Below, piece after piece: positions 1 to 64,000 of a stretch of 64,000 bases of DNA (position 1 is its first letter; the number at the start of each line of letters is the position of its first letter). Source of the DNA: Anaeropeptidivorans aminofermentans (lineage in GTDB: Bacteria > Bacillota > Clostridia > Lachnospirales > UBA5962); assembly GCF_940670685.1 (NCBI RefSeq), contig NZ_OW711693.1, positions 2,170,001 to 2,234,000 on the forward strand, given 5' to 3'. Below the pieces are notes generated by a model. That model had not been told where the DNA came from. It saw only the letters and a list, made by a program, of their open reading frames with translations, and made no database searches. Made by a program: the position numbers and the translations under genes.

Positions 1-1
1 T

Positions 2-580
2 AACTGCCTGAAGGCCAACTATGATAAAATATTCAATAGCGATATCATCACAGACCTTATTAAGGTTCTCGGCTGCGGTGTTGAAATAAAAACAAAGCAT
101 AATAAGGATTTTAACTCCTTTGACCTTTCTCTTTTAAGATGGAATAAAATTATCATCTGTACAGATGCAGACTTTGACGGCTTCCAGATAAGGACGTTGA
201 TTCTTACCATGCTGTACCGCCTTATGCCTACTCTTATTGAAGAGCATAAAATATTTATAGCAGAATCTCCTCTCTATGAAATTACCGGCGGTAAAAAAAC
301 CTATTTTGCCTACAGCGAAGGAGAAAAAGCAGATATTATTAAAAAACTCGGTGGCAAATGCCATATTCAGCGTTCCAAAGGTCTCGGAGAAAATGAGCCT
401 GAAATGATGTGGCAGACGACCATGAACCCTGAAACCAGAAAGCTTATTGCTGTTATTCCCGAGGATATTGAAAACACTCAGCGAATCTTTGATATTCTTC
501 TTGGGGACAATTTAAAAGGCCGTAAGGATTTTATAGAGGAATTCGGCCATAAATATATTGATATGACTGAAATCGTCTAG
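2..580 (+). CDS. parE: Type IIA DNA topoisomerase subunit B (ParE/GyrB-like), C-terminal part
   Basis: This is the last 192 codons of the ATPase/TOPRIM subunit; the N-terminal ATPase domain lies outside the window. The TOPRIM motif CTDADFDGFQIRTL is visible (usual form TDADVDGSHIRTL), with the metal-binding acidic residues kept. It is followed by the family C-terminal block QRSKGLGEN and a terminal segment with NPETRK. The variation around DGF instead of DGS is typical of the second, divergent topoisomerase pair of Clostridia rather than canonical gyrase. The subunit A gene follows on the same strand 287 bp downstream. The two proteins should form the A2B2 enzyme that decatenates or relaxes DNA with ATP. 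Confidence 0.88.
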   Translation, partial: NCLKANYDKIFNSDIITDLIKVLGCGVEIKTKHNKDFNSFDLSLLRWNKIIICTDADFDGFQIRTLILTMLYRLMPTLIEEHKIFIAESPLYEITGGKKTYFAYSEGEKADIIKKLGGKCHIQRSKGLGENEPEMMWQTTMNPETRKLIAVIPEDIENTQRIFDILLGDNLKGRKDFIEEFGHKYIDMTEIV

Positions 581-607
581 CCATGTGCTTTATAATTTTC
601 CCGCCTG

Positions 608-735
608 CTATAAAGATAGTTAACAAAACCGTATATTCATACGGACCTGAAAGACACTTTATTTAGAAAACAGAGCAGCTTTTAACGAATAGGCTTTTGT
701 TACTTCTTTATAAGAAATTTGCTTTAATTATAAAG
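608..735. repeat. Family A interspersed palindromic repeat, copy 1 (degenerate)
   Basis: Between the two topoisomerase genes. It has the family left block (GTTAACAAAACCGTATATTC), the right block (GGCTTTTGTTACTTCTTTATA) and inverted ends, but lacks a clean TATAGTAAA terminus. It fills most of the 287-bp gap and leaves the downstream ribosome-binding site GGAGG free. Confidence 0.55.
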
Positions 736-867
736 GGATATTCATCTAAAAGTGATTTACAGGTTCCTTGCTGTATCATTTTTTATCTTTGCAGAATACA
801 GATGACTTATTTAAGTTTACCCTATTCATTCTGCATTTTAAACATATGCAAAAACCGGAGGTCTTAA

Positions 868-3084
868 ATGACTAAAAAACCAACAAATGTGAATGCTGAT
901 GCCAATGTAATAAAACAAAATATCACTCACGTTCTTGAATCCAATTATATGCCCTATACCATGAGCGTCATCGTATCAAGGGCCATCCCTGAAATAGACG
1001 GTTTTAAGCCTGCCCATAGAAAGCTCCTTTATACCATGTATAAAATGGGGCTTTTAAAAGGCGGAAGAAGGAAGTCTGCAGATGTTGTGGGCCAAACCAT
1101 GCAATTAAATCCCCACGGAGATGCCAGCATATACGAAACCATGGTAAGGCTCACGAGGGGCTATGATGCTCTTCTCCATCCTTTTGTAGATTCCAAGGGC
1201 AATTTCGGTAAGGTATATTCAAGGGATATGGCCTATGCTGCAAGCAGGTATACGGAAGTAAAGCTTGCAGACATATGCAGTGAGATATTTTTTGATATTG
1301 ATAAAAATACAGTTGATTTTATAGATAATTATAACGGCACAATGAAGGAGCCGGTGCTTCTTCCCACAACATTTCCAAACCTTCTTGTTACCCCGAATCA
1401 GGGGATTGCCGTAGGGATGGCCAGCAGTATTGCAAGCTTTAATTTAAAAGAAGTATGCACGGCAACCATAGAATATATCAAAGATAAAAACACAGATTTA
1501 AAAAAGCATCTTTTAGGTCCTGATTTTTCAACCGGCGGCCAGCTGATCTATAACGAAGAAGAAATAGATAAAATATATAAAACAGGCCGGGGCGGTTTCA
1601 AGCTAAGGGCAAAATACAGATATGACAAGAAGAACTCCTGCATTGAAATATATGAAATACCCTACACAACCACGCAGGAAGCCATATGCGATAAAATTAT
1701 TACCCTCGTTAAATCCGGAAAAATAAAAGAAATTACGGAAGTCCGTGACGAAACCGATTTAAAGGGCCTAAAAATTGCCCTTGATATAAGAAAAAGTGCA
1801 GACCCTGATACCTTAATGCAAAAGCTTTTTGCAATGACTCCCCTTGTAGATACCTTTAGCTGTAATTTTAATATTCTTATTAACGGCAGGCCCAAAACCA
1901 TGGGAATAGCCGAAATCCTTGACGAATGGATTATTTTCAGAACAGAATGCATTCGGAAACAGCTAAACTATGATATCAAAAAAACCGAAGAAAAATTACA
2001 TCTTCTTGAGGGTCTTTCAAAAATACTTTTGGATATTGATAAGGCAATAAAAATCATCAGAAATACAGAGCAGGACAATATGGTAATTCCAAACTTAATG
2101 GAAGGCTTTCAAATTGACACTATCCAAGCGGAATATATAGCAGATATACGCCTTAGAAACTTAAATAAGGAATACCTTCTTAACCGAATAAAGGAAAAAG
2201 ATAATCTTGAAAACTTACTTGCAGACCTGAAAGCTACCATAGAAAGCGATAAAAAAATTCACAGCCTAATTTCCGCTTCTCTTAAAAACATTATAAAAAA
2301 ATATCAGCAGGATAGAAGAACTGAAATTATATACGAAGAAGAAATCGAAGAGATTTCAGAGGATATCTTTATAGAAGATTACGGCCTTAAACTGTTTTTA
2401 ACTGCAGAAGGCTATTTCAAAAAAATACCGCTTATTTCTTTAAGAAGCGCATCAGACCATAAATTCAAAGAAGACGATTATATGCTTACAGAGCTTGAAT
2501 CTACAAACAAGGCAGATATCCTGTTTTTTTCAAATCAAGGCTCTGTATATAAGGCAAAGGCCTATGACCTTCCCGATTGCAAGGCCTCTCTTCTGGGAGA
2601 GTATCTTCCGAACCTTCTTGATCTTTCTGAAGGGGAGAAAATAATATATATGACTGCCACTTTGGACTATTCGGGATATATGATTTTTGCTTTTGAAAAC
2701 GGAAAAATAGCCAAAATAAAAATGGATTCCTATCAGACAAAGGTCAACAGGAAAAAGCTTTTGAACGCCTACTCCTTAAAATCGCGTCTTATATTTGCAG
2801 ATTATATATATGAAGACAGAGACTATATCGGCGTAAGAGATACAGATAAGGCCACATTGTTTTCAACTGCCCTTATCGAACCGAAACAGACAAAAAATTC
2901 ATCGGGCGTGCAGTTTTATAATCTCAAGAAAAACAGTGTTCTTTCAATATTAATGCCTTCGGAAAATTTCAAATCCGACGACATTGAATATTACAGAACC
3001 AATAAAATACCCTCAACAGGTCATTTTATTACAGAAAATGATAAAAGAGCAAATGATTTGGAAGCACAGATAAAGCTTTTTTAA
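868..3084 (+). CDS. parC: Type IIA DNA topoisomerase subunit A (ParC/GyrA-like)
   Basis: The 738-residue breakage-reunion subunit. GDASIYETMVRL near residues 84-95 and the active-site context AASRYTEVKL put the catalytic tyrosine at Y128. The following block with GTMKEPVLLPTTFPN is standard for the family. Coiled-coil residues (about 365-475) lead to a short C-terminal region of about 240 residues, with no obvious GyrA box. It is therefore more like ParC or the divergent clostridial GyrA paralogue than canonical gyrase A, which is usually longer than 800 residues. The start has GGAGG 7 bases upstream. Its partner subunit B is immediately upstream. The product cuts and rejoins DNA during decatenation. 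Confidence 0.9.
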   Translation: MTKKPTNVNADANVIKQNITHVLESNYMPYTMSVIVSRAIPEIDGFKPAHRKLLYTMYKMGLLKGGRRKSADVVGQTMQLNPHGDASIYETMVRLTRGYDALLHPFVDSKGNFGKVYSRDMAYAASRYTEVKLADICSEIFFDIDKNTVDFIDNYNGTMKEPVLLPTTFPNLLVTPNQGIAVGMASSIASFNLKEVCTATIEYIKDKNTDLKKHLLGPDFSTGGQLIYNEEEIDKIYKTGRGGFKLRAKYRYDKKNSCIEIYEIPYTTTQEAICDKIITLVKSGKIKEITEVRDETDLKGLKIALDIRKSADPDTLMQKLFAMTPLVDTFSCNFNILINGRPKTMGIAEILDEWIIFRTECIRKQLNYDIKKTEEKLHLLEGLSKILLDIDKAIKIIRNTEQDNMVIPNLMEGFQIDTIQAEYIADIRLRNLNKEYLLNRIKEKDNLENLLADLKATIESDKKIHSLISASLKNIIKKYQQDRRTEIIYEEEIEEISEDIFIEDYGLKLFLTAEGYFKKIPLISLRSASDHKFKEDDYMLTELESTNKADILFFSNQGSVYKAKAYDLPDCKASLLGEYLPNLLDLSEGEKIIYMTATLDYSGYMIFAFENGKIAKIKMDSYQTKVNRKKLLNAYSLKSRLIFADYIYEDRDYIGVRDTDKATLFSTALIEPKQTKNSSGVQFYNLKKNSVLSILMPSENFKSDDIEYYRTNKIPSTGHFITENDKRANDLEAQIKLF

Positions 3085-3153
3085 AGACAAAAAAAGATTT
3101 GCCTTGTAAGTCTATAAGAATGCACCTTTTCAAAGCTCATATCTTTTGTATAA

Positions 3154-3186
3154 AAAAATCCCTCGGCTAAGCTGAGGGATTTTTAT
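3154..3186. terminator. Bidirectional rho-independent terminator
   Basis: Stem CCCTCGGC/GCTGAGGG with a 3-base loop, flanked by A7 on the left and T5 on the right, so it can act on both strands. It sits between the convergent topoisomerase A gene and the M42 peptidase operon. Confidence 0.9.
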
Positions 3187-3195
3187 TTATTAAAC

Positions 3196-4188
3196 CTAGT
3201 TCATGGGTGTTTCTAAAACCTTTACAGAAAGGTCAATACATGCCTTAATGTCTTCCAATGAGCACATTTCGCTGTCGGAATGGATATGTCTTGTAACAAC
3301 TGAAATTACCCCTGAAGGAACCCCTGATTTGGTCAAATGGATTGCACCTGAATCCGTTCCGCCGGCTGTAAGTATTTCAAACTGATGTTTAATGTTATTT
3401 TCTTTTGCTACCTTTTCCATATGCTTTACTATCGTAGGATGGCAAATAAGGGAATTATCCTTTATCTTAATGGCAGCGCCCTCCCCCATTTTCATAGGGA
3501 ATTTTAATGCGTTTGGCGTATCATAAGCAAGAGTTACGTCATAGGCAATGCCGTAATCAGGATCAACGGCATATGCGGAGGTTTTTGCACCTCTAAGGCC
3601 TACTTCTTCCTGAACGGTAAATACAAAATAAGTATCATATGCGGGATTTTTAAGCTGTTTTAATGTTTCCATCTGAATATAGCAGCCGATTCTATCGTCT
3701 AACGCAGGAGAAACTACAACGTCTCCGTTAAAATATGTTTCTGCGCTGTATACACAGATGTCTCCGGCCCTAACAAGCTTTTCAGCCTCTTCTTTATTCT
3801 TTGCACCGATATCAATATATAATTTGTCTATGGCCAAATCCTTCGCCATATCTTGAAGACGCTCACAATGAATAACGCCCTGAACACCGTTTTCAAATCT
3901 TACTCTCTGATTGAAAAGGACATAAGGAGAAAATCCGCCTATTGTTGAAAACCGAAGGAAACCGTCATCATCTACAAAATTAACCATAAGGCCGATCTGG
4001 TCCATATGGGCGGCAAGCATCATCTTAGGGCCATTGCCTTTTTTATGGGCAATTAAGTTTCCAAGGGTATCTATTTCATAATCATCCGCATAGTCCTTGA
4101 TTTCGTTTATAATATAGCTGCTTACGCTCCCCTCAGCACTTGAAGGGCCGTAAATTTGGCATATTTCCTTTATTTTATTCTTATCCAT
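3196..4188 (-). CDS. M42 family metallopeptidase (glutamyl/deblocking aminopeptidase type), third in operon
   Basis: 330 residues. It has the dinuclear-zinc M42 motifs in order: AAHMDQIGL (His/Asp), SPALDDRIG (bridging Asp), VQEEVGLRGA (catalytic Glu plus ligand Glu), AYDVT (Asp), TRHIHS (last His). M42 enzymes are large tetrahedral cytosolic aminopeptidases acting on peptides from protein turnover. The start at 4188 is chosen over an in-frame ATG 26 codons upstream because GGGAGG lies 9 bases before it. It is the last gene of a three-paralogue operon and ends 10 bp before a bidirectional terminator. Confidence 0.92.
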   Translation of the reverse strand: MDKNKIKEICQIYGPSSAEGSVSSYIINEIKDYADDYEIDTLGNLIAHKKGNGPKMMLAAHMDQIGLMVNFVDDDGFLRFSTIGGFSPYVLFNQRVRFENGVQGVIHCERLQDMAKDLAIDKLYIDIGAKNKEEAEKLVRAGDICVYSAETYFNGDVVVSPALDDRIGCYIQMETLKQLKNPAYDTYFVFTVQEEVGLRGAKTSAYAVDPDYGIAYDVTLAYDTPNALKFPMKMGEGAAIKIKDNSLICHPTIVKHMEKVAKENNIKHQFEILTAGGTDSGAIHLTKSGVPSGVISVVTRHIHSDSEMCSLEDIKACIDLSVKVLETPMN

Positions 4189-4288
4189 AAAAGCAAACCT
4201 CCCGATTATATTACAATTTACTGAATACATAAGAGTAATGGTTCTGGTTTTATTATGTAAAAGCAAATTGGAAATGTATTTTATTTGA

Positions 4289-5308
4289 CTACAATATTTT
4301 TTCTCCGCAGTATTCTTCAGTGAAAGCCTTCATCAATTTAAGAAGATTGTCATAATCCCTTTTATCCATTACGGAAACTGGAGAATGGATATACCTGCAT
4401 GGAACGGCAAGGCCGATAACAGGGGTTCCTGTTTTTCCTGTATGATATTGGCCTGCATCGGTGCCGCCGTTTTGGGTTCTTCTAAACTGGCAGGGGATGT
4501 TATGAGCTTCCGCTACCTTCGTCATGGCATCGACATATTTTCTAAGATAAATAGATGCATTGTCAATCAAAGAGATACTTGGACCGTTTCCTTGAGTATT
4601 AACGGTCTGATGAGGTTTAAGCCCCGGCATATCTGCTGAAACTGTTCCTTCGATATTCAGTATCAGGTCACAGTCGATAAGCTTTGACGTTACGGCAGAG
4701 CCTCTTAAACCTACTTCCTCCTGAACATTGAATACGGCAGTCATTTTATATGGGTAATCGCTTTTAAGCATTTCTATAAGCATGGCGCAGCCAACCCTGT
4801 CGTCAAGAGCTTTCGCCTTTATTTTATGGTCACCGAATTCAACAAATTCGCTGTCAAAGGCAACAAAATCACCAAGGCTTACAAGCTTTTCAGCTTCCTC
4901 TTTGCTTTTCGCTCCGATATCTATGTAAAGCTTATCAACGGGAAGAGCTTTTGTTCTTTCAGTAGGCTCCTGTAAATGAATCGCCTTTGTACCGATAACG
5001 CCCGTAACTTTATTTTTGCCTATTTTAACTATTTTTGAAGGGAAAATCCTCGGGTCTACGCCCCATGACTCGAATTTCAAATACCCGTCATTATCTATCC
5101 ATGTAACTATAAGGCCTACTTCGTCCATATGGGCGGCATAGCCTATATGCCTTCCCTCTGCATTTTTATTTTTAACGGCAATCAAAGAACCAAGCCTGTC
5201 GGTATATAGTTCATCCACATGGTCCTTAATTTCATTTTTAATAAATTCTCTGACTTCTCCTTCATTTCCGGGAAGGCCGTTTAAATCAGTGAGTTTTTTT
5301 ATAAGCAT
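4289..5308 (-). CDS. M42 family metallopeptidase (FrvX/cellulase-M type), second in operon
   Basis: 339 residues. Motifs: AAHMDEVGL, KALDDRVG, VQEEVGLRGS, an NIEGT block where the other two paralogues have a D-V-T block, then CRYIHSP at the C terminus. All metal-binding positions are occupied. The Glu in NIEGT and the GGTDAGQYH segment fit the FrvX-type branch. The start at 5308 follows GGAGGAG by 7 bases and overlaps the stop of the upstream paralogue by 10 bp, which suggests translational coupling. The product is expected to be a cytosolic aminopeptidase. The different fourth ligand suggests a substrate range different from its neighbours. Confidence 0.92.
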   Translation of the reverse strand: MLIKKLTDLNGLPGNEGEVREFIKNEIKDHVDELYTDRLGSLIAVKNKNAEGRHIGYAAHMDEVGLIVTWIDNDGYLKFESWGVDPRIFPSKIVKIGKNKVTGVIGTKAIHLQEPTERTKALPVDKLYIDIGAKSKEEAEKLVSLGDFVAFDSEFVEFGDHKIKAKALDDRVGCAMLIEMLKSDYPYKMTAVFNVQEEVGLRGSAVTSKLIDCDLILNIEGTVSADMPGLKPHQTVNTQGNGPSISLIDNASIYLRKYVDAMTKVAEAHNIPCQFRRTQNGGTDAGQYHTGKTGTPVIGLAVPCRYIHSPVSVMDKRDYDNLLKLMKAFTEEYCGEKIL

Positions 5309-6348
5309 AAAATCTCCTCCAAATCCCTTCCGCATAAATCCTTAACAAAACTGGATATAAGCTTAGCAGTTAAATAAACGTCCTTCATGCATAAGGTCTC
5401 GACAGATGTATGCATATATTTAAGAGGAATGCTTACTACGCCGCTTGCAGCGCCTACTCCTGAAACTTGCATGGTAAAAGCATCTGTTCCTGAATGCCTT
5501 GGGGCAACATCAATCTGATAAGGCAGGAAATTATCCTTTGCGCTCTTTACAAGAAGTTCGTATACTCTGGGGCTTATGTTAGGGCCGATGCTGATAACTG
5601 CGCCGCCGCCCATTTTCTTGCCTTCTCTGTCGTTTACATCGGGGGTCTTTCCATGGGTAACATCTATTGCGATGGCGATATTGGGCTCAATTGCGTAAGC
5701 CGCAACCATAGCGCCTCTGCAGCCGATTTCTTCCTGAACGCTTCCCACATAGTATATGTCTATATCTGTATCTACATTTTTAAGTTCTTTCATCGCTTCA
5801 TATAAAACAGCTACGCCGGCTCTGTCGTCAATGGCTTTTCCGGCAATATTGTCGTTTTGAAGCGCTACAATTTCTCTTTTAAGGGTAATCACATCACCTA
5901 AGGCAACCTTTTCCTTAAGCTTATCCATACTAAAGCCTGTATCTATTACCATATCTTCGATTTTATGAGCATTTTTAGCCTCTTCCGGCTTTGTAATATG
6001 GGGTGGTTTTACTCCTATAACACCAAATATATCTTCTTTGCCGTGAATAATAACCTCTTGGCCTACAAGGGCCCGCTGGTCATAACCGCCGATATTGGTA
6101 AATTTAAGAAATCCGCCTTCCTCATATTCCGTAACCATAAGACCTATTTCATCAATGTGGGCGGCAAACAATATTTTATACTTTCCGCTGCCCTTTTTAT
6201 GCCCTATTACATTGCCGAGCTTATCAATACGAACCTCATCGCAGTATTCAGAAAAGGCTTCTGCTGTCATTTTGCCAACCTTTTCTTCAAAGCCGCTTAC
6301 TGAGGAAGCATTCGCAAGACGTATTAAGAATTCCTTCGTATCGGACAA
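5299..6348 (-). CDS. M42 family metallopeptidase, first in operon (TTG start)
   Basis: 349 residues. Motifs: AAHIDEIGL, KAIDDRAG, SVQEEIGCRGA, AIDVTHG and KYMHTS give the complete M42 dizinc centre. The start is TTG, preceded by AGGAGGTG and a run of six T; no ATG is as well placed. It leads a three-gene operon of M42 paralogues with overlapping or closely spaced genes. Having three different copies together suggests complementary N-terminal specificities in peptide breakdown; this is inference, as specificity cannot be read from the sequence. Confidence 0.92.
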   Translation of the reverse strand: MSDTKEFLIRLANASSVSGFEEKVGKMTAEAFSEYCDEVRIDKLGNVIGHKKGSGKYKILFAAHIDEIGLMVTEYEEGGFLKFTNIGGYDQRALVGQEVIIHGKEDIFGVIGVKPPHITKPEEAKNAHKIEDMVIDTGFSMDKLKEKVALGDVITLKREIVALQNDNIAGKAIDDRAGVAVLYEAMKELKNVDTDIDIYYVGSVQEEIGCRGAMVAAYAIEPNIAIAIDVTHGKTPDVNDREGKKMGGGAVISIGPNISPRVYELLVKSAKDNFLPYQIDVAPRHSGTDAFTMQVSGVGAASGVVSIPLKYMHTSVETLCMKDVYLTAKLISSFVKDLCGRDLEEILCL

Positions 6349-6480
6349 AAAAACACCTCCTGATATAAATTTATATTATTATGATAAAACAGATGAAAAT
6401 ATTTAAGGGTACATTCCGTAATAAAAAATTATAACAGGCTAACTATTCAGAAGAATATATCCTTAAAATAATAAAAACTT

Positions 6481-6579
6481 GTATTTCTGTTAAGAAATAC
6501 GTGGGGTTACTATAGCCTTTATGAATATATTCTCCTGCGGAAAAAATATTCATAAACAGCCTCTCCTCATGAGGAGAAG
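6481..6579. repeat. Cluster of three different short palindromes
   Basis: Three separate inverted repeats lie in 100 bp. The first is GTATTTCT-GTTA-AGAAATAC (6481-6500). The second has arms TTTATGAATAT/ATATTCATAAA (6518-6556). The third is CTCCTCATGAGGAG (about 6563-6577). They directly precede the 87-bp tandem array. None has a clean T-run, so simple terminators are unlikely. Confidence 0.75.
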
Positions 6580-6585
6580 CAGATT

Positions 6586-7020
6586 GGGCTATTGCAATCA
6601 CTTTTGACATTCATACATTTTTCTTCCCAAAATGTATTCATGAATAAAATCAAGCTTTGCTTGATTTTACCTGGGCTATTGCAATCACTTTTAACATTCA
6701 TACATTTTTCTCCGCAAAATGTATTCATGAATAAAATCAAGCTTTGCTTGATTTTACCTGGGCTATTGCAATCACTTCTACCATTCATACATTTTTCTTC
6801 CCAAAATGTATTCATGAATAAAATCAAGCTTCGCTTGATTTTACCTGGGCTATTGCAATCACTTTTGACATTCATACATTTTTCTTCGGAAAATGTATTC
6901 ATGAATAAAATCAAGCGACCCTTGATTTTACCTGGGCTATTGCAATCACTTTTGACATTCATACATTTTTCTTCGGAAAATGTATTCATGAATAAAATCA
7001 AGCTTCGCTTGATTTTATTC
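6586..7020. repeat. Tandem array, five copies of an 87-bp palindrome-containing unit
   Basis: The unit starts GGGCTATTGCAATCACT at 6586, 6673, 6760, 6847 and 6934, exactly 87 bp apart. The last copy ends at about 7018. Each unit holds two hairpins: ATACATTTT/AAAATGTAT with a varying middle (TCTTCCC, TCTCCGC, TCTTCGG), and AAAATCAAGC/GCTTGATTTT with a 3-base loop. Copies differ at a few positions, mostly in the loops. As 87 is divisible by three, open frames run through on both strands, but they have no ribosome-binding site and are not genes. Confidence 0.95.
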
Positions 7021-7176
7021 ACATTATACCATAATCGTGATGAGGATTCCTATAGTTTCCAAATAAATATATATAAAAGAATAACTGAATAATTTTTATA
7101 AGATATTAGCACCAAAATAATGTATAATACTAGACATATATAATTCAATTTACATAACATTACAAAGGAGCTTAAT

Positions 7177-8316
7177 ATGAGAGAGGATAAATTATATTAT
7201 CAGGACCCTTACCTTGTGGCGTTTGATTCGACGGTTATTGAATGCATTCCAAAGGGTAATTTATATACTGTAATTCTTGAAAAAACAGCCTTCTATCCCG
7301 AAGGCGGCGGCCAAAGCTATGATATTGGATATATTGATAACGCTAAAGTTTTAGAGGTTCATACTGTTGACGGAAAAGTAGTCCATACTACGGATACTTC
7401 CCTTACTCCCGGTGAAAAATGCCATGGTGTCATCAATTGGGAAAGGCGTTTTAGCCATATGCAGCATCATACTGCCGAGCATATCGTATCGGGAATTATC
7501 CATAAGCTTTATGGGGCTGATAATATAGGATTTCATCTGGGAACAGAATTTGTAACTATGGATTATAATGTCAATTTAAATGACAGCGATATTGAAAAAA
7601 TAGAGCTTTTAAGCAATGAAGCCGTATATAAAAATCTTCCTGTTAAAATAGATTATTATGACAGTGTTCCTCCTATCAGCTATAGAAGCAAAATAGAAAT
7701 AGAAGGAGAAATCAGAATCGTAACCGTAGAAGACTATGATGTATGTGCCTGCTGCGGTACCCAGACGAAAACTACAGGGGAAATAGGAACCATAAAAATC
7801 ATTGATTTTCATAAATATAAAGGCGGTACAAGGCTTTATATGCTTTGCGGAGATAAGGCCATTAAAGACTATCAGCTAAAACAAAATAATATAAAAAGCA
7901 TATCGGCTCTTCTTTCGGTTAAGCCTGAAAGCTCTTTTACAGCCGTTCAAAATCTGCTTGAAGAAAAAAACAGCCTTAAGCAGGAAATATCAAGGCTTAA
8001 AATGTCTCTTCACAGGCTGAAAGCAGAAGCTATTGAACCCTCTTCAAAAGTAATCCTTTTCATGGAAGACTACTCCATGGAAGATTTAATTAAATTTGGG
8101 GGAATTATAAAAGAAAAGGCCCCTTTGATAGCTCTTTTCTCTGGGAAAGACGATGAAGGCTATAAATACTGCGTTTATTCAGAAGATAACGACATTAAAG
8201 CTTTAGCATCAAAGATAAATTCAGCCCTAAATGGCAAAGGCGGAGGAAGAGAATTTATATCTGGCAATATGAATTCCTTAAAAAAAGATATAGAAGAGTT
8301 TTTCGAATCTCTGTAA
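7177..8316 (+). CDS. Alanyl-tRNA editing protein, AlaX-L type with DHHA1 domain
   Basis: 379 residues. The N-terminal beta-barrel has TAFYPEGGGQ (residues 38-46) as in AlaRS editing domains. The zinc-site helix contains QHHTAEH (H98 and H102) and the distal site CACCGTQTKTTGEIG (C190, C192, C193). A coiled coil (about 255-285) precedes a DHHA1-like C terminus with GKGGGREFISG. AlaX-L proteins hydrolyse Ser- or Gly-tRNA(Ala) in trans. The usual fourth zinc ligand, His in CGGTH, is Gln196 here (codon CAG), so metal binding may differ or use the extra cysteine. AAGGAG lies 8 bases before the ATG. It is a monocistronic gene. Confidence 0.88.
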   Translation: MREDKLYYQDPYLVAFDSTVIECIPKGNLYTVILEKTAFYPEGGGQSYDIGYIDNAKVLEVHTVDGKVVHTTDTSLTPGEKCHGVINWERRFSHMQHHTAEHIVSGIIHKLYGADNIGFHLGTEFVTMDYNVNLNDSDIEKIELLSNEAVYKNLPVKIDYYDSVPPISYRSKIEIEGEIRIVTVEDYDVCACCGTQTKTTGEIGTIKIIDFHKYKGGTRLYMLCGDKAIKDYQLKQNNIKSISALLSVKPESSFTAVQNLLEEKNSLKQEISRLKMSLHRLKAEAIEPSSKVILFMEDYSMEDLIKFGGIIKEKAPLIALFSGKDDEGYKYCVYSEDNDIKALASKINSALNGKGGGREFISGNMNSLKKDIEEFFESL

Positions 8317-8412
8317 TATTTCTATTATCTTTTTTATTTGTACAGATTCTTTAGATGAAATTGAGATTGTAAAGCAATTCAAACCCATACTCCCTAAGTT
8401 CACAGGGTATGG

Positions 8413-8651
8413 TTAATTTAAAGTGAAACAGAAGCAAAACCGTAAACCGTATATTACTTGAATTCATATGAAATAGCAGCATTGTCAATTTGCTTTTCTC
8501 TTATTTTATGCCCTCTAAAGTCAAATGCTTATAGCAGTAAAAGCAAATTGACTATACTCAGGCTCAAAAACGTATTATTTTCGAAGAAAATCTATGTTTT
8601 TAAATCTCTAGTGAATGTTTTTTGTTCCTTCTTTATAAGTAATTTACTATA
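8413..8651. repeat. Family A repeat, copy 2, interrupted by a family B repeat
   Basis: The left part (AATTTAAAGTGAAACAGAAG, then CAAAACCGTA) and right part (CTCAAAAACGTA, a TTTTCGAAGAAAAT core, and a TTTACTATA end) match family A copies near 13.4 and 51.5 kb. About 103 bp of family B sits in the middle. Together they fill the 553-bp gap 8317-8869 with a terminator. Short open frames here resemble those in other family A copies and are by-products of the repeat. Confidence 0.75.
8455..8557. repeat. Family B repeat, copy 1, nested in family A copy 2
   Basis: Starts TACTTGAATTCATATGAAAT. The long arms GTCAATTTGCTTTT and AAAAGCAAATTGAC can pair, with an inner CTTATTTTATGCCCTCT block as in copies 2 and 3. 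Confidence 0.8.
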
Positions 8652-8700
8652 TTCCTGAACCGTTATCCGCCCTGTTTGCTAAACTCATGCCCATCATAAC

Positions 8701-8736
8701 AAAAAGAACTCTATTTAATCGAATAGAGTTCTTTTT
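8701..8736. terminator. Bidirectional terminator
   Basis: Perfect stem AAAAAGAACTCTATT / AATAGAGTTCTTTTT around TAATCG. It lies between the convergent AlaX-L gene (+) and CPBP gene (-). Confidence 0.88.
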
Positions 8737-8869
8737 ATATGGAATGATAAAGTATTCATAAGGAGAACTTCTGGATTCTCATAAAATATGTCTTTTCGGT
8801 ATTAACAAGTAATTTAGGAATTTAAATACGCCGTTCAAGAAAAAGGAACGGTGTTGACCCATCACTATA

Positions 8870-9649
8870 TTATACTTTCGAACGCTCCATTTTTAAGTGT
8901 AATATAACCGAACTGAAAATTGCCGGTAAAAGTACAAATGACAAAAACCTCAGCACAAAAAAGCTGCCGTTGGCTTCTAACAGCTGACGTGATGGGGCTA
9001 GTAATTGAGTAAATGTCATTAATGCTGCATGAAATCCCATGGAAAACGAAATGCTTCTGCTTAGCATACGAAAATAACCCAGTAAAAATCCAAATCCGGG
9101 AATAAAAAGCAGCTGCTCCTGAGAATAAAGAGAACCTATAAAAAAAGCAAACAGTGTAAACAATACGGTTTGCACGAAGAGCGCTACCCAAGGTGAATAG
9201 TGTTCTTCTAAGCTAGAGAAAATGTAACCTCTGATAATTTCTTCAGGAAAAGCCTCAATCAGAAAAACAGCGGCGAATAAGATAAACGCCTGTGAAATGA
9301 GTGTAGCTGATGAAACCTGCGGTTGAATTGTAACAAATCCAGCAATGGCAAAAATTGAAATACTTATCACAGCGGGTATTATCCAACAAAGAAATCCACT
9401 GCCGAAACCTTTTAGATTGCCAAAAAAGATATTCCATGACAAAGCCATCTTTTTCTTTTCGATATGGTCTATGGCAAAAATCAGGATACAGACCAGTACA
9501 GAAGTAAAAATACCTGCAGCAATATGCCGGAATATATTCTCTCCCAGGGCTGCTCCGCCAAAAAACAGCAACATCAAACGCCAAATTACTATGGATATAA
9601 TAAATACAGCCGTTATTCTGCCAATCGCTTTCTTTTTATCTAAGGCCAT
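8870..9649 (-). CDS. CPBP family intramembrane glutamic endopeptidase
   Basis: 259 residues with about seven hydrophobic segments. The CPBP (Abi/Rce1-like) motif EExxxR is EEIIR (E136, E137, R140), followed by FSMGFH with the conserved His near residue 208. This family includes CAAX prenyl proteases and bacteriocin self-immunity proteins that cleave within the membrane. AGGAGTG lies 7 bases before the ATG. There is no bacteriocin gene nearby, so the role is open. It is not in an operon with the AlaX-L gene, which runs the other way. Confidence 0.88.
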   Translation of the reverse strand: MALDKKKAIGRITAVFIISIVIWRLMLLFFGGAALGENIFRHIAAGIFTSVLVCILIFAIDHIEKKKMALSWNIFFGNLKGFGSGFLCWIIPAVISISIFAIAGFVTIQPQVSSATLISQAFILFAAVFLIEAFPEEIIRGYIFSSLEEHYSPWVALFVQTVLFTLFAFFIGSLYSQEQLLFIPGFGFLLGYFRMLSRSISFSMGFHAALMTFTQLLAPSRQLLEANGSFFVLRFLSFVLLPAIFSSVILHLKMERSKV

Positions 9650-9726
9650 GCTGTCACTCCTATTCCTTAGGGCTAAAATATAATATTAGTTTAAGTATAT
9701 CATATTTCTGCTGTATAAACAAAACA

Positions 9727-9747
9727 AGCTGCCCCTATGGCAGCCCA
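9727..9747 (-). terminator. Probable terminator of the toroid-protein gene
   Basis: GCTGCC/GGCAGC hairpin with a CCTAT loop. On the minus strand it is followed by TTGTTTTGTTT. It lies 125 bp downstream of the stop at 9872. Confidence 0.6.
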
Positions 9748-9871
9748 TTTTTCTCTTTATAACCTTTCAGGAATCCTTCATAGCAGCATTAGCAGTAAAA
9801 AATGCTTTCATTTTCTTTATTCTCATTATCTTTAGCGCTGTAGTTAGCACACAATATTGCAATAATGTGCA

Positions 9872-10711
9872 TTATTGATCTTTACTTAGATTAAACATGA
9901 TTTCCTGATAACGTTTTGTCGCCAATATACTCGGCTCGCCTTTCTTGCAAAAAGAGAGTTTTGCAAGTGTTGGAACAACCCGCTCAACTACGATTTTATC
10001 ATTGACCAGCTTATCTTGCAGCGCTTCCAACGCTTCCAAAAACCGTTTATCCTTCTTTGCTTTATTATAAAACGACAAAACATAAACATACTGAAACAGA
10101 TTATAATTGCCAAAGGGGTATTCGACCTGCATAAACAATGTTCCTATGCCATAATGACAAGGGCCAATCGGTTTCCTTATTATCCAATGCTCTAATAAAA
10201 ATTCTACTGCTCTGTCAAGCGCCGGTTCATTATTAAGATACTCACTGAAGCGAAAAGCGTTTAAAGCAGTTAAGGTTGGCCATGCATTCGAATATTCTGT
10301 TTCCGGGCCGCGCCCAAAGGAAAACTTATTGCACCGCCAACCGCCGTCAACGTATTGTGTTTGTAAAAAATACTGGAGCGTTTTTTGCAGTCTTTCATCA
10401 GATTGATATCCCATCCGGCAAAGCAAATAAGCGGCGGAGGCTGTATGGCACGGAAGAATTCCACTTTTGGGATAGAGCTTAAAACGCCCATCTTCTTTCC
10501 ATGTGCTAAAGAATAACTGAGAAACTTCTTTCAAGATTGGTTCGGTAGGTTCAACCCCCAACTCCAGCAACATAAGTGCACTGTTATATGCCGAAAAGGG
10601 AGAGCCCTTCAGCAATCGTTTATCGGACGTAGTCCAATAGTCTGCTCCGCCGTCATACCGATGTGATAGAATTGCTTCGACATCGGCTCGATATCGGGTA
10701 TCAACTGCCAT
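9872..10711 (-). CDS. Prenyltransferase/squalene-cyclase-like alpha/alpha-toroid protein
   Basis: 279 residues, no signal peptide. It has repeated helical-hairpin units, with YVDGGWRCN at about 119-127 resembling the QxxDGxW turn of terpene cyclase and prenyltransferase toroids, and further repeats around AYNSALMLLELG and NAWPTLTALNAF. No DxDD or zinc-binding triad typical of active squalene-hopene cyclase or protein prenyltransferase is evident, so enzyme activity is unproven. Codon use is visibly richer in G and C at third positions than in flanking housekeeping genes. It lies 246 bp downstream of the tocopherol-cyclase-like gene on the same strand and may be functionally linked. Confidence 0.7.
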   Translation of the reverse strand: MAVDTRYRADVEAILSHRYDGGADYWTTSDKRLLKGSPFSAYNSALMLLELGVEPTEPILKEVSQLFFSTWKEDGRFKLYPKSGILPCHTASAAYLLCRMGYQSDERLQKTLQYFLQTQYVDGGWRCNKFSFGRGPETEYSNAWPTLTALNAFRFSEYLNNEPALDRAVEFLLEHWIIRKPIGPCHYGIGTLFMQVEYPFGNYNLFQYVYVLSFYNKAKKDKRFLEALEALQDKLVNDKIVVERVVPTLAKLSFCKKGEPSILATKRYQEIMFNLSKDQ

Positions 10712-10817
10712 TTTTTCACCTCAACACATAAAAGTTCACTGCATATTATATTTCTAATGTGCCTCTATTTATTGGCTTCATTATATCATAGATTGCAGCC
10801 CGCAGTCTATTGCAAGA

Positions 10818-10847
10818 AGCCCTTACTAAGCAAGCTTAGAAAGGGCT
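10818..10847. repeat. Strong hairpin between the cyclase-like genes
   Basis: AGCCCTT-a-CTAAGC pairs with GCTTAG-a-AAGGGCT around AA. There is no clear T-run on the minus strand. It could be a terminator or processing site after the 10958 gene. Confidence 0.6.
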
Positions 10848-10957
10848 ATGAGCTCTAAATAATGTTTAAGCACAGTAAATAAGTCTAAACTAATCCAAAT
10901 TTGAAGGCAAAACCAAAACATAAGTTCACTGTCTTGTATATGTCTAATTCATGTATA

Positions 10958-11839
10958 TCAATTTCCCCAGTTGTTTTCAAAGCTTGCTTGCTCACTTTCA
11001 AAATCAAATAGAATCCTGTCATTATTCATACATTTGTATCTTACCACACAGGAGGCGCTTTCCCGAATGGTGCGAACCATACTGCCCTTATGTGGTGCAT
11101 ATAAAGACTGACTGTTCTCTTTGAGCAGTTGAATTTCTAGTAGAATATTTCCTTGCCTTAGCAAAATACAGCCTTTACTGACGTGCAGCGGCTTCGCCCC
11201 GAGATAGGTGGCAATCCGATACTCCTTTTCGTTGAGAAAAAGAAATCCAATACAGCCGATAAAAGAAAATCCGCCAAATGGGATATCAGCAATGGAAAGC
11301 ATAATGCTGCCGTTTTTCCAACTGCACTGGGTCCAAACATAACGTTTCGGAAATGAGGTACCCCTATCTCCCTCAATATACCCATAGCCGTTTTCAAAAA
11401 GAAATGATCTGCCATTGATAGTCAGAGCTCCGTCCACACTATGAAACAAGCTCACCACAGTATGCCGGCACTCCATAAAGGGCACCCGGCAAAACGGCCC
11501 CATGATGTCATAAGAAGGAGGCGTCAGCGGCCTAAAGCGCAAAGAGCCCTGCAAATCACATTCTTTCGATTTGACATTCAATCTGCACCCGGATGAAGAG
11601 AACACACATTCTCCCAAGCGAACAAAAAAACTCTTGCGGCTTATATATAAGGAATCCGCAGGAAAGGGAATATTATAGGATTGCTGGTCATGAATCACTT
11701 GCAAAGATGCGGAAGCCTCTCCTTTTTCATTGGCATGAAAGGCAGGAATAAGCGCTATAGTTTCTTTTCTGTTTTGTTGTTTTAGATACCATCCTTCGAA
11801 ATACCTCCGGCTATGATTTTTATTGAAAAACTCATTCAT
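10958..11839 (-). CDS. Tocopherol-cyclase-like (TTC/CrtC-lipocalin fold) protein
   Basis: 293 residues. Opens with NHSRRYFEGWYLKQQ, the FEGWYfK signature of the tocopherol cyclase-like family, followed by GPF and FxEC blocks, ENGYGYIEGDRGTSFP (about 149-164) and WTQCSWKNGSIMLSIADIP. The family fold is a double lipocalin-type barrel; in plants it closes the chromanol ring. The substrate in anaerobic Clostridia is unknown, since they make no tocopherol. It overlaps the upstream Rieske/FAD gene by 8 bp, so the two are translated together. It shares the GC-richer composition of its neighbours. Confidence 0.8.
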   Translation of the reverse strand: MNEFFNKNHSRRYFEGWYLKQQNRKETIALIPAFHANEKGEASASLQVIHDQQSYNIPFPADSLYISRKSFFVRLGECVFSSSGCRLNVKSKECDLQGSLRFRPLTPPSYDIMGPFCRVPFMECRHTVVSLFHSVDGALTINGRSFLFENGYGYIEGDRGTSFPKRYVWTQCSWKNGSIMLSIADIPFGGFSFIGCIGFLFLNEKEYRIATYLGAKPLHVSKGCILLRQGNILLEIQLLKENSQSLYAPHKGSMVRTIRESASCVVRYKCMNNDRILFDFESEQASFENNWGN

Positions 11840-13286
11840 TGGTAATGACCTCCAGATTTACTTGAGCAGGATTGTTTAAGAGATTACCCTTGTAATCAAA
11901 ACGGGAGCCATGGCAGGGGCAATCCCAGCTTTTCTCATCAGGATTCCATTCCAACTGGCAGCCTAGATGCGGGCAGCGAATGGAAACAGCAAATATATTT
12001 TCCTGTTCATCCTTATACACACCAATTTTTTTATCGTTATATTCGACAACTCCGCCGTGCCCTGCTGGCAATGCCGCCACATTTTCCTGAGGGAGTGAAA
12101 AAACCTGTTTAGATAGCCCTTTTATAGCTTGTCCTGCCTCCGTTAAAAATGTTTTTGCAGAAGGAGCGGGCGTAAATCGCAAAGGTGAGAATATTTCCCC
12201 ATAGGGGTAATCGATGCCGGCAATTTTATCGGAGATTAACATTGCAGCCACCATACTGCTCGTCATACCCCATTTGCCAAATCCTGTTGCCACATACCAA
12301 TTGGGTGTTGAAGAAGCAAACTGACCAATATAAGGAACACTATCCAGTGTCATGCAATCCTGCGCTGACCATTGTGTTATTTCTTTGCTTTGAGGATAAA
12401 ATTGGGCGGATTTTTCCCGCAGAAAGGAATATTTGCCTCCGGCGGAATTTTCTCCTGTGCGATGCCCTCCCCCGCCAAGCAAAAGCGTATCATGGAAGCT
12501 GCGAAAGGATAATGCTTCCGTATCTACGCCAAGGTACATACCTTCCAGCTCAGCAGCTTTTTCCAACGCTAAAACATAACTGCGCTCCTGATGCATCCGT
12601 GCAAAATAAAATCCCGGCATATTCAAAAATGGGAAGTGGGAGGCAAAAATAATATGCTTTGCCGTAACCGTGCCATGTTCCGTTAAAATGCGATTCTCCT
12701 CTACGGTTATGACTTTAGTATTCTCAAAAATGCTGAGACTTTCAGAAATCGACTGTAAAAAATCAAGGGGATGAAATTGCGCCTGTCCATAAAACTTCAC
12801 GGCTCCCGCCACGGAAAAAGGCAGCTCCGTTTGGGTAGTAAACTCTGCATGGATTCCTAAACGGCTGGCGGCGTCCGTTTCCTGCTCGAGCATCTGTATG
12901 TCCTCCGGGCTTTGAGAGTATAAATAAGAGGGACATTCTTTAAAAGAGCAATCTATATTTTGCCCCTGAATAATACGTCGGTACTCCTCAATCGCTTGCT
13001 GATTGGCCTGGGCATATTGCCTTGCTTTGTCCTCTCCGAAATCCTTTATTAATTTGCTGTAAATGACATTATGCTGTGATGTGATTTTAGCGGTAGTATT
13101 TTTTGTTTGGCCGCTTCCGATTTTATCCGCTTCCAGCACAATGGTATTAACATTATGCTGATTCAAGAAAAATGCTATCAATATGCCTGCCAACCCTCCG
13201 CCAATCACCGCAGCTTCCGTGGTTAAATCTCCTTGCAATGCAGGAAATTTCTGTAGATGACTTGTTTTACTCCATATAGACTCCAC
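11832..13286 (-). CDS. FAD-dependent oxidoreductase (DAO family) with C-terminal Rieske domain
   Basis: 484 residues. An N-terminal Rossmann FAD motif VIGGGLAG (G29-G34) is followed by the DAO catalytic domain. A C-terminal Rieske [2Fe-2S] site has C438-P-H440 and C456-P-C458-H459, with the HGSRFD tail. This fusion is known from clostridial and Bacillus proteins of unknown substrate; it probably passes electrons from an oxidised amine or alcohol to the cluster. The start is GTG at 13286 with AAGGTG 8 bases upstream; no in-frame ATG is nearby. It is the first gene of the pair with the tocopherol-cyclase-like protein. Higher GC than flanks suggests acquisition by transfer. Confidence 0.88.
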   Translation of the reverse strand: MESIWSKTSHLQKFPALQGDLTTEAAVIGGGLAGILIAFFLNQHNVNTIVLEADKIGSGQTKNTTAKITSQHNVIYSKLIKDFGEDKARQYAQANQQAIEEYRRIIQGQNIDCSFKECPSYLYSQSPEDIQMLEQETDAASRLGIHAEFTTQTELPFSVAGAVKFYGQAQFHPLDFLQSISESLSIFENTKVITVEENRILTEHGTVTAKHIIFASHFPFLNMPGFYFARMHQERSYVLALEKAAELEGMYLGVDTEALSFRSFHDTLLLGGGGHRTGENSAGGKYSFLREKSAQFYPQSKEITQWSAQDCMTLDSVPYIGQFASSTPNWYVATGFGKWGMTSSMVAAMLISDKIAGIDYPYGEIFSPLRFTPAPSAKTFLTEAGQAIKGLSKQVFSLPQENVAALPAGHGGVVEYNDKKIGVYKDEQENIFAVSIRCPHLGCQLEWNPDEKSWDCPCHGSRFDYKGNLLNNPAQVNLEVITNE

Positions 13287-13424
13287 TTAACTTCACCTTC
13301 CTTCGTATATATCTATCAAACTTGAAAACAGTCTCTTTGTTTTTAAGCTTAATAAGTTTCCTTTCGTTTATCATAAATAAATTTGATTTTTTCAAGTTTA
13401 TTTACGATATTGTGCAACAATATC

Positions 13425-13562
13425 ATAGTAAATTTAAAGTTAACCAGTAGCAAAGCGGTATATTCATGCAAGCTCAAAACTGTACGGTTTCCAAAGGAAA
13501 TCTGTGTTTTAAGCCTGCTGGGAATAGACTTTTGCTACTTCTCCATAATAAATTTACTTTAT
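13425..13562. repeat. Family A repeat, copy 3 (near-complete)
   Basis: Begins CATAGTAAATTTAAAGTTAA and ends AATAAATTTACTTTA. The inner palindrome is GGTTTCCAAAGGAAAT. The reverse complement of the copy at 51428-51566 aligns along the whole length with only scattered mismatches, which defines the family. Confidence 0.88.
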
Positions 13563-13664
13563 ACTTGAATTAGCATGAAATAATAGCATTGCCAAATTAC
13601 TTTTCTCTTATTCTATACCCCTTAGACCAAATACTTACTGTGAAATAAAAGCAATTTGACTACA
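13562..13664. repeat. Family B repeat, copy 2, abutting family A copy 3
   Basis: Starts TACTTGAATTAGCATGAAAT. Arms GCCAAATTACTTTT and AAAAGCAATTTGAC. It begins exactly where family A copy 3 ends. Confidence 0.82.
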
Positions 13665-14090
13665 CTCCAATAAGAAAATTGTACTTTCAGATAATCAAAT
13701 ATCAAAAGATTAATTCTTCCGGACAATAGTGAAAAATACACATAGACCAGTATTCAATGCCTATCAGTATATGTTTATAGCAAATCCTTTTGATAGTCTC
13801 AAACTCAATATTGTTTCTATTGCCAGTTATAATAAAATGAAACAGTAACTTTTTCCACAACCATAGTATCTTCAATTAAATAAATTTTATTGCTTTAAAA
13901 TATAATTAAATAAATTTTTTCACTACTCTAAAGCTATATTTCAATACAAGTATAAAATCATTTTTACAAAATAAGATTATTTAAAGGTAAGCTATACCTA
14001 ATAAAGATACTTATCTTATCAGGACGACGACAGAAAACAAGTCTCATTCCATTAAAACGGTTGCTAGAACAAGCCAATTTTTTAAAAGAA

Positions 14091-14132
14091 AAGTCGCCTG
14101 TCAAACCATAAAAATGGTTTAACAAGCGACTT
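14091..14132. terminator. Orphan bidirectional terminator-like hairpin
   Basis: Nested stems GTCGC/GCGAC, TGT/ACA and AAACCAT/ATGGTTT, flanked by AA and TTT. No intact gene ends here on either strand, so it is probably left over from a lost gene. Confidence 0.6.
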
Positions 14133-14234
14133 TCAAACTTGGTATTGGCGGTGAATTTGCATATTTGGATGGCAGCATATGGATAGCGCAAGCGCAAAAG
14201 CATTGTTGCCCTGCAATATGCTTAGCAGTGAAAC

Positions 14235-14760
14235 TTATGATAAAATCAGATTAATAAAATTATACCAGCCCTTATTATATATAGAATGCAAGTGTTTCAT
14301 ATTCTTTAGCCAATATAGCTTTCCGCTTATTGCAACAAACTTATCCCAATATACGCCGGTATTTGCAAAGGAAAGATAGTCTTTTTGTTTAATGAAATCT
14401 CTTTCGGCTATAGCTTGTTTAAGTTGGTATTTAGCTTTTAAATATCTTTCAGAAGAGAGCATCAAACTCACAATCTTTATGTTATGGGCAAAACCATCAT
14501 CAAAAGCAATATCCAAAATGCTTTTTTCACTATTCCGAACCTCTTTTAGTGTAAAGGTTAATTTTCTATGCCGCAGATAATTTCTAAATTACATACCCAA
14601 TATTTCTTTGAATTTTCTCGTTGTATAAAATTCGGAATAACCCAGCTTGCGAGAAAGAAAGCGTAGTGCCAAAGCTTCATCATTATAATTTTTAATACAT
14701 TTGTCAATTTCATCAATGATTATTTGAATTTGTTTCTGCCACTCGTACTTTCGTCTGCCA
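14235..14760 (-). pseudogene. AraC-family transcriptional regulator, broken
   Basis: Reading on the minus strand from about 14744, the frame gives EWQKQIQIIIDEIDKCIKNY, then a segment with LRFLSRKLGYSEFY and RKFKEILGM. These are the first helix-turn-helix of a clostridial AraC protein. An in-frame TAA at 14589-14591 interrupts it where the family usually has Gln. The frame continues with FRNYLRHRKL and ILDIAFDDGF, the second helix-turn-helix. Where the family has SSHEAFTRAF, the sequence switches to an unrelated stretch (YLSFANTGVYWDKF) to the stop at 14235. One nonsense change plus a replaced 3-prime end indicates a dead gene, perhaps fused to another relic. Confidence 0.75.
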
Positions 14761-15225
14761 CCTCGTTTTAACCACCCTAGAGTAACAGAACTTGCAGTGC
14801 CTGATTTTACTTGCTGAAAACTCCGAGAAAGTAAATTATCTTCGTACTGTAGCTCAAAGTCGGATTTAAAACCACAGAATTTATTATATTATAAGCGTAG
14901 TTTTTCTTCATACATTTCCCAGAGGAAAATGTATATTTCACAACCTGCGAAAATTTTGTACCTGAATAAGTTCATATATAATAACCAGTTTGTGATTATT
15001 ATATCTTATTTTCAACCCATGTGTATTAAACGCTTTGCCGTCCATTCCGACTATCAAGCCTGTCAATAGACGGGTAGTATTTTTACCGCGTCATTACACC
15101 ACTGAAAATGGGAAATAGAATAAAACAATCCTGCTCCCGTTTTTGCCTAATAGTGACGGCAGGGAATTTTGCTTGCTGGGAAGTATCCTAAATCCTTTTC
15201 TCTTGTATGAAAATACACCTTTTTC

Positions 15226-15271
15226 TTGACATTAGAATCATATATGATAATATTATCATATATGATTCTAA
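15226..15271 (+). promoter_or_regulatory. Promoter overlapped by a perfect 40-bp palindromic operator
   Basis: A -35 TTGACA (15226-15231) is followed after 16 bp by TAATAT. From 15232 to 15271 the sequence is a perfect inverted repeat with no spacer; each half is 20 bases, starting TTAGAATCATATATGATA. It covers the spacer, -10 and start-site region. GGAGG follows at 15273. The layout is what an autorepressed HTH gene would show, with the dimeric repressor blocking RNA polymerase. Confidence 0.85.
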
Positions 15272-15286
15272 TGGAGGGACACAAAC

Positions 15287-15826
15287 ATGCAAAACAAGGC
15301 AGATGTGATACTTAATCCCATAAGGCTACGTATTATCCAGTATGTAGCACACAATATGCCTGTGACTGTTGCTCAAATAGCAAGGGCTATATCGGATATT
15401 TCAAAAGCGACGTTATACAGGCATGTACGAATTTTAGTGGATAATGAAATTCTAATTGTTATTGGACAGAAAAAAATACGCGGTACGCTCGAACAAAGCT
15501 ATTCTCTTAATCTACAAAAAATCAATTCAGCCGGACAAGAAAGTACCGCAGAAACACAAGCACTTGTTTATTCTATTCTGGGAAAACTCATAGAGGATTT
15601 TGGACAATATTTTAGCACAGATACCGCAAATCCAGTTGAAGATAGGTTGTTCGTGGGAACAAATACATTGTATTTGAATAATGGCAGCTTTGATGATTTT
15701 GTTCAGGATATTTATGCAGTTGTAGAAAAATACAGTCAATTACCTGCAGACAAAAACGGAAAAGCGCGAATGGTTACATTTGTGTCGTCCCCGGCATCTG
15801 CGGAAAACGATATGGCGAGGGAGTAG
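15287..15826 (+). CDS. ArsR-like winged-helix transcriptional regulator
   Basis: 179 residues. The N-terminal winged helix (about 5-75) reads VILNPIRLRIIQYV, then VTVAQIARAISDISKATLYRHVRILVDNEIL, typical of ArsR/YdfH-type DNA-binding domains. The C-terminal half has no recognised ligand domain. GGAGGG lies 9 bases before the ATG. The gene sits directly behind a perfect 40-bp palindrome inside its promoter, so it probably represses itself and the membrane protein gene 5 bp downstream. No metal-binding cysteine motif of classical ArsR is seen. The inducing signal is unknown. Confidence 0.82.
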   Translation: MQNKADVILNPIRLRIIQYVAHNMPVTVAQIARAISDISKATLYRHVRILVDNEILIVIGQKKIRGTLEQSYSLNLQKINSAGQESTAETQALVYSILGKLIEDFGQYFSTDTANPVEDRLFVGTNTLYLNNGSFDDFVQDIYAVVEKYSQLPADKNGKARMVTFVSSPASAENDMARE

Positions 15827-15831
15827 TTTTT

Positions 15832-16344
15832 ATGGTTAGAAATGTACGAAAGTGGATTAGCTTAATAGCGGCAGTAGTATTATATTATGTCATTCACGAA
15901 GGAGCACATTTGATTTTCGCATTATTGTTTGGTACGTTCAAAAAAATACAGTTTGTTTATTGGGGTATAGGCATTCAAATTGTAGTAGATGCAGCAGTTA
16001 TGTCGGATATGCAGTTATTTGTGTTCGGCATTGCCGGAGTGGCCGCTACCTTAATTGCAGGCTATATTTTTGTATGGAAAAGAAACAGTATTCTTAAGTC
16101 TACAAGCAAGGTAGTTAGGGCGGTTGCTTATTATTCTACCTTGATTTTCCTTTGCCTTGACCCGTTTTATCTTTCAATACTCTATCGTTTTGTGGGAGGC
16201 GGTGATATGAATTCGATTATACTTATAGGTATTCCCAAAATAGCTGCAACGATATTTTTCATAATTCTATTAGCCGCTAATTTAATCATCTTCATAAGAA
16301 TAATTTCCCCTGCTTATAAGAAAAGATTTACAGAAGACCAATAA
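15832..16344 (+). CDS. Small membrane protein with HExxH motif (M50-like), partner of the HTH regulator
   Basis: 170 residues, four to five predicted membrane helices. The first helix carries VIHEGAHLIFAL (H22-E23-x-x-H26), the zinc-protease motif placed within a membrane segment as in site-2 (M50) proteases. The usual distal Asp motif (LDG or NxxPxxPLDG) is not clear; NLIIF near the end does not match. It could be a minimal M50-like protease or a non-catalytic relative. It starts 5 bp after the regulator stop with GAGGGAG, so the two form an operon. A release protease paired with a repressor suggests a membrane-signalled switch (inference). Confidence 0.72.
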   Translation: MVRNVRKWISLIAAVVLYYVIHEGAHLIFALLFGTFKKIQFVYWGIGIQIVVDAAVMSDMQLFVFGIAGVAATLIAGYIFVWKRNSILKSTSKVVRAVAYYSTLIFLCLDPFYLSILYRFVGGGDMNSIILIGIPKIAATIFFIILLAANLIIFIRIISPAYKKRFTEDQ

Positions 16345-16350
16345 CAATGT

Positions 16351-16391
16351 AGCCATATAAGGCAATGCTTAATGCCTTGTCTTATATGGCT
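16351..16391 (+). terminator. Hairpin after the HTH/HExxH operon
   Basis: AGCCATATAAG/CTTATATGGCT outer stem with inner GGCA/TGCC. It starts 7 bp after the stop. There is no long T-run, so it may act with host factors or as an mRNA end stabiliser. Confidence 0.65.
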
Positions 16392-16684
16392 TAATAAGTA
16401 TATGGCGCAAGTCACTTTCGCAAAAAGAGCCTACCAATACTCTAAAAATAATGCTTTCCAAGGAATAATTTCAAAAGTGCTTTTTTACAATCTTTCAGAT
16501 GTTCATAACTTCCTTTTATAATTCTTACATTCAAAATTCACCGCCTAAAATACCAACAATCTAAAGTTCTCATCTGTTTCATTTTAATATAATTTGCTCA
16601 AAGACTATTTTATTTCATTATTAAGTAAACAAATACAGCACGAATTGCAACACGATTAATTGCACATACTATCCATGAGGTGAT

Positions 16685-16840
16685 ATGATGGCATCCTATG
16701 TATCCCCGGAACTCCGGGAAAAATTTGAAACACTTTCCATTGATTTAAAAAACAATATCCTAAAGCGCAATGTAAAGTTGAATTCTATTTATGACTTAAT
16801 AAACATTCTCGAAGTGATTTCAAAAGAGGCAAAAGAGTGA
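16685..16840 (+). CDS. Small hypothetical protein (51 residues)
   Basis: A short ORF with GAGGTGAT just before a double ATG. The product starts MMASYVSPELREKFETL and ends ISKEAKE. It is charged and predicted helical, with no membrane segment. Small proteins beginning this way are, from memory, common in clostridial mobile elements, but no function is known. A GCGGC/GCCGC hairpin lies 60 bp downstream. It stands isolated within the decayed island and may be the surviving gene of a lost element. Confidence 0.6.
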   Translation: MMASYVSPELREKFETLSIDLKNNILKRNVKLNSIYDLINILEVISKEAKE

Positions 16841-16899
16841 ATCTTCTGTCTCATCTATCTTTTATGAAAAGATACTTATCTTAAAACGAGTCCAGAAGA

Positions 16900-16922
16900 A
16901 AAGCGGCTTATAGGCCGCCTTT
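16900..16922 (+). terminator. Terminator-like hairpin after the 51-residue ORF
   Basis: AAGCGGC-TTATAG-GCCGCCTTT with A-rich sequence before and a short T-run after. The motif AAGATACTTATCTT stands 30 bp upstream, as at 13995. Confidence 0.6.
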
Positions 16923-17242
16923 CAATTAAGTCAATAGTTGCCTATTATAAATGCCGAAATAATATAAAAAGATAATCTTGCTATATAAGCTTAAGGTATA
17001 TTAAGCTTGCTCAATTTGTTTCCCCTATCTTTGTGTTGATACAGCTTCAATATGACGAGCCGGGCAATGGGTTGGCTATGCATACCTCAACAAAGAAGGA
17101 AATAGTAAGCTTCAAGACCATTTATGAAAAAACATACGAACTGGTTACATGCTTATATTATGGCTTCCAATCCAGGTACCGATAACAGTCTGAAAAGCAG
17201 ACATTAGCTGTACTGAAAAAAGGACATTTATTATGCCATTTA

Positions 17243-17501
17243 TTATGCTATAGGCACCAAAGCTGCCCCCTCTTTTGCAACACAAGAAGTCAACCACCCT
17301 GCCAGCTTATATGTAAGTAATACTAAGGCAATTACAGTAATCCAAATGAACGGAATAGTATCAGCCCAGATATCCAAACGAAATTAAGCTTCAAAAAATA
17401 TGATAAAGAGCACAATAATATTAATAGAAATAATTAATATTACAGCCATAAACAATACAAATTCTTTTTTTGCTGCGTAGTAACTTCATATAAAATTCCA
17501 T
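17243..17501 (-). pseudogene. Small two-helix membrane protein, frameshifted
   Basis: GGGGAG lies 10 bases before an ATG at 17501. The frame reads MEFYMKLLRSKK, then is lost at a run of seven A. One base over, it continues KEFVLFMAVILIISINIIVLFIIFFEA, meets a TAA, and continues in frame to DIWADTIPFIWITVIALVLL and a final TAA at 17243. Two hydrophobic segments are clear. A frameshift plus a nonsense codon in about 85 codons indicates a relic. No family is recognised. Confidence 0.6.
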
Positions 17502-17543
17502 ATTATATTTTCTCCCCTTCTTAAATATTGGAGCATAAAATAA

Positions 17544-17570
17544 AGCACGAAACATGGATCGTTTCGTGCT
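17544..17570 (-). terminator. Hairpin upstream of the membrane-protein relic
   Basis: Perfect arms AGCACGAAAC/GTTTCGTGCT around a 7-base loop. On the minus strand it is followed by TTTATTTTAT, so it can terminate leftward transcription coming from the DUF3788 gene. Confidence 0.7.
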
Positions 17571-17683
17571 GATTAATTACAGCACCAAATTATATTTTAC
17601 CTTATGTCGTCATTATAAAAAACAAAAAAATCAAGAAAACGTCACCGCAAATATTAATATATTTATATCCAGAAAAAATGAAA

Positions 17684-17710
17684 CCTCGATAATCCGAGGC
17701 TTTTATTTTT
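17684..17710. terminator. Terminator downstream of DUF3788 gene
   Basis: CCTCG/CGAGG stem with T-rich tracts on both strands (CTTTTATTTTT on +, TTTCATTTTTTCT on -). It lies about 50 bp past the stop at 17758. Confidence 0.7.
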
Positions 17711-17757
17711 CATTAGGGCCAAAAAGATGCAGATACGATTATATTCATACTCATATA

Positions 17758-18174
17758 TCAATTATTTTGTAATTTTGCATTCAATAGTTTGAAGGCATCC
17801 TCCATATATTCATCACTGATTATCCTGTAGTTAAGCCATCCGCCTTCTCCGCAAGGATATTTACAGTCACATATTTCTTTTGCATATACAGATAAATCTA
17901 AATAAATTTTTTCTATTTGCTTATTTGTTAATCTTATTATCACTGTAAATGCATTTTTTTCAGCGAAAATATCACAGATATGTTTACTTTTCAGTTTATG
18001 CTTGATTCCCCATCCGTAATGATTTCCATAGGGGAAACAAATTTCGGATTTTGTTCCGTAATTAGAGGAGATATCTTGATTAATACGTTCAAATAAATTC
18101 CCTGTGATTCCACAATACTTTATCATCTCGTACAGGGTAGGTTCACTTGATTTATCTGGCATACGTTCATACAT
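17758..18174 (-). CDS. DUF3788 family protein
   Basis: 138 residues. Recognised by overall pattern: YERMPDKSSEPT near the start, FPYGNHYGWGIKHKLKSK in the middle, then CDIFAEKNAFTVIIRLTNKQ, and CGEGGWLNYRI before the C terminus. DUF3788 proteins are soluble, of unknown function, and related to the YdhG/DUF1801-type fold in ligand contacts (recalled, not shown here). The start is ATG at 18174 because AAGGAG lies 9 bases before it. A TTG seven codons upstream contains that ribosome-binding site and is rejected. It stands alone, next to tRNA-Leu. Confidence 0.78.
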   Translation of the reverse strand: MYERMPDKSSEPTLYEMIKYCGITGNLFERINQDISSNYGTKSEICFPYGNHYGWGIKHKLKSKHICDIFAEKNAFTVIIRLTNKQIEKIYLDLSVYAKEICDCKYPCGEGGWLNYRIISDEYMEDAFKLLNAKLQNN

Positions 18175-18233
18175 AAGATATTTCTCCTTATTCAAAAATA
18201 AATTCTCTTATCAAAGTATAACATATAGAAATA

Positions 18234-18267
18234 GGCTGAAAAGATACAAATCTGCATCTTTTCAGCC
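18234..18267 (-). terminator. Terminator after tRNA-Leu
   Basis: GGCTGAAAAGAT/ATCTTTTCAGCC perfect 12-bp stem, 12 bp beyond the tRNA 3-prime end on the minus strand. It is followed by TATTTCTATAT. Confidence 0.75.
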
Positions 18268-18279
18268 TGATAACCTTGC

Positions 18280-18361
18280 TGCGGGTAACAGGAGTCGAAC
18301 CTGCACGCCAAAAGACACAAGAACCTAAATCTTGCGCGTCTGCCAGTTCCGCCATACCCGC
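18280..18361 (-). tRNA. tRNA-Leu (anticodon UAG)
   Basis: The cloverleaf can be drawn on the minus strand. The acceptor is GCGGGTA/TACCCGC with discriminator A. A D-arm with GGCGGAACTGGCAGAC is present. The anticodon stem CAAGA/TCTTG encloses loop TTTAGGT, giving UAG. A long class II variable arm precedes the T-arm GCAGGTTCGACTCCTGT. The CCA end is not encoded (GCA follows). The size of 82 nt suits tRNA-Leu. Confidence 0.95.
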
Positions 18362-18531
18362 TTATTTTAAATACGCAGTAAATTATATTATATACGTACA
18401 TATAAGTCAATATAAATATGACTAATTGAAATTTACTGTGTTTGTTTATCTTAAAATGACGATAATATAAGTAGAAGGCTTTTTAAGGGTAATGCCTTGC
18501 CCTATAGTAATTTTTAAGGGGGTGAATATAA

Positions 18532-19119
18532 ATGGTTAATATTAATAAATCTGGCAATACATATTCTAATTTAATTCATAATAAGGCTTCTGATTTATAT
18601 TCAGACAGAGAAAAAAGCTTTGAAGAAAAGAGAAAAGAGCTTTCAGAAAAGGATCATAAAAATATATATTTAGAAAATATGGATAAATATATGAAAAGCA
18701 AAGAGGCGGAAGAGGCTCTTTCTAAAGAAATAAAGGCTTCAAAAAGAAAGAATATTGAAACCATGATAAAGACATTCCAAATGCTTCCGCTTAGAAATTA
18801 TACACAAGATAGCTGGAAAAGAGCCATGACTGATGTTGAAAGAGCTGTCTCTATTTATAAATCAAAAAACGCCACTCATTCTCAGCTTAATAAGGCATTG
18901 GGCCATTTAATAACGGCCATGTCAAAGCTTAAGCCGGCCCAAAAAGAAGAGGCAAAAGGAAACCCTGCCGACAGTATGAAAGCGATGCATGAAATGAATA
19001 AGGATTTATTTGAGAAGAATACTTTAAAAAATAATGTTGAGGTACCAATCCCTGCCCCTTCTCTTCCTGATGATACTGCTCCGCCCGTTATAGACGATAT
19101 TTCTGGAAATATCTTTTAA
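18532..19119 (+). CDS. Hypothetical protein with FIVAR-like helical module
   Basis: 195 residues, no signal peptide or membrane segment. The N-terminal third is highly charged (many Lys/Glu, likely coiled coil). Residues about 90-135 (YTQDSWKRAMTDVERAVSIY, then NATHSQLNKALGHLITAMSKL) resemble the FIVAR three-helix module otherwise found in secreted Gram-positive surface proteins. The C terminus is Pro- and Asp-rich (PIPAPSLPDDTAPPVIDD). GGGGGTG lies 9 bases before the ATG. It is upstream of, but separated by a promoter from, nadD-yqeK. Function unknown; the FIVAR match is by eye. Confidence 0.65.
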   Translation: MVNINKSGNTYSNLIHNKASDLYSDREKSFEEKRKELSEKDHKNIYLENMDKYMKSKEAEEALSKEIKASKRKNIETMIKTFQMLPLRNYTQDSWKRAMTDVERAVSIYKSKNATHSQLNKALGHLITAMSKLKPAQKEEAKGNPADSMKAMHEMNKDLFEKNTLKNNVEVPIPAPSLPDDTAPPVIDDISGNIF

Positions 19120-19139
19120 AAAATGACTAGACAAGCACA

Positions 19140-19168
19140 TTGTATATAATTTCGATTTAGTGTATAAT
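19140..19168 (+). promoter_or_regulatory. Probable sigma-A promoter of nadD-rsfS operon
   Basis: TTGTAT, a 17-bp spacer, then TATAAT. It lies 41 bp before the nadD start and after the stop of the FIVAR-like gene. Confidence 0.6.
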
Positions 19169-19209
19169 TTAATTATACTATCTTTTAAATATATTATTAG
19201 GAGAGCAGC

Positions 19210-20454
19210 ATGAAATCAGAGCTTAATGATTTTAAATATCTAAAAAGCATCGCTATAATGGGTGGTACCTTTGACCCTATCCACTATGGTCATTTAACAA
19301 TTGCTGAGGCCGTAAGGCAGGAATATGACGTTGAAAAAGTCATATTTATTCCTACAGGCACCCCGCCCCATAAAAATGCGCTTGGTATTTCCGAAAAAAA
19401 ACATAGGTATTTAATGACCGTGCTTGCTACTTTATCTAATGAAAGTTTTGAGGTTTCAAGCATAGAGCTTGACAATGAAGACTGTAGTTACAGCGTAGAT
19501 ACCATTACCGAAATCAAAAACAAATGCTATGAAAACACCCCTATTTACTTTATAATAGGTGCAGATGCAATTTTTAATATATTTTCATGGAAGGAGCCTG
19601 AAAGGCTTCTGTTGCTATGTGAATTTGTCGTTGTAGCAAGACCTAATTATGATACAGAAAAGCTGAAAAGCTTTATAGACAAATTAAATACTGATTATGA
19701 TGCAAGGGTTTCATATCTGGAAATCCCCTTAAACCATATATCTTCTTCCGATATACGAAACAGGGTTAAAAATAAAAAATCCATAAAATATCTTGTTCCT
19801 GAAAACGTTGAGGACTATATTTATAAATACAGTCTCTACAGTGAACCTTTGCAAATAAGCGCTATTGATTTTTCCCTTGTAAACAGCTACCTTAAGGATA
19901 ATCTTTCAAAAAGCAGGTATAATCATACCATTGGTGTTTCCCAGATGGCTTTGATACTTGCAAAGAATTACGGTGTAGATGAGGACAAGGCTTATACTGC
20001 CGGCCTTCTCCATGATATAGCAAAGGAAATACCATTAGATGAAAAAATCCGCCTTTGCAAGGAATTTGGCATAGAAATCGACAAAGTGATGAAAAATCAG
20101 CCGGAGCTTCTCCACAGTTTCATAAGTGCCGCCCTTGCAACCTCTCTTTTCGGCATACAGGATGAGGATATTTTAAACGCAATTAAATATCATACGACGG
20201 GGCGAGCCAGAATGTCCAATTTGGAAAAGATCATATTTCTTGCAGACGTTGCAGAGCCTAACAGAAAAGCCGAAAACGGCCTTACGGAAATACGTGATGC
20301 TTCCCTTAAGGACCTTAATTATTCTCTTGTACTTGCCCTTAGAAGAAAAATCAAGTATACTATGAAAAAAAATGAGGAGCTTCACCCGCTAAGCACTGAA
20401 GCATTAAACTATTATGAAAAATGCTTGTTAAGAAATAATAATTACTCCATATAA
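19210..20454 (+). CDS. nadD: Nicotinate-nucleotide adenylyltransferase fused to YqeK-type HD phosphohydrolase
   Basis: 414 residues with two domains. Residues 14-205 are NadD: MGGTFDPIHYGH (nucleotidyltransferase HxGH) and ISSSDIR (the SxTxxR-like ATP site), which makes deamido-NAD from nicotinate mononucleotide and ATP. Residues about 225-410 are YqeK: NHTIGV, LLHDIAK (the HD pair), LHSFISA, YHTTGR and LADVAEPNR, an HD-domain hydrolase whose family splits diadenosine tetraphosphate. In most Firmicutes these are adjacent separate genes; here there is one continuous frame. AGGAG lies 9 bases before the start. rsfS follows 17 bp later, giving the usual nadD-yqeK-rsfS order. Confidence 0.95.
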   Translation: MKSELNDFKYLKSIAIMGGTFDPIHYGHLTIAEAVRQEYDVEKVIFIPTGTPPHKNALGISEKKHRYLMTVLATLSNESFEVSSIELDNEDCSYSVDTITEIKNKCYENTPIYFIIGADAIFNIFSWKEPERLLLLCEFVVVARPNYDTEKLKSFIDKLNTDYDARVSYLEIPLNHISSSDIRNRVKNKKSIKYLVPENVEDYIYKYSLYSEPLQISAIDFSLVNSYLKDNLSKSRYNHTIGVSQMALILAKNYGVDEDKAYTAGLLHDIAKEIPLDEKIRLCKEFGIEIDKVMKNQPELLHSFISAALATSLFGIQDEDILNAIKYHTTGRARMSNLEKIIFLADVAEPNRKAENGLTEIRDASLKDLNYSLVLALRRKIKYTMKKNEELHPLSTEALNYYEKCLLRNNNYSI

Positions 20455-20471
20455 TTTAGGAAGGTGTTTTT

Positions 20472-20828
20472 TTGAACAGTAAAACGAATATATTTAAATC
20501 TTTGGAAGCCGCATATAAAGCAATAGACGATAAGTTTGGAAAAGATATCTCCGTTCTTGATATATCGGAAATTTCCTCTATGGGAAACTATTTTATTATT
20601 ACCACCAGTTCAAATCCGAATCAGCTTAGGGCAATTGCAGATAATATACAGGAAGAGCTTTTTAAGCTTGGTTTTAAATTAAATCATTCCGAAGGCTATA
20701 ATGGTTCCAGCTGGGTTCTTCTTGATTTTGGTGATATTATTGTCCATATATTCGACAAGGAAAACAGAGAATTTTATAACCTTGACCGGGTATGGGGCGA
20801 CGCGAGAAAAGTTCATCTGGATATTTAA
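20472..20828 (+). CDS. rsfS: Ribosome silencing factor RsfS (Iojap/YbeB)
   Basis: 118 residues, the normal length for the family. Typical blocks are DISVLDISEISSMGNYFIITT, SNPNQLRAIADNI, EGYNGSSWVLLDFGDIIVHIF and RVWGDA. RsfS binds ribosomal protein uL14 and stops joining of the subunits when nutrients are short. The start is TTG (20472) with AAGGTG and a T-run in front, like the TTG start of the first M42 gene. It is the last gene of the nadD-yqeK operon and ends 8 bp before a strong terminator. Confidence 0.95.
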   Translation: MNSKTNIFKSLEAAYKAIDDKFGKDISVLDISEISSMGNYFIITTSSNPNQLRAIADNIQEELFKLGFKLNHSEGYNGSSWVLLDFGDIIVHIFDKENREFYNLDRVWGDARKVHLDI

Positions 20829-20835
20829 TCCTATT

Positions 20836-20868
20836 TACAGTGAAATTTTAAATTTCACTGTATTTTTT
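20836..20868 (+). terminator. Terminator of nadD-rsfS operon
   Basis: ACAGTGAAATT/AATTTCACTGT stem with TTA loop and a run of seven T. Confidence 0.93.
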
Positions 20869-21139
20869 TAAGCTTTTATATTTTGTTTATGCTAAAAGAA
20901 CTTGAAAACTTATACGAGTATAAGCTTGTAAATAGTTTTTAAGAAAACGTCTCCTTATAGTTAACAAGTAAGTTTTGAAGCTTATTAACCATAAAAGCAA
21001 TTTTATACAAAATGAACCGCTTATTATGAAAGTTAATGCATTATGTAATTGATTAATGAATTGATTGCAGATATAATTATATTTATAGCCAATGGGCTTT
21101 AAAATTTAGGTAACTACATAAAAAAACAGGAGGTTAGGT
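20869..21139. other. AT-rich gap before the M20 amidohydrolase gene
   Basis: No gene or clear family A/B repeat is seen. Blocks GTTAACAAGTAAG and GCTTATTAACC near 20962-20990 resemble GTTAACAAGTATTTTGCAC near 50520. GGAGG before 21140 is the ribosome-binding site of the next gene. Confidence 0.5.
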
Positions 21140-22321
21140 ATGCTTACAGATAAGATAAAGTCTCTCGTTGATAAATACGAGGAGGAAATGATAAGCTTTA
21201 GAAGGGAGCTCCATGAAAACCCCGAAATAAGTATGGAAGAAGTAAGAACCACCAAGAGAATTTCCGAGGAACTGACAAAGCTTGGCATAGAGCATAAATG
21301 CATTGAACCTGCGGGAGTAATTGCGGAAATAAAAGGCGGAAAGCCGGGTAAAACCGTTGCTCTTCGCGCCGATATGGACGCCCTTACTATGGACGAGCTT
21401 AAAACCGTTTCTTATAAATCAAAGGTTCCAGGGAAAATGCATGGCTGCGGTCATGATGCCCATACGGCCATGCTTTTATGTGCCGCAAAGGTTCTGAACG
21501 AAGTAAAAGACGAGCTCTCCGGAAACGTAAGGCTTCTTTTCCAGCCTGCTGAAGAAACTGCTGCAGGCGCTCTTTTATTAATTGAAAACGGCTGCATGGA
21601 AAACGTTTCAAACGTATTCGGTATGCATGTAAACAGCAGCCTTCCCACCGGTAAAGTGGCAATTTCTGCAGGTCCTGCCTATGCTTCTGCTGATATAATG
21701 AAAATTACCTTTACAGGAAAGGGCGGCCACGGTGCTCAGCCCCACACCTGCATAGACGCCGTAGTAATGGCTTCCGCTTTCGTTAGCGAAGTTCAAACCA
21801 TTGTGTCAAGAGAAGTCCCTCCTGACGCTCCTGCCGTTGTCACCATCGGAAAGTTTACGGCAGGGACAAGATTTAACATTATAGCTGAAACAGCAGTTCT
21901 TGAAGGAACTGTAAGGTGCTTTAATGTTGAACTTAGAAATAAAATTGAAGCTTCCATAAGAAACTATGCTGACTGCATCGCTAAAATGCACGGCGGAAAA
22001 GTAGAAATTGAATATGTTTACGGAACGCTTCCTGTAATCAATGAAGAAAAAAGTGCAAAGCTTGCGGAAAAAATCGTAAAGGAAACTTTCGGCGAAGAAG
22101 CCTATCAGCCTACAAAACCAACCACCGGCGGAGAAGATTTCAGCTATTTTCTTGAAAAAGCCAATGGTGCTTACGCTTCCTTAGGAACTTCCAATAAGGA
22201 AAAAGGCTCTGATAATTCTCACCATAACGGCCATTTTGACGTAGATGAGGACGGGCTTAAAATTGGTGCTGCAATGCACTGTTTATATGCCGCCGCTTAC
22301 TTAGGCCAAGATGAATTCTAA
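21140..22321 (+). CDS. M20 family amidohydrolase (hippurate hydrolase/N-acyl-L-amino acid amidohydrolase type)
   Basis: 393 residues. Metal ligands appear in MHGCGHDAHT, LFQPAEE and GMHV, with the terminal His in SHHNGHFDVDE. LRADMDALTM is the preceding signature with catalytic Asp. GKGGHGAQPH marks the dimerisation domain. M20D enzymes remove acyl groups from amino acids, or cleave indole-acetyl or hippurate amides, in the cytosol; the precise substrate is unknown. GGAGG lies 10 bases before the ATG. It is monocistronic, with a terminator downstream. Confidence 0.92.
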   Translation: MLTDKIKSLVDKYEEEMISFRRELHENPEISMEEVRTTKRISEELTKLGIEHKCIEPAGVIAEIKGGKPGKTVALRADMDALTMDELKTVSYKSKVPGKMHGCGHDAHTAMLLCAAKVLNEVKDELSGNVRLLFQPAEETAAGALLLIENGCMENVSNVFGMHVNSSLPTGKVAISAGPAYASADIMKITFTGKGGHGAQPHTCIDAVVMASAFVSEVQTIVSREVPPDAPAVVTIGKFTAGTRFNIIAETAVLEGTVRCFNVELRNKIEASIRNYADCIAKMHGGKVEIEYVYGTLPVINEEKSAKLAEKIVKETFGEEAYQPTKPTTGGEDFSYFLEKANGAYASLGTSNKEKGSDNSHHNGHFDVDEDGLKIGAAMHCLYAAAYLGQDEF

Positions 22322-22468
22322 AAAATGACTAACAGAGCCGTTTACATATATATATATATGGTAATGGGTTTATTTATATAAACCCTAATCCGGTATTCTC
22401 TAAGTTCACAATCGGCCCTTGAAGCATGGCTGCCTTATTCTCTAAATTCATATCTTTTGCAAATAAAC

Positions 22469-22497
22469 AAAAGGGACTGTTAAAAACAGTCCCTTTT
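22469..22497. terminator. Bidirectional terminator
   Basis: AAAAGGGACTGTT/ACAGTCCCTTTT stem between the convergent amidohydrolase gene and the DUF378/DUF3787 operon. Confidence 0.9.
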
Positions 22498-22512
22498 CGG
22501 CGTTAAAGCTCG

Positions 22513-22668
22513 TTATTTCTGATTTTCGTCAACCCATTCTTTTGCTTCCTCTACGGCACGCTGAGAAGGAATTGATATATTAGTTTCTGGCGTTTTCTTT
22601 TTTGCGTCAAGAATCGCTAAAGTCTCAAATTCAGGAATCACAGATTTATGTCTCTTTTTATCCTTCAT
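22513..22668 (-). CDS. DUF3787-type small protein
   Basis: 51 residues, starting MKDKKRHKSVIPEFETLAIL and ending RAVEEAKEWVDENQK. The C-terminal block IPSQRAVEEAKEWVDENQK is the signature of this short clostridial family of unknown function. The start at 22668 is preferred to an ATG 14 codons upstream because AGGTGAT precedes it. It overlaps the stop of the DUF378 gene by a few bases, so the two are coupled. Confidence 0.75.
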   Translation of the reverse strand: MKDKKRHKSVIPEFETLAILDAKKKTPETNISIPSQRAVEEAKEWVDENQK

Positions 22669-22672
22669 AAGA

Positions 22673-22894
22673 TCACCTGTCATCTTGATCAACATATGCC
22701 ATTCGTCCATAAAGAGTAAGGCAGTAGATACCCGCTATTCCGACGATTGCATATAAGGCTCTGCTTATAATGCTGCTCATTCCGCCGAACAGTCTTGCTA
22801 TAAGGTCAAACTGAAAAAAACCTACAAGACCCCAATTTATTGCACCAATAATAATTATGGTCAAAAATATAGCTTCAATTGATCTCATTCTCAT
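22673..22894 (-). CDS. DUF378 family membrane protein (YuzA-like)
   Basis: 73 residues with two membrane helices (about 7-27 and 41-60). AINWGLVGFFQFDLIARLFGG followed by ALYAIVGIAGIYCL is the family pattern. Function unknown; the family is widespread in Firmicutes. AGGAGG lies 9 bases before the first ATG, and a second ATG two codons later is also possible. It is the first gene of a two-gene operon with the DUF3787 protein. Confidence 0.88.
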   Translation of the reverse strand: MRMRSIEAIFLTIIIIGAINWGLVGFFQFDLIARLFGGMSSIISRALYAIVGIAGIYCLTLYGRMAYVDQDDR

Positions 22895-23117
22895 CTCTTA
22901 ACCCTCCTTTTGGCTAGATGAAAGCCTTAAAATAACGTAATAAGGCATGTATAAAGATATTAATACCTTTTATTCATATACAAATTAAATTTATATATAA
23001 ATACATCTTTATTATCTGCATGCTGCTATTAATTATTAAACCAAAAAGTAGTTAAAAGATTATAATTTTCCATTGCCTAAGATAAACTGGAAAATCAGGT
23101 AAAAATTATAATTGGCA

Positions 23118-23702
23118 TTAAAGCTTATTTTTATTCATAATTAAATTTGCAAGCTGTTTTGTTGCAATACTGTGTGCCATTAAGGACATTAAGGAAAGAA
23201 AAAATGTAACTGTTTCCTGATCCTCCTGGGAAGAAACATTGCTTTTGGCAGTTTCGGCAATATCTTCAAAGACCTTAGGAAGGTTTTCAGCCCAATCATT
23301 TATGGCTCTTTGATAATATCTGTAAAATTCATTATAGATAACACTCATATCTATAATATCGTCATCAAAAGTCTCTGTATCTTTTAATATAGGCTTAAAA
23401 AGCCTGCCTATTTCATCAAGAGAATAGATATCCTTAAAGCTATCTATTATGGTTAGAAGTATTAGATGCTTCTTCGTATAATAGCGTTTTTCTAAAGGAG
23501 GCGGAATAAGGCCCACTCTGATATAGTTTTGTATCATGGTCTTTGTAAAGTTCAGCCCATGCCTTTCAAAAAAACGAACTACCTGAGATATGGTCATCTC
23601 ATCATTATAGCTTTCAATATTGGCAAGTATATTGACTATACTGATACTAGAGCTTAAACCGAGAACCTTTTCCTTATCAAATCCTTCTGATATACCATCC
23701 AT
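23118..23702 (-). CDS. DUF1836 domain protein (MerR-like DNA-binding regulator)
   Basis: 194 residues. Residues about 38-95 contain MTISQVVRFFERHGLNFTKTMIQNYIRVGLIPPPLEKRYYTKKHL, laid out like a MerR-type winged helix. The C-terminal half is helical with a hydrophobic stretch (FFLSLMSLMAHSIA). DUF1836 proteins are predicted regulators in Firmicutes with unknown targets. GAGGTG lies 8 bases before the ATG. It lies between the DUF378 operon and dut on the same strand but with gaps of 86 and 223 bp, so probably has its own promoter. Confidence 0.8.
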   Translation of the reverse strand: MDGISEGFDKEKVLGLSSSISIVNILANIESYNDEMTISQVVRFFERHGLNFTKTMIQNYIRVGLIPPPLEKRYYTKKHLILLTIIDSFKDIYSLDEIGRLFKPILKDTETFDDDIIDMSVIYNEFYRYYQRAINDWAENLPKVFEDIAETAKSNVSSQEDQETVTFFLSLMSLMAHSIATKQLANLIMNKNKL

Positions 23703-23787
23703 AACGCACCTCGATTAATACACTTTATAAGTCTGCATACAATAGAATACTACTCTACACTATTATATTATATGCTCTTCATCTTTG

Positions 23788-24234
23788 TCAATAACCTGTA
23801 TGGCCAAAGCCGCCCGCGCCTCTTTCGGTTTCGTCAAGAGCATCCGTTTCCGTAAAGTTCACAACCTCAACCTTATTTATGACCATCTGTGCTATTCTCT
23901 CGCCTCTTTTTACAATAAAGTCTTCTTTGCCGAAATTAATCAGGATAACATTAATTTCTCCTCTATAATCGGAATCTATGGTTCCCGGCGCGTTTACCAT
24001 GCTTATGCCGTATTTAAGAGCCAGTCCGCTTCTAGGCCTTATTTGAGCCTCATACCCTTCGGGTATGGATATTTTTATCCCTGTAGGAACTAATTTGATA
24101 TCCCCTGGCTTTATTAAGGTATCCTCAGTTACATTGGCGTATAAATCCATTCCAGCGGCGCCCCTTGTCATATAAGAAGGAAGCTTAAGGTCTTTAGCAT
24201 TATCCATACGGGTAATCAGAAACTTATTTTGCAT
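23788..24234 (-). CDS. dut: Deoxyuridine 5-prime-triphosphate nucleotidohydrolase
   Basis: 148 residues, trimeric dUTPase type. The five motifs are visible: [39 protein letters not shown] and [10 protein letters not shown] (the glycine-rich C-terminal arm). It hydrolyses dUTP to dUMP and pyrophosphate, keeping uracil out of DNA. The start at 24234 is preceded by CAGGAG and overlaps the stop of the upstream M16 peptidase gene by 11 bp. The pairing of M16 peptidase and dut also occurs in other Clostridia. Confidence 0.95.
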
Positions 24235-25486
24235 TTTGAATCATCTCCTGAAAATCAAGGCCATCTACGTTTCCTACTGCACATATGCTCATCTGGTCAA
24301 AATCAAATGTCTTTTCTGTTAATTCATAAAGGTCTGCAATGGAAACCTTATCTATTTTTTCTATTACCTCTTCGGGGGTCAAAACCTTATTCAGCATAAG
24401 CTGCCCTCTGCCGATGGCGTTCATTCTGCTGGTGGTGCTTTCAAGGCTTAAAACGTAATTACTTTTAAGCTGCTCTTTGGTTTTTGCCAAATCCTCTTCT
24501 GTTATTTTATTCGTATTCAGTTTTTTTATTTCATTTATAATTTTATCTATAAGCTCCGGAGCCTGATTCTTATTAAGGCCTGCATAGATAGATAAAAGCC
24601 CGCCGTCTGCAAAGCTTGAATTAAAAGAATAAACCGAATATGCAAGGCCGCTTTCCTCTCTTACCGCCTGAAAAAGCCTAGAACTCATTCCCCCGCCGAA
24701 GATAGTGTTTAATACAGCCATTTTATAGGAATCTTCGCTTCCCATGCCTACGCCGGGAAATGCGGCAATCATATGAACCTGCTCTATATCTTTTACTTTT
24801 GTTATGATTCCCTGGGTGTAGGCAGTTTTAAATTTCTTCTTTTGATAAGGGTTCTTTCTTCCGTAATCCTTAAAAATATCACTTAATTTTTCAAGAATTT
24901 TATCCCTGTCAAAGTTTCCGGCAACTGCAAGAACCGTATTTTCAGGATAATAATTCCTGTTAAAATAATTGACAAATATATCGTGGTTAAATGTTGATAT
25001 ACTTTCCTTTGTTCCCAAAACAGGAAATCCCAAGGAATCGTCACGCCAAACACATTGATGAATCAAATCATGGGCCAAATCCTCCGGGGTATCTTCATAC
25101 ATATTGATTTCTTCCATGATAACGTTTCGTTCTTTATTGATTTCATCATTATCAAATTTAGAATTTAAAAACATATCTGTAAGCACGTCGATAGCTACAT
25201 CAAAATGGGTATCCAGTACCCTTGCATAATAGCAGGTATATTCCTTTGAAGTAAAAGCGTTAAGCTGTCCCCCTACGGCGTCCATTTTATCCGCTATATC
25301 TCTTGCGCTCAATTTCTCGGTACCTTTAAAGAGCATATGTTCAATAAAATGAGAGATTCCGTTAACCTTAGCACTTTCATTTCTTGAACCGTTTTTTACC
25401 CATATGCCAAAACAGACGGAACGGACAGAAGGTATTTTTTCAAAAACGATCTGAAGATTATTTTCTAATTTTATATTTTCTATCAT
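24224..25486 (-). CDS. M16 family zinc peptidase (MlpA/YmxG type)
   Basis: 420 residues. The inverted zinc motif HFIEH (HxxEH) sits in [15 protein letters not shown] near residue 45, with the distal Glu in the NVIMEEI block. The C-terminal half has the inactive-like M16 domain with [25 protein letters not shown]. Members are soluble and act as clam-shaped peptidases on short or unfolded peptides; in Bacillus the homologue next to pnp affects protease levels. Here it also lies near pnp (542 bp upstream), as in many Firmicutes. AAAGGA precedes the ATG. It is the first gene of the operon with dut. Confidence 0.92.
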
Positions 25487-25728
25487 AAAAATTTCCTTTC
25501 AAAATTATCTTTTTCTAGTGTGTATATTGAAATAGATATATAAAAATGGAAGTTCGAATATTTTTAATGAAGAAATTGCTTTTTAAATAAAATATACGAG
25601 TGTCTAACGTTTCAAAACACACTTTGAGTTTAGTATACTCCAATAAAGTTAAATTAAACTATTTTAAATCTACTTTTATAGATGGAGAAATACGGCGAAA
25701 AAAGTATTTTTATAAATTTTTGAAAGCT

Positions 25729-25950
25729 TATAGTAAATTTAAGGTCAAACAATAACTAAACTATGTATTCATGCAGACTCAAAAATCCATTTTGAAAGAG
25801 CCCTAATAAATCGTATTTTGTAAAATTGCTTTGGTTTGATTTTATATACTGAAAACTTTATTATTTATTGCTGTACATGTTTCCTGCGAAAATCCGTATT
25901 TTGAGCCTTTATGGATAGGTTCTGTTACTTCGCTATAAAAATTTACTATA
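25729..25950. repeat. Family A repeat, copy 4 (long form)
   Basis: Complete ends: TATAGTAAATTTAAGGTCAA at left and AAAATTTACTATA at right. The inner blocks GTATTCATGCAGACTCAAAAA and TTTCCTGCGAAAATCCGTAT match copies 3 and 8. About 80 bp of extra sequence lies in the middle. It fills most of the 542-bp gap between the M16 gene and pnp. Confidence 0.82.
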
Positions 25951-25985
25951 ATCATATTTTTACTATAATCCTTAATATTTAATAA

Positions 25986-26010
25986 GGGCAGCAGACAATG
26001 CCTGCTGCCC
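25986..26010 (-). terminator. Terminator of pnp
   Basis: GGGCAGCAG/CTGCTGCCC stem with a 7-base loop, 18 bp past the pnp stop, followed on the minus strand by TTATTAAATATT. Confidence 0.85.
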
Positions 26011-26028
26011 TATAAATTATTTTAAAGC

Positions 26029-28137
26029 TTATTGAGGAAGAGCTGCCTTCCTTGAAAGATTGATGCGGCCCTGATCGTCAATTTCAATACATTTAACCTG
26101 TATTATATCGCCCACGTTAACAATATCTTCTACCTTGTTTACTCTTTCCTTAGCAAGCTGGGAAATATGAACAAGCCCTTCTTTTTCAGGTGCGATTTCA
26201 ACAAATGCACCGAAATTGAGTATTCTTGTTACTTTTCCTGTATAAATCTTTCCTGGTTCTGGATCCATAACAATTGCATTTATGATATCCATGGCACGTC
26301 TTACGCTTTCCATAGTCTGGGCGGCTATGAATATTCTTCCGTCGTCTTCCGTATCAATCTTCGTTACGCCGGATTCTTCGATAATACGCTTAATCGTCTT
26401 TCCTCTGGAACCGATTACTTCAGCCATCTTTTCAGTATCGATTGTAAGCATGCCAATCTTCGGAGCGTACTCGGAAATTTCTGTTCTAGGCTTATCTATG
26501 CATACGTTCATGATTTCATCTAAGATGAAAAATCTTGATTTCTCGGTATCTTCCAATGCAAGCTTGATGATTTCTTCTGTAAGACCGTCAATTTTTATAT
26601 CCATCTGGATTGCTGTAATTCCCTTTTTTGTTCCTGCAACTTTAAAGTCCATATCACCAAAAAAGTCCTCAATGCCTTGAATATCTGTTAAAAGCGTGAA
26701 TTCCCCTTCGTCTCCTGTAACTAAGCCTACGGAAATACCTGCTACAGCGCTTTTAATGGGAACGCCGGCAGCCATAAGAGAAAGGGAGGACCCGCATACG
26801 CTTCCTTGGCTTGTGGAGCCGTTGGAGCTTAAAACCTCAGAAACAAGCCTTATGGCATAAGGAAACTCTTCTTCCGAAGGAATTACAGGAAGAAGGGCTC
26901 TTTCCGCTAAAGCACCGTGGCCGATTTCTCTTCTTCCGGGACCTCTTGAAGGCCTTGTTTCACCTACGGAATAGCTTGGAAAATTATAATGATGCATATA
27001 GCGCTTCATATCTTCTGCTTCGTCAAGGCCGTCTAAATGCTGAACCTCGCCCATGGAGCCGAGGGTTGTTATAGTTAAAACCTGAGTTTGTCCTCTACTG
27101 AAAAGCGCAGAGCCGTGAACCCTAGGAACTATGTCTACTTCCGCAGATAAATGCCTGATTTCATCAAGCTTTCTTCCATCTGGACGCTTATGCTCTTTTA
27201 AAATCATTCTTCTTACGGTTTCTTTTTCAAATTTATAGATTGCTTCCCCTATGATGGCAGTAAGCTCTTTCTGTTCTTCTTCGCTTACTTCTGAAAGAAG
27301 CTTTTCATTAACCTCATCTTTAAGAAGAGCAAGTCTTTCTTCTCTTTCCTGCTTCATATCGGTAAATACGGCTTCTTCCATACGCTTATCAGTGATAATA
27401 TCTCTAACCTTATCATATACCTCTGAAGGAACGCTCTTATCTTCGTAGGAATGCTTTGCTTTTCCGATTTCTTTCACTATTTCTTCAATAAACTCAACTA
27501 TTTTTTTGTTTGCTTCATGGCCGAACATGATAGCTTTAAGCATTTCTTCGTTGGAAACCTCATCGGCTCCTGCTTCTATCATCATAACCTTATGCTTCGT
27601 CGAAGCTACGGTTAAAGAAAGCCTGCTTTTTTCTCTCTCAGCGGCACATGGGTTTAATACGTATTGTCCGTCTACCAAGCCTACATTTACAGAGCCTGTA
27701 GGTCCCATAAAAGGAATATCAGATATGGATAAAGCTAAAGAAGAGCCTATCATAGCAGCAACTTCAGGGCTGCAATCTTGATCAACGCTTAAAACAGTGG
27801 CAACTACAGAAACATCATTTCTGTAATCCTTTGGAAAAAGCGGTCTAATAGGTCTGTCAATAAGCCTTGATGTAAGAATTGCCTTTTCTGTAGGTCTTCC
27901 TTCTCTTTTTATAAATCCGCCGGGAATTTTGCCAACGGCATAAAGCTTTTCTTCATAGTCTATTGAAAGAGGGAAAAAGTCAATTCCGTCTCTCGGTTTT
28001 TCGGAAGCCGTTACGGCAACGAGAACCGTGGTGTCACCGTATCTTACGATAGCTGCGCCATTTGCAAGCTCTGCAACTCTGCCGATTTCAACGCTGAAAT
28101 TACGTCCGCCCAAATCCATTGAATAAGTTTTATACAT
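26029..28137 (-). CDS. pnp: Polyribonucleotide nucleotidyltransferase (PNPase)
   Basis: 702 residues, normal length. Two RNase PH-like domains (about 12-145 and 315-530) flank an all-helical domain. The second holds [18 protein letters not shown]-type residues ([14 protein letters not shown] near 400) and the catalytic Asp region [23 protein letters not shown] domain near 555-612 ([15 protein letters not shown]) and an S1 domain near 620-690 ([15 protein letters not shown]) follow. It degrades RNA 3-prime to 5-prime phosphorolytically, in the degradosome. AAGGAGG lies before the ATG. It follows rpsO on the same strand with a terminator between them. Confidence 0.97.
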
Positions 28138-28266
28138 ATAATCCTCCTTTGGGGTATGCAGTCACTTTTAAACAAAATACAGCCTCAATCAATTCATATA
28201 AAAAAGTTGAAGCCCTATTCTGTTTAAAATGCTGCGAACCCTTTCTTTAATGTATATATTATTAAC

Positions 28267-28294
28267 AAAAAGGCGTCCTTTTATAGGGCGCCTT
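28267..28294 (-). terminator. Terminator between rpsO and pnp
   Basis: Stem AAAGGCG(T/C)CC with G-U allowed, loop TATAAAA, and TTTTT on the minus strand. It lies 12 bp after the rpsO stop. It may be partial, leaving some read-through into pnp. Confidence 0.88.
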
Positions 28295-28305
28295 TATTAA
28301 TTGCA

Positions 28306-28563
28306 TTATTTTCTCAATCCAAGGGCTGCAATAAGCTCACGATACTTCACTACATCGTTTTTCTTAATATAATCTAATAAGCCCTTTCTGCGACCAACCA
28401 TCTTCAAAAGCCCTCTTCTTGAATGGTGATCTTCCTTATGCACCTTCAAATGCTCTGTTAAGTGGTTGATTCTTTCTGTTAATAATGCTACCTGAACTTC
28501 AGAAGAACCTGTGTCTAATTCGTTTCTTCCGAATTCTTTAATAATATCTTTTTTGTCTTTCAT
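28306..28563 (-). CDS. rpsO: 30S ribosomal protein S15
   Basis: 85 residues (usual 88-89). Family blocks: [44 protein letters not shown] and [18 protein letters not shown]15 binds 16S rRNA early in 30S assembly. The ATG follows AGGAGGATGTC. The leader carries complementary segments that can form a pseudoknot next to the ribosome-binding site, and rpsO is autoregulated in several bacteria. Confidence 0.97.
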
Positions 28564-28587
28564 GACATCCTCCTAATATTCTTAACA

Positions 28588-28632
28588 CCAGATGCCAAGA
28601 AAAGGTTGGAGATTCCATATCTGGGCATTGGC
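28588..28632 (-). promoter_or_regulatory. Candidate S15 autoregulatory leader structure (possible pseudoknot)
   Basis: On the minus strand the order is GCCAA (28632-28628), CCCAGAT (28625-28619), TTGGC (28598-28594), ATCTGG (28593-28588). Segment 1 pairs with 3 and segment 2 with 4, which is H-type pseudoknot topology. It ends about 10 bases before AGGAGG. Simpler alternatives also exist (AGAT/ATCT and ATGCC/GGCAT). In E. coli, S15 represses its own translation through a leader pseudoknot. Confidence 0.5.
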
Positions 28633-28842
28633 TTACTTTACAAGTTTATCACAGTATTTTTAATAACGCAACTATTAATTTATGGCCTCTTGCAGTAATT
28701 TAGAAAACCACAGGAGATCTGATATTTGTATTATTTGAACATTTTTCTATAAGTATATTATCATATAAATATAGAAAATCTTAATCATGCAGTTTTATAG
28801 TTAATAAAGCTAGAAGTTTGTTTGTTAACTATAAAGAGATGC

Positions 28843-29715
28843 TTACTTGGTATAAATTCTTTCAGTGCTTCGTTTTCTTAAATAAAAGATTGCAACAATG
28901 GAAATTATCACAAGAACGGCAGAAAGAATCTGGCTTACTGCAAGACCTGTTCCAAAGAATATCAGCTGGTCTGTTCTCAGGCCTTCAATGAAAAACCGCC
29001 CAATGCCATATCCAACGAAATACATTAAAAATACTTCTCCCTCAAATCTTTTATGTTTTTTCAGGATATTGAGCATGATAAAAACGCCTAAATTCCAAAT
29101 TGACTCATAAAGAAATGTAGGGTGCACCTGTATATACTGGATGCCCTCAAAGTTTATAATTTTTTCAAACACACTTTGGGGAATATACATATCTCCCGAA
29201 ACCTTGTATCTTAATGCAAAAAGAGAATCTGTAAATGTACCGTAAGCTTCTTTGTTAAGGAAATTTCCCCATCGGCCAATGGCCTGTCCGATAATAAGGG
29301 CCGGGGCCGCCGTATCGGCAATTTGAAAGAAATTAAGCTTTTTTACCTTAGAATAGACAAAGGCAGCAAGCACTCCGCCTATTACCCCTCCGTAAATAGC
29401 AAGGCCTCCTCCTCTTGTGTTAAATATTTTTATAAGATCGTCTTTATAAATATCCCATGAAAATATGACATAATATAGCCTTGCGCCCACAATAGCGGAA
29501 ATAAAGGCATAAAAGAAAAAATCGATATAGGTTTCAGGGTCCTGTCCCGTTCTTTTAGCTTCATGATACGCATAAAGAATTCCTATTCCGATACCTATAG
29601 TTATTATAATCGCATACCAGTATATTTCAAATCCAAATATATCTATTGCAACTCTCGGAAGATTATTTATTTTTATTCCTAAATTAACAAACCATGCATC
29701 AGGATAATTCTCCAT
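28843..29715 (-). CDS. lgt: Prolipoprotein diacylglyceryl transferase
   Basis: 290 residues, about seven membrane helices. Signature segments: GARLYYVIFSWD, TRGGGLAIYGGVIGG, GQAIGRWGNFLNKEAYG (the GRxGNFxNxE motif) and HPTFLYESIWNLG (catalytic His/Tyr region). It transfers diacylglycerol from phosphatidylglycerol to the lipobox Cys of prolipoproteins at the membrane. GGAGG lies 8 bases before the ATG. Two lipoprotein substrates are encoded in this window (38560 and 43948). It stands alone, separated from rpsO by 279 bp. Confidence 0.96.
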   Translation of the reverse strand: MENYPDAWFVNLGIKINNLPRVAIDIFGFEIYWYAIIITIGIGIGILYAYHEAKRTGQDPETYIDFFFYAFISAIVGARLYYVIFSWDIYKDDLIKIFNTRGGGLAIYGGVIGGVLAAFVYSKVKKLNFFQIADTAAPALIIGQAIGRWGNFLNKEAYGTFTDSLFALRYKVSGDMYIPQSVFEKIINFEGIQYIQVHPTFLYESIWNLGVFIMLNILKKHKRFEGEVFLMYFVGYGIGRFFIEGLRTDQLIFFGTGLAVSQILSAVLVIISIVAIFYLRKRSTERIYTK

Positions 29716-29891
29716 CTTTCCGCCTCCAAATACTTAAATAATGTGAAAATTATATAATAATTAAGCCCATATGTCAAAAGCTTATAGTTTTAAACATAAA
29801 TATAACTATCTGTATAAATGCAATATAAGAAATTCTTAATCTTTTTATGAACATTTGTTTCAATAAGGTAGCGGTTGTGGTATAATGGAAG

Positions 29892-30149
29892 CCAAATCAA
29901 GCTTCACTTGATTTGGCTTCCGAATACATTTCCCTTGGGAAATGTATGAGTGTAGGTGGTTCTATTGTGTTCATGAATATATTTTGCAAAGCAAAATGTA
30001 TGAAATTCTTTTATGGTATACCAAATCAAGCTTCACTTGATTGGCTTCCGAATACATTTCTTGGAAAGAAATGTATGAGTGTACGTTATTTTATTATGTT
30101 CATGAATATATTTTGCAAAGCAAAATGTATGAAATTCTTTTACGGTATA
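29892..30149. repeat. Tandem array, two copies of a 129-bp palindrome-containing unit
   Basis: Units start at 29892 and 30021, with a partial remnant (AAATAAGCAAAGCTTGATTT) at about 30153-30173. Each unit has three hairpins. The first is AAATCAAGC/ACTTGATTT. The second is CATTTCCC/GGGAAATG in unit 1 but CATTTCTT/AAGAAATG in unit 2, so both arms changed together. The third is ATTTTGC-AAA-GCAAAAT. The hairpin types match those of the 87-bp array at 6.6 kb. Frames running through are repeat by-products. Confidence 0.92.
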
Positions 30150-30284
30150 TTAAAATAAGCAAAGCTTGATTTAGATTTCTAGTACACAATATATACACGG
30201 TTCTTGCTTTAACAAACCTTTATAAACTATCTTTATACTTATCTATAGTATACTTAAATATATTCATTAACGGAGGTATTTCTT

Positions 30285-30896
30285 ATGCCGGAGAAATTAA
30301 CTGTCAAGCAACAGATGATTTACGACTTCTTAAAAGAAGAAATTCGCACCAAGGGCTACCCTCCCTCAATTAGGGAAATATGCGCCGTTGTAGGCTTAAG
30401 TTCAACTTCTACAGTTCATTCTCATCTTGAGACCCTTGAAAGAAAGGGCTATATAAAGCGTTCTCCTTCCAAAAACCGCTCAATTGAAATACTTGAAGAA
30501 GATTTTTACGCCCCTATGAGAGGGGTTATAAATATTCCTATTGTTGGAAAAGTTACTGCCGGAGAACCTATACTTGCCGTAGAAAATATTGAGGGCACAT
30601 TCCCTGTCCCTTCGGAATACATAAACGATTATACCTGCTTCTTTTTAAGAATAGCCGGAGACAGCATGATAAACGCCGGCATCCATAATAAAGATATTGT
30701 TCTTGTCCGCCAGCAGTCCTATGCCGATAACGGCGACATCGTGGTTGCCCTTTTAGACGATTCCGCAACGGTTAAAACATTTTATAAAGAAAAGGACCAT
30801 GTGAGGCTCCAGCCGGAAAGCCCCTTTTTCGACCCTATTATTACGAGAGATGTGACCATTATAGGAAAGGTCATCGGCCTTTTCAGGAAATTATAG
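30285..30896 (+). CDS. lexA: LexA repressor
   Basis: 203 residues. The N-terminal winged helix (1-70) has [33 protein letters not shown]. The S24 autoprotease domain has the A92-G93 cleavage site in GKVTAGEP, catalytic S127 in GDSM and K164 in ATVKTF. It represses SOS genes until RecA filaments trigger self-cleavage. GGAGG lies 9 bases before the ATG. No confident GAAC-GTTC type operator could be picked out just upstream. The tandem array stands 110 bp upstream. Confidence 0.97.
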
Positions 30897-31026
30897 TAAA
30901 TATCAATATCCAGTAATAATATATGATTATATTTCCTAAAATACTATGAAGATGTTTCTATTCCTATTTTAAAACTAAATTTTCATTATTGTTCAAGATA
31001 TATTTATCATTCAGGAGGCTTTATTT

Positions 31027-31593
31027 ATGAAAAAAGCTCTAATAATAGTAGATTATCAATACGATTTCGTAGCAGAGGACGGAAAGCTTTCAGCCGGAGA
31101 GGCAGCGAGAAATATTGAACACCATCTGGTAAAGCTAATTGAGGATTTTAATTCTGACGGTAACTACAGCGGTGTCATATTTACTTATGATAGCCATAAC
31201 ATAAAGGACTTTACTGAAAATTCCCACCCGGAAGGTAAAGTATTCCCTCCCCATTGCATATACGGTGAAAAGGGCTATGGGTATTATGGAAAGCTTAAAA
31301 ATTATGAAGAAAAGCCTGATTCCAACATCCTTTTGCTAAGCAAAAGAGGATACAGCCTGAACAGTGATATTATTTCCCAATTAGTAGATAAATATAACGA
31401 CTTCACTTTTGCGGGAGTAGTTACAGATATATGCGTATTCCAAAACGTTATTGCCTTTTATAATTGTGCCTGCAATAAAGATAAGCCTATAAAAATAACC
31501 GTCGACACAAAAGGCTGTGCTTCTTTTAATCCTGAAAGGGAGCAGGAATGCCTTAAATATATGAAAGAGGTTCTGGGAGTAGAAATATTATAA
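31027..31593 (+). CDS. Isochorismatase-fold hydrolase, nicotinamidase (PncA)-like
   Basis: 188 residues. The catalytic triad is D9 (IIVDYQYDF), K106 and C136 (GVVTDICVFQN). A nicotinamidase-type metal site is suggested by D55 and H57 (TYDSHN) and H76 (PPHC). Nicotinamidases convert nicotinamide to nicotinate, which would feed the NadD encoded 12 kb away. The residues favour this over isochorismatase itself, but the substrate is not proven. AGGAGG lies 9 bases before the ATG. A perfect terminator follows at once. Confidence 0.85.
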   Translation: MKKALIIVDYQYDFVAEDGKLSAGEAARNIEHHLVKLIEDFNSDGNYSGVIFTYDSHNIKDFTENSHPEGKVFPPHCIYGEKGYGYYGKLKNYEEKPDSNILLLSKRGYSLNSDIISQLVDKYNDFTFAGVVTDICVFQNVIAFYNCACNKDKPIKITVDTKGCASFNPEREQECLKYMKEVLGVEIL

Positions 31594-31621
31594 TAGTTAG
31601 TAGCTTCCAATTATCCAAAAT

Positions 31622-31655
31622 AAAAACCCGTATTGAAATTTCAATACGGGTTTTT
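31622..31655. terminator. Terminator of the nicotinamidase-like gene
   Basis: AAAAACCCGTATTGAAA/TTTCAATACGGGTTTTT, a perfect inverted repeat ending in a T-run. Confidence 0.93.
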
Positions 31656-31706
31656 ATTTTATAAGGCAATGGGCACCGCCCAATAATCCTTCACCTATTA
31701 CGCTTA

Positions 31707-31810
31707 TACTTGAATTAATATGAAATAGCAACATTGCCAAATTGCTTTTCCCTTATTTTATACCCTCTTAGAGCCAAATACTTACTGCGGAATAAAAGCA
31801 ATTTGGCTAT
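31707..31810. repeat. Family B repeat, copy 3
   Basis: Starts TACTTGAATTAATATGAAAT. Arms GCCAAATTGCTTTT and AAAAGCAATTTGGC are perfectly complementary. Inner block TACCCTCTTAGAGCCAAATA is as in copies 1 and 2. It ends 5 bp before family A copy 5. Confidence 0.88.
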
Positions 31811-31814
31811 ATTA

Positions 31815-31943
31815 TATAGTAAAATAATTTAATTACAGTAACAAAACCGCATATTTAAATGGTTTAACATAAACGTTTCTATTATATTTAAGCTGTTTAT
31901 AAAAAATAGATTTTTGTTAATACCATAAAGCTATTTTACTATA
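31815..31943. repeat. Family A repeat, copy 5 (subfamily A-prime)
   Basis: Ends are TATAGTAAAAT and ATTTTACTATA. It aligns along its length with the reverse complement of 50262-50391, including ATTACAGTAACAAAA and a TTTCTATTATATT core. With copy B3 it fills the gap downstream of the MATE gene stop. Confidence 0.88.
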
Positions 31944-31998
31944 TGTTAAAATACATTAGCTCTTTTTAATATAGCATCTATAGATATTATGGGAGTAT

Positions 31999-33387
31999 TT
32001 ATTTTGCCATATTTACTGCAAGTCTTTTCTTCCAGCCGCCTTTTTTCATTCTTAAAGTAAAGAAAAGACCCCTGATTACCCAATCGGAATACATTGCTAC
32101 CCATACGCCATAAACGCCAAAGCCCATCGTAACCCCAAGAATATATCCAAGAACAATTCTTACAATCCACATACTTGCGATGGCAATTATCATGGTATAT
32201 TTTACGTCTCCTGTTGCCCTCAAGGCAGCAGGAGTTACAAATGAAGACGTCCAAAAAATCGGCGTTGCAATAAAGCCTGATTTTAAGATTCCATTGATAA
32301 GCCTTGCAGAAACATCACTTGCATTATATGCTCTTCCTATAAGCCCTGTCATGGGGAAAAGCACAATACTTATAATAAGGAACATTATCGCCCCTGCTTT
32401 TACTGCAAAAAAAGTAGTTTTTTCAACGTCCTCTTCTTCCCCGCGGCCTATTTTCTGGCCTACGAGAATCATAACCCCTGTGCTTAAGGCGTTTCCTGGA
32501 ACGTTTACAAATCCGAAAATATTAGAGCTTACGGAATTGGCAAACATAGCCGCCGTACCCATTCCTACTATATAAAGCTGGGTAATAAGCCTTCCTACTT
32601 GAAAAAGACTGGATTCTACACTTGTAGGTATGCCTATGCCCAGAACATTTTTCTGGGTAGCAAAATTGATTTTAAAGTATTTAAGCTTATTAAGCCGTAT
32701 GTTTTTTTCCAAGAATATAATATGTATTACAGATAAAATCATGCCCACAAGCCTTGCTAAAAGCAATGCCCATGCGGCCCCTTCTATTCCAAAGCCGCCG
32801 CTTTCTATATTAAGCCAATTAAAAATATTTACCTTCCATGGGAATATAAGCAAATATCCTAAAATAACATTAAAAACATTCATTATAATAGTAATAAGCA
32901 TAGGCGTAGCCGTATTTCCGCTTCCTCTTGCGACCCCAAATATAGTCTGGGTTATAGCAAGAACAGGAAAAGAAAACATGATTATGGTAAAATAGGAAAA
33001 TCCTGAATCGTATACCAGCTTTTCTGTTCCGTCAAAAAGAAAATTCATCATGCCCACCTTAAAGACATAAAAAAACACCATAACAAAAAAAGACAATATT
33101 ACGGCAAGTACCAACGCTTGAGAGCCTGCCTCCTTTGCCTCCTCCATATTCTTTCTTCCTATGTACTGGGCGACTATAATTGTTCCCCCTGTTGTAAGTG
33201 CAGCAAAAACAGAAATCATGATATTGCTAACACTGTCTATTATGCCTACTGCTGACACTGCATGCTCTCCAATGGCATTTGCTACCATCAACTGATTCAC
33301 AAGGCCCATTATAGTAATAAAAACCTGCTCCATTATAATCGGAGATGAGATCGTAAGCAGCTCTCTCAGCCTTTTTTTTGATTCCAT
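31999..33387 (-). CDS. MATE family efflux transporter
   Basis: 462 residues with about 12 membrane helices in two homologous halves. Starts SKKRLRELLTISSPIIMEQV. PNN-like segments and GTIIVAQYIGRKN and GVMILVGQKIGRGE mark the two halves, typical of Na+/H+-coupled multidrug exporters (NorM/DinF group). The substrate is not predictable. AGGGGG precedes the ATG. A hairpin in the leader and a good promoter lie upstream. Confidence 0.93.
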   Translation of the reverse strand: MESKKRLRELLTISSPIIMEQVFITIMGLVNQLMVANAIGEHAVSAVGIIDSVSNIMISVFAALTTGGTIIVAQYIGRKNMEEAKEAGSQALVLAVILSFFVMVFFYVFKVGMMNFLFDGTEKLVYDSGFSYFTIIMFSFPVLAITQTIFGVARGSGNTATPMLITIIMNVFNVILGYLLIFPWKVNIFNWLNIESGGFGIEGAAWALLLARLVGMILSVIHIIFLEKNIRLNKLKYFKINFATQKNVLGIGIPTSVESSLFQVGRLITQLYIVGMGTAAMFANSVSSNIFGFVNVPGNALSTGVMILVGQKIGRGEEEDVEKTTFFAVKAGAIMFLIISIVLFPMTGLIGRAYNASDVSARLINGILKSGFIATPIFWTSSFVTPAALRATGDVKYTMIIAIASMWIVRIVLGYILGVTMGFGVYGVWVAMYSDWVIRGLFFTLRMKKGGWKKRLAVNMAK

Positions 33388-33418
33388 AAATTTCCCCCTG
33401 ATTTTTCTACAAAGCGTA

Positions 33419-33439
33419 AAATGGGGTTATCCCCCATTT
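33419..33439 (-). promoter_or_regulatory. Hairpin in the MATE leader
   Basis: AAATGGGG/CCCCATTT around a 5-base loop, 30 bases upstream of the MATE start codon. It is not followed by a T-run and is next to the ribosome-binding site, so it might modulate translation. No known riboswitch class is recognised. Confidence 0.5.
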
Positions 33440-33502
33440 ATAGTAAAATGCTGTAAAATTTTAATTAAATATAAGTAAAACCAATACGACGCGTACCACA
33501 TT

Positions 33503-33530
33503 ATTATACTCTTTTTAAAAATATAATCAA
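33503..33530 (-). promoter_or_regulatory. Probable promoter of the MATE gene
   Basis: On the minus strand TTGATT, a 16-bp spacer, then TATAAT, giving a leader of about 110 nt. Beyond it, up to 33864, only AT-rich sequence is seen. Confidence 0.6.
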
Positions 33531-33864
33531 TCCTCAATTTACGCTTATTTTAAAGAATACTGTATACATTTTCATGAGAAATAATCCTTTGTCATTTTTG
33601 CTTTTTTGTGCTATTTATCCCTATAAGTATATGCAGATATAGTAGTACCATCTACCTTACAGGCAATGAATGTCAGCACCTTCTATAACAGAAAAATCAT
33701 TATTGTTTTATATAAATATGACTACACATAATAAGCTTCAAATTAAGCCTTTCTTCAGTTTATTAAGCATGGTTCATTGTAAAATCTTGCTATTTTTCTT
33801 TCATTATGTGATAATTGCACTATACATTAATATGTATCTGTACCCTTAGAAACGGAGAATAATT

Positions 33865-34560
33865 ATGCTGCGCAGATTTATATTTCAGAACACCCTAAAT
33901 ACAAGGGATTTAGGAGGATATCCAATAGCCTCAGGAGGGCATACCCGTTACGGCAGCTTTATACGAAGTGATGCTCCTGCAAACCTTACTGATAATGAAG
34001 TAAGTAAATTATATAAGTATAATATTACCACAATTCTTGACCTTCGCGGCCCGGAAGAGATTAAGAGAACACCAAGCTTTTTTGCAGATAAAAAAGGATT
34101 TAACTATTATAATTATCCTCTATATGGAAACGGCAGATTGCCGGAAAAAGAAAATGATATCGCCGATTCTTATTTAGCTATGTTACAAGATTACAAATTA
34201 GTTTACTCTATTATGAAACTGTTCGCAGATACAGAATCGGGCATATTATTTCACTGTACCGCCGGGAAGGACAGAACCGGCATTATTTCAGCTCTTTTAC
34301 TCGCGCTTGCCGGAGTTTCAATGCCCGATATTCTTGTGGATTATCAAATTTCATATACATATATTTACAGTATCATCTGTAAATTACGTAAAGATGAGCC
34401 TTCTCTTCCCGCATGGGCGGGCCAATCAAAACCTGAATATTTGGCTGACTTTTTCACAAAATTCTTGAATAAGTATCATTCTGTGGAAGGCTATTTATCC
34501 TATATCGGGTTAACGGACTGTGATATTCTAAATATAAAAAATAAATTGATTTTTTCTTAA
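33865..34560 (+). CDS. Tyrosine-protein phosphatase (Y_phosphatase3 family)
   Basis: 231 residues. The N-terminal NTRDLGGYP motif and the P-loop HCTAGKDRTG (C131 to R137, the CX5R signature) define the family, which includes Listeria LipA-like and MptpB-like phosphatases acting on phosphotyrosine or phosphoinositides. No signal peptide, so cytosolic. CGGAG lies before the ATG. It is monocistronic. Its physiological substrate is unknown. Confidence 0.9.
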   Translation: MLRRFIFQNTLNTRDLGGYPIASGGHTRYGSFIRSDAPANLTDNEVSKLYKYNITTILDLRGPEEIKRTPSFFADKKGFNYYNYPLYGNGRLPEKENDIADSYLAMLQDYKLVYSIMKLFADTESGILFHCTAGKDRTGIISALLLALAGVSMPDILVDYQISYTYIYSIICKLRKDEPSLPAWAGQSKPEYLADFFTKFLNKYHSVEGYLSYIGLTDCDILNIKNKLIFS

Positions 34561-34561
34561 T

Positions 34562-34655
34562 TATAGTAAATAAACTTAAAAACGCTAAGTTTATTTACTA
34601 CAGACTTAGGGAAAACTATTAAACTTAAAAATAAAAAACAGTTTTTAAGTTTAAT
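34562..34655. repeat. Two consecutive AT-rich palindromes before polA
   Basis: First: TAGTAAATAAACTTA/TAAGTTTATTTACTA around AAAACGC (34564-34600), whose ends match family A termini. Second: ATTAAACTTAAAAA/TTTTTAAGTTTAAT (about 34618-34655). Similar sequences recur at 50230-50258 and 58345-58385. They may terminate the phosphatase transcript, though T-runs are interrupted. Confidence 0.7.
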
Positions 34656-34705
34656 AAGTATATATGAGGTATACTATTAATAAAGATTTATTAAGGAGCG
34701 ATACT

Positions 34706-37369
34706 ATGCCGGAAAAAATAATGCTTGTAGATGGAAACAGCATCATAAACAGAGCCTTTTATGCCTTGCCTGCCCTTACAAATAAAAACGGTGAATATAC
34801 AAACGGAATATTCGGCTTTCTAAATATAATTATAAAGCTTTTTGAAGAAGAAAATCCTGATTATCTTGGGGTTGCTTTTGACTTGCCGGGAAAGACTTTC
34901 CGTCATGAGCAATTTGATGAATATAAAGGCACGAGAAAAGCGATGCCTATGGAATTAAGGCCTCAGATTCCTATGCTTAAAGAGCTTTTGAAGAAAATGA
35001 ATATACCGGTATACGAATTGGAAGGTTATGAGGCAGACGATATTTTAGGTTCTCTTGCGAAATCTTCTCAGAAAAACGGTCTTGAAACAGTTCTCGTTTC
35101 AGGAGACCGGGACCTTCTTCAAATCGCTTCGGAGGATATTAAAATCCGCATTCCTAAAACAAAGGGCGGAAAAACTGAAGTTGAAGATTATTATGAAAAG
35201 GATGTAATGGAAAAATACGGGGTTACCCCGAAGGAATTTATCGATGTAAAAGCCCTTATGGGCGATAGCTCCGATAATATTCCCGGCGTTCCTGGAATCG
35301 GTGAAAAAACTGCCCTTAAAATCATTCAGGAATATAAATCCCTTGAAAATGCCTATGAAAATATAGCTTCTTTAAAACCTAAAAAAGCTTCTGAGAATAT
35401 GCTTGAATTTAAGGAACAGGCCTTTATGAGCAAATTTCTTGCTGAAATCAATACGGAATTAAATTTAAGCCTTCCCGAAGAAAAATGCCAATATGAAAAT
35501 ATTTTTAATCCCGAAGCCTTGTCTGAAATGGAAAGGCTTGAGTTTAAGTCTCTTATTAAAAAATTTGATAAAAGAGAAGCACCAAAGCCCGAGGACCCTT
35601 CAAAGCTTAATTTTACCTTTATAAAGGAAAAGGGCCAAACAGATAGTCTTTTAAAAGCTATGGAAAAGGCCCGTACCTGTGCCTTAAGCTTTATTGAAAT
35701 AGATGGCCTCTGTCTTGGAGCAAGCTTTTATTTCGAAGAAGAAGGCGGCTTCTTTATAGAATTTAATGAAGAACTTACATTAAAAGAATTTCTTTCTGAA
35801 ACCAAGTTTTTCTATGACAGTCAATGTGAAATTATCACCTTAGACTCGAAAAATACCATTGTTCTATTATATAAAAATGGTATTGCTATTGAAAATATTA
35901 TTTTTGACGCCATATTAGGCGGATATATATTAAACGCCTCCATATCTTCATACACTTATGATTATATCGGGGAAAAATATCTTAATGAGCGTTTTCCTTC
36001 CCTTGAAGATTTAATAGGAAAAGGAAAAAGCAAATTAGATTTCAGAACCCTTGACGACAATACAAAATTATTATACGGCTGCCGCCAAAGCTATACAGCC
36101 TTTAAGGCCTTTCCTATAATGAAAGCGCTTTTAAAGGAAAATCAGCAAGAGGAACTTTATTATGAAATAGAGCTTCCCACGGCAAGAGTTCTCGCCTTTA
36201 TTGAAATTTACGGCATAAAGGTAGATAAAAATGCTCTAATCGATTTTGATAAGCTTTTGACGGAAGATATCAATAAGCTTACAGAAGAAATATATGAAAT
36301 GACAGGAGAAGTATTTAACATTAATTCTCCTTCTCAGCTTGGAAACATTCTTTTTGGCAAGCTCGGGATAAAAGGCGGAAAGCGCACCAAAACAGGATAC
36401 TCTACAGCTGTCGATGTATTGGAGCCTCTTCGCTTTGACTATCCTGTAGTTGAAAAAATACTGAACTACAGGACATTAAGCAAGCTCAAATCAACCTATT
36501 GTGACGGCCTTTTAGCTGTTATGGATAAAGAAACAGAAAAAATATACTCAACCTTCAATCAAACCGTAACCGCAACGGGGAGACTTTCAAGCACCGAGCC
36601 TAATTTGCAGAACATTCCCATAAGAACTGAAATCGGAAGAGAGCTTAGAAAAGTATTTATCCCCTCCTCCGATGAATATATTCTTGTGGACGCAGATTAT
36701 AGCCAGATAGAGCTTAGAATCCTTGCCCATATTTCAGAAGATGAGGCAATGATTAAGGCTTACCGCACGGGTGAAGATATTCATAGATTTACTGCAAGCC
36801 AGGTGCTTCACAAGGCTCCGGAAGATGTAACAAGCTTTGAAAGAAATAGTGCAAAGGCCGTTAACTTCGGTATCGTATACGGCATAGGCGCCTATAGCCT
36901 AAGCCAGGACCTCGGCATAAGCGTTAAAGAGGCAGACGATTATATCTCTGCATACTTTTCAAAATACCCTAAGGTAAAAGCCTATATGGATAGAACCATC
37001 GCCGATGCAAAGAAAAACGGCTATGCAAAAACTATGTTTGGAAGACGCAGAGAAATCCCTGAAATCAGCTCTTCAAACTTCAATACAAGAAGCTTTGGCG
37101 AAAGAGTCGCCATGAATATGCCCATTCAGGGAAGCGCCGCCGATATTATAAAAATTGCCATGGTTAAAGTATTTAATCGCTTGAAAAAAGAAAACCTTGC
37201 TTCAAGAATCATTCTCCAGGTCCACGACGAACTTCTTCTGGAAGTGAAAAAAGATGAAAAAGAAATCGTTGAAAAGCTTCTGAAAGAAGAAATGGAAAAT
37301 GCCGTGAAACTTCTCGTTCCTCTCGTTGCCGATGTTCACAGCGGAGAAACATGGTTTGATGCAAAGTAG
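34706..37369 (+). CDS. polA: DNA polymerase I
   Basis: 887 residues. An N-terminal 5-prime nuclease domain (1-295) has the helix-hairpin-helix GDSSDNIPGVPGIGEKTA. A degenerate 3-prime exonuclease-like domain (about 305-470) follows, in which the usual DxE catalytic pair is absent (ALSFIEIDGL). The C-terminal polymerase has motif A DADYSQIELRILAHIS, motif B RNSAKAVNFGIVYG and motif C QVHDELLLE. Loss of proofreading is common in Firmicutes. The start at 34706 is chosen since AAGGAG lies 8 bases before it; an ATG 14 codons upstream lacks one. It leads the polA-coaE operon. Confidence 0.97.
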   Translation: MPEKIMLVDGNSIINRAFYALPALTNKNGEYTNGIFGFLNIIIKLFEEENPDYLGVAFDLPGKTFRHEQFDEYKGTRKAMPMELRPQIPMLKELLKKMNIPVYELEGYEADDILGSLAKSSQKNGLETVLVSGDRDLLQIASEDIKIRIPKTKGGKTEVEDYYEKDVMEKYGVTPKEFIDVKALMGDSSDNIPGVPGIGEKTALKIIQEYKSLENAYENIASLKPKKASENMLEFKEQAFMSKFLAEINTELNLSLPEEKCQYENIFNPEALSEMERLEFKSLIKKFDKREAPKPEDPSKLNFTFIKEKGQTDSLLKAMEKARTCALSFIEIDGLCLGASFYFEEEGGFFIEFNEELTLKEFLSETKFFYDSQCEIITLDSKNTIVLLYKNGIAIENIIFDAILGGYILNASISSYTYDYIGEKYLNERFPSLEDLIGKGKSKLDFRTLDDNTKLLYGCRQSYTAFKAFPIMKALLKENQQEELYYEIELPTARVLAFIEIYGIKVDKNALIDFDKLLTEDINKLTEEIYEMTGEVFNINSPSQLGNILFGKLGIKGGKRTKTGYSTAVDVLEPLRFDYPVVEKILNYRTLSKLKSTYCDGLLAVMDKETEKIYSTFNQTVTATGRLSSTEPNLQNIPIRTEIGRELRKVFIPSSDEYILVDADYSQIELRILAHISEDEAMIKAYRTGEDIHRFTASQVLHKAPEDVTSFERNSAKAVNFGIVYGIGAYSLSQDLGISVKEADDYISAYFSKYPKVKAYMDRTIADAKKNGYAKTMFGRRREIPEISSSNFNTRSFGERVAMNMPIQGSAADIIKIAMVKVFNRLKKENLASRIILQVHDELLLEVKKDEKEIVEKLLKEEMENAVKLLVPLVADVHSGETWFDAK

Positions 37370-37377
37370 GTGTTCAA

Positions 37378-37953
37378 ATGATCATAGGGCTTACAGGAAA
37401 TTCCGGAAGCGGCAAAACTGCCGTTTCCGATTATCTTTCTAAAAAATATGCATATGTCCTCGACTGTGATAAAATATATCATGAGCTTCTTTCCGAAAGC
37501 CCTGAAATGAAAAAAGAGCTTACAGGGCTTTTCGGAAAATCTATTATTGAAGATAATAAAATTAACAGGAAAGCTCTCGGAGAAATCGTATTTAATAATG
37601 ACAAAAAATTAAAGCTTTTAAACAGAGTAGCCCATAAATACGTAATTATAGAAGTAGAGAAAAGAATAGCCTCCTATAAAGGAGATAAAAAGCTTATTGT
37701 AATAGATGCCCCTTTGCTTATTGAAGCCGGGCTCCATGAAATATGCGACGAAGTATGGGTAATCGATGCTCCTTTAGAAATAAAAGCTGAAAGAATATCC
37801 ATCCGTGATCATATCAGTATTGAGAAAGCCAAGCAAAGGCTCTCTAAACAGATGAATCCGGAGGAATTAAAAAAATACGCAGACCATATTATAGAAAATA
37901 CAGGCAGCCTTCATGAACTTCTATCTTACGTGGATACGCTTGTGAAAATATAA
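37378..37953 (+). CDS. coaE: Dephospho-CoA kinase
   Basis: 191 residues. P-loop GNSGSGKT (residues 7-14), CDKIYHELL for substrate binding, DAPLLIEAGL and the lid region ISIRDHISIEKAKQRLSKQM. It phosphorylates dephospho-CoA in the last step of CoA synthesis. It starts 8 bp after the polA stop; polA-coaE linkage is widespread in Gram-positives. The lytic transglycosylase gene follows 21 bp later. Confidence 0.96.
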   Translation: MIIGLTGNSGSGKTAVSDYLSKKYAYVLDCDKIYHELLSESPEMKKELTGLFGKSIIEDNKINRKALGEIVFNNDKKLKLLNRVAHKYVIIEVEKRIASYKGDKKLIVIDAPLLIEAGLHEICDEVWVIDAPLEIKAERISIRDHISIEKAKQRLSKQMNPEELKKYADHIIENTGSLHELLSYVDTLVKI

Positions 37954-37974
37954 TCGTTCTGCCGGGGAGAAAAT

Positions 37975-38547
37975 ATGTTTTTTGCCATTGATTTTAGAAG
38001 GATAAAAAAATTTATGGTTTTTGCAGGAATGATTTTTCTTATTATATTTGCCTTTGTTACGGCTTTTAAAATTGCCTTTCCTGTGAAACATCTTGATCTT
38101 ATAATAAAATATGCCGATAAATACGGCCTTGACCATGACCTTGTATGCGCAATGATAAGAGCTGAAAGTAATTTCGACGCAAATGCTGTAAGCAAAAGAG
38201 GCGCCGAAGGGCTTATGCAGATCATAAAGTTAACCGGTGACTGGGGCGCAGGCGAAATCGGTCTTGAAAACTATACCTATTCAAGAATTAAAGAGCCTGA
38301 AATAAACTTAGATGTTGGCTGCTGGTATATTGCAAAACTTTTAAAGCAATACGGAAATGTGGACACTGCACTGGCGGCCTATAACGCAGGAAGCGGTACG
38401 GTTTCCAAATGGCTTTATGACCCTGAAAACTCCACTGATAATAAAACCCTTTACCGTATCCCTTATCCTGAAACTAAAAAATACGTGGAAAAAGTCAATA
38501 CATATAGAAAAATATATAAATTTATTCTAGATTATAAAATTTATTGA
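37975..38547 (+). CDS. Lytic transglycosylase (Slt-type), membrane anchored
   Basis: 190 residues. A single N-terminal membrane segment (about 12-32) is followed by a Slt domain: catalytic Glu in IRAESNFDANAVS, GLMQI, and the AAYNAGSGTVSKW and KKYVEKV blocks. It cleaves the MurNAc-GlcNAc bond of peptidoglycan with 1,6-anhydro ring formation outside the membrane. The GGGGAG ribosome-binding site and close spacing place it in the polA-coaE operon, as in many Clostridia. Confidence 0.94.
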   Translation: MFFAIDFRRIKKFMVFAGMIFLIIFAFVTAFKIAFPVKHLDLIIKYADKYGLDHDLVCAMIRAESNFDANAVSKRGAEGLMQIIKLTGDWGAGEIGLENYTYSRIKEPEINLDVGCWYIAKLLKQYGNVDTALAAYNAGSGTVSKWLYDPENSTDNKTLYRIPYPETKKYVEKVNTYRKIYKFILDYKIY

Positions 38548-38559
38548 TACGGAGAAAAA

Positions 38560-40215
38560 ATGAAAAAACTGACCTCATTAATTTTAATTTTTTCAGTCCT
38601 TTTAACAGGCTGCAATCTTATTCCGCCCCTTGAAAAGCAATCGGAAGAGCCTTCCGAAACAATAATAGAGGCTACGGCTTCCCCTACCCCTTCAGAAGAG
38701 GTTAAGGAAAGCCCTAAAGCTTCTGCCGAACACGAAAACGCGCTTAATATCTCCATGCGCGCTCCCGTTACTTTAAATCCTCTTATGAATAAGGATATTA
38801 CTGTTGACAATGTGCTGAAGCTTATTTTCGAGCCTGTATTTTCTTTAGATGAAAGTCAAAGGCCTGTTCCCAATTTAGCTGAAAAAATCAGCTTTTCCGA
38901 AAACGGCCTTGAAGCTACAGTCACCCTTAAAAACAATATTTATTGGAGCGACGGAGAAATCTTCGACGGAAACGATTTGATATTTTCCGTAAATACTCTT
39001 AAAAACGCTGACAAATCTGTAATATATAAAGATACTGTTAAAGATATTTTAAGCTGTGAACTAATAGACAGCTTCAACGTGAAAATAAACTTATCCAAGC
39101 CCTCGGGGGGCTTTGGATATATGCTGCTTTTTCCGGCAATCCCAGAGCATTACTATAAAAATAAACTGGATAACAGCTCCGTTGAAAGCCTGAACCCCAT
39201 AGGAAACGGCCTTTATAAATTCGTATCCTATGAAAATGTAAAGAATATGCAGCTGACTGCAAGCAATACCACCTTTAGGCAAAAACCCCTGATACAAAAA
39301 ATAAATGTCCTTATAACTTCTGATATTCAAACGGATTACTATTCCTTTGAACAAAACATTCTTGATTTTATATCTGCCGACATACTGAACTTCGGCAAAT
39401 ACAGCCCTTCCCAGAAAACAGGGCTTACCGAATATAGCACAAGCAATTACGATTTTATAGGATTTAATTTTAAAAATCTTGCCTTAGAGGATAAAAAAAT
39501 GAGGCAGGCCATTACAAAGCTTATCGATGTGGACTATATTATAGAAAGCGTTTATCTCGGCCACGCCTACAGAACCTATTCTGTTATAAGCCCCGATTCA
39601 TGGGCCTATGAAAAAGATGTGGAAAAATATGAATATAACAAGCAGGAAGCAAAAGACCTGATATCTCAAGCAGGCTATAAAGATAATAACGCCGACGGAA
39701 TAATGGATAGAGAAATAGCAGGGGTTTATTTCGACCTTTCTTTCAGAATTCTTGTAAATGAAGAGAATGAAGAAAGAGTAGAAATAGCAAATCTTGTTTC
39801 CTCAAGCCTTAATGAAGCGGGCATCGCCACAGATATTATCGTATGCGATTATAATACTTATTTAGAGAAACTGCGGAACAAGGAATACGATATTTTTATA
39901 GGCGGGTTTAACTTTTCTCTTAAGCCGGATTTCGCCTTTGCCTTCCATTCTTCTCAGATAGATGTAGGAAGCAATTTCTTTTCATACCGTTCAGAAATCC
40001 TTGACACTTACCTTATAGCGGCCCAGAATGCTCAAAACGAAGCGCAATATAAAGACGCTTTAAGTAAAATTCAAAAGCATATTGCCTCGGAGCTTCCCTG
40101 TATCAGCCTTGCTTTCAGAAAAAAGGTAATACTTTATAACGAAAATATCAAGGGCGGTAAAAAGCCTTCTATTAACAATATTTTTTCAAATATAAACGAA
40201 TGGTACGTACAATAA
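38560..40215 (+). CDS. ABC transporter substrate-binding lipoprotein (family 5, peptide/nickel type)
   Basis: 551 residues. The signal peptide ends in the lipobox LLTGC (Cys about 19), so the protein should be lipidated by Lgt. An Asp/Glu/Pro/Ser-rich linker (20-55) leads to an SBP_bac_5 domain with LNPLMNKDITVDNVLKLIFEPVF, YWSDGEIFDGNDLIFS and FDIFIGGFNFS. It presumably captures oligopeptides. No permease or ATPase genes are adjacent, so it is an orphan component at the end of the polA operon. Confidence 0.9.
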   Translation: MKKLTSLILIFSVLLTGCNLIPPLEKQSEEPSETIIEATASPTPSEEVKESPKASAEHENALNISMRAPVTLNPLMNKDITVDNVLKLIFEPVFSLDESQRPVPNLAEKISFSENGLEATVTLKNNIYWSDGEIFDGNDLIFSVNTLKNADKSVIYKDTVKDILSCELIDSFNVKINLSKPSGGFGYMLLFPAIPEHYYKNKLDNSSVESLNPIGNGLYKFVSYENVKNMQLTASNTTFRQKPLIQKINVLITSDIQTDYYSFEQNILDFISADILNFGKYSPSQKTGLTEYSTSNYDFIGFNFKNLALEDKKMRQAITKLIDVDYIIESVYLGHAYRTYSVISPDSWAYEKDVEKYEYNKQEAKDLISQAGYKDNNADGIMDREIAGVYFDLSFRILVNEENEERVEIANLVSSSLNEAGIATDIIVCDYNTYLEKLRNKEYDIFIGGFNFSLKPDFAFAFHSSQIDVGSNFFSYRSEILDTYLIAAQNAQNEAQYKDALSKIQKHIASELPCISLAFRKKVILYNENIKGGKKPSINNIFSNINEWYVQ

Positions 40216-40324
40216 AGTAAAAAGATAGGAGTAACGAAAACTATATATTCACTATGGATTAAATATGGTATTTTTAATAGTCCATAGTGAATTGGTTTTT
40301 GTTACTTCTTTAAATGCACTTTGT
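40215..40324. repeat. Family A-like repeat, copy 6 (degenerate)
   Basis: The inner hairpin TTCACTATGGA/TCCATAGTGAA lies between GGAGTAACGAAAACTATATA and GGTTTTTGTTACTTCTTTA, the family flanks. It occupies the gap between the lipoprotein gene and the GalT-like gene. Confidence 0.6.
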
Positions 40325-40353
40325 TTTAATTAAAACACTTCGGAGGATTTCAT

Positions 40354-41259
40354 ATGGATAAACTAATGACAGATTATCTCACCGACGAAAAAGTCCTTAT
40401 TTCCAGCGAAAGAGCCTTGCGCCCTCATCATTATAAAGGGGCATTTACTACAGCAGAAAACCATGATGACTGTCCTTTTTGCCCAGATAATAAAAATAAA
40501 ACCCCAGGCGATATACTTTTTTCAGACGATATGGAGATAAGAGTAATCCCAAATAAATACCCTGCAATAAAGCCGCCCACCGGCTATCACGATGTCATAA
40601 TAGACACTAAAAAGCATGATGAAAAGCTCTATGAATTTACTCCTAAACACATGAATAAGCTCTTTTCTATTATGCAGAAAAGGGCAAAAGAGCTTTATGC
40701 CATGGAGCATATTAAATATATACAAATTTTTAAAAATGACGGAATAAGCTCCGGTGCTTCCATTACCCATTCCCATTGGCAGATTATAGCAATGGACTTT
40801 ATTCCCTACAGGCAGGAAACAATCCACAGTAATTTTGAAAAATACTTTTCAGACCATAATTTAAGATATATGGACTATGTATATTCCCTTAAGGATTACA
40901 TCATATACGAAAACGAAAATGCCTTTGTCTTCTGTCCTGAGGCTTCACCCTATGGCTATTATACAAACATCGCTTTTAAAAACAGCCATAATCCTTTTGA
41001 GGGTCTGAATGAAAAAGAGCTTTACAGCCTTTCCGATGCTCTTTTAAAAACAATGAAGGCTTATAATAAAACTTTTGGTGATTTATCTTATAATATTATG
41101 TTTCAAATGGCTCCCAAAGGAAAATACAATGCCTCTTCCTTTTATATGGGCATAGTTCCAAGATTAGGTACATTTGCAGGCTTTGAACTTGCCACCGGGT
41201 GCTACATAAATCATACTCCGCCTTTAGAGGGAGCGGAGAAATTAAGGGGGGCTATATGA
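40354..41259 (+). CDS. DUF4931 / galactose-1-phosphate uridylyltransferase-like HIT-superfamily protein
   Basis: 301 residues. An N-terminal CPFC zinc pair, then RVIPNKYPAI and the active-site-like ITHSHWQII (H-x-H-x-x-Q as in GalT), and a C-terminal half-domain with FQMAPKG. It resembles GalT and diadenosine-polyphosphate phosphorylases. The nucleophile position of GalT (HPHxQ) is kept as HSHWQ. No galactose genes are near, so a nucleotide-sugar or Ap4A role is equally possible. GGAGG lies before the ATG. Its stop overlaps the ddl start by ATGA, so the two are coupled. Confidence 0.8.
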   Translation: MDKLMTDYLTDEKVLISSERALRPHHYKGAFTTAENHDDCPFCPDNKNKTPGDILFSDDMEIRVIPNKYPAIKPPTGYHDVIIDTKKHDEKLYEFTPKHMNKLFSIMQKRAKELYAMEHIKYIQIFKNDGISSGASITHSHWQIIAMDFIPYRQETIHSNFEKYFSDHNLRYMDYVYSLKDYIIYENENAFVFCPEASPYGYYTNIAFKNSHNPFEGLNEKELYSLSDALLKTMKAYNKTFGDLSYNIMFQMAPKGKYNASSFYMGIVPRLGTFAGFELATGCYINHTPPLEGAEKLRGAI

Positions 41260-42185
41260 TTAAAGTATGTATACTGGCCGGAGGAAGCTCTTATGAAAGA
41301 GAAGTTTCCTTAAGCTCTGCAGAAGAAATTTACAGCAATTTAAACCACAATAAATATACTGCCGAAATTTTAGAAATACCCAAGGAAACCTCTACAGTCT
41401 GGATAAAGAAACTTTTAGATTCTCCGCCGGATATTGTAGTAAGCGCCCTTCACGGCGGCCTGGGAGAAGACGGTTCTGTTCAGGGGCTTATGGAATGCAT
41501 GGGCATAAAATACGTAGGAAGTAAAGTCCTTGCAAGTGCCCTATGTTTAGATAAATATATTTCAAAAACAATCATGCGGGCAAATCATATTCCTGTTTTA
41601 GACGATGTGCTTATAAAAAATAGCAGTGATTTGAATATCTCAAAAGACATCATAAACGATATGGGTTATCCCCTTGTTGTAAAGCCAAATATCGGCGGTT
41701 CAAGCGTAGGAATCTCCATCGTTAAGGATTTTTCGGAACTTGAAAATGCCGTAAATGAAGTTTTTCTCCTAAAGGACCATGCCCTTATAGAAAAATTTGT
41801 TTCGGGAACAGAGGTTACCTGCGGAATAATCGAAAATGAAAGCGGGCTTCAGGTTCTTCCCGTTCTGGACATAAAAACTGCAAGAAATTTCTATGATTAT
41901 AACGCCAAATATAAAGACGACAATACGTCTATTAGCTTTTCTTCTCTTCCTAAGTTTTTACAGGCAATGATTCATGAAATTTCAAAAAAAGTATTTCTCC
42001 TTCTTAACTGCCAAGGCTATGGCAGAGTGGATATGATCGTTCGTGAGGAGCAGATTATCGTCCTTGAAATGAATACCCTTCCCGGGCTTACGTCTCACAG
42101 CCTGATTCCAAAAGCGGCATCTATGGAATCGGGTGGATTCAGTAAATTTTTAGATGCGCTTATCGAATTTGAAATGAAAAAATAA
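41256..42185 (+). CDS. ddl: D-alanine--D-alanine ligase
   Basis: 309 residues, ATP-grasp fold. GGSSYEREVSLSSA near the N terminus, HGGLGEDGSVQGLME, PLVVKPNIGGSSVGI, EKFVSGTEVTCGII, and EMNTLPGLTSHSLIPKAA at the C terminus. It joins two D-Ala for peptidoglycan precursors. AAGGGGGG precedes the ATG, which overlaps the upstream stop by 4 bp; an upstream in-frame ATG inside the GalT-like gene is less likely. A strong terminator lies 105 bp downstream. Confidence 0.95.
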   Translation: MIKVCILAGGSSYEREVSLSSAEEIYSNLNHNKYTAEILEIPKETSTVWIKKLLDSPPDIVVSALHGGLGEDGSVQGLMECMGIKYVGSKVLASALCLDKYISKTIMRANHIPVLDDVLIKNSSDLNISKDIINDMGYPLVVKPNIGGSSVGISIVKDFSELENAVNEVFLLKDHALIEKFVSGTEVTCGIIENESGLQVLPVLDIKTARNFYDYNAKYKDDNTSISFSSLPKFLQAMIHEISKKVFLLLNCQGYGRVDMIVREEQIIVLEMNTLPGLTSHSLIPKAASMESGGFSKFLDALIEFEMKK

Positions 42186-42290
42186 AAATATTGAAAAATC
42201 AGCATGAGTCATTCTTTCTATTTATAGTAAATTTATTATGATTCAAGCATAAGATTTGTAATCTTAAATACTTGTTTTTTCTGTATTATA

Positions 42291-42323
42291 AAAGGGCCTT
42301 TATCTAAAGGCCCTTTATTTTTT
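42291..42323 (+). terminator. Terminator of ddl operon
   Basis: AAAGGGCCTT/AAGGCCCTTT stem with TATCTA loop and ATTTTTT tail. TATAGTAAATTTATTATGA at about 42225 is a lone family A end. Confidence 0.92.
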
Positions 42324-42354
42324 ATAAAAATTTTATTATAGCTTGTCCAATTAA

Positions 42355-43491
42355 TTACTTAAGAACTCTTGCGGCAGTAACATATGTACGTATGTAATAA
42401 TCTTCATTGAGGCTGCTTATGGTTACGCCCCATGTCCTTTTTGAGCTTGAAGAATGAATAAAATTGCCGTTATCCATATAAATGCCTACGTGGGATATTC
42501 CGCCGTCATTTACGCCGGTAGTATCAAAAAATACCAAATCCCCTGCTTGAAGCTGGTCTTTACTGATTTGAGTTCCATTTCTTACCATGTCTCTTGAGCT
42601 TCTATTTAAGCTTATGCCGAAATTTTTAAATACGCTGTATACAAATCCTGAGCAATCTACTCCTGAATTTAAATTTGTACCTGCCCAAACATAGGGTGTT
42701 CCTAAAAATTGCTTTCCAAATTCTATCATCTGATTTCCGAGAGAATTTTCTCTTACAGGCTTTTCACCATATCCGATTGCTATAAATTCTTTGCTTAAAT
42801 AAGCAGTAGTTCCGCCGAAGGAAACCTTTGCCCATTCCTGCATGGAATCATCAATTACATCTACTGCATCTCCGTTTTGTAAAACACCTAAAACCTCTGC
42901 GTCAACGGAAGGTTCATTCCTTAATTTAAGCCCTGTATTTGAAGTTACAACGGCGTATTTATTTTGCTGGGTTTCATTGGTTTCATTAGATACAGCCGCT
43001 GCAGCAGGAACTGCAGATGTTTCCATTTCGTCAATAAGCTCGCCTTCTATATATTGCCTGCTTATGTAGCCTTCATCACCAAAATAATCGACTTTTAACC
43101 ATTCGCCTAAATTATCAATAACATCAAATTGGCAGCCTGCAGCAGCCTTTCCATAAATATCTGCATCTGTATCAGGGGAAATTCTGATGTTTACGTTTTC
43201 ACCTGTTACGGTGCCCTTTGTTCTTAAAATATCTACAAATTCTTCAGATACGAATAATTTTGCGTCATCAATATTTATTATGTAGAAGTTCCCTGTTTTG
43301 CCTTCTATGTTAATTGTCTGGCCTTTATTATATTTAGTGATTACCTCTGAATCAGCAGAAGCTTCTGAACGGATATTTACGTTATTGCCATTGATATTTC
43401 CTACAGTAAGTGCCGAAGCGGAACTAAACCCAAGGATAACAAAAATTCCCGAAAAAGCAGTTAATTTTGCAATATTTTTAAGGAAGCCCAT
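42355..43491 (-). CDS. Secreted NlpC/P60 peptidoglycan hydrolase with three SH3b domains
   Basis: 378 residues. Signal peptide 1-27 (cleaved near ASA-LT). Three bacterial SH3 repeats (about 30-90, 95-150, 180-240), each with a VNIR or LKLR motif, separated by an Ala/Asn/Glu linker. A C-terminal NlpC/P60 domain (255-378) has the catalytic Cys in GVDCSGFVYSVF and His in GGISHVGIYMDNGNFIHSS. It should cut the D-Glu to diamino-acid bond of stem peptides at the wall. AGGAGG lies before the ATG. It is monocistronic and convergent with ddl. Confidence 0.94.
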   Translation of the reverse strand: MGFLKNIAKLTAFSGIFVILGFSSASALTVGNINGNNVNIRSEASADSEVITKYNKGQTINIEGKTGNFYIINIDDAKLFVSEEFVDILRTKGTVTGENVNIRISPDTDADIYGKAAAGCQFDVIDNLGEWLKVDYFGDEGYISRQYIEGELIDEMETSAVPAAAAVSNETNETQQNKYAVVTSNTGLKLRNEPSVDAEVLGVLQNGDAVDVIDDSMQEWAKVSFGGTTAYLSKEFIAIGYGEKPVRENSLGNQMIEFGKQFLGTPYVWAGTNLNSGVDCSGFVYSVFKNFGISLNRSSRDMVRNGTQISKDQLQAGDLVFFDTTGVNDGGISHVGIYMDNGNFIHSSSSKRTWGVTISSLNEDYYIRTYVTAARVLK

Positions 43492-43616
43492 AATTTCCTC
43501 CTGAATTTTAATTTATTACGTAATTATTACAAAATTATTATATTAATTCCAACAAGCTTTGTCAAGGCTTTTTTAATTTCTTTAAAATATATTACTATAT
43601 GACATTATATGCCATA

Positions 43617-43720
43617 AAACCTTTGTTCTGGCGGTGTTGCAAGGTTTTGGAATGTTATTTTCTTGTAGAAATTTCCAAAAAGTAAACCTGCTTTTATGGG
43701 CAGAAGCAGGTTTTTGTTTT
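43617..43720 (+). promoter_or_regulatory. Candidate structured leader or small RNA ending in a terminator
   Basis: A hairpin AAAACCTT/AAGGTTTT enclosing GTTCTGGCGGTGTTGC is followed by a second weaker stem. A true terminator follows (AAACCTGCTT/AAGCAGGTTT, 43684-43713, then TTTGTTTTT). No + strand gene ends here: upstream is the start of the divergent NlpC/P60 gene. It is therefore either a short RNA or an attenuator for the VanW gene. No known riboswitch consensus is recognised. Confidence 0.5.
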
Positions 43721-43947
43721 TAAATATTTAATAAGTTTTTAATTATTATTGTCTTCATAATAAGGGAAAATATGCTTTACTCAAAATCTTTTTAATGCAG
43801 ATAATAATTGTGTATGGTAAACGAATTTTAAATAAAAAATGCTTTAGAAGAAAGCTTTCATGTTTTTTTCTGAGTATTTCTTATGAAGCTATATTTATGG
43901 CTGTAATAAAATTCGTTTGCTGTAAAGCAAAAATGGGGGTGGTTTTA

Positions 43948-44547
43948 TTGAAAAAATCAAAGTTTTTATTTGCAGCCGTCTTTGCGATACTTTTATTTTC
44001 CGGCTGCACCGGTTCCGATAAAACCGAGCTGGGATTTAAATATTTTGATCCAAGCAATTATTCGGTAAAAGCCTCTGTTCCCGACAGCAATAAGGAATAC
44101 GAGGTTTTATCGACCTTTACAACAAAATTTAACAACAGCAACGACGGAAGGCTTAATAATATTAAGCTTTCTTCCGTCGCTATAGACGGTACCGTATTAA
44201 ATCCGGGGGAAGAATTTTCATTTAATGACACCGTAGGCATGGCTTCCAAAGAAAGAGGCTATGAAAAGGCCACAATTTTTTTTAAAGGTGAAAAAATAAA
44301 GGAATACGGCGGCGGCATCTGCCAAGTAAGCTCTACATTATATAACGCGGCTATAGAAGCAGGTCTTGAAATAACAGAGAGGCATCCGCATTCAATGAAA
44401 GTCCATTATGTAGGTGAAGATAGAGATGCAGCCACAAGCTATGGCTCTAAGGACCTTAAATTTAAAAATAATTTAGATTTTCCTATCAAAATAAACACCT
44501 ATGTAGGAGAAGGAACTTTCACGGCTGAAATTATAAAAGCTTCATAG
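43948..44547 (+). CDS. VanW family lipoprotein
   Basis: 199 residues from a TTG start at 43948 with GGGGGTGG 5 bases upstream. Signal peptide and lipobox LLFSGC (Cys about 20). The VanW domain core is VLNPGEEFSFNDTVG, ERGYEKATIFFKGE, YGGGICQVSSTLYNAAIEAGLEITERHPHS, and a short beta-rich end. The family occurs in vancomycin-resistance clusters and widely in Clostridia, with unknown activity and probable wall association. Upstream in-frame codons lack a ribosome-binding site. Confidence 0.9.
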   Translation: MKKSKFLFAAVFAILLFSGCTGSDKTELGFKYFDPSNYSVKASVPDSNKEYEVLSTFTTKFNNSNDGRLNNIKLSSVAIDGTVLNPGEEFSFNDTVGMASKERGYEKATIFFKGEKIKEYGGGICQVSSTLYNAAIEAGLEITERHPHSMKVHYVGEDRDAATSYGSKDLKFKNNLDFPIKINTYVGEGTFTAEIIKAS

Positions 44548-44725
44548 ATGGTTTTTAGAAAGTCAATTTGCTTTTATTTTGAAACAAATATTGGATTAAA
44601 ATGAGAAACGAGTAAAAAAGTAAGATAACAATGCTATTATTCAAATGATTATTCTGCATTCAAATAACACTTTAAATTGCCGTTATCTTGTTCTCTGGAG
44701 CCGTGTATTTTCATAATAACAAATT

Positions 44726-44751
44726 ACCGGAGGCTTGTAAAAGCCTCCGGT
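44726..44751. terminator. Terminator between VanW and the NifX-like gene
   Basis: ACCGGAGGCTT/AAGCCTCCGGT, 12 perfect base pairs, 15 bp after the NifX-like stop. On the minus strand AATTTGTTATT follows; usable by both convergent genes. The 44548-44725 gap holds inverted AAGATAAC/GTTATCTT arms, otherwise nothing clear. Confidence 0.85.
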
Positions 44752-44765
44752 TTGTCTATAAAAAT

Positions 44766-45170
44766 TTAATGTTCAGAGTCTCCACAGCTATGCTCTTTGC
44801 AGGAAGCTCCATCGTTTTTATCATGATGATGTTCTCCATGGTTTGTACAGGCGGCTTCAGGATCATATTTAAGGCTCCCTTTAAGCAAATCTTCTACCGC
44901 CTCATCGGCATTTCCTGATACTCCGCCATAAAAAGTTATTCCGGCCTCTGAAAGTGCTCTTTTTGCCCCAGCTCCTATTCCACCGCATATTAATTCTTCT
45001 ACTTCAAGCTTTTTAAGAATATCTGCCAAAGCTCCATGCCCGCTTCCATTGGTATTTACAACAGTTGCTAATGTTACTTTTCCATTTTCAATATCATATA
45101 TCTTAAATCTTTCTGTATGACCGAAATGCTGAAAAATTTCACCCTTTTCATAAGTCGTGGCAATTCTCAT
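44766..45170 (-). CDS. NifB/NifX-type dinitrogenase iron-molybdenum cofactor domain protein
   Basis: 134 residues. The Nitro_FeMo-Co domain spans about 1-105: IATTYEKGEIFQHFGHTERFKIYDIENGKV, then LICGGIGAGAKRALSEAGITFYGGVSG. The tail (110-134) is rich in His, Cys and Asp (NHGEHHHDKNDGASCKEHSCGDSEH), a likely metal-binding extension. No nif genes are present, so it is probably a metal-cluster carrier of the Mrp system and not part of nitrogen fixation. It starts 1-2 bases from the Mrp stop; GGAAGG precedes it. Last gene of the DUF134-Mrp-NifX operon. Confidence 0.9.
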   Translation of the reverse strand: MRIATTYEKGEIFQHFGHTERFKIYDIENGKVTLATVVNTNGSGHGALADILKKLEVEELICGGIGAGAKRALSEAGITFYGGVSGNADEAVEDLLKGSLKYDPEAACTNHGEHHHDKNDGASCKEHSCGDSEH

Positions 45171-45171
45171 T

Positions 45172-46008
45172 TTAATTTACCTTCCTTTCAAGCATATTCA
45201 TCATATCATCAAGCCAGCCCCCCTCGAAAAGCTCTATCATACCTTTATCTGAGGCGGCAGAAAGTCTTGGGTCTATAGGTATCCGTGCTTTATTTTCAAT
45301 GGAAAACCTTTTAGATATTTCTTCTATTTTACTTTCTCCAAAAATATTGTACTGCTTACCGCAATCAGGGCAAACAAAATAGCTCATATTTTCTACAAGC
45401 CCTAAAACAGGTATGTTCATTATTCTTGCCATATTTAAAGCTTTTTCTGCAATCATGCCTACAAGCTCCTGAGGGGACATAACAATGATGATTCCGTCAA
45501 CGGGTATAGACTGAAATACGGTAAGCGGAACGTCTCCCGTACCCGGCGGCATATCTATAAACATATAATCGATATCCCCCCATACTACGTCTGTCCAGAA
45601 TTGTTTTACCATTCCGCCTATAATAGGCCCTCTCCATACCACAGGGTCCGTTTCCCTTTCTGTAAGAAGGTTCAAGGACATTACAGAAATACCGGTTTTT
45701 GTTTTTATGGGATAAAAGCAGGATTCGTTGCCGTAAACTTTATCATGAAGGCCGAATAACTTGGGGATGGAAGGCCCTGTAATATCTGCGTCGAGTATGG
45801 CAGTAGCATAACCTTCCCTGCTTGAAAGCACAGCAAGTAAAGACGTTACTAAAGATTTTCCTACGCCTCCCTTTCCGCTTACGATACCTATGACTTTTTT
45901 AATATTGCTAAGTTCATGAGGCTTTTCAATAAAATCACTCTTGGGATTTCTGCGTTCGGCGCATTCGCTGCCGCATGAGGAACAATCCCTTGTACAGTTT
46001 TCACTCAT
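45172..46008 (-). CDS. Mrp/NBP35-type Fe-S cluster carrier ATPase
   Basis: 278 residues. An N-terminal Cys-rich segment (CTRDCSSCGSEC) is followed by the deviant Walker A GKGGVGKS, then DADITGPSIPKLFG, the Walker B-like MFIDMPPGTGDVPL, and CPDCGKQYN (C-x-x-C) for cluster binding. It binds and transfers [4Fe-4S] clusters in the cytosol. The start at 46008 is chosen because CAGGAG lies 9 bases upstream and the alternatives are too close or lack a site. It overlaps the DUF134 stop by 8 bp. Confidence 0.93.
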   Translation of the reverse strand: MSENCTRDCSSCGSECAERRNPKSDFIEKPHELSNIKKVIGIVSGKGGVGKSLVTSLLAVLSSREGYATAILDADITGPSIPKLFGLHDKVYGNESCFYPIKTKTGISVMSLNLLTERETDPVVWRGPIIGGMVKQFWTDVVWGDIDYMFIDMPPGTGDVPLTVFQSIPVDGIIIVMSPQELVGMIAEKALNMARIMNIPVLGLVENMSYFVCPDCGKQYNIFGESKIEEISKRFSIENKARIPIDPRLSAASDKGMIELFEGGWLDDMMNMLERKVN

Positions 46009-46369
46009 TAAATTCATCTCCTGAATAGCATTTTCTTCTGTGGCAGTGTCTGCAGCCACAGCCGCATTTTTCCCCACAGTAGAGAATATAATCTCCGCCG
46101 CTTATTGTAAGCTCTTTCCCTTTAACAAGACATTCTGCAAGCTTTTTACGGGCACTGTTATAAATGCTCTGAACCGTTGTCCGGGCAACGTCTATTTTTT
46201 CAGCACATTCTTCCTGATTCAACCCTTCAAGATCTATCAGCCTTATGGTTTCAAACTCGTCAAGTGTCATCAGGATTTGCTCCTTACCCTCTGTCTTTAA
46301 ATCGAGAGGCCCAAAGCTACAACTACTCGGCAAACAACATACACGCCTCCTTTTCTTTGGCCTTGGCAT
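46001..46369 (-). CDS. DUF134 (UPF0251) HTH regulator with cysteine-rich tail
   Basis: 122 residues. Starts MPRPKKRRRVCCLPSSCSFGP, the family signature. A sigma-70 region 4-like HTH spans about 40-90 (LDEFETIRLIDLEGLNQEECAEKIDVARTTVQSIYNSARKKLAE). The tail is Cys/His-rich: CGEKCGCGCRHCHRRKC. The cysteines suggest a metal- or cluster-sensing regulator. AGGGGGG lies before ATG 46369. It leads the operon with Mrp and the NifX-like protein. Its promoter contains the dyad TGACATATGTCA and a second TGACATAT, so self-regulation is plausible. Confidence 0.9.
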   Translation of the reverse strand: MPRPKKRRRVCCLPSSCSFGPLDLKTEGKEQILMTLDEFETIRLIDLEGLNQEECAEKIDVARTTVQSIYNSARKKLAECLVKGKELTISGGDYILYCGEKCGCGCRHCHRRKCYSGDEFNE

Positions 46370-46419
46370 AATATCCCCCCTCTGAAATTCATTACCAATA
46401 TATGTCATAAATCAAGTCA

Positions 46420-46448
46420 AATATATCACTATATCTGACATATGTCAA
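46420..46448 (-). promoter_or_regulatory. Promoter of the DUF134-Mrp-NifX operon with overlapping dyad
   Basis: On the minus strand TTGACA, a 17-bp spacer, then TATATT. TGACATATGTCA, a perfect 12-bp palindrome, covers the -35 (46437-46448). TGACATAT recurs at about 46399-46406, near the expected transcription start. Confidence 0.72.
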
Positions 46449-46465
46449 TAACCTCATAAAAATAA

Positions 46466-46513
46466 AATCTGCCTAAGCATAAAAAGTCATCGCTTCAGTG
46501 CAGATTTTTTTAT
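46466..46513. terminator. Terminator of the LURP-one gene
   Basis: AAAATCTGC/GCAGATTTTTTT outer stem with an inner AGC/GCT pairing; T-rich on both strands. It lies 22 bp after the stop at 46536. Confidence 0.75.
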
Positions 46514-46535
46514 TTTAAAAATAAACCGGTTGAAG

Positions 46536-47018
46536 TCAACCTCTGTTTTCATTATGAATACAATTATCTATGGCTATAACAAGAGCAGCAAAAAAGGCAT
46601 AATCCGCCTCATCGGGGATATAAAGCTCATAAGAATCTCCAAAGCTTAACCATTTCTTTGAAACAGAACCGAAAAGCCTTCCGTCTTTTATGATATCAAA
46701 ATCCATTCCGAATAAATCGCCTTCAATCCGATAGCTTCCATATACGCTTTCTATACTTATGTTTTTATTAAAGAAGGAGAACTCCTGTATCACATTTGCT
46801 AAAAGGTTATCGCCGGAATAAATTTCATATTCTGCAAGAAAAAGCTTAAGCTTCTGCTTTATATAATAAATTTCATTTCCAGAAGCATCTAAAATATGTA
46901 TTCTGGCTCCTATTGTAAAGATCTCGCTTTCAACCTGCAACACGGCCTCATCGTTTTCATTGTAAACATCATATTTATCTCCTATGGAAAAAACCCTTTG
47001 GTTTATATAAAGTTTCAT
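46536..47018 (-). CDS. LURP-one-related (YxjI-like) protein
   Basis: 160 residues, all-beta pattern with repeated blocks: YINQRVFSIGDKYDVYNENDEAVLQVES, IHILDASGNEIYYIKQKLKL, YEIYSGDNLLANVIQEFSFF and KDGRLFGSVSKKWLSFGDSYELYIPDEADYAFFAALVIAIDNC. This is the Tubby-like LURP-one barrel, a soluble or membrane-associated protein of unknown function in Firmicutes. GGAGGTC precedes the ATG. It stands alone between the chemoreceptor and the DUF134 operon. Confidence 0.88.
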   Translation of the reverse strand: MKLYINQRVFSIGDKYDVYNENDEAVLQVESEIFTIGARIHILDASGNEIYYIKQKLKLFLAEYEIYSGDNLLANVIQEFSFFNKNISIESVYGSYRIEGDLFGMDFDIIKDGRLFGSVSKKWLSFGDSYELYIPDEADYAFFAALVIAIDNCIHNENRG

Positions 47019-47045
47019 CTATGACCTCCTTATAGCATTTTTATA

Positions 47046-47074
47046 AAAACGCAGAACCATAATGTCCTGCGTTT
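47046..47074 (-). terminator. Hairpin upstream of the LURP-one gene
   Basis: AAAACGCAG/CTGCGTTTT stem with a 12-base loop and a T-run on the minus strand, 28 bases before the LURP-one start. It could stop read-through from the chemoreceptor or attenuate the LURP-one gene. Confidence 0.65.
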
Positions 47075-47083
47075 TAGCGTTTA

Positions 47084-47183
47084 TACTTAAATTGTTACGA
47101 AGCACTATGGTTATCAATTACTTTTACTTTATTTTAAGCCTTTTTGAGCCAAATATCCATAGTAAAATAAAAGTAAATTCTAT
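47084..47183. repeat. Family B repeat, copy 4 (diverged)
   Basis: Starts TACTTAAATTGTTACGAAGC. Contains ATCAATTACTTTTACTTTATT, GAGCCAAATATCCATAGTA and AAAATAAAAGTAAATT, in the same order as copies 1-3. Confidence 0.7.
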
Positions 47184-47189
47184 ATGATA

Positions 47190-47250
47190 AAAAAGCACAC
47201 TCCCAGAGAACAGGGCAAATGAGTTAAAAGGCGCCTTGTCTTAGGGAGTG
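47190..47250 (-). terminator. Long terminator of the chemoreceptor gene
   Basis: CACTCCC/GGGAGTG closing stem with inner ACAAGGC/GCCCTGT-like pairing. It is followed on the minus strand by GCTTTTTTA and lies 35 bp past the stop. Confidence 0.75.
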
Positions 47251-47284
47251 ATACTCAAGATTTATGAAATAAATCTAAATTTCA

Positions 47285-49570
47285 TTAAATTACATATTTA
47301 TCTATTAAATTGTTGAGAACCGCATTTTGGCTTGAAAGCTCTTCCGTAGCGGCAGCAAGCTCTTCAGACATGGCGGCGTTATTCTGAGATACGTCAACAA
47401 TATTATTTATGCTGTTTCTTATAATTTCAACACCGGACACCTGTTTTTCAGAAACCTCGGCTACTTTTTCAACAATATCCGTAACCTTATCTATATCATT
47501 TGCAATTATATTAAAGGACTGGCTTGTCTGCCCTGCAAATTTAACGCTTTCCTGTATCTTTTTAAGGGAGTTTTCTATAAGCCCTGTAGTTTCATCGGCA
47601 GATTCTTTGCTTTTTACGGAAAGATTTCTAACCTCCTCCGCAACCACTGTAAATCCCTTGCCGTATTGCCCTGCCCTGGATGCTTCAACGGCAGCATTCA
47701 GCGCAAGAAGATTTGTTTGGAAGGCGATATCGTTTAATGTTTTCATAATTTCATTCATTTTCTTTGAGTAAGTTTCGACTTCTGTTACGGCGTCAAGCAG
47801 AAGACCCATTCTTCTTCCGCCTTCCTTGGCATGAAACTGGCTTTCAGCAACAAGCTTCGTCGCTTCTCTTGTGCTTTCCGTATTGTTTATGATGCTTTCA
47901 TCCATACTGGATATGGCCTCAGCAAGGCTATTAATTGACTGTATCTGTGTATCTGCCCCCATGGAAAGCTGGGCTGCGGACTCGGATACCTGGTTATTTC
48001 CCGAAAGCATATGATGAGAAGAATCTCTCATAGTAGAAAGCATTTCGCTCATTCCGTTTACCATGTCGTTTATGGAGATTCTTATGGCTTCAAAATCACC
48101 TAAATATTCTCTTGTTATGGTATTGCTGTAATTATAATTGTGAGCCATTTCATTCAAAAGGCCGGAAATTTCCGATATATAAGAGGAAATTTCTTTTGAC
48201 ATATTATTTGCCGCATACTTCATATCATCGAAAACTCCGCTGTACTCGGTTTCAATATAAGAATCCAGCTTGCCCTTAGCCATATTGTTAAGGCTAATCA
48301 TAAGATCGTCAACCGGCTTCTGGAAGCCTTCCATAAGATTATTAAGGCCTTCAAGAAGATGTTTCCAATCCCCTTTATTATCCGCAATATCGGCCCTTAC
48401 GGAAAGATCCCCTTCGCTTGCACTTTCAATTAAATAATTTATTTGAGAAGATATGTTTTTAAGCCTTCCTCTAAGCTCATCAATAATCTTATTGGCGGCC
48501 CCTCTGTAACCGGAGAACTGCCTTATCTCAGCGTTAAAATCTCCGGCACTGATAGACCTTAACCCTCTTAAAAGCTCTTTATTATCGGTAATATATGCCC
48601 CAAGCATTTCATTGACACCGATTGCTACCTCTTTAAACATACCTTCATATTCGTCTATATTCATAAAGGCATTAGTATTTCCGGCTTTATGCTCCTCAGC
48701 AATTGCCTTAAGCTCAGATGTTAATTTCATCAGTATTTCCGAAAGCTTAAAGGCGCTTTCTTTAAGCCCTATAAATTCTTTGGTGCCGACCTTCATGTTT
48801 CTTATATTATCCATAAGATCAGGCTCACCGGCAGAAAACTTCTGAATTTGATTATCAATTCGTTCCAAAGGAACAGTAAACACATCTGTAAACTTTGAAA
48901 AAATAAATACAAAGAAAAATCCCAAAGCAATTATTACAACAGCTAAAGCTATAAATATATTGCTTCCCATTTCTCTTGTAACGCTTACTCTGGCTTCTAT
49001 ATCATCAATATAGTCTCCTGTGCTTATGTACCAGCCTAAAGGCTCAAATTTCTGTGTGTATGCCCTCTTTGCATAGGCAACGTCTCCGCTGTCTATTTTG
49101 GGAAAGCTGTATTCTGAAAATCCCTCTCCCGAATCACCGGCTTTAATAATTTCCTGAATATAATAAACACCGTTTGCATCTTGATTGTTAATCCTTTCCT
49201 GCCCAGTGTTTTCTGTAACAGGATGCGCAACACATACACCCTCTGAATCATCTATCCATAAATATCCGTTGCCATCGTTAAACCGCATGGATATAATCTC
49301 ATTTTTTATGGCTTCTTTCATTTGATTTTCGGATATTTGCCCGTTTTGATACTGTGCATAATTATATTCAGCTATACTCATTGCAATTTGAGAGCTATTG
49401 ATAAGCCCTTTGTCATAATTCTCCAAAGCCGACTTTTCTGTTTCTGAAACAAGCCGTCTTATCATCACCAAGGATAGAACCAACTGAGAAACAATTAAAA
49501 GAATAACTATCCCTGAAGTAAGGCCTCGTATTTTACTCTTTACAGACTTAATTTTTGATAATTTTCTCAT
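47285..49570 (-). CDS. Methyl-accepting chemotaxis protein with Cache sensor and poly-HAMP array
   Basis: 761 residues. TM1 about 14-36, an extracellular single Cache domain (about 40-200, with [19 protein letters not shown]), and TM2 about 207-228. Then come about 270 residues with four to five HAMP-like repeats, each with an xGDxxxxI-type turn ([27 protein letters not shown]). The signalling domain follows, with hairpin tip [37 protein letters not shown]. The sequence ends without a CheR-tether pentapeptide. It senses a small external ligand and controls CheA; no che genes are nearby. Poly-HAMP receptors are known but less common. Confidence 0.93.
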
Positions 49571-49908
49571 TATCCTGTTCGCCTCTTTTGTATGAATTTT
49601 TGTTTATCTTTAAAATGTCTTTCCAAATATAGCCATCAGGAGTATATGGCTCTATTAATATATTCGGAATTTCAGAGCGTTTTAAATAGATAAAACTGCC
49701 AACATCATAAAGTATATCAATAAAGCATATCTTATGCAAATTAAAGTAAATATCTTTACAACAAAATGTATAGGGCTTTTAGATAAAGTCATTCTAATTT
49801 TTTATATTGCTAAAATACCCAGGAAATATTAATTAATTTATATGATAAAATGTTTAATTTTCTCCTTTTATATAAGTCCTTTTGCATAAATTATTTAAGC
49901 ATATGAAT
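49571..49908. other. AT-rich gap upstream of the chemoreceptor
   Basis: No convincing gene. An open frame of about 63 codons on the minus strand (TTG at 49739, ending inside the chemoreceptor start region at 49548) reads like a protein end ([20 protein letters not shown]) but has no ribosome-binding site. It may be a relic. Confidence 0.4.
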
Positions 49909-50009
49909 GACCGCTCCTGCATGTTTTAAAAAAGCAAATTTAGTTTATTCCGCCTTTTATGGGAAATACCTATTCATTTGCTCATTTTAAAACATGTTTA
50001 AGAGCGGTC
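49909..50009. repeat. Large near-perfect inverted repeat (about 100-bp hairpin)
   Basis: Left arm from 49909: GACCGCTC, then CATGTTTTAAAA. Right arm: TTTTAAAACATG (from 49985), then GAGCGGTC (ends 50009). The 53-bp spacer itself has AGCAAAT/ATTTGCT arms. It lies 38 bp downstream of the 45-residue membrane protein gene on the minus strand. Confidence 0.8.
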
Positions 50010-50046
50010 CTCCATAATATATTTTCATATTCGTCATCTAATAGTG

Positions 50047-50184
50047 CTAGCACATGAAAAGCATATACAGCCCGCAAATCATAAGAGCTGCCGCTACTAC
50101 ATAAGCCAAAGCCCCGAATATAAGCACAAGAAACATACCAAATCCTATTGAAAAAAGTATCGTACCCCATAATCTTTTACACAT
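50047..50184 (-). CDS. Small membrane protein (45 residues)
   Basis: AAGGAGTGAGGGC directly precedes the ATG at 50184. The product starts MCKRLWGTILFSIGFGMFLV and ends CGLYMLFMC. It has two hydrophobic segments (about 8-26 and 27-44) split by a small Gly-Ala turn, with Cys residues at both ends. The ribosome-binding site and hydrophobic pattern make it a good small gene; a longer frame in another phase across the same bases has no such site. Function unknown. Confidence 0.78.
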   Translation of the reverse strand: MCKRLWGTILFSIGFGMFLVLIFGALAYVVAAALMICGLYMLFMC

Positions 50185-50261
50185 GCCCTCACTCCTTGCC
50201 TATACTAAAGGAAAACTTATGAACTTAAAAGCAAAAGGATTGTTTTTAAGTTTAATCAGTA

Positions 50262-50391
50262 TATAGTAAAATAGCTTTAAGGCAGGAACAAAAACCTATT
50301 TTTCATAAACGGCTTAATATAATAGAAAAGCTTATATTAAGCCCTTCAAAATATACGCTTTTTGTTACTGTAATTAAACCATTTTACTATA
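50262..50391. repeat. Family A repeat, copy 7 (subfamily A-prime, opposite orientation)
   Basis: Ends TATAGTAAAATAGCTTTAA and TTAAACCATTTTACTATA. The reverse complement aligns along its length with copy 5 at 31815-31943. The rest of 50185-50567 holds only AT-rich sequence, with an AACTTAAAA/TTTTTAAGTT palindrome near 50222-50252. Confidence 0.88.
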
Positions 50392-50567
50392 ACCATAAGA
50401 AACAAGTTCTTATTTCAGTATATTGAAAGCTTGGGAATTGTTGCATGTATATAAAGCAAAGATAAAAATTATACAAGCAGAAAATTGTAAAGTGTTTTCA
50501 AATGAGTGTCTCTTTACCGTTAACAAGTATTTTGCACTTTTATTAACTATTTACTATTAAACTTTAG

Positions 50568-51395
50568 TTATATCAAGCCTTCCTGTATAATTTTTATAAG
50601 TTCTGATATGGTTATCAGCTGGACATTGTTTTCTTCAAAATAGGGCATGGTATTTTTTATTGCCGAGGCTGTGGCCTTCCCGCCTTCCTGCCCAACGTGG
50701 CCTATGGCTACGGCATAGCCTTTTTTCATGGCTATATTAGCGGCCTTTTTAAGATTTTTCTCTATTTTGGAAACATCTTTTGTTCCATCAAGGAATATGT
50801 CTCTTTGCAGTACCGTAATACCCATTTCCTCTCCTATATCTCTGGCCTTGGACTTATTGGTGGTTCCTGAATCAACAAATACAAGATTCTTTTCCTTTGC
50901 AACTTCAAGCACTGCCCTTAAAAGTTTCTCATCTTCCATTACCTTAGACCCCATATGGTTATTGATGCCTACGCAGTAGCGTATTTCATCAAGTCCAAAA
51001 TGGACTACTTCCTTTGCTTCGTCTTCCGTAGATTGAGATAATATGGCTTTATCGGGAAGCCATGACCTTTTTCCGTTTACAGGCTCCATGGGAAGATGCA
51101 GTATAACGTCTTTATTATTTTCATAAAGCTGCTTTCCCTCTTCGTAAGAATGGGGCATAGATGGCATAACTGCTCCTGTAAAGGGAGCGTCCATATACAT
51201 AAATTCCTTTGTTCCGTCGGTATCGTTTCCAAAATCGTCAATAATGATTGCAAGATAAGTAGTTTTCATTGGTTCGCTTGATACGGTCACAGCTTTTATT
51301 TCAGAAAAAAAACCGAAATATAAAATTATAAACGCAAATATAAATGTAAAGAAACCGTTTATAGCTTTAGGCCCGTTAAACACAAATATTTTCAT
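50568..51395 (-). CDS. Divergent polysaccharide deacetylase family protein (YibQ/DUF610 type)
   Basis: 275 residues. An N-terminal membrane anchor or signal segment (about 12-33) is followed by the NodB-like core: LAIIIDDFGND, VMPSMPHS, VILHLPMEP, GINNHMGSKVM, LVFVDSGTTN and AIGHVGQEGG. Asp/His metal-binding positions are kept. The family sits outside the membrane and is thought to act on wall polysaccharide, without proven activity. GGTGG lies 5 bases before the ATG. It is monocistronic. Confidence 0.9.
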   Translation of the reverse strand: MKIFVFNGPKAINGFFTFIFAFIILYFGFFSEIKAVTVSSEPMKTTYLAIIIDDFGNDTDGTKEFMYMDAPFTGAVMPSMPHSYEEGKQLYENNKDVILHLPMEPVNGKRSWLPDKAILSQSTEDEAKEVVHFGLDEIRYCVGINNHMGSKVMEDEKLLRAVLEVAKEKNLVFVDSGTTNKSKARDIGEEMGITVLQRDIFLDGTKDVSKIEKNLKKAANIAMKKGYAVAIGHVGQEGGKATASAIKNTMPYFEENNVQLITISELIKIIQEGLI

Positions 51396-51427
51396 ATATC
51401 CACCGCCTTAATTATATATACTTATAG

Positions 51428-51566
51428 TATAGTAAATTTCATATAAAGAAGCAGCAAAAACCTATTCCCATCAGGCCCAAAAACACGGATTTCCTTTGGA
51501 AACGGTACATTTTTGAGCCTTCGTGAATATACGGCTTTGCTGCTGTTTAACTTTAAATTTACTATA
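51428..51566. repeat. Family A repeat, copy 8 (complete, opposite orientation)
   Basis: 139 bp from TATAGTAAATTT to AAATTTACTATA. The core TTTCCTTTGGAAA is the reverse of GGTTTCCAAAGGAAAT in copy 3, and the full length aligns. The best reference copy of the family. Confidence 0.92.
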
Positions 51567-51571
51567 AATTT

Positions 51572-51610
51572 AAAAAGCCGTCCATAATATATATTAAGGA
51601 CGGCTTTTTC
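51572..51610 (-). terminator. Terminator of the DUF368-thiI operon
   Basis: AAAAAGCCGTCC/GGACGGCTTTTT stem around an AT-rich loop. It lies 37 bp past the thiI stop and works on both strands. Confidence 0.9.
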
Positions 51611-51646
51611 CATATTCCATTATTCATAAAAAGACAGTGCAAAATT

Positions 51647-52828
51647 TTATAAATCCATTATTTCCATCTTTTCTATAGCCTCGTCTATCATAGGTTCAAG
51701 ATCTTCTAAAATGTTTCTTTCAATGCTTTCTATGATATTCGCTTTGGGTTTTGTTTCCGGGTGTTTGGCAACAAAAATTGTGCAGCAGTCTTCATAGGGC
51801 CTTATGGAAATATCAAATGTTCCGATTTGCTGGGCTATATCTACAATTTCCTGCTTGTCAAAGCCTGCAAGAGGCCTTAATATGGGAAGGGTTACGGCTG
51901 ATTCCATGGCTCTGATGCTCCTTAAGGTCTGGGATGCAACCTGCCCTACGCTGTCGCCGGTTACAATGGCATAGCCGCCTATTTTGAGGGCTATTTTTTC
52001 GCCGATTCTAAGCATAATCCTTTTTAGAAGCAACGTAAGCTTTTCCGGCGGCACATGGTCGTATAAATAAAGCTGTATATCCGTAAAAGGGATGATATTA
52101 AGCCTTTTTCCTCCCGTAAAATGAGAAAGCCTTTTGGCAAGGTCTACAACCTTTTCCTTGGCTCTTTCGGAGGTATAAGGAGGAGAATGAAAATATACCC
52201 CTTCCAAATCAACACCTCTTTTTTCCATAAGGTATCCGGCTACAGGGCTGTCGATTCCCCCGGAAAGCAGAAGAACGCCCTTTCCTGACGACCCTTGGGG
52301 AAGGCCCCCTACCCCTTTGATAATTTTGGAATATACATATACGGAGTTTCTGATTTCTATATGTATTTTCATCTGGGGCTTATGAAGATCAACCTTTAAA
52401 AAAGGATATTTTTCAATCAGCTTTTCCCCCATTAATATGGAAACGTCATTGGAGAGAAGAGGGAATTTCTTATCTGCCCTTTTCGTTTCCACCTTAAAGG
52501 TAATTTCTTTATTTAAATCACCGTAGTTTTCCTCAAAATAGTCAAAAACCATTTTCTCTACTGATTCTATGGTCTTTTCTTCCCCAACAATACAGGGGCA
52601 AAGACCAATGATGCCGAAAATACAGCTTATTCTTTCGATGGCCTTTTCCATATCAATGTCTCCGGCTTTATTAAACACAAAGAACCGGCCGTTTTCTTTA
52701 TTGATATAATAATCGCCTAAATCGTCGATATTTTTTCTAATGGCCTTAATAAGCTGATTTTCAAATATATATCTGTTTTTTCCTCTGATGGCGATTTCAC
52801 CGTATTTTACTAAAAGACCTCTTTTCAT
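51647..52828 (-). CDS. thiI: tRNA 4-thiouridine synthase ThiI (no rhodanese domain)
   Basis: 393 residues. N-terminal ferredoxin-like region with LVKYGEIAIRGKNR, a THUMP domain (about 60-165), and the PP-loop pyrophosphatase LLLSGGIDSPVAGYLM (about 183-198), followed by VTGDSVGQVASQTL. It adenylates U8 of tRNA for sulfur insertion. The C-terminal rhodanese domain of E. coli ThiI is missing, as in Bacillus, where a dedicated cysteine desulfurase supplies sulfur directly. Such a gene is immediately upstream (17-bp gap). AGAGG precedes the ATG. Confidence 0.95.
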   Translation of the reverse strand: MKRGLLVKYGEIAIRGKNRYIFENQLIKAIRKNIDDLGDYYINKENGRFFVFNKAGDIDMEKAIERISCIFGIIGLCPCIVGEEKTIESVEKMVFDYFEENYGDLNKEITFKVETKRADKKFPLLSNDVSILMGEKLIEKYPFLKVDLHKPQMKIHIEIRNSVYVYSKIIKGVGGLPQGSSGKGVLLLSGGIDSPVAGYLMEKRGVDLEGVYFHSPPYTSERAKEKVVDLAKRLSHFTGGKRLNIIPFTDIQLYLYDHVPPEKLTLLLKRIMLRIGEKIALKIGGYAIVTGDSVGQVASQTLRSIRAMESAVTLPILRPLAGFDKQEIVDIAQQIGTFDISIRPYEDCCTIFVAKHPETKPKANIIESIERNILEDLEPMIDEAIEKMEIMDL

Positions 52829-52845
52829 AGATACCTCTGTCCTAT

Positions 52846-53991
52846 TTATTTCTTCACATATCGTCTAAGTATGTTCACATGCTTGCAAATGGCTTCCTTG
52901 CAATATTCCGATTCTTCCAAAGTATTATATTTGGAGAAGCTAAAGCGTACGGCAGAAGAATGCCTTTCCTTGCCATAGCCAAGCTTTGCTATAACATTTT
53001 TGCTTTCTTTTGAATTGCTTGCACAGGCCGATCCGGAAGACACATATATCCCGTCTTCTGCAAGGGCATGAAGAAGCACTTCGGCTTTTACGTTTAAAAA
53101 GCTTAAATTTAATATATAAGGGCTTGTATTTTCAAGGCTGCCGTTTACATAAACATCTTGTAAACTATTTTTTATTTCAAGAAGGCTGTTTTTAATTTTC
53201 AAAACATGAGCATAATTTTCGTCCATTTTCTCGAAGGCTTCTTTTGCGCCTTCGGCAAGGGCTATGATAGAATTCAAATTTTCAGTGCCCGAAACAAGGC
53301 CTTTCTGCTGGCCTCCGCCGAATATAATAGGCTTTAGCCTTACTTTATGATTTACATATAAGGCCCCTACACCCTTCATGGAATGAATTTTATGGCCGCT
53401 TACAGAAAGCATGTCCACATTTTCAAGGCTTAGAGGGATTTTTCCAAACCCCTGAACGCCGTCTACATGGAAATAAGCATTGGTTTTTTTCTTGATGAGT
53501 TTGCCGATTTCATTTATATTGTTTATGCTTCCGATTTCATTATTTACATGCATAATGCTTACTAATGCCGTATCTTCCGTAAGGGCATTTTCAAGGTCGT
53601 TAAAATTTAACTTCCCCTCTTCATCGGGAGAAAGATAGATAACTTCCGCACCCTTTTCTTCAAGAACTTTAAAGCTTTCCAAAACGGCAGGGTGTTCTAT
53701 GGCAGTGGTAATATATCTATTGTGGGTTCTCTTTCTGGCTTCATAAGTTCCTAATATAGCTATATTATTGCTTTGAGTGCCGTTGGCAGTAAAATATAGA
53801 TTTTCATAATTAATTTTAAGCCTTCCGCTGATTTCCTCGGCAGAAGCCCGCAGCCTTTTTTCCGACTCAAAGCCAAGCTTATGGTAAGATGAAGGATTTG
53901 CGTAAGATTCTTCTAAAGACTGCATCAGTGCCTCTTTTACCTCCGGGGATACCTTGGTGGTAGAGGCGTTGTCAAAATATACTTCTTTCAT
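52846..53991 (-). CDS. Cysteine desulfurase (NifS/IscS-like, ThiI partner)
   Basis: 381 residues, class V aminotransferase fold. The start MKEVYFDNASTTKVSPEV is typical. PLP lysine in SVSGHKIHSMKGVG, and the catalytic Cys loop YVSSGSACASNSKE. It frees sulfur from cysteine as an enzyme persulfide. Its place directly before thiI points to the NifZ/IscS-type enzyme for 4-thiouridine, though it could also serve Fe-S assembly. The ATG shares a base with the rsmE stop (TAATG). Confidence 0.94.
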   Translation of the reverse strand: MKEVYFDNASTTKVSPEVKEALMQSLEESYANPSSYHKLGFESEKRLRASAEEISGRLKINYENLYFTANGTQSNNIAILGTYEARKRTHNRYITTAIEHPAVLESFKVLEEKGAEVIYLSPDEEGKLNFNDLENALTEDTALVSIMHVNNEIGSINNINEIGKLIKKKTNAYFHVDGVQGFGKIPLSLENVDMLSVSGHKIHSMKGVGALYVNHKVRLKPIIFGGGQQKGLVSGTENLNSIIALAEGAKEAFEKMDENYAHVLKIKNSLLEIKNSLQDVYVNGSLENTSPYILNLSFLNVKAEVLLHALAEDGIYVSSGSACASNSKESKNVIAKLGYGKERHSSAVRFSFSKYNTLEESEYCKEAICKHVNILRRYVKK

Positions 53992-54722
53992 TATAATTCT
54001 CCCAGTTCATACATGATGGCGGAAAGTACTGCAAGCCCCGCCGTTTCCGTCCGTAATATTCTTTTTCCAAGGCTTACAGGGATAATTTCATGTTCTCTTG
54101 CAAGCTCGACTTCCTTTTCGGAAAATCCCCCTTCAGGCCCTATAAAATAAGACATGCTTTCTCCTGAAAATCCTCTTATGATATTGGAAAGCAATTTTTC
54201 TTCTTCCAGCTCATAGGGTATGAAGCTTAATCGTTCTTTAGAAGCTTCTGAAACCGCTTCTTTAAAGGTCATCACCTGAGCTATTTCAGGCACGATTCCT
54301 CTGCCGGACTGTTTTGAGGCGGATTCTGCGATTTTCTGCCATCGGGATATTTTCTTATCTTCTTTTCCTTTTAAGCTTACGATAGCTCTTTCAGTATCCA
54401 CAGGAACGATTCTATAGATGCCAAGCTCTACAGCCTTCTGTATAATTAACTCCATTTTATCCTGTTTTGGGATTCCCTGATATAAAGTTATTTTTACCTC
54501 CGGTTCCGAAACACTCTTATTTTTTGAAATAAGCTCAAGACTTATACTGTTTTTTGAAATATCTTTTATCCTGCATTTATAATCAAAGCCCTTGCTGTCA
54601 CAGAGGGTCAAAAGCTCTCCTTCTTTCATTCTAAGGACATTGACTATATGCTTTATATCGTCTGGAAAGGGTGTAAAGCTTCCGTCCTCTACGCTTTCCG
54701 AAGAAATGAAAAATCGCGGCAT
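53991..54722 (-). CDS. rsmE: 16S rRNA m3U1498 methyltransferase
   Basis: 243 residues, SPOUT family. MPRFFISSE start, LRMKEGELLTLCDSKG, the QGIPKQDKMELIIQKAVELGI block, and the SAM knot FIGPEGGFSEKEVELA with SLGKRILRTETAGLAVLSAI. It methylates U1498 in the 30S decoding region. It lies 2 bp from the prmA stop; rsmE after prmA is a very common order. AAGGAG precedes the ATG. Confidence 0.96.
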   Translation of the reverse strand: MPRFFISSESVEDGSFTPFPDDIKHIVNVLRMKEGELLTLCDSKGFDYKCRIKDISKNSISLELISKNKSVSEPEVKITLYQGIPKQDKMELIIQKAVELGIYRIVPVDTERAIVSLKGKEDKKISRWQKIAESASKQSGRGIVPEIAQVMTFKEAVSEASKERLSFIPYELEEEKLLSNIIRGFSGESMSYFIGPEGGFSEKEVELAREHEIIPVSLGKRILRTETAGLAVLSAIMYELGEL

Positions 54723-54724
54723 AA

Positions 54725-55696
54725 TTACTCCTTTGCAGAAACTACACAGACCCAGCCGTCTTTATCGATAATATCTTTTATTTTAAAACCTGTATGCTTA
54801 AGAGCTTCTTTAACGTCTTCCAATCTTTCGTCTATTATTCCGGAAGCGATAAAGATACCGCCTTTCGATAAAATATCCATGATAAAAGGAGAAAGCGCTA
54901 TAATAACATCGGCTACAATATTGACTACTGCTAAATTAAATGTCTTTCCCTTTATTTCGTCAATGAGATTTTTATCTTTAAGAACATTTCCCTGCCGAAT
55001 AAGATAGCGGTCCATATCAATATTATTTTTAAGGGCATTTTCTGAAACGACTTCTTTTACGTTAAGCTCCATATCGGCAGCATAGGCAGATTTTCCTCCA
55101 AGCATCAGGCCTATGATGGAAAGTATGCCTGTTCCGCAGCCTAAATCGACGATTTCGGAATTTGCATCTACATATTTTTCAAGCTGTTCTATACAAAGCC
55201 TTGTGGTCTGATGAAGGCCTGTTCCAAAAAGATTACCGGGGTTAATATGTAATACCTTTTCGCCTTCTTTCGGCTCATATTTTTCCCAGTCGGGCTTAAT
55301 TACTATTTTCTCGCCTATTTTAAAGGGTTTGTAGTATTTTTTCCAATTATCTATCCAGTCCTCTTCGGATACATTTTTGCTTTCCACATAAAGCCTTCCA
55401 AGGTCAAAAGGCACGTCCATAGCAAGCAAATTCTGAATCCCCGATTTTATATTTGCAAGAACCTCAAAGCCCTCAGGCGTTTTAGGAAGGTAAAATACTA
55501 CATAAACCTCGCCTTTTTCCTTATTGGAAAGCTCCTCATCAACATAATCCCAGTGGAAGGGGTTTTCCTCTATAAAATTAAGCATTTCCTCATCGTCTTG
55601 TATCTGCATGCCGTTTACGCCATTTTCCATTAAAAGGGCACAGACGGCCTCTGTTCCTTCCGATGAGGTATAAATATAAGTTTCTATCCAATCCAT
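54725..55696 (-). CDS. prmA: Ribosomal protein L11 methyltransferase
   Basis: 323 residues. An N-terminal substrate-binding part with WIETYIYTSSEGTEAV, and the FGTGLHQTTRLCIEQLEKYV and DLGCGTGILSI SAM-binding motif, then VVNIVADVI with the NIxA-type catalytic segment. It trimethylates L11. AGGAG lies before the ATG. The gene follows DUF368 by 9 bp and precedes rsmE by 2 bp within one operon. Confidence 0.95.
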   Translation of the reverse strand: MDWIETYIYTSSEGTEAVCALLMENGVNGMQIQDDEEMLNFIEENPFHWDYVDEELSNKEKGEVYVVFYLPKTPEGFEVLANIKSGIQNLLAMDVPFDLGRLYVESKNVSEEDWIDNWKKYYKPFKIGEKIVIKPDWEKYEPKEGEKVLHINPGNLFGTGLHQTTRLCIEQLEKYVDANSEIVDLGCGTGILSIIGLMLGGKSAYAADMELNVKEVVSENALKNNIDMDRYLIRQGNVLKDKNLIDEIKGKTFNLAVVNIVADVIIALSPFIMDILSKGGIFIASGIIDERLEDVKEALKHTGFKIKDIIDKDGWVCVVSAKE

Positions 55697-55705
55697 AAAA
55701 TTCTC

Positions 55706-56611
55706 CTAAGGTTTATCTAAAAATACAGTACATAAAAATCCTACTACCACAAAGGCCGTACCCAATACTAAAATTAAAGGCGTATTTCCGGCAAAACTTA
55801 AGGTATTTAAGTTTTTAACAACGCCGTCTCCTGCAAGGGTAACCACAGCGGCAAGCACTACGCCGGCAACACCGTAATATACCTGTGCTTCAAAGTGCTT
55901 TAAAAGATAGCCCATTATTTTGGCTATGAAAACAAAACCGCCTATTGCGCCTATTAAAAACGGCAATACAAGAAGAACCGTAAAAAAGGACTCCTGTGCC
56001 ATTGCCATATTGCCCTTAATTAAATAAGAAACAAGGTCAAGACAAGTACCTACGGCATTATAAACGGTTCCATACTGGTTTATTACCATCAGCATAACGC
56101 TTCCGCTTACCCCGGGGATAGCCATTAAGGATACGGAAAATACACCTGCAAATACCATAGTAAAAAAGTCCCCTGGGCTATTAAGCCTCTCAATTGCTAT
56201 ATAAGACGTACTGCCGCCTGTGTTTCCAAGGGCCGTAATATATAATATTGCTATGAAAGAGCCTACAGTTATAAGCAAATAAAGGGGATTGAACTTTATA
56301 AGGTTTATCTTTTTAAGCACCAAAGGTACTGAGCCTGCCACAAGACCTATAAAAAACAAATAGGACCATACGGGATATTCCTGGCATACCCAAAGTATTG
56401 CCTTTGTTGAAGCAAGTATTCCGACAACCGCACCTACGGCAATCGGCATAAGAAATTTAACGGAACTTTTAAAATCCTTTGATATATTGTTTACCGCTTC
56501 AAGTATTCCTTCGTAAAGGCCTACGACAACTGCAAATATACTGCCTGAAAGACCGGGTATTACAAGGGCTATACCTATAAAAAAGCCCTTGATTGCATTT
56601 ACTAAATTCAT
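55706..56611 (-). CDS. DUF368 family membrane protein
   Basis: 301 residues with about eight membrane helices. Family motifs: NAIKGFFIGIALVIPGLSGSIFAVVVGLYEGIL at the N terminus and AIPGVSGSVMLMVINQYGTVYNAV in the middle, a pair of inverted P-G-x-S-G loops. DUF368 proteins are linked to polyprenyl-phosphate flipping in recent work on the PopT group (from memory). GGGAG precedes the ATG. It is the first gene of the prmA-rsmE-desulfurase-thiI operon. Confidence 0.92.
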   Translation of the reverse strand: MNLVNAIKGFFIGIALVIPGLSGSIFAVVVGLYEGILEAVNNISKDFKSSVKFLMPIAVGAVVGILASTKAILWVCQEYPVWSYLFFIGLVAGSVPLVLKKINLIKFNPLYLLITVGSFIAILYITALGNTGGSTSYIAIERLNSPGDFFTMVFAGVFSVSLMAIPGVSGSVMLMVINQYGTVYNAVGTCLDLVSYLIKGNMAMAQESFFTVLLVLPFLIGAIGGFVFIAKIMGYLLKHFEAQVYYGVAGVVLAAVVTLAGDGVVKNLNTLSFAGNTPLILVLGTAFVVVGFLCTVFLDKP

Positions 56612-56677
56612 TGAAAAGCTCCCAACTATATCGTATTTGTAAATAAACCTAAATTTTCAGAGCTTCAAAAAATATAT

Positions 56678-56761
56678 AAAGCATTATATTGTCAATTTAT
56701 TTTTATTCCGGCTGTGCAAATACCGCTCAGTATAAAATAGAATAAAAGTAAATTGACAAGA
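56678..56761. repeat. Family B repeat, copy 5 (partial)
   Basis: AAAGCATTATATTGTCAATTT, then GCTGTGCAAATACCGCTCAGTA and AATAAAAGTAAATTGACA, with arms TGTCAATTTATTTTTATT/AATAAAAGTAAATTGACA. The 5-prime TACTTGAATT block is not recognisable. A weaker GGCAGTAGA/TCTATTGCC hairpin (about 56836-56859) may end the M18 transcript. Confidence 0.65.
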
Positions 56762-56878
56762 GCTTTTTTAAGTGCTCCGGCTGTATATTTAAGTTTATTT
56801 ACCATACCCGTTAATGAAAAATAAAGCTTCCCAAAGGCAATAGAGTCAATTCTACTGCCCCCGGATTCATTTTAGCAA

Positions 56879-58180
56879 TTATGCCGAATAAAATTCTGTA
56901 AATACCCTTTCAACATAATCATTATCTTTAATAGCCCCAAGCTCTCTTACAGAATGCATACCGAATATAGGCGTTCCTATATCAACAACGTCTATGCAGA
57001 GATTTGCCGCAATAAACTTGGCTATGGTAGAGCCGCCTAATACATCGGAACGATTGGCATATTTTTGTAAAGGAACGCCTGCCTTCTCACAGCATTGGGC
57101 AAAAACAGAAGCGGAATAAGCCGTCGTTATGTATTTTTGCTTAGCAGAGTATTTAAGGACAGGGCCTTTTCCTAATACAGGGCGGTTGGTAGGGTCATGT
57201 TTATCAAGATAATTCGGGTGTACGCCATGAGCAAGGTCACTGCTTAATGCTAAGGAAAAAGTCAATGCTCTGTAAAAATCCTCTTCACTTCCTGAAAGGG
57301 CGATATTTATTCTTTTAAGAATATTCAGCACAAACATAGAGTCTGCCCCTTGGGCCGTCTGGCTGCCTATTTCCTCATGGTCTATGCATACGAGAACCTG
57401 GGTTGCTTTATTTTCGGAGGAAGCCAAAAGACCTTTAAGCCCTGCATGAACCATCCAAAGGTCGTCAAGCCTCGGTGAAGACATAAATTCTTCATTAAGC
57501 CCTATTATTTTCCCTTTTTCATATTCATAGAGGAAAAGTTCAAAATCTATAATATCCTCTTCACTCTTTCCAAGCTCTTTGCTTAAAAGCTCAAGAAGAT
57601 AGTTTTTCTCCTCTAATTGATTTTCAATAAGGGCAAGAAGAGGCAAAGTATCCACCTGAGGATTGATTTTATAGCCGTCGTTCACTTCTCTGTTAAAATG
57701 AATTGCTAAATTAGGTATTACCATTAACGGGCGGTTGATATTAATAATACGTTCTTCAGGCTTAAAAATATTACCGTTTTTCAAAACAACTTTTCCGGCA
57801 AGGGCAAGGGGCCTGTCAAACCAACTTGAAAGGATGGGTCCGCCGTAAACTTCTGTATTCAGTTTAACATAGGTTTTTTCAGCAATAATTTGATTAACGG
57901 GCTTTATTTTAAAGCAGGGACTGTCTGTATGGGCACCTATAATTCTAAAGCCGTCTTCTTTAAGGCTTCCTGTTCCGGCCTTAAAGGCAATAAGGGCGGA
58001 TTGCCCTGAAACAGTATAATATTTTCCGCCTTTTTCTATATTCCATTCCTGTGAAGGGTTAAGCTCTTTATAATCTGCTTCTTCAAGCCTTTTTTTCAGG
58101 CTTTCAACAGCATGATATGATGTAGGACTCTCATAAATAAAATCAATAAGCTCTTGCGCTTTTATTTTTAAATTATCCAT
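56879..58180 (-). CDS. apeB: M18 family aminopeptidase
   Basis: 433 residues. Metal-binding motifs: IIGAHTDSPCFKIKP (first His/Asp), MSSPRLDDLWM (bridging Asp), CIDHEEIGSQTAQGADS (Glu pair), HPNYLDKHDPTNRP, and GTPIFGMHSVRELG (last His). M18 enzymes form dodecameric cytosolic aminopeptidases, often preferring acidic or hydrophobic N-terminal residues. AGGAGG lies before the ATG. It is monocistronic and divergent from the DUF3793 gene. It is the fourth dizinc aminopeptidase gene in this window. Confidence 0.95.
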   Translation of the reverse strand: MDNLKIKAQELIDFIYESPTSYHAVESLKKRLEEADYKELNPSQEWNIEKGGKYYTVSGQSALIAFKAGTGSLKEDGFRIIGAHTDSPCFKIKPVNQIIAEKTYVKLNTEVYGGPILSSWFDRPLALAGKVVLKNGNIFKPEERIININRPLMVIPNLAIHFNREVNDGYKINPQVDTLPLLALIENQLEEKNYLLELLSKELGKSEEDIIDFELFLYEYEKGKIIGLNEEFMSSPRLDDLWMVHAGLKGLLASSENKATQVLVCIDHEEIGSQTAQGADSMFVLNILKRINIALSGSEEDFYRALTFSLALSSDLAHGVHPNYLDKHDPTNRPVLGKGPVLKYSAKQKYITTAYSASVFAQCCEKAGVPLQKYANRSDVLGGSTIAKFIAANLCIDVVDIGTPIFGMHSVRELGAIKDNDYVERVFTEFYSA

Positions 58181-58344
58181 TTTATCCTCCTAAATAAGTA
58201 TTTATAATAAATAGTCGTTTCATTTTACGGTCTGTACCGCACACCTATACATTATAACACTGTTAAATACTATATTCCATATATATACTTATTAAACTTT
58301 ACAGTAGGTTTTTTGCTTTAAAATTTAATAAGTTTTACTGAAAT

Positions 58345-58385
58345 TTATAATAAATAAGCTTAAAAATGAAGTTTATTTATTATAA
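58345..58385. repeat. AT-rich palindrome similar to that before polA
   Basis: TTATAATAAATAAGCTT/gAAGtTTATTTATTATAA around AAAAAT. It resembles the first palindrome at 34564-34600. The rest of 58181-58456 is AT-rich without a visible gene. Confidence 0.7.
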
Positions 58386-58456
58386 AGACCCTTATAAGCA
58401 ATCTGGGAGCATCCTAAGATTTTAATATAATTTTAAATATTTATTTTTGTTATATC

Positions 58457-58511
58457 TTGCTAACATTCCTTTATTATGGTATACTATGTGTCAGTGTTAG
58501 TAAATGCTAAC
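58457..58511 (+). promoter_or_regulatory. Promoter and DtxR-like dyad before DUF3793 gene
   Basis: TTGCTA (58457-58462), a 17-bp spacer, TATACT (58480-58485). At 58496-58511, just after the expected start site, lies GTTAG-taaatg-CTAAC, an inverted repeat. TTAG/CTAA dyads are used by DtxR/IdeR/MntR-type metalloregulators, so iron or manganese control is an inference. Confidence 0.6.
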
Positions 58512-58553
58512 TCAATTGCCCTTATTTCATTTTAATATTAGGGGAGTGATTTT

Positions 58554-59120
58554 ATTACTGCTAAAATTTTATATTCCGTAGAAAACGATAGGCTTAATAA
58601 GCTTATAAGGTCTCTTTTTTACATAACGGCTTCTACGAGAGAGGGTATTACACCCTCGGTAATATACAATATTATAAGCTTCGAAGATATAAACTTATGG
58701 AACGAAAACAAGGACTTCATTTTAGAAGACCTTGATATCTCCTTTAAAATTCTAAAGGAAGAAGAAAAAATACTAACGCTCCTCTTCTATAAAAAGAGTT
58801 TATTGGAAAAGAAGCTTAATAATAAAAGAATACAAAAGTTTTTAATTCATATTGGGTATCCTAAAGATGTTTCTTTAGAAGAATATCTGAATCATCTTTC
58901 AAAAAGATATAATGTTTATGATTTTCCCCATGAAATCGGCCTTTTTCTCGGTTATCCTCTGAAAGACGTGTATGGTTTTATAGAAAACAAGGGGAAAAAT
59001 TATATTGCCTGTAAGTATTGGAAAGTATATCACAATAAAAACCATGCTTTAAGGGTGTTTGATGAAATAGATAAAGCCAAAGAAAACGCAATGCGTACAC
59101 TAACATTGGCTTTAATATAA
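58554..59120 (+). CDS. DUF3793 family protein, probable ATT start
   Basis: 188 residues if translation starts at ATT 58554, which is 7 bases after AGGGGAG. No ATG, GTG or TTG lies in frame until TTG 58803, which has no ribosome-binding site and would delete the first 83 residues. Those residues match the family: LFYITASTREGITPSVIYNI corresponds to the usual FLIYHxAPTLxGIKPA block. The C-terminal part (HEIGLFLGYPLKDVYGFIENKG, then CKYWKVY) is also typical. DUF3793 proteins often neighbour flavodoxin and Fe(II) transport genes in Clostridia. Function unknown. Confidence 0.78.
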   Translation: MTAKILYSVENDRLNKLIRSLFYITASTREGITPSVIYNIISFEDINLWNENKDFILEDLDISFKILKEEEKILTLLFYKKSLLEKKLNNKRIQKFLIHIGYPKDVSLEEYLNHLSKRYNVYDFPHEIGLFLGYPLKDVYGFIENKGKNYIACKYWKVYHNKNHALRVFDEIDKAKENAMRTLTLALI

Positions 59121-59121
59121 C

Positions 59122-59232
59122 GTGAGTTCGGCGAAGCCGAACCCCTTGGTGAAGGCCAGCGAACTTTTCACATTATGAGTATAAAACTTTAAGCATACCT
59201 TTAGGTGTATGCATTGCAGTGTTTTTCTGCAA
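59122..59232 (+). promoter_or_regulatory. Three consecutive hairpins between DUF3793 and flavodoxin genes
   Basis: GTTCGGC-GAA-GCCGAAC (59126-59142) is followed by CCTT/AAGG and a second GCGAAC copy that could pair with the first arm instead. GTGA at 59122 and TCAC at 59168 can close the block. Next come GCATAC/GTATGC (about 59193-59212) and TTGCAG/CTGCAA (about 59214-59232). No terminator T-run follows. A possible leader switch or RNA-stabilising region. Confidence 0.55.
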
Positions 59233-59318
59233 ATTGTACGAATAGTTTCATAAGTTTGATGGAATAAAAATTTCATCGAGCTCTCATTAATATAAATTTC
59301 AAGAAAGAGGGTTTAATA

Positions 59319-59741
59319 ATGAATATATCTATTATTTACTGGAGCGGCACCGGAAACACTGAAAAAATGGCAGAATGCATAGCTGAAGGCGCAAAATCAG
59401 CAGGCGCAAGCGTATCTCTTAAAAATGTTTCAGAGGCAAGTACAGAAGACGTATTAAATGCCGACGTAGCAATATTAGGCTGTCCTTCAATGGGAAGCGA
59501 AGTTCTTGAAGAAAGCGAATTTGAGCCTTTCATGGAAAGCCTTGACAGCAAGATTTCCGGTAAAAAAATAGGTCTTTTCGGTTCCTACGGCTGGGGAGAC
59601 GGTGAATGGATGAGAGATTGGGCAGAAAGAGTAAAAAATAACGGTGCGACTCTCCTTGAAGAACCTCTTATTATAAATGAAATGCCCGATGCAAAGGGAG
59701 AAGCTCTTTGCAAAGAATTGGGAGAAAAATTAGCTAAATAA
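59319..59741 (+). CDS. Flavodoxin
   Basis: 140 residues, short-chain flavodoxin. The FMN phosphate loop SGTGNTEKMA follows IYW, with the isoalloxazine loops GCPSMGSEVLEESEFEPF and FGSYGWGDGEWMRDW. It carries electrons at low potential, replacing ferredoxin when iron is scarce. AAGAGGG lies 8 bases before the ATG. It follows the DUF3793 gene on the same strand after a structured 198-bp gap, and may share its promoter. Confidence 0.95.
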   Translation: MNISIIYWSGTGNTEKMAECIAEGAKSAGASVSLKNVSEASTEDVLNADVAILGCPSMGSEVLEESEFEPFMESLDSKISGKKIGLFGSYGWGDGEWMRDWAERVKNNGATLLEEPLIINEMPDAKGEALCKELGEKLAK

Positions 59742-59828
59742 TTTTTATTTCCGCTATATAGAATAGCCTTACGGCCATTTTACTTTTATATAGGAAAAAG
59801 AATATATAATTCCACAATGTATTTCTTT

Positions 59829-59861
59829 CAAAAAGGAATCGATATATCGGTTCCTTTTTTT
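59829..59861 (+). terminator. Terminator of the flavodoxin gene
   Basis: AAAAAGGAATCGAT/ATCGGTTCCTTTTTTT stem with one G-U pair and a long T-run. Confidence 0.9.
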
Positions 59862-59866
59862 AGATA

Positions 59867-60149
59867 TTATTCCATAAGGGCGGTATTTGCAGCATTGTAT
59901 AATTTTTCAGCCGCCTGCTTAGCACCGATTTATCCTTTGTCAAAATCCTTCATAACCTCATCGCCTCCGGGAGAGGGAGTTATATAGGGATAACCTCATG
60001 GGCGTTTCGGCATAAGCATTAAGCTTATCCTTAATAGAATCAATAATTTCCTTTTCTCTTTCGTCAAGCTCTCTTTTTAAGCTTGAAACAAATAATTTTT
60101 TAAATGCTTCGTCAATAAGCATATTGTTAACATGTTTGTTTAAAGACAT
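59867..60149 (-). pseudogene. Possible remnant of a small hypothetical gene pair
   Basis: On the minus strand a 63-codon frame (60149 to 59958) starts MSLNKHVNNMLIDEAFKKLF and contains KRELDEREKEIIDSIKDKL, a charged helical product without a clear ribosome-binding site. Near its end GGAGGCGATGAGGTT precedes another ATG whose frame reads MKDFDKG, hits TAA, then continues IGAKQAAEKLYNAANTALME to a stop at 59867. The interrupted second frame suggests decay. No family recognised. Confidence 0.4.
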
Positions 60150-60318
60150 AGAAGTAAATCTATGGTCAAAGTTCCTTTTTTATATTCTGGATTTGTAGCG
60201 TTCACATTGTTATCAGAGTTTTTTGAACCACATGCCTGCTCTTTAAGTAAAGTACTTTTTTGTATTAATAAAAGAGCAGATGAAAAACCTCTGCTCTTAA
60301 TCTACTAAAGTATTTATT

Positions 60319-60861
60319 TTATTTAAAATATCTATCTAATAAACCCTTAAATACCATACCGTGCCTAGCTTCATCCTTGCACATTTCATGCACAGTATCA
60401 TGAATGGCATCGTAATTAAGCTGTTTCGCCTTTGTGGCGATTTCTTTTTTGCCTGCTGTAGCGCCGTGCTCTGCAATAAGTCGCATTTCAAGATTTTTCT
60501 TTGTAGATACGTCTACCACTTCTCCTAAAAGCTCTGCAAATTTAGCAGCATGCTCTGCTTCTTCCCACGCTATTCTTTTATATGCTTCGGCAACCTCAGG
60601 ATAACCTTCCCTATCTGCCTGACGGCTCATAGCAAGATACATACCAACTTCTGTGCATTCACCCATGAAATTCTGACGAAGCCCCTCAACGATTTCAGGA
60701 TCACAGCCCTGTGCTACACCAATTCTATGTTCGTCGGCAAACACAAGCTCTCCTGTCATCTCGCTGAATTTACTTTTAGGCGCTCCGCACTGCGGGCATT
60801 TTTCAGCTGATTCCTCGCCTTCATGTACATAACCGCAAATTGCACAAACAAATTTTTTCAT
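60319..60861 (-). CDS. Reverse rubrerythrin (rubredoxin domain first)
   Basis: 180 residues. An N-terminal rubredoxin-like site C6-x-x-C9 and C22-x-x-C25 (CPQC) precedes a ferritin-like four-helix bundle with E-x-x-H type diiron ligands ([42 protein letters not shown], and later CKDEARHG). The order is swapped relative to classical rubrerythrin, as in clostridial revRbr. It reduces hydrogen peroxide with electrons from NADH via rubredoxin reductases, protecting the anaerobe. The start is ATG 60861 with GGGGGAAG upstream; a TTG one codon earlier is possible. Monocistronic. Confidence 0.94.
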
Positions 60862-60984
60862 CAATCTTCCCCCATTTATTATGTATAATATTTATCAACA
60901 GATAATAATTATACCACCGTAAACACAAAAGTCAAGGCTAACATATTTTAGAGTTCTAGGGTAAAAAATACTGTTTTTTATTTA

Positions 60985-61164
60985 TATAATTTAGTCACAG
61001 TAACAAAAACCGTATATATTCAGTGAATCTGAAAATGCTTGCAGTGAAGCTAGATGAATGTTCCCTTAATATTTTCAGCTTTGTTGACTACAAATGACTT
61101 AATATAAGTGCTTCTTTTATATTTAAGCCGTTTACGGAAATAGGTTTTTCTTACTACCGTAAAG
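60985..61164. repeat. Family A-prime repeat, copy 9, with internal insertion
   Basis: Left half CACAGTAACAAAAACCGTATATATTC and right half TATATTTAAGCCGTTTACGGAAATAGGTTTTTC match copies 5 and 7. An extra block in the middle carries its own CTGAAAAT/ATTTTCAG arms. It fills the gap between rubrerythrin and the V-ATPase operon end. Confidence 0.7.
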
Positions 61165-61169
61165 AAAAA

Positions 61170-61201
61170 TAAAAAGGCCAAATAATATAATATTATTTGG
61201 C
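61170..61201 (-). terminator. Terminator of the V-ATPase operon
   Basis: GCCAAATAATATAATATTATTTGGC is a perfect palindrome 11 bp past the subunit D stop. On the minus strand CTTTTTATTTTT follows. Confidence 0.88.
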
Positions 61202-61211
61202 TGAATTAAAT

Positions 61212-61826
61212 TTAGCGCATATTTTTTATTACTTTAAGCCTTGTAAATTCATCTCTTTCTCTTTCTTCGAGCGTATCTTGAATGGTTTTAACAAGGTTTT
61301 CATATCTGGGAATGGTTATATTCTTTAACGCATTGGCTCTTTTTTGAGTCTTTTTAATGCTTACGGCAAGCCGGTAGGCTGCATTCTCAACCATAGAAAG
61401 CTTAACTGTAAGTTCCTTTACTCTTTTAAACTTAATATAAGCCTCATCAAGAGCAGCTGTAGTATTGCCAAAGCCGAAGCTTGGGGTCTCATCAGGATTG
61501 TCCTCATAAGTAACCATTGGAATTTCTACTCCCATGATACTTCTATTTCTTACGTTAATGCTTCCTTCAAGAGGAATACCATAACTGAATCGCTCAACTC
61601 TTGAGATACCCATGCTGATATTTGCACTTTGAAGTGCTTTATAGGCTTCTGTAAAAATTGTATCGATTTCATACTGTATTTGATTGGCCTTTTCATTAAG
61701 CTCCATTATTTCACGAATAAGGACGTTGCGCTTTTTATCCATAAGCTCATAGCCCTGTTTTGAAAGGCGCAAGGTATTTTTTGCGGCAATTAAATTGCCC
61801 TTTGTAGGAAATGTATTTGTCTGCAT
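61212..61826 (-). CDS. atpD: V-type ATP synthase subunit D
   Basis: 204 residues. MQTNTFPTKGNLIAAKNTLRLSKQGYELMDKKRNVLIREIM at the N terminus and AAYRLAVSIKKTQKRANALKNITIPRYENLVKTI at the C terminus form the coiled-coil central shaft. Subunit D is the rotor of the V1 sector, linking ATP hydrolysis in A3B3 to the membrane ring. AAAGGTGA precedes the ATG. It follows subunit B by 14 bp and is followed by a terminator, so it is the last operon gene. Confidence 0.96.
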   Translation of the reverse strand: MQTNTFPTKGNLIAAKNTLRLSKQGYELMDKKRNVLIREIMELNEKANQIQYEIDTIFTEAYKALQSANISMGISRVERFSYGIPLEGSINVRNRSIMGVEIPMVTYEDNPDETPSFGFGNTTAALDEAYIKFKRVKELTVKLSMVENAAYRLAVSIKKTQKRANALKNITIPRYENLVKTIQDTLEERERDEFTRLKVIKNMR

Positions 61827-61840
61827 AAAATCACCTTTCC

Positions 61841-63241
61841 TTACTTGTCCTCTTCGTCTTTTTGCTTGCCATGAGGAACATAATATTTATCAAGATATTC
61901 CGTACGTACTCTGTCAAGCTCTACTTTAGGAAGATAACCTAGTATCTCCCAGCCAAGATTAATTGTTTCCATAATGGACCTGTTTTCATAAGGGCCTTGA
62001 TTTAAATATCTGGCCTCGAAAATTTTACCAAATTCCATATATGCCTTATCAAGGCTTGAAAGCTCATCTTCACCAATAACAGAAGCAAGGGCTCTTACAT
62101 CATTTACATGAGCATAAGATGAGAATATCTGGTTTGCAAGGTCCGGGTGGTCTTCTCTTGTATACCCTTCACCGATACCATCTTTCATAAGTCTCGAAAG
62201 AGAAGGAAGTACATTCACAGGAGGGTTTATGCCCTTCTGGTAAAGGCTTCTTTCAAGAACAATCTGGCCTTCCGTAATATAGCCTGTAAGGTCTGGGACA
62301 GGATGGGTAATGTCATCATTAGGCATAGTAAGAATGGGAACCTGCGTGACGGAGCCCTTGGAGCCTGCCACGATACCTGCCCTTTCATATAATGAAGCAA
62401 GCTCTGAATAAAGATAGCCGGGATAGCCTTTACGGCTTGGTATCTCGCCCTTTGAAGAAGAAATTTCTCTAAGAGCCTCAGCATATGAGGTCATATCCGT
62501 CAAAACTACGAGAACGTTCATATCCTTTTCATAAGCGAGATATTCTGCAACTGTAAGGGCAGCTCTTGGGGTTATAATTCTTTCAACAACGGGGTCATTG
62601 GCAAGATTCAGAAACATTACCGCTCTGCCTATGGCTCCGGAATTTTCAAATTCTCTTCTGAAAAAGTCTGCAACGTCATGCTTTACGCCCATGGCGGCAA
62701 AAACGATGGCAAACTTTTCATCGTTTCCCTCCCCCAAAGATGCTTGCCGTACAATCTGAGCCGCAAGCTGGTCGTGAGGAAGACCGTTTCCTGAAAATAT
62801 GGGAAGCTTCTGGCCTCTGATTAATGTAGCAAGTCCATCTATGGAAGAAACCCCTGTTTGAATGAAGTTTCTCGGGTATACTCTGGATACGGGATTAATA
62901 GGCTTACCGTTTACATCGGCATATTTTTCGGGATATATTTCCCCAAGGCCGTCTATAGGCCTTCCAGCGCCGTCAAATATTCTTCCAAGGATTTCTTCAG
63001 AAAGTCTTATTTCCATAGGCTTACCTGTAAATACGGCAGATGTATTTGAAAGAGAAAAATCGTCCGTTCCTTCAAAAACCTGAACCACGGCCTTATTACC
63101 GTCGATTTCAAGAACACGGCCTGTTTTCTGCTTTCCGCCTATTTTAAATTTAACTAATTCTTCATATCCTATGCCCTCTATATTTTCCAGAACAACAAAG
63201 GAGCCGTTAATTTCCGATAAACCCAAATATTCTATTTGCAT
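61841..63241 (-). CDS. atpB: V-type ATP synthase subunit B (non-catalytic)
   Basis: 466 residues. The N-terminal beta-barrel, then a nucleotide-binding core with a degenerate P-loop ([14 protein letters not shown] in place of GxxGxGKT), which marks the regulatory B subunit. Later blocks: [12 protein letters not shown]-type [48 protein letters not shown] and [18 protein letters not shown]. It alternates with subunit A in the V1 head. AAGGGGGAG lies before the ATG. In Clostridia this enzyme usually pumps H+ or Na+ or makes ATP. Confidence 0.97.
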
Positions 63242-63253
63242 TTAAGCTCCCCC

Positions 63254-64000
63254 TTAGTAATTTTTATAAACATGGTCATAAAATTCGTCTATTTCTTTAA
63301 AATACCCGTCAAGCTTCTCCGGTTCGTCGTTTCCTACATTATATTTTATGGAAATAACTTTTTCAAATATAGGCTCCTTAATTAAAACGCTCATAGGGAT
63401 GTTCATATCAATCAAAAGCTTTGACTTCTTATAAAGATAAAGGATAATTTCCATCATTTTCATCTGCTTTTGGAATGGAACATAAGTATCAAAAACATGA
63501 TAGGCATTCTGCTGAACAAATCCGAGCCTTACAACCTTGGCAATTTCCAAAACAAGCTTCTGACTGTCTGGAAGAACGTCGGAGCCGATTAATTTAACGA
63601 TTTCCATAAGCTCTGATTCTTCGTTCAGAAGCTTTATGATTTCTTTTCTATGGTCTATAAAATATTCGCTTACGTTTTCTTCATACCATGGGGTTAAGTC
63701 TGTTAAATATTCACTGTAAGATGTAAGCCACTGGATTGCCGGAAAATGTCTTGCATAAGCGAGGCTTTTATCCAAAGTCCAAAAAGTTCTTACAAAACGC
63801 TTTGTGTTTTGAGTAACGGGCTCGGAAAAATCGCCGCCCTGAGGTGATACGGCGCCGATAATGCTTACGGAACCTGAGGTTTCATTTAAATTTTCAAAGC
63901 TTCCGGCCCTTTCATAAAAACCTGCAAGTCTTGAAGCAAGATACGCAGGGAAACCTTCTTCCGCCGGCATTTCTTCAAGACGGCCCGAAAGCTCTCTTAA
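63254..64000 (-). CDS. atpA: V-type ATP synthase subunit A (catalytic), C-terminal part
   Basis: The last 248 codons of the catalytic subunit; the frame is open at the window edge, reading LRELSGRLEEMPAEEGFPAY, and the Walker A region is outside. Visible family blocks: SRLAGFYERAG, GSVSIIGAVSPQGGDFSEPVTQNT and WTLDKSLAYARHFPAIQWLTSYSEY. It hydrolyses or makes ATP in the V1 head. Subunit B follows 12 bp downstream. Gene order A-B-D is standard for bacterial V-ATPase operons. Confidence 0.96.
   Translation of the reverse strand, partial: LRELSGRLEEMPAEEGFPAYLASRLAGFYERAGSFENLNETSGSVSIIGAVSPQGGDFSEPVTQNTKRFVRTFWTLDKSLAYARHFPAIQWLTSYSEYLTDLTPWYEENVSEYFIDHRKEIIKLLNEESELMEIVKLIGSDVLPDSQKLVLEIAKVVRLGFVQQNAYHVFDTYVPFQKQMKMMEIILYLYKKSKLLIDMNIPMSVLIKEPIFEKVISIKYNVGNDEPEKLDGYFKEIDEFYDHVYKNY

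Follow-up and report, generated by a model that had tools for sequence, protein, structure and literature searches.

Introduction

Several described systems place a transcriptional repressor beside a protein with an HExxH motif. In BlaR1/BlaI and MecR1/MecI, the repressor and a membrane HExxH protein are encoded in one operon, and in ICEBs1 the repressor ImmR, of the Cro/cI type, is paired with the soluble HExxH protease ImmA. Another described repressor, LugJ from the lugdunin gene cluster of Staphylococcus lugdunensis, is a dimeric winged-helix protein that has been modelled on structure 4g6q. LugJ binds the palindrome CATTATCATTATCAATAATGATAATG as a dimer in EMSA, with a second shifted band at higher protein, and is released from DNA by a small molecule, lugdunin (PMC11980582). 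Among membrane proteases, the closest described groups for comparison are the S2P family M50 (SpoIVFB, RseP, mjS2P) and the DUF3267 (PF11667) proteases, represented by TmcP, which has four helices without gate helices, an HExxH motif and a distal Asp (PMC13252029).

The locus considered here lies in a 64,000-nt stretch of the Anaeropeptidivorans aminofermentans genome (contig NZ_OW711693.1; hereafter the window, whose own numbering is used throughout) and consists of a regulator gene, H, followed by a gene for a membrane protein, M. The pair resembles BlaR1/BlaI and MecR1/MecI in joining a repressor and a membrane HExxH protein within one operon, and ImmR/ImmA in coupling a repressor with an HExxH protein. 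However, H is not a member of the BlaI family, and M is predicted to be S2P-like rather than M56 and lacks a penicillin-sensor domain. In line with the initial annotation, which had set the pair apart from BlaR/BlaI, neither protein has a BlaI-type or M56 Pfam match. Likewise, in place of a Cro/cI-type repressor and a soluble protease, the locus has an HTH_20 regulator and a predicted four-helix membrane protein. We reached LugJ by a literature search with the operator sequence derived below; a description of the H–M pair or of the M family was not found in the literature. LugJ and H have in common a long palindrome between the −35 element and the ribosome-binding site and a membrane-related operon under apparent control; the LugJ half-sites, TTATCA/TGATAA, are approximated in the window by two copies with 10/12 matches each. 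The template used to model LugJ is also the nearest solved relative of H, which links the two indirectly. They differ in gene arrangement: the LugJ gene is divergent from its target operon of exporters and immunity genes, whereas H is co-directional with M.

Operon layout and the regulator

H (15287–15826, forward strand) encodes a winged-helix regulator of 179 aa, of the HTH_20/ArsR-like kind. Five nucleotides downstream on the same strand follows M (15832–16344), a membrane protein of 170 aa with HEGAH at residues 22–26 (15895–15909), inside a predicted helix spanning residues 3–33. The initial description of the pair, a winged-helix regulator plus a membrane protein whose first helix carries HEGAH, stands. 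Both genes are single-copy in their genome. Directly 3′ of M there is a strong stem-loop with a weak T-run (16351–16391, forward strand; inverted repeat of 18 nt, 89%; RNA fold −25 kcal/mol, z −4.8), a probable end-of-operon hairpin.

H is a regulator of a known kind. It matches PF12840 (HTH_20) with 46.3 bits, above the cut-off of 27, and among solved structures 4g6q is closest to it (E 2.4e-20). The structural model of H (pLDDT 82) aligns with 4g6q at Z 12.4, also matches ArsR proteins and contains no membrane-spanning helix. In PADLOC, H matches Csa3/CARF-type regulators only, and does so at the HTH part. The match to PRK06474 (NF005061) extends over nearly the full length, with H residues 1–169 aligned to positions 1–176 of the 178-position model, and scores 98.9 bits, under the curated cut-off of 121. 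H shares with PRK06474/NF005061 regulators the full-length layout, the operator style and the arrangement of one regulator with one cargo in an operon. It differs from them in its sub-threshold score, in its placement in a separate clade of the H tree, apart from most regulators with the canonical operator motif, and in its S2P-like cargo, the partners of PRK06474/NF005061 being an alpha/beta hydrolase, a phosphatidylserine decarboxylase or an Rce1-like protein.

A similar spread of partners is seen among H homologues at large. Alpha/beta hydrolase genes predominate directly downstream. The 14 phosphatidylserine decarboxylases come next, and further partners are Rce1-like proteins (12, in two sets), amino-acid permeases, ABC ATPases and one YhfC. 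Since relatives of H precede such unrelated enzymes and transporters, a regulator of this class needs no HExxH partner. Intramembrane-protease-like genes with unrelated folds are often found after H-family regulators (L082, L056, L080, L081, L084, L054 and others): Rce1-like (12), YhfC (1) and, in L060, L078 and L092, an unassigned gene for a 234-aa membrane protein with a GPLEEGVR motif. The phosphatidylserine decarboxylase gene directly follows the H-family gene in L124–L127, L132–L135, L138, L140–L143 and L148.

A predicted operator shared by H homologues

The initial annotation reported a perfect, spacerless palindrome of 40 bp at 15232–15271. Perfection and lack of a spacer were confirmed, but the extent was underestimated by two bases at each end: the element is a 44-bp palindrome at 15230–15273, with zero spacer and arms at 15230–15251 and 15252–15273 (CATTAGAATCATATATGATAAT and ATTATCATATATGATTCTAATG). 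Perfect palindromes with 22-nt arms are expected 1.6e-8 times per window from base composition and 3.5e-7 times given the local A+T content. Two palindromes of 44 bp are the longest perfect ones in the window, the next being 16 bp. The other one (31617–31660) has an A-rich arm, a CCCG stem and a T-rich arm, resembles a bidirectional terminator, and lies directly 3′ of an isochorismatase-like ORF (31027–31593), with a convergent MATE-type transporter-like ORF beyond it (31999–33387, minus strand). Elsewhere in the window, a 22-bp tandem repeat of 2.5 copies (18600–18651) lies within ORF 18532–19119.

As the initial annotation had noted, the palindrome covers the promoter from −35 to the ribosome-binding site. 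It starts within the TTGACA of the predicted −35 element (15226–15231), spans the −10 element and ends at GGAGGG (15273–15278, forward strand), its last base being the first G of this ribosome-binding site, which was read from the sequence and serves the ATG at 15287. The predicted promoter (15226–15254, forward strand; 10/12 matches in a consensus scan) includes an extended −10, with TG before TAATAT or AATATT, 16–17 nt downstream of TTGACA; such a scan match is not evidence of function by itself. The palindrome can be read as two abutting copies of a predicted operator, GAATCA-TATA-TGATAA (15235–15250) and TTATCA-TATA-TGATTC (15253–15268), 18 bp apart and each with 10/12 matches to TTATCA-N4-TGATAA. 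Elsewhere in the genome, the pattern ATCATATATGAT-N6-ATCATATATGAT was not found with up to three mismatches. The double element thus occurs once, which points to a local rather than a global regulator.

The motif TTATCA-N4-TGATAA was first noticed over the −10/+1 region upstream of an initial group of H homologues, taken from further genomes in the phylum, and was then tested on two sets fetched later. It was perfect in 16 of the 28 upstream regions of the first later set and in 22/53 of the second, where 44/53 had it with at most one mismatch. Overall, the perfect motif is present in 45 of 98 upstream regions of H homologues, compared with none in 388 kb of control sequence. It stands upstream of an H homologue in 23 of the first 45 loci, while the rest of the same loci (155 kb) and the loci with M but without H (233 kb) contain none. 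Two copies at the 18-bp spacing seen in the window recur in L063, L083 and L099. The promoters of the phosphatidylserine decarboxylase loci listed above carry the perfect or the one-mismatch form in nearly all cases. Of 100 stretches upstream of H homologues, 20 contain the 22-bp LugJ operator core without a mismatch, and 226 kb of controls hold no site at up to two mismatches. This recurrence supports the proposal that the palindrome is the operator of H, at the level of a prediction.

The operator in the window is nevertheless non-canonical. Each copy matches the motif at 10/12 positions, and a best single match of this quality arises in 3.5% of shuffles. The window operator differs from the LugJ core by 8 mismatches, and the exact core is not present. 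Within the clade of H, the canonical motif is absent from L028, L049–L051, L076 and L094. That the window operator lacks the LugJ core and that H falls in a different clade together form the main caveat on the operator reading. An outer inverted repeat of 38–40 bp is clear in the window and in L049, weak in L028 and L094 and absent in the rest of the clade, which is only suggestive of a clade feature. The promoter of L002 has GAATCA...ATATTATCA-N4-TGA in the corresponding place, with a half-site at about the same distance from the start codon. Because the half-sites are there in place without full symmetry, perfect symmetry is particular to the lineage of the window. In another clade member, L051, about ten tandem copies of GTGGGATAA make up the promoter region upstream of the regulator (1492–2001, minus strand).

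M is predicted to be a compact S2P-like protein

The sequence of M has no match in Pfam or NCBIfam, including none to PF02163, PF11667 or PF13398 at E up to 1, and searches against solved structures returned chance matches only. Thirty-five homologues from Clostridia and Bacteroidales give best weak matches to PF02163 (Peptidase_M50, 0.0027), PF11667 (DUF3267, 5.4e-4) and PF13398 (M50B, 9.9e-4). The homologues have three invariant elements, HEGxH (residues 22–26), DPxY (DP at 110–111) and FVGGGD-N (120–127), and R6 and G47 are also common to them. No homologue without HExxH was found among the 35 aligned, so the initial annotation's suggestion of an M50-like site was not refuted by the sequences and gains from the structural comparison as well.

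The AF2 model of M (pLDDT 95) comprises a helix at 3–33, a hairpin at 36–52, helices at 59–82 and 93–117, a short helix at 124–130 after GGGD and a helix at 136–169. Its top eight structural matches in VIA-align are all S2Ps, with Z of 7.0–8.7 (RseP 8.7 and 8.5, SpoIVFB 8.4, mjS2P 7.3), in a range where chance helix arrangements also occur. Foldseek placed S2Ps at ranks 1, 2 and 4, with weak E-values of 0.02–0.06. A profile alignment joined the TM1–hairpin–TM2 part with SpoIVFB-like M50s of relatives (E 0.0014), ending before D125 (16204–16206). This invariant residue falls in the right place according to the aligned ranges of SpoIVFB (24–150) and mjS2P (33–175), consistent with a putative role as third metal ligand. 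M thus displays, in its model, features of the S2P clan (MEROPS MM, M50-like), namely HExxH within a transmembrane helix and the three-helix core fold, and has the core topology and putative metal-site residues of family M50 in the same order. It differs from M50 members in having no PDZ, CBS or extra helices and in remaining under the Pfam cut-off. The best reading of M is therefore a compact S2P-like membrane protein for which peptidase activity is predicted.

M is also similar to the DUF3267 proteases, which have four helices, HExxH, a distal invariant Asp, no TM5/TM6 gate helices and S2Ps as best fold match. However, M itself does not match PF11667 and only 10 of its 35 homologues do so, weakly; unlike with TmcP, neither a RiPP precursor nor an escort gene was seen adjoining M. 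Two other settings for M were considered and rejected. As a defence system it has no PADLOC match, and as part of a mobile element or phage it has no plasmid match and no confirmed relative in viral contigs. One M homologue (47% identity) is encoded at MT837126.1:8552–8941, in a 12-kb human faecal record labelled 'Bacteriophage sp.', which is possibly bacterial DNA filed as phage.

Distribution of the pair and alternative readings

The H–M pair is real and kept in three lineages, as a minority arrangement. H adjoins M in 3 of 41 M loci, represented by the window (with the near-identical L001), L002 and L028 (Clostridium asparagiforme), and in all three lineages the genes overlap or are at most 5 nt apart. 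In a sample of 398 genomes across the phylum, H was found in 15 and M in 11, with both only in the genome of the window; the order sample had M in 4 of 295 genomes. In none of the further genomes with M from these two samples did H adjoin it. The initial annotation had proposed co-occurrence of the two genes as a check, and by that measure they are mostly apart, an outcome that tells largely against the switch discussed below. A general rule linking M to a regulator was rejected as well, because its neighbours in other loci, MarR (L003), XRE (L006 and L044) and GntR (L070), share no type. The genes ahead of M in L003 (1864–3519; Hungatella sp. UBA5385) encode a MarR-type regulator and a Germane-domain lipoprotein-like product.

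This patchiness raises the question of whether the linkage has any functional meaning, M being a stand-alone S2P-like protease for housekeeping or peptide processing that was captured beside H by chance. The M tree lends itself to this reading: the M protein of the window has that of L002 as its sister (99/92), H is missing from L003 and L004, which come next in relatedness, and the C. asparagiforme protein is placed elsewhere, so that supported branches force two changes of the 'paired' label. The H tree argues the other way, since the three M-paired H proteins, despite differing by up to 63% in sequence, form one group (86/57) in which no other partner was found. Repeated chance origin of such tight spacing in all three lineages is also hard to accept. 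The trees do not decide between an old pair from which M was often freed and two separate joinings of H to M; both histories are compatible with them. On balance, we regard chance capture as unlikely.

A still less probable reading builds on the two-gene signalling switch of the initial annotation, a membrane-embedded metalloprotease controlling a repressor. M, as a signal-sensing intramembrane or membrane-bound protease, would cleave or otherwise remove H and so cause derepression, in the manner of a miniature BlaR/BlaI or ImmA/ImmR. Its attractions are a two-gene operon combining a repressor with a protein that has an intact S2P-like site, the retention of the pair with grouped H proteins noted above, and the precedent of SpoIVFB, an S2P that can cleave pro-sigmaK, which is a transcription factor associated with the membrane (complex 8vjl). 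Against it, M occurs without H in 38/41 loci, almost every genome that has H lacks M, the H model offers no membrane-spanning helix, and M has no extracytoplasmic sensor domain, all of its 170 aa being taken by the core. Moreover, it is a small molecule that releases LugJ, a repressor with the same operator type (PMC11980582). With the two families independent and LugJ released in this way, the switch is disfavoured and unsupported, and nothing was found to show M acting on H. A narrower form limited to loci where H and M travel together, in which the S2P-like protein would inactivate a cytoplasmic repressor upon a membrane signal, with neither a sensor domain nor an anti-sigma-type substrate, is if anything slightly more doubtful.

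Two further readings concern the palindrome alone. Its centre, TGATAATATTATCA, looks like a Fur box (7-1-7, TGATAAT-N-ATTATCA), with half-sites TGATAAT/ATTATCA at 15245–15258, and might be bound by a metal regulator of the Fur/PerR/Zur type. However, the spacer is 0 instead of 1, the symmetry extends equally over the outer 15 bp of both sides although a Fur box does not need it, and the motif goes with H homologues in different families and has no copy in the rest of their loci, which makes such a regulator very improbable. Equally little credence is due to an RNA or DNA hairpin (an attenuator, an mRNA 5′ stabiliser or a cruciform): the whole element as RNA folds at −26 kcal/mol (z −7.9), but related promoters keep the half-sites rather than full symmetry and, as the palindrome starts inside the −35 element, most of its left arm precedes the expected start site and would stay outside the transcript.

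Discussion

The reading that we favour, and consider probable, is that of an autoregulated, ligand-inducible operon in the style of LugJ and PRK06474, with a compact S2P-like membrane peptidase as its cargo. H would be a dimeric winged-helix repressor, two dimers of which could bind next to each other, one on each of the 16-bp operator copies within the palindrome. Bound in this way, H would cover the −10 element and the start site up to the ribosome-binding site, and H and M would be shut off together. A small effector, probably membrane-active or hydrophobic, may bind the C-terminal domain of H and free the repressor from its operator, in the way that lugdunin releases LugJ. M would then be made, with TM1 carrying HEGxH, the β hairpin, TM2, TM3, a re-entrant GGGD segment and TM4, and, like DUF3267 proteins, lacking the gate helices that larger S2Ps have. 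M would act as a peptidase on some membrane peptide or protein and would not be the sensor of H. What the sequence itself shows is the palindrome, the recurrence of the motif, the gene order, the invariant residues and the predicted fold, whereas repression by H, binding of two dimers, effector release and the peptidase activity and target of M are inferred.

The regulator side supplies a large and scarcely studied class of ArsR-like regulators, of which about 100 promoters were inspected, with a testable predicted operator, and ties this class to LugJ, whose effector is known. On the side of the cargo, M represents an uncatalogued family of very small, predicted S2P-like membrane proteins common to Clostridia and Bacteroidales. 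The same regulator class repeatedly appears to control membrane-related enzymes (Rce1-like, YhfC, phosphatidylserine decarboxylase and now S2P-like proteins), which hints that these regulators may respond to membrane-active compounds.
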